From Candidatus Naiadarchaeum limnaeum (GTDB lineage: Archaea; Undinarchaeota; Undinarchaeia; Undinarchaeales; Naiadarchaeaceae): a stretch of DNA of 35,931 nt. The stretch spans positions 1-35,931 of the forward strand of contig DVAB01000016.1 in the NCBI GenBank assembly GCA_014189685.1. The letters run 5' to 3'. The notes under the pieces were generated by a model. The model was not told the DNA's origin. It saw nothing but the letters and a program-made list of their open reading frames with translations, and searched no databases. Positions 1-35,931 of the stretch are shown piece by piece. Numbering within the stretch: the stretch's first letter is position 1; each line of letters starts with the position of its first letter. Made by a program: the position numbers and the translations under genes.

Positions 1-17
1 AAATGCTTTATGAAATG

Positions 18-206
18 TTATACCCCCCCCCCCCAGACCCGCTCATAAAAGGAATACCCGCCATAACCCTGGTTTCTAGTTCCGTCAAAATATTCTTTAC
101 AAAACTTCTTTGCAATTCTTACATCTTCCTCGGTCTTTTGTGCGACTCTTTCATCAAGATTTCTCTTTGTTCTGGGATATTTTTCCAGTAAATTTATTTC
201 AGCCAT
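18..206 (-). CDS. N-terminus of a class I SAM-dependent methyltransferase-like protein; frame ends just after a poly-G tract near the contig edge (partial or frameshifted)
   Basis: MAEINLLEKYPRTKRNLDERVAQKTEEDVRIAKKFCKEYFDGTRNQGYGGYSFYERVW resembles the N-terminus of glycan-cluster methyltransferases (K/R-N-x-DER...YFDG...GYGGY). The stop follows W-GGG-V encoded by the G12 tract. Confidence 0.55.
   Translation of the reverse strand: MAEINLLEKYPRTKRNLDERVAQKTEEDVRIAKKFCKEYFDGTRNQGYGGYSFYERVWGGGV
23..34. repeat. 12-nt C/G homopolymer within a coding region
   Basis: cccccccccccc at 23-34; unusual in this AT-rich sequence. Confidence 0.9.
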
Positions 207-229
207 TTAATTTAATTGACAATTAGTTT

Positions 230-1168
230 TTATTTTTTTCTTCTAAAATCTGTTTTTACTTTTTTTACAATCCCTTCAGCAGTTAATCCAAGTGCCTTAC
301 AATGATCTTCATAACCGCCATACCCTCTTAAGAAGTCTGCAGGAATTGCAATAGGTGAAACTTTTACACCTGGAATTTCCTTTACTGCTTCTAAAACATC
401 GGCATAAAGTCCGCCAATAATACTGTGTTCCTCCATTGTGATAATTTTTTTGGTTTTTTCTGCGCTTGAAGTAATAAGTTTTGTATCTAAGGGCTTCAGG
501 GTATGTATATAGATTATTTCAGGGTCGTAATCCATTTTTTTTAAAGTTTCAGCAGATTCAACTGCGGATTTTAATTGGCTCCCTGTTGCAACAATGGTGA
601 TATCCTCGCCATCCTTGATTTTAATCCCGGTTCCAACTTTAATTTTATTTTTATCTATACTAACACCATGCTCAGTTTGTGGAAGTCTGAAGTATGTTAA
701 AAAATCATTGTTGTATGTTTGTCTGAAAAGCAAATCAAACTCTTGCGGTGCTGCTGGGTAGATTAATTGTGTTTTTGGAAGGGTCTTGAGCGTTGCATAA
801 TCTGTATAAGTGTGATGGGTGGCCCCAAGAAATGAATAATCAAAAGAACTTCCTGCTGATACCAGATTTCCAGGGAATTCATTGTAAGAAAAATCAAGTT
901 TTATAAATTCGAATGAACGCTCAACCATAAATGGAGCGATTAAGTGAACAACAGGAATAAGTCCAACTGCAGAAAGACCAGCACCCAGACCTATTGTAGC
1001 AGCCTCAGTAACGCCAGTATTATAATAGCGACCTGGACATGCTTTTGCAAAAGGTTGCATAGCCCAGTGGCAAAGATCCCCAACAACTACAACTAGTTTC
1101 GGGTTTACCTGGCCCACCTCATACATAGTTCTTGCAAATTGATTTTTCATTTCAAACATATATCTCAT
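230..1168 (-). CDS. transketolase, C-terminal subunit (split type)
   Basis: 312 aa; GVTEAATIGLGAGLSAVGLIPVVH, transketolase Pyr-domain and C-domain features; directly follows the N-subunit ORF. Confidence 0.9.
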   Translation of the reverse strand: MRYMFEMKNQFARTMYEVGQVNPKLVVVVGDLCHWAMQPFAKACPGRYYNTGVTEAATIGLGAGLSAVGLIPVVHLIAPFMVERSFEFIKLDFSYNEFPGNLVSAGSSFDYSFLGATHHTYTDYATLKTLPKTQLIYPAAPQEFDLLFRQTYNNDFLTYFRLPQTEHGVSIDKNKIKVGTGIKIKDGEDITIVATGSQLKSAVESAETLKKMDYDPEIIYIHTLKPLDTKLITSSAEKTKKIITMEEHSIIGGLYADVLEAVKEIPGVKVSPIAIPADFLRGYGGYEDHCKALGLTAEGIVKKVKTDFRRKK

Positions 1169-1180
1169 TTTTGTTAACCT

Positions 1181-1957
1181 CTAATCTTCTAGCTGTTCCA
1201 TAATTTGGGCATATTCCTCTGTATTTGGTGCCTTGCTGTGCCATACCCCGTGGCCTTCTAACATTTTTGCACCTTTTCCTTTTATTGTGTGCGCAATAAT
1301 TGCAGTGGGTTTCCCGTAAGCTTCATTTGGAAGTTTTTTGAATACGTCCAACAAAGCTTCTTCGTTATGCCCGTCAACATCATAAGCATTCCACCCAAAT
1401 GCCCTGAATTTCTCAGAGATGCTCCCCATCTCTAGAATCTGACTTGAGGATTTGTTATCATCTACAATACAGTAGAGTCTGCCAAGTCTGTGATGCGCAG
1501 CGAGTAGCACAGTTTCCCATACCGCGCCTTCATTGCATTCTGCGTCTCCTATTAAAACAAAAACCCGATTAGACTTGCCTTGTATTCTTAAGCCTAATGA
1601 CATTCCTAACGAAACAGGAAAGCCGTGACCCAGAGAGCCGCCAGCAGCTTCAACGCCAGGAACCTTTGTCCTATCAGCTAGCCCACCCAATTTACTGTCG
1701 TATTTAGTAAAGGTATCAAGGTCTTTTTGAGTCAAAAACCCGTATTTTTCAAGAATTACATAGAAACCATCACTACCATGGCCCTTACTCAAAATAAAAT
1801 AATCCCTGCCTTCCCATTTTGGATTTTTAGGGTCGTATTTTAAAATATCCCTGTACAATACATTTAAAATTTCTACGATACAGAGCCCACTAGGTATGTG
1901 GCCATCACCTGCCTTGTATACCATATCAATTATTTTTTTTCTAATTTCCTTGTTCAC
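1181..1957 (-). CDS. transketolase, N-terminal subunit (ThDP-binding)
   Basis: 258 aa; GHIPSGLCIVEILNVLY, LSKGHGSDGFYVIL, GSLGHGFPVSLGMSLG, GDAECNEGAVWE. Confidence 0.92.
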   Translation of the reverse strand: MNKEIRKKIIDMVYKAGDGHIPSGLCIVEILNVLYRDILKYDPKNPKWEGRDYFILSKGHGSDGFYVILEKYGFLTQKDLDTFTKYDSKLGGLADRTKVPGVEAAGGSLGHGFPVSLGMSLGLRIQGKSNRVFVLIGDAECNEGAVWETVLLAAHHRLGRLYCIVDDNKSSSQILEMGSISEKFRAFGWNAYDVDGHNEEALLDVFKKLPNEAYGKPTAIIAHTIKGKGAKMLEGHGVWHSKAPNTEEYAQIMEQLED

Positions 1958-2628
1958 TTTAATCCAACACCAACTCCAAAAAGATAGTGTGCCATTGGAT
2001 AAAAGCCGGTGTGAACAACCTCATCATTCATAGAAAATATAAATACGTTCCTAAAATAGCGGCTTAGCAGTTTTCGTAGAGTTGTGTGGCTCTTTAAATT
2101 TATGTGCTGGACACTGCTTCGATGGGTTGCGTATTTCTCTGCAGTAATGTTTGGGGTGCCAATTATACAAACACCATCATCAGTTAATGATTTGCAGCTA
2201 TTTTGCATAAACTTCTTTTCCACTTTTGGATCAAGATGCTCGATTACGTCGATTGAAAAAATTCCGGCAAATTTCTTGTTTAGAACTTTTTCAGTAATAT
2301 CAAGTGTGTGAAATTCTATATTTTTTATGTTTGAAAGGCGCCCCATATTATTTTTGATTAGACGCTCATCCCAATCTATGCAATAGAGGCTCTTGACAGA
2401 TTGCGCTACAATTGGGGCCCCAAGACCGTCTCCACATCCAATTTCTAAAACCGACCTCTTGCCCTCCAGCATTTTAGCACAAAATTTGTATCTTGAAAGT
2501 ACAAAACACATATGTTTGGGGTCGTGTAGTAGGCTATATGAAGACCAGGGTCCAAGTTGAATAATCTCCGACTCAAATTGATAGTCAGTTCCGCTGTGAT
2601 GAAGTTTTTCTTGTTTTTTTGTAACCAT
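1954..2628 (-). CDS. class I SAM-dependent methyltransferase
   Basis: SVLEIGCGDGLGAPIVAQ (motif I), FSIDVIEHLDP; 4-nt overlap with the downstream gene. Confidence 0.85.
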   Translation of the reverse strand: MVTKKQEKLHHSGTDYQFESEIIQLGPWSSYSLLHDPKHMCFVLSRYKFCAKMLEGKRSVLEIGCGDGLGAPIVAQSVKSLYCIDWDERLIKNNMGRLSNIKNIEFHTLDITEKVLNKKFAGIFSIDVIEHLDPKVEKKFMQNSCKSLTDDGVCIIGTPNITAEKYATHRSSVQHINLKSHTTLRKLLSRYFRNVFIFSMNDEVVHTGFYPMAHYLFGVGVGLK

Positions 2629-2698
2629 TCAAACCACCCAATTTACATCACATACAGTGTTAATTTATATATATATGCTATAGATACTGTTTTTTAAT

Positions 2699-3535
2699 TT
2701 AAAAAAGATAATCGTTCTTGAATCTTCTCAGTTTATACATATTAGGGTCTGATTTCAATTCTTTTGCTAATTTTCTGCTTTTTCTGCCACTCCATACGTC
2801 ATGAACCACTGAAAAGTTACGCCCGCTTGCCACTTTTTTACCCCTTTTCCTCAACCACTGTATGCAACTGTAAATATCATCAATACTTACCCCATTTCTA
2901 CTTTTAATAAATTCTAATGTTCTGAAGTAATTGTCTTCTGCTTCTTTTTTATGGGCCAAAGTTTGTTTAAGCAGCTTTGTCTTTACCCACCCTGGCCCAA
3001 GAATAAAAACATTTAGGTCATTGTTCTCATCATCTAAAAATTCACACATTTTTATTAGCATTATTTTTGAAATTGTGTATGCGGAATAATTTTTGACAGG
3101 ATTGTTTACGCCGCCGCCAGCAAAGAAAGCCACATCTGCCATCCTGCCTTTCTTTCTGTAAGGATAGAGTGCATGCAAAACTCTTAATTGCTCAACTGAG
3201 TTGACATGAACAGAATTACTCCATGCGCCAAAATTGCAGTTAAAAAATTTGCCTATTGGTTCGAGTACACCAACACAGGATAGAAAGCAGTCCCATTTCA
3301 GGCCAATTTTTTTATATTTATTTGCGAATTTTGCAATACTTTCTTTTTTGCTGATATCACAATAAAACAATTGTGTGTTGGGTAGAGAGGAAATCTCTTT
3401 GGGCAACTGCTTTGTCCTATAGGTTCCAACAATATTATAGCCAGCTCTGGAATATCTCTCTGCCAATCCCTTGCCAATATCACTGGTAATTGAAATTATA
3501 ACAACAGTTTTATTGTTTTTGGTTTTAGTTTTCAT
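2699..3535 (-). CDS. SDR-family oxidoreductase (atypical cofactor loop)
   Basis: VVIISITSDIGKGLAERYSRAGYNIVGTYR (degenerate GxxxGxG), YSAYTISK catalytic YxxxK, GPGWVKT. Confidence 0.75.
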   Translation of the reverse strand: MKTKTKNNKTVVIISITSDIGKGLAERYSRAGYNIVGTYRTKQLPKEISSLPNTQLFYCDISKKESIAKFANKYKKIGLKWDCFLSCVGVLEPIGKFFNCNFGAWSNSVHVNSVEQLRVLHALYPYRKKGRMADVAFFAGGGVNNPVKNYSAYTISKIMLIKMCEFLDDENNDLNVFILGPGWVKTKLLKQTLAHKKEAEDNYFRTLEFIKSRNGVSIDDIYSCIQWLRKRGKKVASGRNFSVVHDVWSGRKSRKLAKELKSDPNMYKLRRFKNDYLF

Positions 3536-3543
3536 TTCAGAGT

Positions 3544-4551
3544 CTATTCTTTATGTATGTATTCCAGGGGTTGTTTTTTTATTTCGTTCCAGTTATCATT
3601 AATCCAAGCAATAACATCGTCCAGTCCTTGATCAATTGTAATTTTTGGCATCCAGCCAAGCTCTTTTCGCGCCTTTGAAGAATCTATTTCATATTTTGCA
3701 TCCTGCCCGAGTCTTTCCCCAACAATCTCAACAACGTCTTTAAAGTTTTTCCCCATTTTTTCACAAATTCTTTCAACAATGTTTCTGACCGTATACCCTG
3801 ATTTGGGGGAGAAGTGATAAATTTCTCCTTTTTTGCCTTTTTCGATTATTTTTAGAGTGCCATCGCAAATGTCACGAATGTGTATGTATGACTTAACAGC
3901 TTTTCCGCCGCCATGCAGCGGAATTTTTTTCCCTTGCTTGATGTAAATAATCGTTCGGGGGATTATCTTAAAGAGCTGTTGGTAGGGACCATAGACATTT
4001 GTTGAACGGGTCATAATGAGGGGCAGAAGAGAATTTTTAGATAAAACATGAAGGAACATATCCCCTGCTGCCTTTGATGCGGCGTACGGGGTGCTAGGAT
4101 TGTAAGGCGCATTTTCTTTCACAATTCCTTTGCAAGTACCATAGACTTCAGGGGATGAGATATGCACATACTGCTCCAGATATTTTTTAGTCTTTAATTT
4201 GCTTGCAAGATTTACGATGCCCAAGCAATTTGTCCTGAACCAGTGCTCTGGATTTTCCCAGCTTGGGCCAACTTCGCTTTGCGCAGCAAAATTAACAATC
4301 ACCTCTGGCTTTTCACCATCAAACAAGTTCATCATTTTGTCAATGTCATTGTTCAAATCCATCTGGAAAAAACTGAACTTGGAAGTATCCTGTTTTTTGT
4401 AGGGCAGAAAAAGCGCGCTTTTTTCAGGAGATCTGCTTATACCAATAACATCTGCATTTGTTTTTTCCAGAAGAAAGCTGATAAAGTGGCTTCCTGAAAA
4501 TGAATTGCTCCCTATTACTGCAATTTTATTTATATCAAAAGATTTTTTCAT
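3544..4551 (-). CDS. NAD-dependent epimerase/dehydratase (GDP-mannose/dTDP-glucose 4,6-dehydratase-like)
   Basis: IAVIGSNSFSGSHF Rossmann motif, SSPEVYG, YAASKAAGD, TRSTNVYGPYQ, ARKELGWMPKITIDQGL. Confidence 0.85.
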   Translation of the reverse strand: MKKSFDINKIAVIGSNSFSGSHFISFLLEKTNADVIGISRSPEKSALFLPYKKQDTSKFSFFQMDLNNDIDKMMNLFDGEKPEVIVNFAAQSEVGPSWENPEHWFRTNCLGIVNLASKLKTKKYLEQYVHISSPEVYGTCKGIVKENAPYNPSTPYAASKAAGDMFLHVLSKNSLLPLIMTRSTNVYGPYQQLFKIIPRTIIYIKQGKKIPLHGGGKAVKSYIHIRDICDGTLKIIEKGKKGEIYHFSPKSGYTVRNIVERICEKMGKNFKDVVEIVGERLGQDAKYEIDSSKARKELGWMPKITIDQGLDDVIAWINDNWNEIKKQPLEYIHKE

Positions 4552-5621
4552 TAGAATGGGCCTGTAAAAGATTTGTCAGGGACATCAAGGGGGGCATCCT
4601 CTTTTTCTGCCACCAATAAATCTTCGAGTTTCTTTTCATCTTTTCCGAGCATTCTAACTGCTTTTCTTGCAATATCAACATATCTTGGGTAGTAATATTT
4701 TGTGAGCCCTTGCGTTGTTGGAGTTGGGTAATCCGGGAGTGTTATTTTTTGAGGACTTTGCTTCAAGGAGTGAAATGCTTTTTCTGCAACTCTTGATATA
4801 ATCTCACTTGCAAAACCCACTGAGCCCCACCCCAAATCAGCAGCTAATAATCTGCCTGTTTTTTCTACAGATTTAACAATCAAATTATCATTCAATGGTT
4901 TTAAAGTACGCATGTCTATTACCTCAGCGTTTATTCCAAGTTTGCCAAGAATTTCAACTGCCCTCAGTGTTTCAATTGTCATATATGAACTTGATACTAT
5001 TGTGAGATCATTTCCGTCTTTTACTATCTTTGGCTCCCCAATTGGGACCCTGTAGATACCATTAGGAACTTCTCCATAAATATTATGAAGCCAGCGGTGC
5101 TCGATAAATATAACCGGATTGTTATCCTCGATGCTTGATATTAAAAGCCCTTTTGCATCATAAGGAGTCGAAGGCATTACAACTTTAAGGCCAGGTATGT
5201 GAGCAAAAATTGCTTGAAGACTCTGTGAATGCTGTGCACCCTGACCCCAGCCTTTCCCAATCATCATACGAATTACGAGTGGAACATTCGATTGACCCCC
5301 AAACATATAGTGCCACTTTGCAGCATTGTTAATTATTTGATCAAAAGCTAATAATGAAAAATCAACCCTTTGGTGTGTCATTATGGGGCGCATCTTGGTA
5401 AGTGCTGCCCCAATACAGACTCCGGTAATAGCATTTTCAGATAAGGGAGAATCCAAAACCCGTTCTGGGCCGTATTTTTCTTTCAGCCCTTTTGTTGTCC
5501 AAAAAATTCCTTTGGGATCTGGAACCCCCTCCCCTATAATAAACACAGATGGGTCTTTTTTCATACAGAGGTCTAGTGCCTCGTTTATTGCCTGTGCATA
5601 TGTCAGTTGTCTTTTTTCCAT
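4551..5621 (-). CDS. 2-oxoacid dehydrogenase E1 beta-like ThDP subunit (pyruvate/acetoin dehydrogenase beta-like)
   Basis: GEGVPDPKGIFWTTKGLKEKYGPERVLDSPLSENAITGVCIGAAL; C-terminal DVPDKSFTGPF tail. Confidence 0.87.
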   Translation of the reverse strand: MEKRQLTYAQAINEALDLCMKKDPSVFIIGEGVPDPKGIFWTTKGLKEKYGPERVLDSPLSENAITGVCIGAALTKMRPIMTHQRVDFSLLAFDQIINNAAKWHYMFGGQSNVPLVIRMMIGKGWGQGAQHSQSLQAIFAHIPGLKVVMPSTPYDAKGLLISSIEDNNPVIFIEHRWLHNIYGEVPNGIYRVPIGEPKIVKDGNDLTIVSSSYMTIETLRAVEILGKLGINAEVIDMRTLKPLNDNLIVKSVEKTGRLLAADLGWGSVGFASEIISRVAEKAFHSLKQSPQKITLPDYPTPTTQGLTKYYYPRYVDIARKAVRMLGKDEKKLEDLLVAEKEDAPLDVPDKSFTGPF

Positions 5622-5634
5622 TGAATTTGAGTGA

Positions 5635-6603
5635 TTACACCGAATAAACGTATTTTTCTAACTCTTCTTTTTTGGGAAATGGGCTTTCTTTTGCAAATTT
5701 TACTGCTGCCTCTACTTTGCTTCTTACTTCATTCTCAATTTTTTCAAATTCGGCTTGTAAAATTGTTTTGCTTTTTAACAATTTGTTTTTTAAAGATTCT
5801 AAGGGATCTTTTCTCTTCCATTTTTCTAACTCTTCCACACTTCTATAGCCAAGATCATTGTCATAATTTGGGCCGCAGTGTTCGCGCCATCTATAAGTTA
5901 AAAACTCTAAAAACACTGGACCTTTTCCAGACCTTATTTTATCAACTGCCTTCTTTGTTATTTCATAAACTTTTATGGCGTCGTTGCCATCTGCCTGGTA
6001 TGATTCAATTCCATGCCCTTTAGCAAGCTCGTATATTTTGCGGTTTCCTGGCTGCCTTTCAGAAAGTGGGGTATAGACACTGTAAAAATTGTTCTCGCAC
6101 ACAAAAAGTACTGGAAGCTTTTTCAATGCAGAAAAATTAACGCTTTCGTGGAATACGCCCTCTTCCACTGCAGCGTCGCCTATAAAAATTACTACAATAT
6201 TGTCCTCTTTGCGCATATGTGTGCTCAATGCGGCCCCAACTGCAATAGGGATTGTGCCGCCAACCAAGGGGGTTGATCCCAAAAAATTGACTGATAGATC
6301 TATTAGATGCATTGAACCACCCCTGCCCTTTGAGCATCCTGTTGCTTTTCCATAAAATTCAGCAAACATTGCTTTTAGATTTCCGCCTTTTGCAATATAA
6401 TGTCCATGCGACCTGTGATTGCTGAATATTATATCATCCTTTCTTAGTGCTTCACAAACGCCTGCTGCAACTGCCTCTTGCCCTATTGACAGATGGGTTG
6501 GGCACCTAATTTCCTGTTCTGGGTAGAGCTCAACTATTTTTTCTTCAGCTCTTCTAATCAAGAGAATTTTGTGCAAAAGCGATAACGATGTTTTGTTTTC
6601 CAT
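5635..6603 (-). CDS. 2-oxoacid dehydrogenase E1 alpha-like ThDP subunit
   Basis: RRAEEKIVELY, SIGQEAVAAGVCEAL, SNHRSHGHYIAKGG, GRGGSMHL, GDAAVEEGVFHESVNFSALKKLPVLFVCENN. Confidence 0.9.
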   Translation of the reverse strand: MENKTSLSLLHKILLIRRAEEKIVELYPEQEIRCPTHLSIGQEAVAAGVCEALRKDDIIFSNHRSHGHYIAKGGNLKAMFAEFYGKATGCSKGRGGSMHLIDLSVNFLGSTPLVGGTIPIAVGAALSTHMRKEDNIVVIFIGDAAVEEGVFHESVNFSALKKLPVLFVCENNFYSVYTPLSERQPGNRKIYELAKGHGIESYQADGNDAIKVYEITKKAVDKIRSGKGPVFLEFLTYRWREHCGPNYDNDLGYRSVEELEKWKRKDPLESLKNKLLKSKTILQAEFEKIENEVRSKVEAAVKFAKESPFPKKEELEKYVYSV

Positions 6604-6606
6604 ATG

Positions 6607-7620
6607 TTATTTTAAATTTATTTTTTGCATCAACTTAATGTTGTGATATATTGGATTATTTAATCCATCGTTGATGTGGCCTTCATTATAAGCATTTACT
6701 ATACTCTGAATGGCACCCTCAATTGTATACTTGGGAGTAAATTCCAATACTTTTTTTATTTTATCAGAATTAATATGATACGATCTTGTATCTTCAGTAG
6801 GCACATATTCAAAAGTAATTGATTCACCCCCTATAACATTCTTAACTATGTACGCAATTTCTTCAACGGTTTTATTCTGATAGCCAACATTAAAAATTTC
6901 GCGATTAATTTTGTTTCTAGGAGCTGATAAAAATATCTCGTAAGCTCTTACGACATCCTGTATATTTATATTCGGTCTTAGCTGCTTTCCGCCAAAAATT
7001 TTTATCACTTTGTTAATAAGTGCATTTATTGTCAAAATATTTACGGTTAAATCAAACCGCATCCTTGGCGCATAGCCGCAAACAGTTGCAGATCTTAATA
7101 TTGTTCGTTCCATCCCATTGATTTCTCTACCGAGCAAAACTTTTTCGCACTCAAGCTTGTACTTTGAGTAATCGGTTAGGGGCTCTGGAACTGTTTTTTC
7201 AGTTATGTCTTTTTCTTTTTTAACACCATAAACGCTTGAGGTGCTTGCATAAATAAAGCGTTTTACATCATTTTTTTCAGCAGCCTCAAGAATATTAAAA
7301 AAGGCGTCATAATTTATTGACTTGCTTAAAGCAGGATTCAATTCATAACTTGGGTCATTGGAAATGCAGGCAAGGTGTATGATTGCATCGACATTTTTTG
7401 AGGCTTCAAACAGTTTTTTCTTGTCCCTGATATCAGCTTTTATCTCAGTCAAATTTTTCTTGTTCTTTAGGTTTGAGAAAACATCTCCATATAGATACAA
7501 ATCATAAACAGTCACATTGTAGTCTTTTTTCAATAAGCTTGGGACTAGAGCGCTTCCCACATAACCAGCGCCTCCTATCACTAGGACATTTTTAAATTTT
7601 GAGCCAGGCATTTGAATCAC
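6607..7620 (-). CDS. NAD-dependent epimerase/dehydratase family protein
   Basis: NVLVIGGAGYVGSALVPSLL, ASTSSVYG, YSKYKLECEK. Confidence 0.87.
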   Translation of the reverse strand: MIQMPGSKFKNVLVIGGAGYVGSALVPSLLKKDYNVTVYDLYLYGDVFSNLKNKKNLTEIKADIRDKKKLFEASKNVDAIIHLACISNDPSYELNPALSKSINYDAFFNILEAAEKNDVKRFIYASTSSVYGVKKEKDITEKTVPEPLTDYSKYKLECEKVLLGREINGMERTILRSATVCGYAPRMRFDLTVNILTINALINKVIKIFGGKQLRPNINIQDVVRAYEIFLSAPRNKINREIFNVGYQNKTVEEIAYIVKNVIGGESITFEYVPTEDTRSYHINSDKIKKVLEFTPKYTIEGAIQSIVNAYNEGHINDGLNNPIYHNIKLMQKINLK

Positions 7621-9137
7621 GCCATTAAGGAGGTTATGTATTTGTAGAGAGCAACTTTGTCTATCGGCTCCTTGTTTCCTATTATCTTAACTTTCAATGC
7701 ACCAACTGCATTTCCAACAAAACCAATTATTTCCATTGGGACACCAGTTGCTACTAATGGGGCCGTAATTGATAGGAATGCATCGCCAGCGCCCATTGTA
7801 TCGATAACTATTTCAGAGAAGGCAGGTATTTTTACAAGCCCATTAGAGGAAAAAATTATACAGCCTAGTGGGCCAGTCGTTGTTATTATTTTGCCGCAGG
7901 AAATTTTTTTGGAAAGATTTTTAATTAAAGCTTCCAGTGCACTGTTCTTGTCAAGGCTTGCCAAGCGAATTTCGCGCTCATCGGTGCAGACATAATCAAT
8001 TCTTGGGTATTTTGTAATTATATTGTACCCCATATTTCCTGCATTTGACTGTGTATTAACTGCAAGAAACTTTGCTTTTCTTGAGATAAGATTTATTAAA
8101 TCTTTGTTCAGCATCCCATGCCCAAAATCTGCAACAATTACCAGATCGTATTCGTGCAGGATTTTTTCCAAATGCCCACAAAGCTCGCGCGCCTGGGCTG
8201 GCTCCAGTTCCATGTCATCAAAAACATAGAACTCAAGGAGTTTTTTAAGCGGAGCAGCTTCAAGGAACCTTCTTTTAATTATTGTTGGAGCGTTTTTCTT
8301 GTAGTGGAAATATTTCTTCACTTTTTTGTTCAAATGTTTGTTTATGAAATCCGCTTGGGAATCTTTTTCACCCAATAAAGTAAAAAGTCCAACATTATCG
8401 CAGAAATTTGCAAGATGATTTGCTATTGCAAGTGTTCCGCCCGCAAATCTCTCTGTTTCAATATACTTTAAGGCAACTATCGGCTCCTTTCCTGCTTTTC
8501 CGATTGTCTGCCCGTATTGATACTCATCTATAATCGCCTCCCCGATTACGAGAATTTTTAAATTCTTGATTTTTTCAAGATAATCAATAACTTGCTTTGA
8601 AGTGAATTTTTTTGAAAACTCATCCAAATAATCCTCCGTTTCTTTCGGGAATACGTGCAAATGCTTGTTAATTAGATTGGATGAGCTGAAAGTGATTTCA
8701 TCTGTGAATTTTATCTCCCCACCAACTGCTTTGATTGCTTTTTCTTCCGCAGTTATGCCTTTTGAAAAGTCCTCATCTGCATTGCTGTAATCACTTCCCT
8801 TTACATAGACATTCGGCTTCAGCAATTTGATTGTTTCAACTGCTGTTTGCCATTTGTTAACTGCAACATAATCAACAACACCCAGAGAGGCTAAAACCTC
8901 TGCCCTTAGTTTTTCTGGGAAAGCTGGCCTGTGCGGTCCCTTGTTCACGTATTTGTCTGGAGTTACAGTCACAATTAAAACATCCCCGAATTTTCTTGCT
9001 GCCTTGAAATGCCTTATGTGCCCAACGTGCAACAAGTCAAATACCCCATGGCACTGGACAATTTTCTTTCCATCTGACTTCAAGTCAGAAACTATTTTCT
9101 GCAGCTCTTCCAGTCCAACAAGTTTTTCGTTCTTCAT
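7617..9137 (-). CDS. bifunctional cytidylyltransferase (N-term) - PfkB sugar kinase (C-term), RfaE/HldE-like with swapped domain order
   Basis: N-term GVFDLLHVGHIRHFKAARKFGD (nucleotidyltransferase HxGH); C-term DTMGAGDAFLSITAPLVATG (PfkB). The listed ORF starts at a TTG (9149); an ATG at 9137 (MKNEK) is a more likely start. Confidence 0.85.
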   Translation of the reverse strand: MKNEKLVGLEELQKIVSDLKSDGKKIVQCHGVFDLLHVGHIRHFKAARKFGDVLIVTVTPDKYVNKGPHRPAFPEKLRAEVLASLGVVDYVAVNKWQTAVETIKLLKPNVYVKGSDYSNADEDFSKGITAEEKAIKAVGGEIKFTDEITFSSSNLINKHLHVFPKETEDYLDEFSKKFTSKQVIDYLEKIKNLKILVIGEAIIDEYQYGQTIGKAGKEPIVALKYIETERFAGGTLAIANHLANFCDNVGLFTLLGEKDSQADFINKHLNKKVKKYFHYKKNAPTIIKRRFLEAAPLKKLLEFYVFDDMELEPAQARELCGHLEKILHEYDLVIVADFGHGMLNKDLINLISRKAKFLAVNTQSNAGNMGYNIITKYPRIDYVCTDEREIRLASLDKNSALEALIKNLSKKISCGKIITTTGPLGCIIFSSNGLVKIPAFSEIVIDTMGAGDAFLSITAPLVATGVPMEIIGFVGNAVGALKVKIIGNKEPIDKVALYKYITSLMA

Positions 9138-9259
9138 TTTTCCCAGCAACCCAATAATTCTATAAGCGTATTAATATTGTGCCAATCTTTTAATAGTCTG
9201 CCCAAGTACGAGCCGATAAATCTGGCTCCGCCAGTAACAATTACTTTTAGGCCTCCCAT
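9134..9259 (-). pseudogene. 41-aa remnant of an NAD-dependent epimerase/dehydratase N-terminus
   Basis: Minus-strand ATG at 9259 reads MGGLKVIVTGGARFIGSYLGRLLKDWHNINTLIELLGCWEK*; VTGGAxFIGSxL is the epimerase Rossmann signature. Overlaps the start of the downstream kinase gene. Confidence 0.7.
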
Positions 9260-9288
9260 ATGCTTGCTCCTAGTCGATGGAGAGATTC

Positions 9289-9300
9289 TTTTTATAAAAT
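9289..9300 (-). promoter_or_regulatory. putative TATA box for the glycan operon
   Basis: Minus strand ATTTTATAAAAA about 35 nt upstream of the remnant ATG. Confidence 0.45.
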
Positions 9301-9323
9301 TTAGTGTATTTAAAGCTTCTGAA

Positions 9324-9668
9324 TTACAAATAAGGATTGTCAGATTTCTTCTCTTCTTTCTTTTCAGGGGCTAAATATGGATTTACTGGAGGAGCTGTTG
9401 GTGCAGGAGTAACAGGTTTTGGAGCTGCTGGCTGCACTGGAGCAAGGAAATAAGAAGCGGTTTTTTCCCCTGCCTTGCGAATAACTTTTCTTTCGTTTTG
9501 CAAAGTCTGCAAAATTGATGCAACTAATTGCTTGTCAGCGTATCTTGGGCCTTTTGAGCGGGTCTTTCCAGTAATCAATTCAACATTTCTTGCAGTGTTT
9601 CCATCTTTTGCCCCCAAATCGCGCAAAGCGTCGAGAACAATTTTTTTGTCGTTTTCACTGATAGCCAT
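9324..9668 (-). CDS. small basic wHTH-like protein with Ala/Pro-rich linker and C-terminal NPYL...NPYL tail
   Basis: Helical N-terminal ~70 aa (ENDKKIVLDALRDLGAKDGNTARNVELITG...YADKQLVASILQTLQNERKVIRKA) then PAAPKPVTPAPTAPPVNPYLAPEKKEEKKSDNPYL. Confidence 0.6.
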   Translation of the reverse strand: MAISENDKKIVLDALRDLGAKDGNTARNVELITGKTRSKGPRYADKQLVASILQTLQNERKVIRKAGEKTASYFLAPVQPAAPKPVTPAPTAPPVNPYLAPEKKEEKKSDNPYL

Positions 9669-9761
9669 TTTTACCCCTAAAAGTTAAATTTTGACTCTAA
9701 ACGAGTGCAGTAAGAATGTGCAAAGGGGTATTTAAATATTTATTTTTATATCTTATAGCCG

Positions 9762-10505
9762 CTATTTTTGCGGCTTTTCTAAGTTCTTAATCTTTCCAAA
9801 ATACTTAATTTCGTCTGGTGCAGCAACCACAAATACTTCAAAGTTTTTTAGATTTAAGTCTTCTAAAAATTCAGAAATAACTTCTTCACGCAAAATATCT
9901 GTGCCCTCTGTTACTAAACAAAAAGAGGGCTGCACAATTAGGTTTTTTCGTTTCCAACTTCCTTTTAAAAAACATTTGTATTTTTCTGTTATTATTCCAT
10001 CTGTTAGGCTAACTGCAGGATGCTCGTTTCCAATAATAATTGTTTTTGCGTCTGAAAGGCGTTTATCCTTTTTTGGAATTATATGACCGTGAGTTATGAA
10101 AATATTTTTGCTTGGAGAAAATCCTATTTTTTCAAATTGAACATTTCTTTTATTTGTTATTCTGTCTAAAATTATATCGTGATTGCCTTTTATTACAATA
10201 ATTTTTTCACAGTGAATTGAGAGAATATCAATTAGTTCTAAAATTTCATCCCATTCTTGATTTGAAATCCTTCCGAATTCGTGCTTTAGGTCGCCGTTTA
10301 TTACAATATACTTAAAAGTTGGATATTCCTGAAAAATTCTTTCAAGCCTTGCTTTTATTTCATTAAATTGGAATGGTGGAACTAAAATTCCGCGCATATG
10401 CAGTTCTTTTTCATAGCCGAGATGGAGGTCGCTGATTATAAAGGTGTTTTCTTTTTGTAAATAGATTCCCAAATCCAATGCTTCAACTTCAGGCAGCAAT
10501 TTCAT
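9762..10505 (-). CDS. metallophosphoesterase (SbcD/MJ0037-like), Lhr-linked
   Basis: [37 protein letters not shown]. Start probably at MKLLPEVE (10505); the listed ORF extends to 10556. Overlaps the lhr 3' end. Confidence 0.88.
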
Positions 10506-13092
10506 ACGGCTCAATCTGCTTAAGTATCGCTTTATGCATTCTTCTAACAAACTCAAGCTTGTCCTCCATTTTTAGTATATCCAAATAACCGCGCGCAATT
10601 AAATTAAGCGCAAATGGGCTTGGAATTTCTGTTGCGATTACATGTATCTTAATTTTTCCAGACTTAATTTCAGAAAGAACTTTTTCAGTTCTCTTTATGT
10701 CCATTAAGTCCTCAAGAACTTCGCGCCGGGCTTCTTCTAGAATCGGAAACTTGTCACTTATCCTTTTAACTGAGGACAATAAAATTTGCGCACCCATTTG
10801 CTGGCGGCCAACAGATTTTCTATGGCCTTTATAACTGCGGAGAATCATAAGAGATCGCATAGCACAGTGCCTGAACCTGCGCTTTAAAATTTCTGTTTGA
10901 TCTATTGCGCGCTTTAAAAGTTCGCGGAGATGTTCGGGCTTTAGACTTTGAAAAGCGCGAAGGACTTGCATCTTTTGGCTTTCAGAGGTTAAGTAGAAAC
11001 CATTATCAGTTAAAGCAATTGCAACATTTTTATTCCTAGATATTCTGGAGATCTCATAAGCAATTGCACGCGAAAGAGCATCGTTTACTCTGCGGCCATA
11101 CAAACTATGAAATATTATGAATTTCTTTTCTCCAAAACCTTTGTAAAATTCAACTACAAGTTTTTTATCATTTGGAATTTCTGCAAACAGGAATTGCTCG
11201 CGGAAATATTCGTAGATTGAGTTAGCAGAGTTTTCATCAACATAGAGATATTCATGAATAAACTTTACAATTTCAGCCTTTGAACGCTTTTCTTTAAAAA
11301 GCTCCTCTAGTTTTCTTCTGAATTTTTGGATTTCAATTGCAACATCAAAATTTAATGGAAGCATTTCTGAGAACCAGCTCGGAACAGTTGGAAGGGTGTG
11401 CGGCATCGGAGTAACTTGCACAGTCATCCCGCGCGCAAAGTTAAAGCGGTAAGTTTTTCCACCTAGAACAAATATATCTCCTTTTTTTAAGCGCTCCAAA
11501 AAACCTTCATCAAGCATTCCTATGCGCTCTTCTCCAAATTTTACTTCTAAATAGGATTCCTCAGGAATTGTTCCAATATTAGTGCTATAAATTACACGGG
11601 CAATTTTTGAGCGGCGACCAAGCATTTTTGTTACAGGATCATACCAGATTTTTGCATAAACAGAGCGCTGCTCTAGGCTAACATATTCGCCTGCAAGATA
11701 TTTCAGAACAGATTCAAATTGTTCCCAGGAGAGGTCTTTGTAACAATAGCTGCGGCGAATTAAATCAAGAGCAGTTTCAGCGTGCTGCTTGTTTTCAATA
11801 GCAAGGCCATAGATGTGCTGAACAATTACATCAAGGCAGTTTTGCGGGATGTCAATATTGTCAATTTTATTTTCATATGCGTTTTTCAGCATAACTGCGC
11901 ACTCAACTAAGTCATCTCTATCCAAAACAATAAATCTGCCTTTAATTTTATCATGGAGTTTGTGTCCGGAGCGGCCGCATCTCTGCAAAGCACGAGCTGT
12001 TGATTTTGGGCTTCCTAATAGAATAACCAGATCAATATATCCTATGTCAATTCCAAGCTCAAGGGAAGTAGAGCAGACAACAACTTTAAGCTCGCCTTTT
12101 CTCAGTTTGTTTTCAAGATCAAGCCTGTGCTCTCTTGAAAGTGAAGAATGGTGCGCGCCAATGTTTTCCAGGTATTTTTTTGGATATTTGGTTTTCAAGT
12201 GATGAACAACTCGCTCAGTAGCTGAGCGGGTATTTGTAAAAATAAGAGTTGTTTTATGCTCTTGGATTAGATCGTCCAGAAGTTTGTATAATGAATTGTG
12301 CAGCTCTTCTTGAGTAGCATTAATTATGCTTGGAACTGGGCACAAAACTTTTAGATCAAATTCTTTAATAAGTTGGACATCAACAATTTTACAATCTCTT
12401 GGGGAACCATTTTGAAAGCCAACTAAGAATTTTGCAACCTCTTCAAGAGGCGCAACAGTTGCGCTCAAGCCTATCCTAGTAAAAGGGCCAGAAACATTTT
12501 GCAATCTTTCTAGAGAAACCGAAAGGTGAACCCCGCGCTTGTTTGGAGCTAATGCGTGCACTTCATCAATAATAACCCATTGCACATCTGTTAAGAGTTT
12601 TTTAAATTTTGGAGCAACTAAAACTATTCCAAGGCTTTCAGGAGTTGTAATTAAGATATGTGGCGGCTTTACAAGCATTTTTTGCCTTTCAGAAGTTGTT
12701 GTGTCTCCTGTACGCACTGCAACTCTAATTCCAAGATCTTTTCCTGCAAGTTTTTCAATTTCCTCAAGAGGATTTTTTAAATTAACCTCAATATCCCTAG
12801 AGAGTGCCCTGAGTGGAGAAATATAAACACAATAAGTTTTGTCTTCCAGTTTTCCCTGTTTTGAAAGAGAGACAAGCTCGCTAATTATAGATAGAAAAGC
12901 AGAAAGTGTTTTCCCAGAGCCTGTGGGCGCTGAGATAAGTGTATTCTCTTTTTTGTGAATAGAAATAACAGAATATTTTTGCGGCGGGGCGAAAGTTTTG
13001 AATTTTTGCTTAAACCATTTTACAATTAGACTGTCCAGTACCTCGAAGATACTCTCGTCTGCATATTCCTTAGTAAGATACTGTATTGTCAC
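10489..13092 (-). CDS. lhr: Lhr-type superfamily 2 ATP-dependent helicase
   Basis: [70 protein letters not shown]. Confidence 0.95.
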
Positions 13093-13180
13093 TAGGATAG
13101 TGCTAGCTACAATTCTATGCGAATTGAAAACCAGCGATTAGCTTTATAACCAGGAGAATTATATATTTTTCGAGGCTGGG

Positions 13181-14107
13181 ATGGATATTTATACACATAA
13201 GAAAGGAATTGGCTTTGTAAAATCAAAAAAGATAAGCCCGCGCTCTGAAAATTGGGTTGATCTAGTTAGCCCAACTGAAACAGAATTGAAGGAAATATCG
13301 AAAAAATTTAAAATACCACTCTTTTTATTAAAAAGAGAAAAAAGACCGCATAGGCCAAAGTTTGAGAATTTTAAAAAGTTTGTTGCGTTTAATTTTAAGA
13401 AGGTAAAATTTAATAAGGAGATTTCAACGCAGCATGTGACATTTATTTTTGCAGAAAGGTATCTGATAACAATACACTCTGGACTTCAAGAATTGTCTGA
13501 ATTAAAGAAAAAAATAAATAAAAAGGATTTTGAAGTAAGACATGTAACAGATAGCGATTATTTGCTCTATTTAATGCTTGAGGATTTAATTGAGAGTTTT
13601 TTCCCAATACTTGAGAAAATTGATGCAAAAATAGAAAAGCTACAGAGAGTGGTTTTTGATGAAGTTGGCCAAGCTGTGCTCGAGGAAATTTTTGAGCTGC
13701 GGCAAATTGTTTTTGAGCTGCATAAAATTCTGGCAGCTGAGAGAGAAGTTTTATTGTTCCTGCATGAGGGGGTGCCTGGGATAAAAGACAAAAATGTTAT
13801 GTATTTTAAGGATTTGTACAACCATCTTTTGCAGATCACTGATGAGGAGGAAATAGCGCGCGAGGTTTTGGGAAATACTGCTGAAACTTATGTTTCAGTG
13901 ACTAATAACAGAATACAAGATGCCACGAAAGTTCTCACTGTTATTGCAACAATTCTTCTTCCTATGACTGTTATAACTGGAATATATGGAATGAATGTAA
14001 GTTTCCCTGAGGCAAAAGTTCCTGGATTTTATTATGCGATTCTTGGAATTCTTGCAATGAGTGGGTTAGGTACTTATCTATATTTCAAAAGAAAGGGTTG
14101 GGCTTAA
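13181..14107 (+). CDS. corA: CorA-family Mg2+/Co2+ transporter
   Basis: C-terminal TVIATILLPMTVITGIYGMNVSFPE with the YGMN signature, then a second TM segment. Confidence 0.92.
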   Translation: MDIYTHKKGIGFVKSKKISPRSENWVDLVSPTETELKEISKKFKIPLFLLKREKRPHRPKFENFKKFVAFNFKKVKFNKEISTQHVTFIFAERYLITIHSGLQELSELKKKINKKDFEVRHVTDSDYLLYLMLEDLIESFFPILEKIDAKIEKLQRVVFDEVGQAVLEEIFELRQIVFELHKILAAEREVLLFLHEGVPGIKDKNVMYFKDLYNHLLQITDEEEIAREVLGNTAETYVSVTNNRIQDATKVLTVIATILLPMTVITGIYGMNVSFPEAKVPGFYYAILGILAMSGLGTYLYFKRKGWA

Positions 14108-14116
14108 AACTAATTC

Positions 14117-14296
14117 TTGGCACCCTAGAGATGGCCGTAGGCCTATTTAGGGATTGCGAGTTCACAAATTTTCAAATAGACGAGCAATCCCTAATGTAGT
14201 CCCATGGTGCCAGCTGACATTTAAAAGGTTGGCACAAATAAGAAAAAACTTCAGCTGTGAAAGGGAAAAAACCGGCCAAAAGAACAATGGCCGGCC
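14117..14296 (+). ncRNA. candidate structured RNA (three-way-junction module plus two downstream helices)
   Basis: Perfect or near-perfect pairings: 14117-14124 with 14206-14213; 14133-14136/14140-14143 (GGCC-GTA-GGCC); 14147-14157/14184-14194 (TTAGGGATTGC/GCAATCCCTAA, 11 bp); 14211-14217/14251-14257 (CAGCTGA/TCAGCTG); 14272-14277/14289-14294 (CCGGCC/GGCCGG). No ORF of 60 aa or more. Confidence 0.5.
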
Positions 14297-14389
14297 ACCT
14301 CCCAAAGAATATTATAGATAGTTTTAAATGTGTAAATGAATTTACTTCTCCACGCCCCCTTTATTAAATTTGAATTAGGAAAACTCATA

Positions 14390-14398
14390 TTTATATAT
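14390..14398 (+). promoter_or_regulatory. TATA box of the UPF0200 gene
   Basis: tttatatat about 29 nt upstream of ATG 14423; compatible with a leaderless transcript. Confidence 0.5.
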
Positions 14399-14422
14399 TG
14401 CGCAACACATCAAAATTGAAGA

Positions 14423-14983
14423 ATGAAAATTGTTGCTTTTGTCGGAATGCCAGGCAGTGGAAAAACAGTTGCTGCAGATGTGGCGCGAAAATTAAAATTT
14501 CCTGTTATGCGATTGGGGGATTTAACAGATGAGGAATTAAAAGCGCGCGGATTAGAGAGAAATGAGATAAATGAAAGAATTGTGCGCGAGGCTCTGCGCG
14601 CGCAGTATGGAATGGATGTTTATGCAAAAAAGGCCGCAGAAAAAATCGAACCTGTGAATTTTGGAAAAAATTTGGTTGTTTTGGATGGGGTAAAAAGTTT
14701 TGAGGAATATTTATTTCTTAAAAGTAAGTTTGGAAAAGGTTTTGTTGCCGTTTGTATTATCGTTTCGCCTGAAACAAGGCACTCAAGATTGATGAAAAGA
14801 AAAATTCGGCCTTTAAAAAAGCAAGATTGCGTGAGCAGGGATCGGTCTGAATTGGAAAATCTGAATGAGGGAGCAACAATTGCGATGTCAGATGTGTTTA
14901 TTTCAAATGAGGGACTAACAAAAAATGAGTTTCAGACAAAAATTGATGGCTTGCTTAAAAAATCTAGTAGAGAAAAGACTTAA
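14423..14983 (+). CDS. UPF0200-family P-loop nucleotide kinase-like protein
   Basis: MKIVAFVGMPGSGKTVAADVARKLKFPVMRLGDL Walker A; archaeal UPF0200 pattern. Confidence 0.82.
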   Translation: MKIVAFVGMPGSGKTVAADVARKLKFPVMRLGDLTDEELKARGLERNEINERIVREALRAQYGMDVYAKKAAEKIEPVNFGKNLVVLDGVKSFEEYLFLKSKFGKGFVAVCIIVSPETRHSRLMKRKIRPLKKQDCVSRDRSELENLNEGATIAMSDVFISNEGLTKNEFQTKIDGLLKKSSREKT

Positions 14984-15062
14984 ATACTATGCATTTTTAT
15001 AAAAATTAGCGGTTTCGGATATAGATTTGAAACGATAAGCTAAAACTTAGAGGTGTCTAAAA

Positions 15063-15320
15063 ATGGCGCGCGTTCCTTTCAAGGAAATTCAAGGAAAAAC
15101 TGTTGTTTCTGAAGGCGGCCGAATGTTCGGCAAGGTTTTGGATGCAACAGCTGATGTCTCAACTGGCGAGCTCATCAACATGATTGTTGAGCCAACAAAA
15201 TACATAACTGCGCATTTTGAGGATTTGGTTAAAGACAAGCAGGGAAGAATTTTACTCCCGTTCAGTGCAGTGAGCGCAGTTGGGGATTTTGTACTTGTAA
15301 ATGAGGCTGATGTTTTATAA
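15063..15320 (+). CDS. PRC-barrel domain protein
   Basis: 85 aa; PFKEIQGKTVVSEGGRMFGKVLDATADVSTGELINMIVEP...LLPFSAVSAVGDFVLV. Confidence 0.8.
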   Translation: MARVPFKEIQGKTVVSEGGRMFGKVLDATADVSTGELINMIVEPTKYITAHFEDLVKDKQGRILLPFSAVSAVGDFVLVNEADVL

Positions 15321-15360
15321 GCGGCGTAAAATTTAAAAGAGACGCCGCATTTTTATTTTT
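15321..15360 (+). terminator. hairpin plus U-tract, intrinsic-terminator-like
   Basis: GCGGCGT (15321-15327) / ACGCCGC (15342-15348), then tttttattttt directly after the PRC-barrel stop. Confidence 0.55.
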
Positions 15361-15365
15361 ATGTC

Positions 15366-15752
15366 ATGAAGATCAGCGTTAGTTCTAGGTCAAGAGTTGA
15401 TTTGATTGATGTTACAGGGGAAGTTGAAAAAAATCTAAAAATTAAAGAGGGAATAGTTGTTGTTTACACTCCACACACAACCTGCGGGCTTTTTATAAAT
15501 GAATATGATTCTGGATTGAAAAAGGATATCGTAAAACTTTTGGAAAAATTAGTTCCGCAAGGAGCAGGATGGGCACACGATCCTGAGGAAGGAAATGCTG
15601 ATTCGCATATGCGCTCGATTTTATTGGGACATTCAGTAGTTGTTCCAGTTGATAATGGAAAACTGCAATTAGGAACTTGGCAATCAATATTTTTTGCAGA
15701 GCTTTTTGGGCCGCGCACTAGGGAAGTTATTATAAAAGAGATAAAAGGCTAG
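15366..15752 (+). CDS. YjbQ/UPF0047 family protein
   Basis: VYTPHTTCGLFINEYDSGLKKDI...HDPEEGNADSHMRSILLGHSVVVPVDNGKLQLGTWQSIFFAELFGPRTREV. Confidence 0.92.
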   Translation: MKISVSSRSRVDLIDVTGEVEKNLKIKEGIVVVYTPHTTCGLFINEYDSGLKKDIVKLLEKLVPQGAGWAHDPEEGNADSHMRSILLGHSVVVPVDNGKLQLGTWQSIFFAELFGPRTREVIIKEIKG

Positions 15753-16132
15753 AACCCAAAAGCCTCATCTATTCTTTGCTTTAAAGTTTCTTTTGGAACT
15801 GCTCCGATTGAATTCCCAGCAACAACTCCATCTTTGAAAAATATCAAGTTTGGAATTGACATGACTCCATAACTTGCTGCAAGTTCTTCTCTTTTTTGGG
15901 TTTCAGGATCTTCTCCGCCTAATTCATCCAGTTGGACTTTTACAAATTTTACTTCCCCAGAGTATTCTTTTGCAAGATCTTCCAAAGTTGGAGCAATCAT
16001 TGTACAGGGCCCGCACCAGCTTGCCCAGAAATCAACAACAACTGGAATTTTTGAATTGATAACTTCTTTATCAAAATCTGAGCTCCCTATGTGCAATGGA
16101 TGCGTTCCTGTTGTTTGCTTCTTTTCTACCAT
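15749..16132 (-). CDS. trx: thioredoxin
   Basis: VVVDFWASWCGPCTMIAPTLEDLAKEY, SYGVMSIPNLIFFKDG. Stop overlaps the convergent yjbQ stop. Confidence 0.93.
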   Translation of the reverse strand: MVEKKQTTGTHPLHIGSSDFDKEVINSKIPVVVDFWASWCGPCTMIAPTLEDLAKEYSGEVKFVKVQLDELGGEDPETQKREELAASYGVMSIPNLIFFKDGVVAGNSIGAVPKETLKQRIDEAFGF

Positions 16133-16187
16133 AGCTCTGAATTATCATATAGCATACTTTTTAAAGTTTATGCCTATAGTTAAGACT

Positions 16188-16739
16188 ATGCGCACGTTTA
16201 TTGCAGTTGAATTGAGTGAGGAACAAAAAAATAAGTTATTAGAGCTCCAGCAAGCCATAAAAAAGGTGGGAATGCAGGCAAAATTTGTAGAAAAAGAAAA
16301 CATACACATAACTTTAAAGTTTTTGGGCGAGATAGAACAAAAAGATTTGGATATTATAAAAGATAGCATTGAAGAGGCTGTTCAGGGAATAAAAAGTTTT
16401 CAAATTTCAATTAAAGGCGTCGGGGCTTTCCCCAGCTTGGCAAGACCTCGAGTTATATGGGCAGATGTTGAAGATGGAAAAGATGAGTTAATTGAATTAG
16501 CAAACAGAATTGATGAAAAAGTTGTCCTGCGCGAATTTGATAAAAAGCCGTTTTCTCCCCACATAACAGTTGCGCGATTAAAAACTCCAAAGCACATAGC
16601 TGCGCTTGCTGAAATTGAGCGCGATTATGAGGAGTTTGAATTTGGAAAAATAACTGTAAGCGAAGTTAAAATTAAAGAAAGTGAATTAACTCCAAAGGGG
16701 CCGATTTATAGAGATTTAATTTTCTTTGGATTAGAGTAA
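16188..16739 (+). CDS. thpR: RNA 2',3'-cyclic phosphodiesterase (ThpR/LigT)
   Basis: MRTFIAVELSEEQ; two HxT motifs, HITLKFLGEI and HITVARL. The listed ORF extends upstream to 16056 in frame. Confidence 0.93.
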   Translation: MRTFIAVELSEEQKNKLLELQQAIKKVGMQAKFVEKENIHITLKFLGEIEQKDLDIIKDSIEEAVQGIKSFQISIKGVGAFPSLARPRVIWADVEDGKDELIELANRIDEKVVLREFDKKPFSPHITVARLKTPKHIAALAEIERDYEEFEFGKITVSEVKIKESELTPKGPIYRDLIFFGLE

Positions 16740-16772
16740 AAGTTTATTAAGTAAAGAGTAGACAGAAAAGAT

Positions 16773-17201
16773 ATGGCATTTGGTCCTAGTAAAAAAGGGG
16801 GCGTAGATAGAATAGCGGATTTAACGAAAGGGGTGAGTGACTATTTTTACGCTAGTATAAAAGATAAAGATCACGGAAAATTGGATGGTGCTATAAGAAC
16901 TTCGGTAATTTTGAAAGGCGAGTACGTTGAATTGTTACAAAAGGAATCAGAGGTTAAAACAATTGCTGGCAAAGCACTTGCGGCAAGCTTACGGGCTGCT
17001 ATAACTGATATCAGCCTAAAAATAGAAGCGCTAAAAGCATTGAGAGAAAACGATCGATTGAATAATTTTGCGATAGCTGCGGAAGAGAGCACAAACGTTC
17101 ATGCATTTGCATTTAGAGCAGAAAATATTCTAGGAAATAAAGAGTGGGGAGAAAAATTAGCAGAATGGTATATGGGAATGCCAACTACGCTTCAAAAGTA
17201 A
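16773..17201 (+). CDS. hypothetical helical protein
   Basis: 142 aa, predominantly helical composition; no family recognised. Confidence 0.55.
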   Translation: MAFGPSKKGGVDRIADLTKGVSDYFYASIKDKDHGKLDGAIRTSVILKGEYVELLQKESEVKTIAGKALAASLRAAITDISLKIEALKALRENDRLNNFAIAAEESTNVHAFAFRAENILGNKEWGEKLAEWYMGMPTTLQK

Positions 17202-18122
17202 TTATTCACAAACAACAATATCTGCCAAATCCTGCCCAAAATCTGCTACTTTTGTAAGATTGTTTATAATCTCAACAGAGCTTGCTTTTGTGCGAACAAT
17301 TTTAAGATTTTGCCTTAATTCGCGCGCTGACATCGCTAAAGACTCATCTTTCTTGAGCAAAGCCTCAAATGCTCTTTTATGTATTTCAAAAGTTTCCTGT
17401 GCGAACTTTTTTAGGTCAGAGAATTTTACGTTTTTTATTTCAATCAACTTTTTTGCGGTGTAAGTCAAATTATCTCCAATTGCTTCGATTATCTTTACAA
17501 CTAATCTGTAATCAACACAATCCAAACTAGTTATTCCCTCCCTGTCCAAAATAGATGGGTTTTGAATTCCGGTTCTAATCTGCCGTACTAAAAGAAAATA
17601 AAGCCGGTTAACTTCGGTATCCCTTTGAATTACATCGCGCAACAAGTGCTTATCTCCTGTTTCTAAGGCAGTTATCAAGTCTTTGTGCATTACAGAAACT
17701 ATCGTGTACATTCTGCGCAAAGTTTTAAGTATTGAAACCTCTTCAGGATCGAGCAAATAATGGACTGTTATTGAATCAGAGGTTTCTTCCATAATTTCAA
17801 GGCCGACTAAACGATTTAGATTTCTCTTAATTTCTGCCTTTTCTTTTTCCTTGAATTTCGTTTTAGATTTTATGCGCAAAATATCGTATCCAAGCAAATA
17901 TTTTTCAATCAAATGTCTGAGCAAACTCTGATCTGCAGTTATCTGGATTTCTCTTGTGCCATCTTCTTTTCTTGAGCCAGGAGTTATTGATATTGAGCCA
18001 TCTTTTTGCTCTTTAATAGTAACAAAGCTCCCTCGGTCTAATCGTTCTCGCTCAATCCATTTTTTAGGCAGACTAACAACATAGGTTGAGCCGCCTGTTT
18101 TTTGTAATTTGCGAAGTTCCAT
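17202..18122 (-). CDS. AbrB/SpoVT-like N-domain + PhoU-like C-domain regulator
   Basis: MELRKLQKTGGSTYVVSLPKKWIERERLDRGSFVTIKEQKDGSISITP followed by a PhoU-like helical region. Start taken at the ATG at 18122. Confidence 0.83.
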   Translation of the reverse strand: MELRKLQKTGGSTYVVSLPKKWIERERLDRGSFVTIKEQKDGSISITPGSRKEDGTREIQITADQSLLRHLIEKYLLGYDILRIKSKTKFKEKEKAEIKRNLNRLVGLEIMEETSDSITVHYLLDPEEVSILKTLRRMYTIVSVMHKDLITALETGDKHLLRDVIQRDTEVNRLYFLLVRQIRTGIQNPSILDREGITSLDCVDYRLVVKIIEAIGDNLTYTAKKLIEIKNVKFSDLKKFAQETFEIHKRAFEALLKKDESLAMSARELRQNLKIVRTKASSVEIINNLTKVADFGQDLADIVVCE

Positions 18123-18138
18123 CTTGAGTGAAACGAAA

Positions 18139-18220
18139 GATGGGAGGACAATGCGAAACCTAAGGTTTCGCATGCGTAAAGGAACTTTGTTCCTTTACGA
18201 GCATTTGCTCCCGAACCATC
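18139..18220 (-). other. multi-hairpin leader upstream of the PhoU-like gene
   Basis: ATGCGAAACC-TAA-GGTTTCGCAT (18151-18173); CGTAAAGGAAC-TTT-GTTCCTTTACG (18175-18199); GAGCA-TT-TGCTC (18199-18210); enclosing GATGG/CCATC (18139-18143/18216-18220). Confidence 0.75.
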
Positions 18221-18343
18221 TCTCCTACCCTATGCTTTTTATTTAACTATATAGAACTATATACTTTTCGTTTTCTGAATAAACTGCTCAAAGTATTAGA
18301 GAGTTAGAAAAATTTTATATGCATTTTTTAAGGTTGAGTCTTC

Positions 18344-19552
18344 ATGGACATATTGGAAATTGTTGTGTTCACATTGATCGGAATTGCGCTTGGAATAGTT
18401 AGCGGGTTACTTCCAGGAATACATGTTAATACAATAAGCGCTTTTATTCTGGCAATTCTTCCTACACTAAGCGGCTTTAGTACTATCTCAATAGTTATTG
18501 CAATTGTTTCAATGGCGGTTGTGAATTCTTTTCTATCATTTATCCCTTCAATTTTATTCGGGGCCCCGGACAGTGAAACTGTTCTTTCGGTTTTGCCAGG
18601 GCATAGAATGCTTTTAAACGGAGAGGCAATAGAAGCAATTAAACTCACAGCGATTGGAGGATTAATTTCATTAATAGTTGTGCTATCAACATTTTATGTC
18701 TCAATAATTTCTATTCCAACTTTACATTTGTTCTTGAGAGGAAGCATGCACTATTTGTTAATTTTTGTTTCATTAATAGGGGTTCTTTTAGAGGAAAAAC
18801 CAATAAGTGCGGCTGCAATTTTTTTGCTATCAGGAATTTTTGGAATTATTACACTGAATAATTTTGGCAATGAGGTTGTTTTTCCTGCGCTCTCTGGAAT
18901 GTTTGGAATAAGCACACTTTTATTGAGCTTGAATCCAAGTATAAACATTCCAATACAAAATAAAATTGCAATAACTTTGGATAGGCTGAGTATAATTAAA
19001 AACTCATTATTGGGAAGTTTTGCAGGTGTTATAGTTGGATTTTTGCCAGGGATAGGGTCTGCGCAGGCAACTTTTTTAGTTCAACAATTAAATGCTAAGC
19101 AAACAGAAAAAGAGTTTTTAGTATCTAATTCGGCTGTTAGCGTTGGAAATACACTTTTTCCATTATTTGTTTTATATGCAATTGGAAAAACGAGATCTGG
19201 AGTTGCAATAGCAACAAAGGAACTTTTAGGAGGGATAAATTTTGATTTGCTCATTTTGATTTTAATAGTAGCTCTTATTGCTGGAATTGCTTCTTATTTT
19301 TTGCATATAAAAATTGGAAGTTTTTTAACCAATATTCTGATTAATAGAAAGCCGGAAAATTATAAAAAAATTTCAATAGCCGTTATTATATTCTTGATTG
19401 TTCTTTCGCTTATATTGACGGGATTTATTGGACTGCTAATTTTGCTCATAGGAACTTTAATTGGACTTTTGCCACAGCTTTTGGGGGTTAGAAGAGCAGA
19501 GTGCATGGGATTTTTTGTTCTGACAACAATTATTTATTATGCAAATTTCTGA
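18344..19552 (+). CDS. TctA/DUF112-type polytopic membrane protein
   Basis: 402 aa, about 10 hydrophobic segments; ALGIVSGLLPGIHVNTISAFIL and GVIVGFLPGIGSAQATFLVQ, duplicated PGI motifs typical of the TctA family. Confidence 0.82.
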   Translation: MDILEIVVFTLIGIALGIVSGLLPGIHVNTISAFILAILPTLSGFSTISIVIAIVSMAVVNSFLSFIPSILFGAPDSETVLSVLPGHRMLLNGEAIEAIKLTAIGGLISLIVVLSTFYVSIISIPTLHLFLRGSMHYLLIFVSLIGVLLEEKPISAAAIFLLSGIFGIITLNNFGNEVVFPALSGMFGISTLLLSLNPSINIPIQNKIAITLDRLSIIKNSLLGSFAGVIVGFLPGIGSAQATFLVQQLNAKQTEKEFLVSNSAVSVGNTLFPLFVLYAIGKTRSGVAIATKELLGGINFDLLILILIVALIAGIASYFLHIKIGSFLTNILINRKPENYKKISIAVIIFLIVLSLILTGFIGLLILLIGTLIGLLPQLLGVRRAECMGFFVLTTIIYYANF

Positions 19553-19557
19553 AGATA

Positions 19558-19573
19558 TTTATACTTTATATAC
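19558..19573 (+). promoter_or_regulatory. putative TATA box of the ATPase operon
   Basis: ttatactttatatacg about 40 nt upstream of the first gene. Confidence 0.45.
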
Positions 19574-19609
19574 GATAATCATTTAACTTAAGCGCGGGAG
19601 AGTAAAGTT

Positions 19610-19936
19610 ATGGATGCAGATGAGACAATCGAGAGAATTAAGAAAGTAGAGGAACGGGGAAAAAGGCAGATTGAAAAAGCAGAGCAGGAGAGCACTGATA
19701 TTGTAAAAAAAGCAAGAGAGGATGCAGTTGTTTTAGTCGAGGAGTTCGAAAAAACAAGGGAGACAGAGGTACAGCAAAAATTGTCAGAGGCTGGGAAAGA
19801 TGCCAAAAAAAGCGCACAGAAGATATTATCAAAAGCTGAGAAAGAGGCTGAGGAAATAAGAAAGAAAACATCAGGCAAAATTACAGAAGTTGCGAATAGA
19901 ATGTTTGAGAATTTTAAAAAGAGCCTATCAAAATGA
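19610..19936 (+). CDS. atpH: A-type ATP synthase subunit H (coiled coil)
   Basis: 108 aa charged coiled coil, first gene of the operon, 4-nt overlap with atpI. Confidence 0.8.
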   Translation: MDADETIERIKKVEERGKRQIEKAEQESTDIVKKAREDAVVLVEEFEKTRETEVQQKLSEAGKDAKKSAQKILSKAEKEAEEIRKKTSGKITEVANRMFENFKKSLSK

Positions 19937-21816
19937 TTGAGCCAGTCAGGATGTATAGAGTTAGAATTGTTGGATCGAAAAGAGTTTTAGATGATTCAAT
20001 ACAAACCCTGCACTCTTTAGGGGTCGTGCATATAGATGAATACCAGCCAGGAAAATACAAAATAGAAGAGGGTTATTTTGATATTGGGAGTCCTTTTGAG
20101 CGCGCATCAAAATTTTCAGAGCATTTAGTCAGAGTTCGCTCTTTAATAGCAGCATTGAGAATAGATCCAAAAAAAATTGAGCAAAAAAATAAGATAAATG
20201 AAACGCAGGAAGAGCGCTTAAGGCAGATTGAAAAAAATTATCAAGCTATTTCTAATAGGTTGAAAAACCAAGAAGCAAAGCTTGCTGAAATAAGAAGCCA
20301 AGAAGAAATTTTGGAATTTTTAGAAAGATTAAAAATAAGGTCAAAATTATTTGAGCCAATAGAAGAAATTTCTATATTTAGTGGAATAACTGAAGAGGAT
20401 TTTGAACAAAATTTGAAGGGAATAACAGATAAATATAAAATTTTTAAAGCTGTTTTTGGAAAAAAGATTATGTTTGCGCTTTTTGTGCAAAAAACTTTTG
20501 AAAGCGCTGTACTAAATTTGCTTTCAAAGTACAAATACAGAGAGATAAGAATTCCTGAAAAAATAGATTTTAAAAATTTGGCAGATTTACTTGCAAAGAA
20601 GAAAAAGATCGGGCTTTATATGCAGAACTTAAACCTAAAATTGGAGCAACTGAAAGTAAAAAGTGCTGCTTTTCTAGTAAGCTATGAGCATTATTTAAAA
20701 AGAGAAAACGAAAAGGCAGAGGCGCCGCTCAGATTTGCAACAACTTCGAATTCGTTCTTCATTGATGGGTATGTTCCAGTTACGAATTACGCAAAATTGG
20801 ATGAAACTTTTGGAAAAAATCTTGGGACAAAAATACATATTGAGCGCTCGACAGAGGAAATTGATTTCGCGCCGACAGAACTGCAAAATCCAAAACTGAT
20901 TGATGCTTTTGAATTTTTCTTAAACTTATATTCGCTTCCTTTTTACAGGGAATTGGATCCAACTTTTCTAATCTTTCTCACTTTCCCATTTTTCTTTGGA
21001 TTTATGCTAGGGGATGTAGGATATGGAATAGTTACTGCGGTAATTTTCCTGATTGTAAAGCTAAAAACAAAGTCCACTGTTTTAAAGGGATTGATGAATG
21101 CAATGATTCTTGCTTCGGTTTCAAGCATATTGTTCGGATTTGTATTCGGAGAATTTTTTGGGGGAGCACATATTGGCAATTATTATGAATTAACTCCAAT
21201 TATTAGCAGAGAACACGCTCTTGGGCAGGGGATAGAGGCAACACATGTTATAAATCAGATGCTTTTAATCACAATTTTAGTTGGGGTCATTCATGTTAAT
21301 ATTGGATTTATAATGGGATTTCTTAATGTAAAGAGAATGCACGGATTAAAACATGCGATTTTGGAAAAATTTAGCTGGATTGTGCTTGAAACTGGCGCAT
21401 TTTTAATGTTATTTCAGATGTACAATTTCTTCTTTTACTCACTGCCGTATCAGCTCTATATTGGATCGGGAATTGTTTTAATTGGACTCATAATGCTCTT
21501 TAAGGGGCATGGGGCTTTTGGACTGATAGAAGTACCCTCTGTTGCGAGCAACGTACTTTCATATGCACGTTTATTCGCTATTGGGCTTTCTTCAGTGGCT
21601 TTGGCTGTTATAATAAATGAGTTTGCGACAGTTTTTATTGAGATGGGTGGTATTATGTTTATCCCAGCAATACTAATTCTTGTAATGGGACATGGGATAA
21701 ATATCGCAATTGGGGTTATTGGTGGATTTTTGCAGTCTCTTAGACTTCACTATGTGGAGTTTTTCACAAAGTTTTATAGGGGCGGCGGAAAGAGATACGA
21801 GCCTTTTGGGAGGTAG
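19933..21816 (+). CDS. atpI: A-type ATP synthase subunit I (a subunit)
   Basis: Soluble N-half plus membrane C-half; FGFMLGDVGYGI, NVLSYARLFAIGLSSVALAVIIN, GFLQSLRLHYVEFFTKFYRGGG. Confidence 0.95.
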   Translation: MIEPVRMYRVRIVGSKRVLDDSIQTLHSLGVVHIDEYQPGKYKIEEGYFDIGSPFERASKFSEHLVRVRSLIAALRIDPKKIEQKNKINETQEERLRQIEKNYQAISNRLKNQEAKLAEIRSQEEILEFLERLKIRSKLFEPIEEISIFSGITEEDFEQNLKGITDKYKIFKAVFGKKIMFALFVQKTFESAVLNLLSKYKYREIRIPEKIDFKNLADLLAKKKKIGLYMQNLNLKLEQLKVKSAAFLVSYEHYLKRENEKAEAPLRFATTSNSFFIDGYVPVTNYAKLDETFGKNLGTKIHIERSTEEIDFAPTELQNPKLIDAFEFFLNLYSLPFYRELDPTFLIFLTFPFFFGFMLGDVGYGIVTAVIFLIVKLKTKSTVLKGLMNAMILASVSSILFGFVFGEFFGGAHIGNYYELTPIISREHALGQGIEATHVINQMLLITILVGVIHVNIGFIMGFLNVKRMHGLKHAILEKFSWIVLETGAFLMLFQMYNFFFYSLPYQLYIGSGIVLIGLIMLFKGHGAFGLIEVPSVASNVLSYARLFAIGLSSVALAVIINEFATVFIEMGGIMFIPAILILVMGHGINIAIGVIGGFLQSLRLHYVEFFTKFYRGGGKRYEPFGR

Positions 21817-21885
21817 TCTATAATTTATATATTAAATCATAATAAAGGAATAATGAGATTAAGGATAGGGAGGTGCAAATAAAAA

Positions 21886-22116
21886 ATGGTTAGCGATTTA
21901 GGAATGGTGGCATTGAGCGCATCAATAACAATGGCAGCTGCAGCCCTTGCAACTGCGTGGGCAGAGCAAGCAATTGGGGCTGCTGCGGTAGGAGCAATTG
22001 CTGAAAAGGAGGAAACCTTCAGCAAAGTGTTGATATTGACCGTCATCCCTGAAACAATTGTCATATTTGGATTAGTAGTTGCAATACTAATTCTCGGAAA
22101 GGCTGGCGGCGCTTAA
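21886..22116 (+). CDS. atpK: A-type ATP synthase subunit K (c subunit)
   Basis: 76 aa hairpin; IGAAAVGAIAE and IPETIVIFGLVVAILIL with the ion-binding Glu. Confidence 0.92.
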   Translation: MVSDLGMVALSASITMAAAALATAWAEQAIGAAAVGAIAEKEETFSKVLILTVIPETIVIFGLVVAILILGKAGGA

Positions 22117-22154
22117 AGCAGATTTTTTAAGGGCGCTACTCAGCGGGAGCTTAT

Positions 22155-22727
22155 ATGGGACTGGAAGAAGTAGAGCTAGATATTAAAAAAAGGATTGAAT
22201 CAAAGGTTGATGCTATCAAAAATGCGGCTGAAAAAGAGGCTGCTCAAATTTTAGATAATTCTAAAACTCGGGTTCGAGAGTTAAAACAGCAGCGAGATTT
22301 GGAGATACAGAAACTTGAGGCAGAGTTAAAAAATAGGGAAACAGCTGCTGCAAATCTTTCTGCAAGAAAATTAAAAATGGATGCCAAAAAAGAGGCTATA
22401 GAAAGTGTATATTTGCGTATAAAAGAAAAACTTACGGCCCTCGAACAAAATAAAAGGGAAGGGATTTTAAGCGCTTTAATAGGGGAGGCTGTTCATGAAT
22501 TACATGGGGCGAAACATGTTTTTTGTAACTCTTCTGACAGAGATTTGGCTGAAAAAATTGCAAAAAAAAACGGATTACTAATTAGTGGTACAATTGATTG
22601 CGAAGGCGGAGTTGTTGTTGAGAATTCTGATCATACAGTGAGAGTTGATTATACTTACGAAATGCTCTTGGAAATATTTAGAAAAGAAAGTTTAAAGGAT
22701 ATTTCAGAGCAATTGTTTGGGAAATAA
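22155..22727 (+). CDS. atpE: A-type ATP synthase subunit E
   Basis: Coiled-coil N-terminus and C-terminal GVVVENSDHTVRVDYTYEMLLE; operon position. Confidence 0.88.
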   Translation: MGLEEVELDIKKRIESKVDAIKNAAEKEAAQILDNSKTRVRELKQQRDLEIQKLEAELKNRETAAANLSARKLKMDAKKEAIESVYLRIKEKLTALEQNKREGILSALIGEAVHELHGAKHVFCNSSDRDLAEKIAKKNGLLISGTIDCEGGVVVENSDHTVRVDYTYEMLLEIFRKESLKDISEQLFGK

Positions 22728-22728
22728 T

Positions 22729-23769
22729 ATGAGATTTTATAAAAAAACAGGGGAAAGGCTTTCCTACCTTGGAAAAAAAGATCGAGCTAGCTATGCGTAC
22801 GCAGCCACAAGAGCACGAGCAATGGCTTCAAAACTTATAAGAGATGATGACTATGCAAAATTTTTAAAAATGGATATAAATGAGGTCATACTTTTTTTAG
22901 AGGAGCGCGAATACAAAAAAGAGATCGATGCTATCGGAGCAAAAGCTTCGAAAATTTATTATCTTGAGCTGGTTTTGAACGAAAATTTTTCAAATTCAGT
23001 TAATAGTATGATTTCTTTCACCCCGCAGAATTCACCAGTAAGAACTTATTTGATGAGGTATGATATTGCAAATATAAAAACAATAATGCGGGGAAAAAGA
23101 TCGAAGAGATCAAAATCCGAGATAAAGCTAAGTTTGGTGCCTATTGGGACTTTAAGCAAAAAAACTCTGGAAAGATTAATTGAGAAGGAAAATGAGCGCG
23201 GGGTTATAGAAGGGTTGGAAAAAACTATTTATTATAATGTTTTGAAAGCGAGCGAGAAAAAAAATTTGGAAGAAGTGGAAGATGCTTTAGACCGGTTTTA
23301 TTTTAATAAAGTTTTAGAGGTAGCAAAAGGGCACAAAAGTTTAGAAAATTTGATAAGAACAGAAATCGATGTAAAAAATATTCTTATCATCCTGCGACTT
23401 CGAGATTTAAAAACAGTAAAATTGGGGGGATTTTTAATAAAAAATGGAAAAATTAAAGTTGAAAAATTATTAGAGTTGAGCAAGTTAGATATTTTTGAAA
23501 TGATAAAACTGCTTAAGAGAGAAAGTTTTTGGAAATATGCCCCAACCAATACAAAAGAGCTCGATAAGATAGAGGCAGGATTTAGAAAGTATCTTATTTT
23601 GGAGGGTTTCAAACTATTAAGGAGTTACATCCCTTCATTCGATACATTATTAGGATATGTAATTGCAAAAGAGCGTGAAATAAATAATATTCGAATACTC
23701 GCGCGCTCAAAAATTTCAAAAAATCCGGAGGACGCCTTAAATATAAGGGCAAAAATATACCTGGGGTAA
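22729..23769 (+). CDS. atpC: A-type ATP synthase subunit C
   Basis: YAYAATRARAMASKLI...EREINNIRILARSK; operon position. Start ATG 22729. Confidence 0.88.
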   Translation: MRFYKKTGERLSYLGKKDRASYAYAATRARAMASKLIRDDDYAKFLKMDINEVILFLEEREYKKEIDAIGAKASKIYYLELVLNENFSNSVNSMISFTPQNSPVRTYLMRYDIANIKTIMRGKRSKRSKSEIKLSLVPIGTLSKKTLERLIEKENERGVIEGLEKTIYYNVLKASEKKNLEEVEDALDRFYFNKVLEVAKGHKSLENLIRTEIDVKNILIILRLRDLKTVKLGGFLIKNGKIKVEKLLELSKLDIFEMIKLLKRESFWKYAPTNTKELDKIEAGFRKYLILEGFKLLRSYIPSFDTLLGYVIAKEREINNIRILARSKISKNPEDALNIRAKIYLG

Positions 23770-23770
23770 A

Positions 23771-24076
23771 ATGGACATTGCTGTCATTGGGGATAGGGAT
23801 TTCATAGTTGGATTTGAGCTTTCAGGAGTTAAGAAAATATATGAAATTGGCGAGAGTGATTATCTAGAGAGATTCGAGGAATGTTTCACAAAAGAGAATG
23901 TTGGAATTATAATAATGGACGATAAATATTTTAAAAAGCTCCCCGCACGTTTGAAGAAAAAAATAGAAAAGAGCGTTAGCCCTGTTGTTGTTTCAATTTC
24001 AGAGAGCGACATTGGGGCAACAGATATCTCTGCTCTAATAAAAAGAAGCCTTGGAGTTGACTTATGGAAAAGTTAA
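23771..24076 (+). CDS. atpF: A-type ATP synthase subunit F
   Basis: MDIAVIGDRDFIVGFELSGVKKIYEI...VGIIIMDDKYF. Confidence 0.9.
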   Translation: MDIAVIGDRDFIVGFELSGVKKIYEIGESDYLERFEECFTKENVGIIIMDDKYFKKLPARLKKKIEKSVSPVVVSISESDIGATDISALIKRSLGVDLWKS

Positions 24077-24116
24077 AGAAGGATACTATTTTAAAAATAA
24101 ATAGGAGATTGGAGAG

Positions 24117-25880
24117 ATGAGCAAGGCAACAATCTATCGTGTTAGCGGTCCTGTTGTGACTGTTGAAAATTTAGATGCAAGAATGTATGATCTTGTCAGG
24201 ATTGGGGAGGAGAAATTAGTTGGGGAGGTAATTAAAATTTTTGGGAATAAAACAGTTGTTCAGGTTTACGAGGAGACTTATGGAATTAAACCAGGGGAGC
24301 CTGTTGAGAACACAGGAAATCCATTATCAGTTAATCTCGGGCCAGGACTGCTAAAATCGATATACGATGGAACGCAGAGGCCACTTCCTGAATTACAGAA
24401 AATGCTCGGAGATTTTATTGAAAGAGGAGCAACTGCAAGTTCTTTGGATGAGAAAAAGAAATGGAAATTTTCCCCAAGCGTAAAAAAGGGTGACTCTGTT
24501 TCAGAGGGAGATATCATTGGGGTTGTTCAGGAAACAGAGACAATAAAACATAAAGTTTTAGTTCCTCCGAGAATTAAAGGGAAAGTAAATGAGATTTCTG
24601 AAGGCTCTTACACGATTAATGAATATATCTGTGAGTTGGATAGTGAGGAAAAAATTAAATTATCGCATAAATGGCCTGTTAGAAAAGCTAGACCGTATTT
24701 AAAAAAATTAAGGCCAGAAATTCCTCTTATAACTGGGCAGAGAATTCTTGATACTTTTTTCCCAATCGCAAAAGGCGGGACAGCTGCAATTCCAGGCGGA
24801 TTTGGAACAGGAAAAACTGTTACACAACATCAGTTGTCAAGATGGGCAGATGCAGATGTAATTTTATTTATCGGATGTGGGGAGCGAGGAAACGAAATGA
24901 CAGAGGTTCTTGAGGATTTTCCTAAATTAATTGACCCGAGAACAGGGAAGCCGCTAATGGAGAGGACTGTTTTAATTGCCAATACGAGCAACATGCCTGT
25001 TGCTGCGAGAGAGGCTTCTGTTTATACAGGGATGACGATTGCGGAATATTTCAGAGATATGGGATACGATGTTTCTTTAATGGCTGATTCAACTTCCAGA
25101 TGGGCTGAGGCAATGCGAGAAATTTCTTCCCGTTTAGAAGAGATGCCAGGGGAAGAAGGATATCCTGCTTATCTTGCTGCGCGTTTAAGCCAGTTTTATG
25201 AGCGTGCGGGAAGGGTTGTTTGTTTAGGCAAGGATCAAAGAATTGGATCTGTGAGCGCAATTGGAGCAGTTTCTCCTCCTGGTGGAGATTTTTCAGAGCC
25301 TGTTACTCAAAACACATTGCGAGTTGTGAAAGTTTTCTGGGCGCTTGATACAAGATTGGCAAACAGAAGGCATTTTCCAAGCATAAACTGGTTGAACTCA
25401 TATTCACTTTATTTGAAAACATTGGAAGAGTGGTTCGCAAAAAATGTTGGAGGAAATTTTGGGGCTTATGTTGAAAGGGCGATGGCATTGTTGCAAAAGG
25501 AGGCTCAGTTGCAGGAAATTGTTCAGCTTGTCGGAAGCGATGCCCTGCCAGAAAAAGACCGCATGATATTAGAAGTGGCAAGAATCTTAAGAGAGGGCTA
25601 TTTGCAGCAGAATGCTTATCATGATATTGATACTTATTGCAGCCTGAAAAAGCAGTTTGGAATGCTCAGAACTTTGCTGGAGTTTTATGATTTGTCCATG
25701 GCAGCTCTTGACAATGAAATTGCAATAGAGGATGTTGTTGATCTGAAAAGCAAGACAAAGATAATCCAGCTCCGCTATTCAAAAGAGGATGATTTTGAAA
25801 AAGACTTGAAAAAGGTTATTGATGAGATGCGGGATGAATTTAAAAATTTGGCAAAGAGGACAAAAGAGGTGGCTATCTAG
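24117..25880 (+). CDS. atpA: A-type ATP synthase catalytic subunit A
   Basis: [40 protein letters not shown]; 587 aa, no intein-sized insertion. Confidence 0.97.
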
Positions 25881-27280
25881 TGAAAGAGTATAAAACAATA
25901 AATCAAATTGCCGGACCGCTTATATTTGTTGAGAAAACTGAGCCGGTTGGGTATGGGGAGCTTGTAGATGTTATACTTTCTAATAATGAGATTAGAAAAG
26001 GGCAGGTTTTGGATACTTCAAAAGATATTGTTGTTGTCCAGATTTTCGGGGAGACTGTTGGAATAGATAGAAATGCGAGAGTTAGATTTACCGGGGAGAC
26101 AATCAAACTAAAAGTTTCAAGTGAAATGCTCGGCCGAGTTTTTTCTGGATTAGGCGCTCCGATAGATGGCGGACCAGAGGTAATTCCTGAGGATGTTGTG
26201 GATGTTTCAGGGGCTGCTATTAATCCATACTCAAGATCGCATCCTGAGGACTTTATTCAGACCGGAATCTCATCTATTGATGGAATGAATACTCTTGTGC
26301 GCGGGCAAAAATTGCCAATATTTAGTGGAAGTGGATTGCCGCACAATGATATGGCTCTGCAAGTTGCAAGGCAGGCAGTTGTTCCTGGGAAAGAGGAAGC
26401 ATTTGCAGTTGTTTTTGCTGCAATGGGAATTACAAATGAGGAGGCGCAGCATTTTATTGCAGATTTTGAAAAAACAGGCGCGCTTGAGAGAGCAGTTGTT
26501 TTTCTAAATCTTGCAAACGATCCTGCTGTTGAGCGTTTGATTACTCCGAGAATGGCTCTAACAGCTGCTGAGTTTCTGGCATATAAGCAAGGAATGCACG
26601 TTCTTGTAATTTTGACAGATATGACAAATTACTGCGAGGCTTTGAGAGAGATTGGAGCTGCGCGAGAGGATATTCCTGGAAGACGGGGTTATCCTGGATA
26701 TATGTATACAGATCTTGCAACTATTTACGAGCGCGCCGGAATTATACGTGGAAAAAAAGGAAGTGTCACACAGATGCCAATTCTTACAATGCCAGGAGAT
26801 GATATAACACACCCAATTCCTGATTTAACAGGATATATCACAGAGGGGCAAATTGTTCTTGGGAGAGGATTTCATATGCAGGGAATTTATCCTTCCGTGG
26901 ATGTTCTTCCTTGTTTGAGCAGATTAATGAATAGTGGAATTGGAAAAGGAAAGACGAGAGAAGATCACAAAGCTGTTTCAAATCAATTGTATGCGAGCTA
27001 TGCTGAGGGCAGGGATTTGAGGGGATTAGTGGCTATTGTTGGAGAGGAAGCTTTGAGTGAGCGTGATAGAATGTTCTTAAAATTAGCTGAGGGCTTTGAG
27101 CAAAAATTTGTAAAACAGGGAAAATATGAAAACAGAACTATAGAACAAACACTTGATTTTGGGTGGGATTTGTTAGGAGCCTTGCCTGAGGAGGAATTAA
27201 CAAGAATTGAAGCTGAGATGATTCAAAAATACGGGCGCAAAAAGCCAAGGGAAGCAAAGGCTGTAGAGGTTAGGAAGTAA
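25880..27280 (+). CDS. atpB: A-type ATP synthase subunit B
   Basis: [39 protein letters not shown] start overlapping the atpA stop. Confidence 0.97.
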
Positions 27281-27281
27281 G

Positions 27282-27914
27282 ATGGCAGATATCAAACCAA
27301 CAAGATCTGAGCTGATTAATCTAAAGAAAAAAATTAAGCTAGCACAGGTGGGACACGATCTTTTAAAAAGAAAGAAAGACGGTTTGGTTCAGGAGTTTTT
27401 TAGAATTCTTGATCTTGTAAAGGAGCAGAGAAAAACTTTAGTTAGGAATTACAGGGCTTCTGTGAGCAAATTGGAAATAGCAAGAGCTCTTGAAGGAACT
27501 GCCTCAATTGAATCAATTGCTTTTGCTTTGAAGGATGAACCAGAGGTTATTATTCATGGAAAGAGTATTATGGGTGTTAAAGTTCCACAAATAACAACAA
27601 AATTTGTCAAAAGACCATTGTTGGAAAGGGGCTATGGGCTAATAGGAACAAGTTCTTACACAGATGAACTTGTTGAGAGCTGGGAAAATTTGCTTGAGAT
27701 GGTTGTGAGAAGTGTTGAGACGGAAACGACTTTAAAAAGAATTTTGCTTGAAATTGAAAAAACAAAGCGCAGGGTTTCGGCATTGGAGTATGTTGTTATC
27801 CCAAATATGGAAGGTGCAGCAAGTTTTATACGTTTGAGATTGGAGGAAATGGAAAGAGAAAATCTTTTTAGGTTAAAGAGAATTAAAAAGAAACACGAAA
27901 AAATTGCGAGTTAG
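27282..27914 (+). CDS. atpD: A-type ATP synthase subunit D
   Basis: PTRSELINLKKKIKLAQVGHDLLKRKKDGLVQEF...RRVSALEYVVIPNM. Confidence 0.95.
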   Translation: MADIKPTRSELINLKKKIKLAQVGHDLLKRKKDGLVQEFFRILDLVKEQRKTLVRNYRASVSKLEIARALEGTASIESIAFALKDEPEVIIHGKSIMGVKVPQITTKFVKRPLLERGYGLIGTSSYTDELVESWENLLEMVVRSVETETTLKRILLEIEKTKRRVSALEYVVIPNMEGAASFIRLRLEEMERENLFRLKRIKKKHEKIAS

Positions 27915-27918
27915 AAAA

Positions 27919-28077
27919 ATGGCAGATAATTGTTCTGTTTGCGGGGAAGAATTTAAAACAGGTTTGGACGGAGTGATAAAATGCAGGAATGGGCATGAGA
28001 AAAAGAAACAGCTTTCACATTACACCTATCCATTGGATGAGCCGGGCGGATCTTATTACAAAAAAAGGCCTTATTAG
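27919..28077 (+). CDS. 52-aa Zn-ribbon-like small protein
   Basis: My translation: MADNCSVCGEEFKTGLDGVIKCRNGHEKKKQLSHYTYPLDEPGGSYYKKRPY*; CxxC...CxxxH. Starts 5 nt after the atpD ORF end. Below the ORF-track length cutoff. Confidence 0.65.
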   Translation: MADNCSVCGEEFKTGLDGVIKCRNGHEKKKQLSHYTYPLDEPGGSYYKKRPY

Positions 28078-28217
28078 AAAAGCTTCCCCTGCGAGAAAAG
28101 AATTGCAAAAACTATTGTTAAAACAATAATTACAATTATTGCAAAAGCAACTGTTTTGCTTCCACTGCCTTCTTTTGGTTCTTTTTCATGTTCTGTTGGT
28201 TTTGCATGTTCTACCAT
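28074..28217 (-). CDS. 47-aa single-TM small protein
   Basis: My translation: MVEHAKPTEHEKEPKEGSGSKTVAFAIIVIIVLTIVFAILFSQGKLF*; its ATG overlaps the DP2 stop (ATGGTAG). Below the ORF-track cutoff. Confidence 0.6.
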   Translation of the reverse strand: MVEHAKPTEHEKEPKEGSGSKTVAFAIIVIIVLTIVFAILFSQGKLF

Positions 28218-31200
28218 TTTACTAGTTTCTGTTGTTTTTCTTTTCCAAATATTGAAGTTATGCTTTTATCCAGCAGCTCTATTTGTTGTTTAAGGTAATC
28301 AGAGGTTTTATACTTTTCAACCATTTCTTTAGAAATATTTAGATATTTTTTAATTGTCCCTGGGTGGACTGTTAAAGTTAAGTTTCCCCCGCATTTAGTG
28401 CAAACTCCGCTCAAAGGAGGTCTTCTGCATTTAGAATTGCACTTTGTGCAACGGATTTTTTGTCTTGAAAATGTACGGAGATTTCCTTTTATATCTGGAA
28501 TAAAGTGAGTGTTGATTATGCGCGCTGCAACATCGCTGGCATCAACCGCTCTTATCTTTTCAGCGAGATCCAATTGTTTTTTTAATTTATCCAGCATCTC
28601 GCCCTCCGTGTAAATATTTGATAATGGGGCGTTGTTAATGTCAATAACATCATGTGTATAGAGCCAGCCATTAAATGGATCTGAGGTGTTTACAATATCG
28701 CCAAATGTTTTTATCTGAACTTTTGCCGGATCGGATTTTTGTTCAGTCAATTCATAAAATTCCAAAGGATATTGGGAAACAATATCAACGTCATAAACCT
28801 CGCGATCAATTTCAAGCGGATTCAGAGTTGTTGTTATAACAAGCGGAGCATCCATTCTTCCTCCGCGCTTGTCTGGGATAAAACTTTTTGAAAAATTCAA
28901 AAAAGCATCGAGCAATAGCATAACTGAATCTTCATCTCCATCGCAATCCCTTCGTTTTGCATCATGAAATGCTGGGTTTGCAAAGCAAACTTTTGCTTTT
29001 GTGAATCCTATAATCCTGCCAATTATTCCGGTTGAGGTGTGCGGTGCAAGAGCAACAACCAAATGCCCAAGCAGTTCTTCCTTTCTTTTTACATTATAGA
29101 ATCTTGGGTATTTGTAAAATTTTTCTAATAGGTCATCAATAAATTTAGTTGCTGAAACTAGATAAGACGTACCGCTCTCATCTCCGTAGTCGCTAATTAG
29201 TATGTCCTGCGGCTTTAACTCGAGGATCTGGTTTTCGTCTGTCAGTTTTTTTCCATCTATATCAGATGAGTATCCAAGAACTTTGAGTTTTTCAACAGAA
29301 ACCCCAATTTCAATTGGTTTAAAATGAGATAACGGAGCGTTTGTTGCATCAAAGCGGACTGTCCCGTCCTTAAAGACGCAAACATGATTTTTTGCACGCA
29401 AAATTCCTTTTTCAATTGGCTCTGGAATTTTGTATTTAGAAGTCATTCCTATTACTCCAACTAGTTTGTTCAATTTTTTTTCATTGATGTTTTTGAATGC
29501 CCTATCGACAAGCTCCTTTAGGTTTATCTCCCTCCGATCAAAGGATTTTGTTTCAATTCCACAGCTTGGGCATTTGTCTTTTGTTGTTTCGCGCCTGCAG
29601 TTTGGGCAGAAATTAATTAGTTTTGTGCGGCTTGAGCAGTTTTGGCAGTATGGAAATATTGTTTTTGAATTGCAGTTATCACATTTAAATATAGCAATCT
29701 CTGTTTTCTGGGTAACAACCGCAGTTGCTGCTTTTATCAGATCTCGAATTCTGCCTTTTGTAATTCCTGTTGGAAAAAGAACGTTTGGGGGTGGCACCAT
29801 TTTTCTTGGCTTTGCTTTCTCTGGGCGCCCCATTCTTGCACCGATATAAGTTGGGGTGCGCTTTTTTATTTTAAAGGGGGCTATTTTATTCAAGATTTCA
29901 ACAACATCTTTGCTACTGTTCTTTTCTTTTATTATTGAGAGGATTTTTTCAGCGCCTCTTTCATTTAATGAAAGAGAATATAAAAGTGCTTTTGTGTTGT
30001 TTGGACTGAGGATTACTTTCTTTCCATTAACCCCATGAAAAACGCAAAGTGCTTCAAGAATTTCTTTTAAATCTTTTGAATAAGTAAGTTCGTTCTTTTC
30101 AGAAAAGTTTTTTTCGCTCAGATAATTTACAAGGCGCTCAAGCTGTGATTTTGTTATGTCATGCCAGAAAAAAGTATACTTTGGATGCATTGGAATGTTA
30201 TAAGTTCTTGAGATCTCAACTGCTTTTTCAAAAGATGGGGCAGGATATGGTTTTTCTGTATACTCAGCAATTCGGGCGTCCTTTATTTTTCGCTCAGAGG
30301 CGGCTTTCTTAACCTCCTGTGCCCACCATTCTTCACAATACGTGCTTGGAAGAAGTTTGTGATTGTTTTCAATAAAATCGCCTGCAGAGATTAAAATATC
30401 GCCAAGATTAAGAATTTTTTTAATGGTTTTGCGATGTTTTTCTGCCTCTTCAACAGTATTTATCTGTAAAACTTCCCCATCGTCCAGAACAACAGTTGGA
30501 CCGTTTATTGTTTCACAAGGAGTTACTATTCCTGCTTTCCCAGGCAACTCGAGGCGAAGTTGAGTTCCAATTGCAATAAATTCTCCGAGAACATACATTG
30601 TTGCGGGATTTACCGCAACAGCAGAGTATCCTGTTGCCCGTGTACGCCCATATCTTAGATTAAACCCACCTCTTCTAGATGGGTGAGAAAAAACAGGTCT
30701 GCCCGCGGGTATTTCCTGCATATATTTGTCACTTCCTTCAATTTCGCTGGCCGGCTCCTCAGTTATCTCATCTATGAACTCCCCAGCTTCTTTTGTCACG
30801 TCTACAAATTTTCCTAACGCGGAAACGTCCTCGATCTCAATTTCTTGAAGCCAGGGATATTCTTCTGTAGGCGCGGATTCTATAATTGCCTCTAAGCGCT
30901 CGTGTGCATATGGAACTTCTTTGGCAACGCGCTTTACTAATAATCCTTCCAGCCATCTCCAATCCAGCCCATATTTTTCTTCAAGTGGTTTTAATTTTTT
31001 AACAAGCTTTGGGGCTTTTTGTGCAATTCCTTCTGCAACAACAAGGCACATTCCTCCGCGAACGCGGTTTGTTTCAACTCGGCCTAAGTCTCTGTAAGTA
31101 ATTACTTCAAATTCCTCTGTTGGCTCGCCATCAATGCAAACAGGAACGTTTCTTACTATAGTTTCAATCTCTTCCTGCGTTGGCATATATTGCAAGTGAA

Positions 31201-31768
31201 CGTTTCTTTTATACCAAAGTATTTCTTCCCCGTATCTTCCGATTTCCTGGAGAGTTGGCTTGTACTTTCCTAGGCCAAGAGATTTTCTCACATAGTCTGC
31301 AACAATAATTGAAAGCGCTTCTGCTGTTCCACCTGCAGCCCTTATCGGGCCGGAGTAATAGACAGAAAGATATTCAGTTCCGTCTGGGTTTTTCTTTATA
31401 CGGACTTTTGCAATTCCTTCAATCGGGGCCGAAACTGCACCCTGGGTTAAGTAGGCTAATCCTGCTCTAATCGCAAGCTCTGAAGCAGTTTCTCTATCAC
31501 TTGTCTCAGAGAGATTTTTTGATATTATATAGTCGGCAAGTTTAAACGCGACTTCTTCATCAGTCTTGTATTGCTTTTGCAGCTGCCTAATAATATCGGC
31601 TATTCCTTTTAACTCAATTAGCCCCTCTACTTTATCTGCAATATCTTTCGCGATATAAATCTCAGGAACAAGTGCATAATCGAACCCTCTTGAGCGTGCT
31701 TGCTTAGCTATTTCAAATTCTTGAAAGACTCTTTTTTCTATTTGTTCTTGGTATTCTCTAGTATTCAT
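28211..31768 (-). CDS. polC: archaeal DNA polymerase D large subunit (DP2)
   Basis: RRDCDGDEDSVMLLLDAFLNFSKSFIPDKRGGRMDAPLVITT catalytic core; CxxC zinc motifs; no intein-sized insertion. Start likely MNTREYQEQ (31768); the listed ORF starts at 31792. Confidence 0.97.
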   Translation of the reverse strand: MNTREYQEQIEKRVFQEFEIAKQARSRGFDYALVPEIYIAKDIADKVEGLIELKGIADIIRQLQKQYKTDEEVAFKLADYIISKNLSETSDRETASELAIRAGLAYLTQGAVSAPIEGIAKVRIKKNPDGTEYLSVYYSGPIRAAGGTAEALSIIVADYVRKSLGLGKYKPTLQEIGRYGEEILWYKRNVHLQYMPTQEEIETIVRNVPVCIDGEPTEEFEVITYRDLGRVETNRVRGGMCLVVAEGIAQKAPKLVKKLKPLEEKYGLDWRWLEGLLVKRVAKEVPYAHERLEAIIESAPTEEYPWLQEIEIEDVSALGKFVDVTKEAGEFIDEITEEPASEIEGSDKYMQEIPAGRPVFSHPSRRGGFNLRYGRTRATGYSAVAVNPATMYVLGEFIAIGTQLRLELPGKAGIVTPCETINGPTVVLDDGEVLQINTVEEAEKHRKTIKKILNLGDILISAGDFIENNHKLLPSTYCEEWWAQEVKKAASERKIKDARIAEYTEKPYPAPSFEKAVEISRTYNIPMHPKYTFFWHDITKSQLERLVNYLSEKNFSEKNELTYSKDLKEILEALCVFHGVNGKKVILSPNNTKALLYSLSLNERGAEKILSIIKEKNSSKDVVEILNKIAPFKIKKRTPTYIGARMGRPEKAKPRKMVPPPNVLFPTGITKGRIRDLIKAATAVVTQKTEIAIFKCDNCNSKTIFPYCQNCSSRTKLINFCPNCRRETTKDKCPSCGIETKSFDRREINLKELVDRAFKNINEKKLNKLVGVIGMTSKYKIPEPIEKGILRAKNHVCVFKDGTVRFDATNAPLSHFKPIEIGVSVEKLKVLGYSSDIDGKKLTDENQILELKPQDILISDYGDESGTSYLVSATKFIDDLLEKFYKYPRFYNVKRKEELLGHLVVALAPHTSTGIIGRIIGFTKAKVCFANPAFHDAKRRDCDGDEDSVMLLLDAFLNFSKSFIPDKRGGRMDAPLVITTTLNPLEIDREVYDVDIVSQYPLEFYELTEQKSDPAKVQIKTFGDIVNTSDPFNGWLYTHDVIDINNAPLSNIYTEGEMLDKLKKQLDLAEKIRAVDASDVAARIINTHFIPDIKGNLRTFSRQKIRCTKCNSKCRRPPLSGVCTKCGGNLTLTVHPGTIKKYLNISKEMVEKYKTSDYLKQQIELLDKSITSIFGKEKQQKLVKW

Positions 31769-31791
31769 TTTCGAACTCCTGTGAGACAGCA

Positions 31792-31808
31792 CGGAAACTT
31801 TGTTTCCG
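31792..31808 (-). other. short hairpin between DP1 and DP2
   Basis: CGGAAAC-TTT-GTTTCCG perfect 7-bp stem. Confidence 0.75.
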
Positions 31809-31815
31809 AATCATT

Positions 31816-33315
31816 TTAAAATTCTAATAATCTTATTTGCCTTGTTTTTAAATTTAGGAGGGGCACCCTAGCGGGAGTTGGCTCGTGGCCGAGGAATTTT
31901 TGAAAATCTGTTACGTCCTGCCATGTTCCTGAGTTTATCAAAGTCACCCCCCTGTAATTAACAGCTCCGTTTGAATGAACGTGGCCAGTATGTATAATAT
32001 CTATATCCTCAGGAATTGCGAGGGGGTCTGATTCAAATTCTGCAGTCACTATTCCGCTTTCATATTGTGGGCTAAGATGTCTTTTTTTAAGCAGAGTTAG
32101 CATAACTTTCTCAGGATGTTTATAACCATCTTTTAAATTTGGATTCTGTGGGACTATAGTATCAATTGAGGTTCCATGATACAGTAAAACATTCAGCCCG
32201 TTGTTTTCCTGCGGGCGAATTTTAACAATGCCTGGGCTTGAAATTAATGTTGTGTTAGGCAGTTCGTATAAATCAGGAGCAACGTCTTTTTCAATTGGTG
32301 GTTGGGGTTGGGCTAATCGAACATAATCGTGGTTTCCTGGGCACATGATTATCTGAATGCTTTCCGGGATTTTTTCAAAAAATTTTGCGGTTTCTTTATA
32401 CTGGGCAAAAATGTCCCTAATATTGAGCTCTTTTTCCTGCCCAGGATAGACTCCGATTCCGTCAACAATATCACCTGCAACAAAAATATATTTTAAATTA
32501 TCAATTAATTCTGCCTGTTCTTCCCAGATAAGCGCCCCTGTTTCTTTTCCATTAATAAAAGCGAGCATGTTTTCAAATTTGTCAGAGAGGAATTTTTTAC
32601 TTCCAACATGGACGTCGCTTAAAAAAGCCGCGTAAACAGTATTTTCTAAAGTTTTTAACTCTTTTTTTATGGGCAAGTCTGGGACTGTTATTTCTTCAAC
32701 AAAAATCACGCCTTTGTTTATTGTTCCTGTTATCCCTATCACTTCATCAAAAAGCATTTCCTCTGCCTGAGGTATGAGCTCTTTATTGGTTATGATTGCG
32801 GTTGTTTCTCCAGATAAGTCCTCGAGTTTAAGTATAATGTTCCCACGGTGTGTTTTTCTTCTATCTGAGATAATTCCAATAACACTAACTTTTTCATTAT
32901 TAATTTTTTTCAGGTTAGAAATGGACTGAACATTTTTAAGTCTGTTTTGTAAGTATCGTTTGTACTGATTAAAACGCATTGCAAAATATTTAGAAATGTC
33001 CTTTATACTTTCAAGGGGTTTTGTGCTTGCATAGTTAGCGACGATCTCAACTCGTTCCCTGGTGGTTTTTTGTTTTGCTTCTTTTAAAGGTTGGGCTTGG
33101 GCAAGGTGTTTTGGGAGTATCAGAAACTCATCGGATTCTTTTAACTGTAAAATGAGTTGCTCTACCCTCTCGTTTGGGTTCGGGTGTTGTGCTAAAAGCT
33201 CAAGTGCGTTTTTTGCTATCTGCAGCCTGCTGGCTAGAATTCTTTTCAAAAGCTCGTGCTTTAATTCGCCTGTCTGGGTTTTTGGGGAATCAAATCCACC
33301 AAGTGTTAAGCTCAT
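31816..33315 (-). CDS. polB: archaeal DNA polymerase D small subunit (DP1, exonuclease)
   Basis: OB fold plus phosphoesterase: AAFLSDVHVGSKKF, VAGDIVDGIGVYPGQEKEL, MCPGNHDYVR, HTGHVHSNG. Confidence 0.96.
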   Translation of the reverse strand: MSLTLGGFDSPKTQTGELKHELLKRILASRLQIAKNALELLAQHPNPNERVEQLILQLKESDEFLILPKHLAQAQPLKEAKQKTTRERVEIVANYASTKPLESIKDISKYFAMRFNQYKRYLQNRLKNVQSISNLKKINNEKVSVIGIISDRRKTHRGNIILKLEDLSGETTAIITNKELIPQAEEMLFDEVIGITGTINKGVIFVEEITVPDLPIKKELKTLENTVYAAFLSDVHVGSKKFLSDKFENMLAFINGKETGALIWEEQAELIDNLKYIFVAGDIVDGIGVYPGQEKELNIRDIFAQYKETAKFFEKIPESIQIIMCPGNHDYVRLAQPQPPIEKDVAPDLYELPNTTLISSPGIVKIRPQENNGLNVLLYHGTSIDTIVPQNPNLKDGYKHPEKVMLTLLKKRHLSPQYESGIVTAEFESDPLAIPEDIDIIHTGHVHSNGAVNYRGVTLINSGTWQDVTDFQKFLGHEPTPARVPLLNLKTRQIRLLEF

Positions 33316-34505
33316 GCGAGCTCATATTTGAGAATTTCGCGGCCTTTCTCAAGGGCAGTTCCAACAACGTCCAAAGATATTGTTCTTGTTCTACCATATC
33401 TTCCTTTAGATATAATGTTTGCTCCTATCAAGCCGAGCATCTCAAGTTCTGAGATAAGATCAGAAACGCGCCTTTGAGTAAGGGGGGTTAAATTATATTT
33501 TTTGCAAAGTTTCCCATATATTTCAAAAATATCCCCTGTTGAGATATCTCCTTTTTCCAAATCCTTTAAATAGATTATACTGTACAAAACAAGTTGTGAC
33601 TGGCGCGGTTGGGTTTTGATTATTTCAACAACGCGATCTGTGTCTATTTTTTTCTGCGCAGTATCAACATGATTAATAGTAACGCTAGGTTCTCCGTTGC
33701 GCTCAGCAAGCTCAACTGCTACTCTTAAAAGATCCAAAGCACGGCGAGCGTCTCCGTGCTCCTGCGCGGCAAGAGCGGCGCATTTCTCTATTACCCCCTC
33801 TTCTAAAACCCCTGGGCGCAACGCTATCTCTGCTCTTTTGAAAAGAATGTCTTTTAATTGGGGGGCATTATAAGGGGGAAAAACAAGCTCTTCTTCAGAG
33901 AGCGAGGACCTAATACGGGGGTCGAGGTTGTTGGTAAACCCCGAGCTGTTTGAAATCCCTATGAGGCTTACCCTCGAATTTTGAAGTTGTGTGTTTACCC
34001 TTGTTAGATTATAAAGTGTGCTTGTGTCTGTTAGAGAGTCAATCTCATCAAGAATTAATATGAAGGTACTTTTGTTTTTATCAAGTGTTTGGATGAATTT
34101 TCGATATACTTCTTCAGTAGGTAGCCCGGTAACCGGAACTTGCTCCCCTAACTGATAAAGAATGTGGGCAAAGAGTCGGTAGGGGGTGTTTATTTTGTCT
34201 ATTTTGCAATTTAAATAAAGAGCGATTAAATTTAATCCATGTGTTTTTGCCCTTTTCCCAATCTCACCACAAATAAATTTGCTAACAAGGGTTTTGCCTG
34301 TTCCTGTTTTCCCATAGATAAATATATTTGAGGGTTTTTCACCACGCAGTGTATGGACAAGTATTGTAGCAAGTTGTTTTACCTGCTCCTCACGGTGTGG
34401 AACGTTTTCTGGTGTGTGTGTTTCTTGGAGTGCCTCTTTTTTAATAAATAGTGGTTGTTGGTTTAGGAAAATATCAAATAAGTCTTGTAATGATTTCTGC
34501 GCCAT
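33312..34505 (-). CDS. cdc6: Orc1/Cdc6 replication initiator
   Basis: IFIYGKTGTGKTLVSKFI, LILDEIDSL, VSLIGISNSSGF, HGDARRALDLLR, C-terminal wHTH. Start likely MAQKSLQDLF (34505). Confidence 0.96.
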   Translation of the reverse strand: MAQKSLQDLFDIFLNQQPLFIKKEALQETHTPENVPHREEQVKQLATILVHTLRGEKPSNIFIYGKTGTGKTLVSKFICGEIGKRAKTHGLNLIALYLNCKIDKINTPYRLFAHILYQLGEQVPVTGLPTEEVYRKFIQTLDKNKSTFILILDEIDSLTDTSTLYNLTRVNTQLQNSRVSLIGISNSSGFTNNLDPRIRSSLSEEELVFPPYNAPQLKDILFKRAEIALRPGVLEEGVIEKCAALAAQEHGDARRALDLLRVAVELAERNGEPSVTINHVDTAQKKIDTDRVVEIIKTQPRQSQLVLYSIIYLKDLEKGDISTGDIFEIYGKLCKKYNLTPLTQRRVSDLISELEMLGLIGANIISKGRYGRTRTISLDVVGTALEKGREILKYELA

Positions 34506-34533
34506 TTGTCCCACCAATAAATTTTTAAATTCT

Positions 34534-34549
34534 CCTCTTGAAAAAGAGG
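34534..34549 (-). other. hairpin in the cdc6 leader
   Basis: CCTCTT-gaaa-AAGAGG between the TATA-like element and the cdc6 start. Confidence 0.55.
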
Positions 34550-34570
34550 TACGTCTGCATATGAAATATA

Positions 34571-34582
34571 GGTATATAAAGG
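34571..34582 (-). promoter_or_regulatory. putative cdc6 TATA box
   Basis: Minus strand CCTTTATATACC about 70 nt upstream of ATG 34505. Confidence 0.45.
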
Positions 34583-34617
34583 TTTTTATTTTAAAATGTT
34601 TGTTTGTTTATGGTGTG

Positions 34618-34638
34618 ACCCCTTTGCTTCCTTTGGAA
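34618..34638 (-). promoter_or_regulatory. ORB-like Orc1/Cdc6 binding element 1
   Basis: Minus strand TTCCAAAGGAAGCAAAGGGGT: imperfect dyad plus G-string, matching the archaeal ORB pattern (TTCC..nGGAAAC.AAGGGGT). Confidence 0.75.
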
Positions 34639-34762
34639 CTTTTAATTTTTATTTTTGTTTTAGAGTAGAAATTGTGGGATTGGTTTTGTGTGTTTTTATA
34701 TTTTATTTATTTACTATATAGATAATAAATAATAATTATAAATAATAACAAACAAAACAACA
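34639..34762. other. predicted duplex unwinding element of oriC
   Basis: 124 nt, about 16% G+C by hand count, between two inverted ORB-like elements and upstream of cdc6. Confidence 0.7.
34707..34728. repeat. 22-bp palindromic repeat copy 1 (inside the predicted DUE)
   Basis: TTATTTACTATATAGATAATAA; dyad TTATT-nn-CTATATAG-nn-AATAA. Confidence 0.8.
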
Positions 34763-34783
34763 TTCCATGAGAAACAATGGGGT
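34763..34783 (+). promoter_or_regulatory. ORB-like Orc1/Cdc6 binding element 2
   Basis: Plus strand TTCCATGAGAAACAATGGGGT; 16/21 identical to element 1, inverted relative to it. Confidence 0.72.
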
Positions 34784-34788
34784 AGGAC

Positions 34789-35337
34789 TCAATTGGTTAA
34801 AAATCGTTCTATCTCTAAATGTAAAGAGTCAAGTTCTTTAACCTCTATTTTTTTCCCTCTAAACCAACCAACCGCTGATATAATTTTTTTATCCAAACCC
34901 TCAAGCATGTTTAAATTTGGTTTTTTTGTTTTTGTAATAACAACAAACTCCTGTCTCCACTGCTGTGCTTTTTCTTTTAAAAATTTTACCCAATCAACAT
35001 AATCTTTTGGCTCCCGATACCCAAGGCCCAGTGTTTTAACAATTATATGCAAATCATCATTCGCTTTTTCCTCTGCGGCAGGCCCGAGAACATAGTATCG
35101 CCTCAGACTAAAATCACCCCAAGTGAAGGCGCCTTTTTCCTCCTTCATTCCAACAAGCGCAAACTCATCCAATTCAACCCCCTTTCTTAAATGATAATAC
35201 ATACTTCTCAAATCAATTGGAGAAAAGGCGCCCTCATAGACTTTGTAAATCTCATAACCATAACTAACCCCCAGTGCATCAACTATTTGTTGCATTCTCT
35301 CCCGAATTAAAGACTTTATAGGTCTCCCGCGCGCCAC
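34789..35337 (-). CDS. uncharacterised oriC-adjacent protein, possibly a wHTH regulator
   Basis: RERMQQIVDALGVSYGYEIYKVYEGAFSPIDLRSMYYHLRKGVEL is wHTH-like. The listed ORF starts at TTG 35349; GTG 35337 (VARGRPIKSL) is plausible. Confidence 0.6.
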   Translation of the reverse strand: MARGRPIKSLIRERMQQIVDALGVSYGYEIYKVYEGAFSPIDLRSMYYHLRKGVELDEFALVGMKEEKGAFTWGDFSLRRYYVLGPAAEEKANDDLHIIVKTLGLGYREPKDYVDWVKFLKEKAQQWRQEFVVITKTKKPNLNMLEGLDKKIISAVGWFRGKKIEVKELDSLHLEIERFLTN

Positions 35338-35357
35338 ATTTCCCCCCAAAATCCCAA

Positions 35358-35379
35358 TTATTTACTATATAGATAATAA
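35358..35379. repeat. 22-bp palindromic repeat copy 2 (promoter of the oriC-adjacent gene)
   Basis: TTATTTACTATATAGATAATAA, identical to 34707-34728; centre about 31 nt upstream of GTG 35337. Confidence 0.8.
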
Positions 35380-35446
35380 TTCCTACTATAAATAACCTCC
35401 TCCCAACTACCTAAATAAATTAACAAAAACCACCTCGAACTAAGTT

Positions 35447-35931
35447 TTATGGCCTTCCCTCTAGCGCCCGATTTACAGAAATTCCTTGAACGACCTTTCT
35501 TTTAATTTCCTCAATTCGATTATCCAAACCCAACTCATTTAATTGCCTTTCAATCTGCCTAAACTTATTCTCATATTTGTTATAACAAACAATTGCAGCC
35601 GCGAGCGCAGAAACCTCATGGAAATCTTCTGTTGTTTTCTTATATCTATCTAAAAAAACAGAAACAAGCTCGCTCTTTCCGCGCCGTCCAAGGTTTTTTT
35701 GCGGCGCTTCAACTCTTGTATTAAATGCGGCCGCAAGCTTTTCAGTTGTTGCCGGAACCTTTACCACATCAACAGAAAACAATAAGGGTTGTCCAAAAAT
35801 TTGTATATAGCTCTGCTGCTCGCTCTGAGAGAAATTTTTCTTGCTAACCAACCCCAACAAACCGCCGCGTAAGTCAAGAACAGCAACAGCTGTTGTAGTT
35901 CCAGCGTCTATGCCAACTATTAACCCCCGTA
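35447..35931 (-). CDS. DUF460-family RNase H-fold protein, truncated at the contig edge
   Basis: In-frame translation to the edge: RGLIVGIDAGTTTAVAVLDLRGGLLGLVSKKNFSQSEQQ...TEDFHEVSALAAAIVCYNKYENKFRQIERQL; YqgF/RNase H-like GIDAGTT motif and late acidic HEVSALAAA. Confidence 0.78.
   Translation of the reverse strand, partial: RGLIVGIDAGTTTAVAVLDLRGGLLGLVSKKNFSQSEQQSYIQIFGQPLLFSVDVVKVPATTEKLAAAFNTRVEAPQKNLGRRGKSELVSVFLDRYKKTTEDFHEVSALAAAIVCYNKYENKFRQIERQLNELGLDNRIEEIKRKVVQGISVNRALEGRP

Follow-up and report, generated by a model that had tools for sequence, protein, structure and literature searches.

We propose that the interval 34618-34783 of contig DVAB01000016.1, from assembly GCA_014189685.1 of the uncultured archaeon Candidatus Naiadarchaeum limnaeum (phylum Undinarchaeota), is an Orc1/Cdc6-type chromosomal replication origin, in which a conserved palindrome would be bound by a dimer of a neighbouring winged-helix protein. 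We put the probability of this whole model at roughly 70%; of its parts, the identity of the interval as the chromosomal origin is very probable, and membership of the palindrome (henceforth the box) and the winged-helix protein in that origin is likely. The analysis started from positions 1-35,931 of the contig (the window; the genome is labelled G000 below) and from an original prediction that the interval is oriC, a claim which is now supported by a pair of inverted origin recognition boxes (ORBs) that is unique in the genome, by conservation of ORBs among relatives and by a switch in strand composition found in five genomes. Three things are new relative to that prediction: the polarity of the switch, which is a skew maximum, a second motif within the AT-rich element, and a winged-helix protein that tracks this motif.

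As had been predicted, the interval is bounded by two ORB 21-mers in inverted orientation, one proximal to cdc6 (34618..34638, minus strand; TTCCAAAGGAAGCAAAGGGGT) and one distal (34763..34783, plus strand; TTCCATGAGAAACAATGGGGT), which are identical at 16 of 21 positions. The proximal box was supported by sequence match, by a DPANN profile and by conservation upstream of cdc6, and the distal box ends 5 nt ahead of the stop codon of the winged-helix gene. Each ORB has a dyad and a G-string, the dyads being uneven (TTCC...GGAA on the left, TTCC...GAGAA on the right), and the pair is arranged around an AT-rich putative unwinding element, as is characteristic of archaeal origins. This element (34639..34762) spans 124 nt and its G+C content, anticipated to be about 16%, was measured at 16.1%, the minimum for any 124-nt stretch of the window. 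An Rfam scan for structured RNA in the gap gave zero matches at E ≤ 1.

The ORB pair stands out at every scale that we searched. With the consensus TTCCANNNGAAACAAAGGGGT and up to 3 mismatches, the window contains exactly two matches, namely the two ORBs, where 0.03 would be expected by chance and where none of the shuffled sequences had two. A profile derived from the origins of other DPANN likewise places the two ORBs (scores of 28.7 and 25.5) first and second within the window, the third-best site scoring 14.2 and thus falling inside the range of the Markov controls. Across the genome as a whole (984 kb in 52 contigs), the runners-up match clearly less well and are located elsewhere; the pair is therefore not one that is scattered over unrelated loci, which the original prediction had named as grounds for rejecting it.

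As expected of an ORB/cdc6-type origin, the initiator gene orc1/cdc6 (33312..34505, minus strand; Pfam Cdc6_C and Cdc6_lid) is adjacent to the interval; it is the only copy in the genome. Alignment with four relatives fixes its start codon at the ATG at 34503-34505, so that the nearer ORB is 112 nt away (about 110 nt had been estimated), and a probable TATA box of cdc6, read from the sequence, lies between that ORB and the gene (34573..34580, minus strand; TTTATATA). Downstream of cdc6 we identified both subunits of DNA polymerase D that had been reported there, the small subunit DP1 (31816..33315, minus strand) and the large subunit DP2 (28211..31792, minus strand).

This arrangement is widely conserved. 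Of the 65 DPANN loci compared, 62 carry one or more ORBs in the 600 bp upstream of cdc6 and 39 have the convergent layout there, against a background of 0.05 ORBs per kb elsewhere in these loci. Convergent ORBs precede cdc6 in all four Undinarchaeales relatives that possess the gene, and whole-genome scans of five Undinarchaeales genomes found no ORB clusters away from the cdc6 gap. A further locus titled Candidatus Undinarchaeales (L111; JASMDC010000003.1) has ORBs before cdc6 and lacks both the skew switch and the winged-helix gene; its Cdc6 branches apart from those of other Undinarchaeales, and the taxon label may be wrong.

Inside the AT-rich element, we found a 22-bp near-palindrome (34707..34728; TTATTATCTATATAGTAAATAA on the minus strand), an identical copy of which is located in the promoter region of the winged-helix gene (35358..35379). 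The score of this repeat was not reached by any of 300 Markov controls. The general form of the palindrome, TTATTWTCYATATRGWWAATAA, is present both at the origin and at the winged-helix promoter in five out of five Undinarchaeales genomes. Sites of this form were about 370-fold denser in origin regions (13 in 6.8 kb) than in the comparison sequence (3 in 583 kb), and a whole-genome search of two relatives, G003 and G004, found them only at the origin and at the promoter of the winged-helix gene. This second motif of the origin has apparently not been described so far.

Additional copies of the palindrome were seen at other loci. One precedes the KH-domain/Top6B operon in the present genome (L221; G000 C40:26521), and the relative G001 has copies near the same operon and near UDG, Hef, TBP and thymidylate kinase genes (L225, L231, L233, L235, L228 and L227; contigs C25, C184, C181, C68 and C154). 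The proximity of G001 copies to repair, topology and nucleotide genes suggests a transcriptional role as well, and copies before these genes could represent a replication and repair regulon. Large surface-protein-like genes flank further copies on both sides (among L222 at G000 C44:7292 and 7371, L223, L230 in G001, and L237 at G002 C23:16169), and two are found near ftsZ (G001 C19 and G002 C23).

The winged-helix gene (34789..35337, minus strand) encodes a PadR-like protein of 182 aa with a probable GTG start at 35337, as judged by alignment, and has kept its place next to the origin in Undinarchaeales as well as in some further DPANN. The window protein matched no Pfam or NCBIfam family, and the Pfam PadR family (PF03551) gave a weak match in 4 of 21 relatives (best E 4.5e-5); a search of PDB sequences with winged-helix profiles returned nothing significant. 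Its AlphaFold2 model is a confident winged helix (pLDDT 89.9), for which the top Foldseek matches were PadR regulators (E 5.5e-4, with low TM-scores of about 0.3). Proteins of the PadR-like type commonly recognise palindromes as dimers and in many cases regulate their own gene; the palindrome before the winged-helix gene fits self-control of this type, and it also occurs before several, although not all, of the winged-helix homologues in distant archaea. The protein has in common with PadR-like regulators the predicted winged-helix fold, a helical C-terminal part and a palindrome before its own gene, but differs from them in the missing Pfam match, the low TM-scores and the association with an origin. 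In family f22 and in G104 (L187 and L191-L194), the neighbour of cdc6 encodes a diverged relative of the protein, and the gap contains ORBs but no recognisable box; this relative may use another motif.

To quantify the association between box and protein, we scored 81 other origins over as much as 700 bp before cdc6, using the Undinarchaeales consensus alone as the reference. At up to 3 mismatches, the box was detected in 20 out of 30 origins with the protein and in 2 out of 51 without it (Fisher 1e-9), a value that is inflated by relatedness and must be read as such because the Cdc6 tree provides few independent contrasts (3-5, with concordant outnumbering opposing ones, below significance). 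Two of the protein-positive loci (L265 and L064) are apparently one genome counted twice. Both box-positive, protein-negative genomes (L052 and L107) sit within a protein-positive clade of the Cdc6 tree, so these MAGs may be incomplete. Shuffled palindromes also associate with the protein, via AT-richness, the best of 20 reaching 1.4e-6 compared with 1.3e-10 for the real one. The box is weak or absent despite the protein in L092, L081, L116, L074, L263 and L266. In G082, where the winged-helix gene is 309 kb from cdc6, the box is found at both places.

The position of the box relative to the ORBs bears on whether it is more than a promoter element. In protein-positive genomes the best box falls between the inverted ORBs in 26 out of 29 cases (9.8 expected). 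In G001 and in G002, the best box is found just outside the pair. Among 500 shuffled palindromes, 6 place as many inside the ORB pair and 1 matches as well. One may suppose that the locus is an ordinary ORB/cdc6 origin and that the palindrome is merely an operator, promoter or TATA-like element with no role in initiation. This would agree with the copies before the winged-helix gene and with the G001 copies close to genes for UDG, Hef, TBP and thymidylate kinase and to those of the Top6B operon, as well as with the AT-rich composition of the palindrome, whose core CTATATAG resembles a TATA element, and with the AT-rich shuffled palindromes, which also favour the gap (14.5 out of 24 on average). 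However, the placement between inverted ORBs includes genomes in which the winged-helix gene is distant, the sites in G003 and G004 are confined to the origin and to the promoter of the winged-helix gene, and the cores CCATATGG and CAATATTG, found at many sites, are not TATA boxes. Considering this, we regard a purely regulatory palindrome as unlikely.

To locate the switch in strand composition, we took GC skew at third codon positions for each gene strand; since the strands are measured separately, gene orientation cannot produce the signal. We then fitted a model in which gene strand and side were the factors, tried every change point and assessed the best by permutation. The best change point was the ORB-bearing gap upstream of cdc6 in five Undinarchaeales genomes, this one included (34699, inside the AT-rich element, here; 35140, 19660, 20667 and 4305 in the relatives), with jumps of -0.41, -0.73, -0.84, -0.69 and -0.28 in the same genome order (permutation p 0.0005-0.003; the G001 fit has just three genes on one side). 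The interval thus passed the skew-extremum check that had been suggested for it. In G002, G003 and G004, third-position skew drops across the origin, from roughly +0.4 to roughly -0.4, and the raw cumulative GC skew reaches its maximum 490-807 bp upstream of cdc6.

In the window by itself, the raw cumulative skew has its maximum at 30250, because of gene orientation. The contig terminates at a DUF460 gene (window 35447-35931; the stretch compared with it on contig C37 is 1-2662). Given that the gene order in G001 is Hef, a 137-aa gene, DUF460, winged-helix and cdc6, and that homologues of Hef and the 137-aa gene open C37, gene order indicates that C37 continues the window on the right with a small gap between them. 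The skew shift on C37 was predicted before it was read and was found in both gene sets (0.00 versus +0.39 in the window for plus-strand genes, -0.33 versus +0.05 for minus-strand genes), and the cumulative third-position skew of window plus C37 peaks at 34795.

The replication-strand switch expected of an origin is therefore present, but with the extremum being a cumulative GC-skew maximum (i.e., the plus strand changes from G-rich to C-rich moving rightward), its polarity is inverted relative to bacteria. If forks run outward from the site, the leading strand would be C- and A-rich, the mirror image of the bacterial pattern. According to the bacterial rule, a cumulative maximum marks the terminus, and one could read the site as a terminus on which forks converge, with the origin elsewhere: the signs of GC and AT skew are both as that rule would have them. 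Yet in five genomes the switch coincides with the sole cdc6 gene and the sole ORB cluster. In G003, of which roughly half was sampled, the asymmetry is strongest at the site and declines toward zero farther out, and the sampled half contained no opposite switch of similar size. Origins mapped in haloarchaea are also reported to have inverted skew (PMC2841640), and taken together these observations make a terminus very unlikely. Least credible of all is that the ORBs serve cdc6 autoregulation only, in a region that is not an origin. The position of the proximal ORB immediately upstream of the likely cdc6 TATA box (34573-34580) speaks for this reading, which would, however, leave both the five-genome skew switch and the conserved inverted ORB pair around an AT-rich element unexplained.

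Inverted skew at origins is itself already known from haloarchaea, where it was set against bacteria and non-halophilic archaea (Hartman et al., PMC2841640). Undinarchaeota resemble haloarchaea in having an origin skew opposite to that of bacteria, but they are an AT-rich DPANN lineage that is not known as halophilic. Their jump is also much larger than at the other archaeal origins measured here, nine cdc6 loci with jumps of at most 0.14 in either direction. We considered three explanations for the inversion and rejected each. Absence of PolB fails because PolB was found in this genome and in 4 of 5 relatives. Loss of uracil-DNA glycosylase (UDG; PF03167) does not track the skew: in whole-genome searches it was not found in this genome or in G002, and it is present in G001, G003, G004 and G005. 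Finally, the inversion is not general to DPANN, other members of which have weak jumps of mixed sign.

In the model that we favour, an ORB/Cdc6 origin with a protein-bound palindrome, Orc1/Cdc6 on the two inverted ORBs would direct MCM to the AT-rich stretch, and two forks would depart outward, as expected from the family. A dimer of the neighbouring winged-helix protein most likely binds the 22-bp palindrome in that stretch, and the protein probably tunes its own promoter via the identical palindrome there. As the palindrome is at both places, the protein would couple initiation to its own abundance and also, in some relatives, to further genes.

Known archaeal origins offer partial parallels. 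Pyrococcus oriC and Sulfolobus oriC1 (PMC4010727, PMC12141716) likewise have inverted ORBs with G-strings on both sides of an AT-rich element directly before cdc6, with a single cdc6 in the genome as a further likeness, whereas the conserved 22-bp palindrome, the winged-helix gene beside the far ORB and the strong inverted skew set the present origin apart. In Sulfolobus oriC1, whose layout the present origin matches, the essential ucm motif occupies the middle of the tract between the inverted ORB2 and ORB3 and is the binding site of UBP, a protein that contacts MCM (PMC12141716). Common to the ucm/UBP system of Sulfolobales and Desulfurococcales and to the present origin is an additional motif within the AT-rich element that the inverted ORBs enclose, one that also occurs elsewhere on the chromosome (PMC12141716). 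However, ucm is 11 bp long rather than a 22-bp palindrome; UBP is a strand-swapped dimer that binds DNA through a beta-hairpin, whereas the protein described here is a predicted winged helix with best matches to PadR-type proteins; and the sites counted by sequence here are far fewer than the 329 ChIP peaks of UBP (PMC12141716). Because motif and predicted fold differ, the Undinarchaeota element is not a member of the ucm/UBP system, although the palindrome and the winged-helix protein may do a similar job with an unrelated protein. WhiP, the winged-helix initiator of Sulfolobus oriC3 (PMC4010727, PMC12141716), is similar in that a winged-helix gene lies beside the origin, but the origin here additionally has ORBs and cdc6.

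A wider generalisation, which we consider about as likely as not, would be that Undinarchaeota and many Woesearchaeota-like DPANN have a second, ORB-independent origin element, the 22-bp palindrome of the unwinding region, bound by a new PadR-like factor, which would also control its own gene and, in some lineages, repair and topology genes; this would be an independent counterpart of UBP, with the strand bias of Undinarchaeota opposite to that of bacteria. The motif-protein pair is concrete and conserved across several DPANN lineages. Skew-based origin calls in Undinarchaeota would exchange origin and terminus, as would growth-rate estimates built on such calls, and the strong inverted skew makes this lineage well suited to finding out which of the two replication strands mutates, and for what reason.

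Follow-up and report, generated by a model that had tools for sequence, protein, structure and literature searches.

A palindrome shared by an archaeal origin and a neighboring promoter, and a putative self-regulating winged-helix protein that may bind both

Introduction

Some short DNA sequences recur in a genome at just a few places, and their positions pose a question. In the stretch of DNA analyzed here (35,931 nucleotides in total, referred to throughout as "the window"), which comes from a member of the Undinarchaeota, a 22-bp palindrome occurs both in the AT-rich DUE upstream of the orc1/cdc6 initiator gene (cdc6) and in the promoter of the adjacent gene, which we call X. Why would a presumed replication origin and the promoter of its neighbor carry the same site? 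An initial annotation proposed that X is an autoregulated factor that also binds the origin, and named three results that would refute this: the palindrome being a common repeat, a lack of conservation alongside X, or a product of X without a DNA-binding fold. None of the three was obtained. Here, we describe the evidence from sequence comparison, the alternatives that remain, and a possible mechanism.

The palindrome pair and its surroundings

The two copies of TTATTTACTATATAGATAATAA are identical and in the same orientation, and the dyad is symmetric at 18 of its 22 positions, exactly as first annotated, coordinates included (Table 1). Dinucleotide shuffling of the window, repeated 100 times, gave no match to the 22-mer. 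In the whole genome (983,883 bases, 98% complete), the search that the initial annotation had suggested, allowing ≤3 mismatches, returned three matches to the palindrome and none to a reversed control, i.e., one copy beyond the pair. We therefore reject a genome-wide repeat or mobile element, there being only three copies in 984 kb. The third copy, TTATTTACCATATGGATAATAA (C40:26521-26542), differs from TTATTTACTATATAGATAATAA by two changes that mirror one another, with the dyad kept; judging from sequence alone, this is what selection on a dyad would give. It is flanked by a rio1-like kinase gene and a KH-domain (pno1-like) gene, both named by sequence reading (locus L029). Elsewhere in the same genome, two near-copies lie 79 bp apart (L136; C44:7292 and C44:7371), upstream of the gene for a large predicted secreted protein.

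Table 1. Features of the cdc6–X region (positions in the window)
Feature	Position	Strand	Comment
Palindrome copy 1 (origin site)	34707..34728	.	AT-rich DUE between two inverted ORBs; position kept in relatives
Palindrome copy 2 (putative autoregulatory site)	35358..35379	.	Gene X promoter, probably over transcription start
Gene X	34789..35337	-	182 aa, GTG start; alternative TTG at 35349
Probable X TATA element TTATTTATAG	35386..35395	-	Upstream of copy 2; sequence reading
ORB-like Orc1/Cdc6 box TTCCAAAGGAAGCAAAGGGGT	34618..34638	-	cdc6 side of DUE
ORB-like Orc1/Cdc6 box TTCCATGAGAAACAATGGGGT	34763..34783	+	X side of DUE, inverted relative to the TTCCAAAGGAAGCAAAGGGGT box
orc1/cdc6 initiator gene	33312..34517	-	TTG 34517 or ATG 34505 start; TIGR02928, 2.8e-128
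Probable cdc6 TATA element	34573..34580	-	~130 bp closer to cdc6 than copy 1; sequence reading

The window has the hallmark of an Orc1/Cdc6 origin, inverted ORBs around an AT-rich stretch beside cdc6, and copy 1 sits where the spacer upstream of that gene is richest in A+T (93% over 60 bp). Two placements made in the initial annotation, copy 1 between two ORBs and copy 2 centered ~31 nt upstream of the GTG start of X, both held. A third suggestion fared less well: that copy 2 holds a TATA-like core, at which a bound protein would block TBP (TBP and TFB are general transcription factors). Because a separate TATA-like element, TTATTTATAG, stands upstream of copy 2, copy 2 probably lies over the point where transcription begins and is not itself the TATA box, a likely reading made without transcript data. 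TBP occlusion was set aside for the window on the same grounds, and for the Undinarchaeota we infer that covering of the start point is the likelier event. The X-promoter site of Woesearchaeota is found just upstream of the TATA box.

X is predicted to be a PadR-like winged-helix protein

Alignment of X with its relatives reveals an N-terminal, AT-hook-like RGRP motif and a winged-helix core. The AlphaFold model of X has a pLDDT of 94.4, and its best Foldseek matches among solved structures are the PadR regulators 5x11, 6abt, and 6abq (probability 0.99–1.0), of which 5x11 is PadR bound to operator DNA. The model thus predicts a PadR-like winged-helix protein with a DNA-binding fold, in line with the early suggestion of a possible wHTH protein. 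At the level of sequence, the window protein matched no Pfam or NCBIfam model, the Pfam PadR model included; that model gave weak matches in 3 of 55 X members (E up to 0.1; best, 6.5e-5). Hence, X resembles PadR regulators in its winged-helix fold, and a structure match satisfies the PadR-type criterion, but the Pfam PadR sequence criterion is not met and there is no convincing family assignment. X is further set apart by the RGRP motif and by a distribution that is single-copy and tied to origins.

Conservation of the palindrome with X and cdc6

A contig scan with a single X sequence found no relatives; an alignment query was required. With such a query, a profile search yielded 76 named X loci, nearly all in Woesearchaeota, Nanoarchaeota, Parvarchaeota, Jingweiarchaeum, Undinarchaeota, and Altiarchaeota. 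Relatives with 46–61% identity are encoded in four genomes of the same order (G001–G004), which represent three families, none of them the family of the window. In the phylum of Woesearchaeota and Nanoarchaeota, X is present in single copy in 109 of 147 sampled genomes, and in most Woesearchaeota X and cdc6 are far apart or on separate contigs. One locus with a typical archaeal X and promoter site (L082) comes from a metagenome-assembled genome labelled Candidatus Aminicenantes bacterium (G128), which also has an archaeal-type cdc6 with an upstream site; this bin is probably mislabelled or contaminated.

Each of the four same-order relatives has X on the far side of the spacer upstream of cdc6, with the palindrome immediately ahead of X as well as within that spacer. 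These are the sole genomic sites at ≤2 mismatches in G003 and G004. More broadly, 11 cdc6-linked X loci (from Undinarchaeota, AUK188, S014, Dive96, Jingweiarchaeum, STB_47, and LFW-252_1) have the palindrome in an AT-rich spacer, flanked on at least one side by ORB-like boxes. The exceptions are L034 and L090, where an ORB is recognized on one side only, and the loci of G001 and G002 (L017 and L018), where the layout is more complex. In three Altiarchaeota, in which cdc6 and X are divergent, the core palindrome occurs two or three times in the cdc6–X spacer, including before X, a count that none of 1000 shuffles reached. Overall, an X-promoter site centered 9–66 bp upstream was recognized at ≤4 mismatches in 47 of 73 relatives and was missing at that threshold from the other 26. 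Co-conservation of gene and palindrome in relatives, a further check suggested at the outset, is therefore shown: the palindrome is conserved with X and the cdc6 origin.

Sites upstream of cdc6 in genomes where X is elsewhere

This co-conservation extends to lineages in which X has moved away from cdc6. A matrix derived only from the 47 X-promoter sites was applied to the 400 bp upstream of cdc6, with 300 shuffles per locus. For main-type unlinked cdc6 loci, 17 of 21 have a palindrome within 400 bp whose best score is above those of all 300 shuffles. In the remaining four, the upstream sequence is truncated (L112 and L120) or the site is ~450–480 bp upstream (L122 and L123). None of eight orc1-like paralogue loci has an upstream palindrome.

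A second sample of cdc6 loci was drawn from the same 147 genomes, picked partly for a listed site and partly regardless of site. An upstream site is present in 22 of 26 genomes with X versus 2 of 24 without (Fisher p = 3.5e-8). Similarly, there are 159 sites at ≤1 mismatch in the 109 genomes with X (control, 3) versus 3 in the 38 genomes without (control, 2; Fisher p = 8e-7). Both p-values overstate independence, because the presence or absence of X follows families, and some of the 147 genomes overlap the first locus set (e.g., G194 is G129 by position). The association is also incomplete in both directions: 53 of the 109 genomes with X have no site at ≤1 mismatch, and two genomes (G188 and G229; loci L265 and L264) carry a strong origin site despite no detected X. 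Nearly all other sampled members of the G188 family have X, and it is possible that X was overlooked in G188 or recently lost.

These data bear on the simplest alternative, that the palindrome is a structural element of the DUE, either a cruciform or an AT-rich coincidence, with no dedicated binder. In favor of this idea, the palindrome is AT-rich, self-complementary, and located in the DUE. Against it, conservation across phyla is sequence-specific, the counts are far above those of dinucleotide shuffles, and equally AT-rich cdc6 upstream regions of genomes without X mostly lack the palindrome (the 2 of 24 above being the exceptions). We regard this explanation as all but excluded.

Position of the site within the origin

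The palindrome upstream of cdc6 is bracketed by inverted Orc1/Cdc6 boxes and in most cases lies close to their midpoint. Considering the 37 origins with an assignable inverted ORB on each side (consensus at ≤3–4 mismatches, taking the nearest box; the count is approximate), the site falls in the central fifth of the inter-ORB interval in 28, against ~10 expected at random. The clearest cases are tight Woesearchaeota origins, with ORBs about 55–75 bp either side of the site. The site departs from the midpoint, at 0.62–0.77 of the interval, in the five oldest linked cases (G003, G004, AUK188, Dive96, and the window).

Might the position within the origin be incidental? On this second alternative, X is an ordinary transcription factor and the cdc6-upstream site controls cdc6. 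Two observations support it: the site is only ~115 bp from cdc6 in several Woesearchaeota, and many genomes have further sites ~45–100 bp upstream of diverse genes. Four observations argue against it: (i) the origin site of the window is ~130 bp past the probable cdc6 TATA element; (ii) in some other genomes the site is 200–530 bp from cdc6, yet still between or beside ORBs; (iii) promoter control leaves the midpoint position between ORBs unexplained; (iv) G003 and G004 possess only the X-promoter and DUE sites. On balance, we consider this account rather less probable than its negation, without dismissing it.

What binds the palindrome, and where else

A possible trace of contact between X and the site comes from covariation. 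In the three genomes in which the recognition helix of X reads HIR[ST]IYYN, all 42 half-sites have A or G at position 7. In the other 19 genomes, T is commoner or tied at this position in 16; G151 and G002 (58% non-T) depart from this, as does G133, which uses A or G (90% non-T) despite a T-type helix. The pattern is suggestive at best: the three genomes may share ancestry, and there are no binding data.

A third alternative is that another protein binds the palindrome and X merely co-travels. The absence of binding data and the lack of recognizable sites in some genomes with X leave room for this. On the other side, the X promoter has a site in most lineages, X and the site are jointly present or absent across the phylum, the recognition helix covaries with the site, and X has a DNA-binding fold. 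We therefore judge a different binder very unlikely, and take X as the inferred binder below.

Where would X bind beyond its own promoter and the origin? Several Woesearchaeota have 10–20 sites at ≤2 mismatches with heterogeneous neighbors, and extra sites in genomes with X often lie 45–100 bp before unrelated genes, a promoter-like position. It follows that X is not solely an origin factor in some genomes, and that some gene regulation by X is likely in any case. Clustering of site-adjacent genes at the loci compared gave no conserved regulon beyond X and cdc6: 59 of 69 genes were unclustered, and the five clusters had two members each, one of them being cdc6. Among individual sites, perfect copies lie upstream of a TBP-like gene (L142, in G001) and a TFB-like gene (L156, in G106), named by sequence reading, and a site in G001 is near an eIF1A-like gene (L141).

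The additional sites raise a fourth alternative, that X belongs with sequence-specific nucleoid-associated proteins such as UBP, Fis, and IHF, and that the sites at the origin and in the X promoter are just two of a large set. The abundance of sites with mixed neighbors in those Woesearchaeota is consistent with this view. By contrast, sites are few in the Undinarchaeota (the genome of the window, G003, and G004), and the only targets widely shared between genomes, at the loci compared, are X and cdc6. A nucleoid role remains possible.

A possible mechanism

The explanation that we favor, and consider likely, is that X is autoregulated and that its dimer also occupies the center of the origin. 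It is inferred from sequence comparison, with no binding or functional data for any member of the family; binding by X, binding as a dimer, and the sign of any effect on promoter or origin are all inferences. The mechanism would be as follows. An X dimer recognizes the palindrome TTATTNNCNATATNGNNAATAA. On the copy in its own promoter, X would set its own level. In Undinarchaeota, repression is the simplest expectation, with the start point covered; in Woesearchaeota, where the site precedes the TATA box, both activation and TFB occlusion are possible. The same dimer would bind the origin copy, located in an AT-rich DUE flanked by inverted Orc1/Cdc6 boxes. By analogy with UBP at ucm in Sulfolobus, X would most likely be an origin accessory factor that holds or gates the interval where Orc1/Cdc6 loads MCM. 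Through autoregulation, the amount of X could be kept in step with how many sites there are, which would link the level of X to the licensing or firing of origins; promotion and restraint of firing are both allowed. The autoregulated, origin-binding factor of the initial annotation is thus supported by comparison, insofar as X is the binder; the proposed coupling of X expression to origin firing remains an inference.

The main rivals are simple transcription control of cdc6 and a nucleoid-protein role. Our confidence in these and in the favored explanation overlaps, because X could act on the origin and on cdc6 transcription together. A bolder reading, which we would neither defend nor discount, is that DPANN archaea (including Altiarchaeota) share X as a conserved protein for replication control: it would act as a self-limiting dimer at the center of the Orc1/Cdc6 origin, between two MCM loading sites, with autoregulation setting licensing or firing. 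X would then be an independently evolved, winged-helix counterpart of UBP.

Relationship to known systems

UBP binds ucm in Sulfolobus and contacts MCM, and has been proposed to help MCM depart from the origin (PMC12141716). It is a beta-hairpin DNA binder that is a monomer on its 11-bp motif and a strand-swapped dimer when free, and it is limited to Sulfolobales and Desulfurococcales, with about 329 chromosomal sites (PMC12141716). The likeness to X lies in a short DUE motif placed halfway between a pair of inverted ORBs, a criterion that the X site meets, and in a small protein with other chromosomal sites. There are several differences. X is modelled as a winged helix, so the UBP-fold criterion is not met; its site is a 22-bp palindrome that also occurs in the promoter of the X gene; X occurs in DPANN archaea, including Altiarchaeota, with few sites per genome; and MCM contact, shown for UBP, is not established for X. 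Given the different fold of UBP and its limited distribution, X would be an independent solution.

WhiP is, as X would be, a non-Orc protein tied to an archaeal origin. It is the initiator of Sulfolobus oriC3, where WhiP and not Orc1 defines the origin (PMC12141716); WhiP is a winged-helix protein. Unlike WhiP, X would be an accessory factor, because its sites lie at Orc1/Cdc6 origins with ORBs. In bacteria, DnaA has sites in the replication origin and also regulates its own gene (PMC8203912), a combination that is inferred on both counts for X. However, DnaA is an AAA+ initiator, whereas X is without an ATPase domain and the part of initiator falls to Orc1/Cdc6 here.

No earlier description of X or its site was found in the open-access literature searched (subscription papers and preprints were outside the scope). 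A DUE-center origin factor is a known kind of protein; the protein family, the palindromic site, and the inferred autoregulation are new. X and its defined site represent a concrete candidate origin factor in a large and mostly uncultured part of the archaea. X is small, its site is known to the base, and in vitro tests of the prediction would need no DPANN culture. If it is true, a self-controlling protein placed midway along the stretch where MCM is loaded would constitute a simple replication-control circuit, and X may help decide the timing of chromosome copying in many DPANN archaea, an inference from sequence comparison without bench data. The motif itself can be used to locate origins in draft DPANN genomes.

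Variation among X proteins

X proteins range from about 105 to 190 aa. PadR regulators are characterized by one or more C-terminal helices for dimerization. The long form of X found in the window has three C-terminal helices in the model, a domain without a match among solved structures; most Woesearchaeota proteins have only ~20 residues beyond the winged helix. A distant protein with 23% identity (L028; G027:C5:3609-3935), on a short contig without a cdc6 neighbor, aligns to residues 15–129 of the window protein, reaching the start of the C-terminal domain. The Altiarchaeota X-like proteins (L102, L103, and L104) lack the RGRP motif and have ~80 extra N-terminal residues. Length also goes with gene position: cdc6-linked X is mostly the long form (182–188 aa, with the C-terminal helical domain; L030, L034, L035, L046, L069, L090, and the window), and most unlinked Woesearchaeota X proteins are ~105 aa. 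The exceptions are L097, which is cdc6-linked yet short (105 aa), and L031 and L043, at 159 aa.
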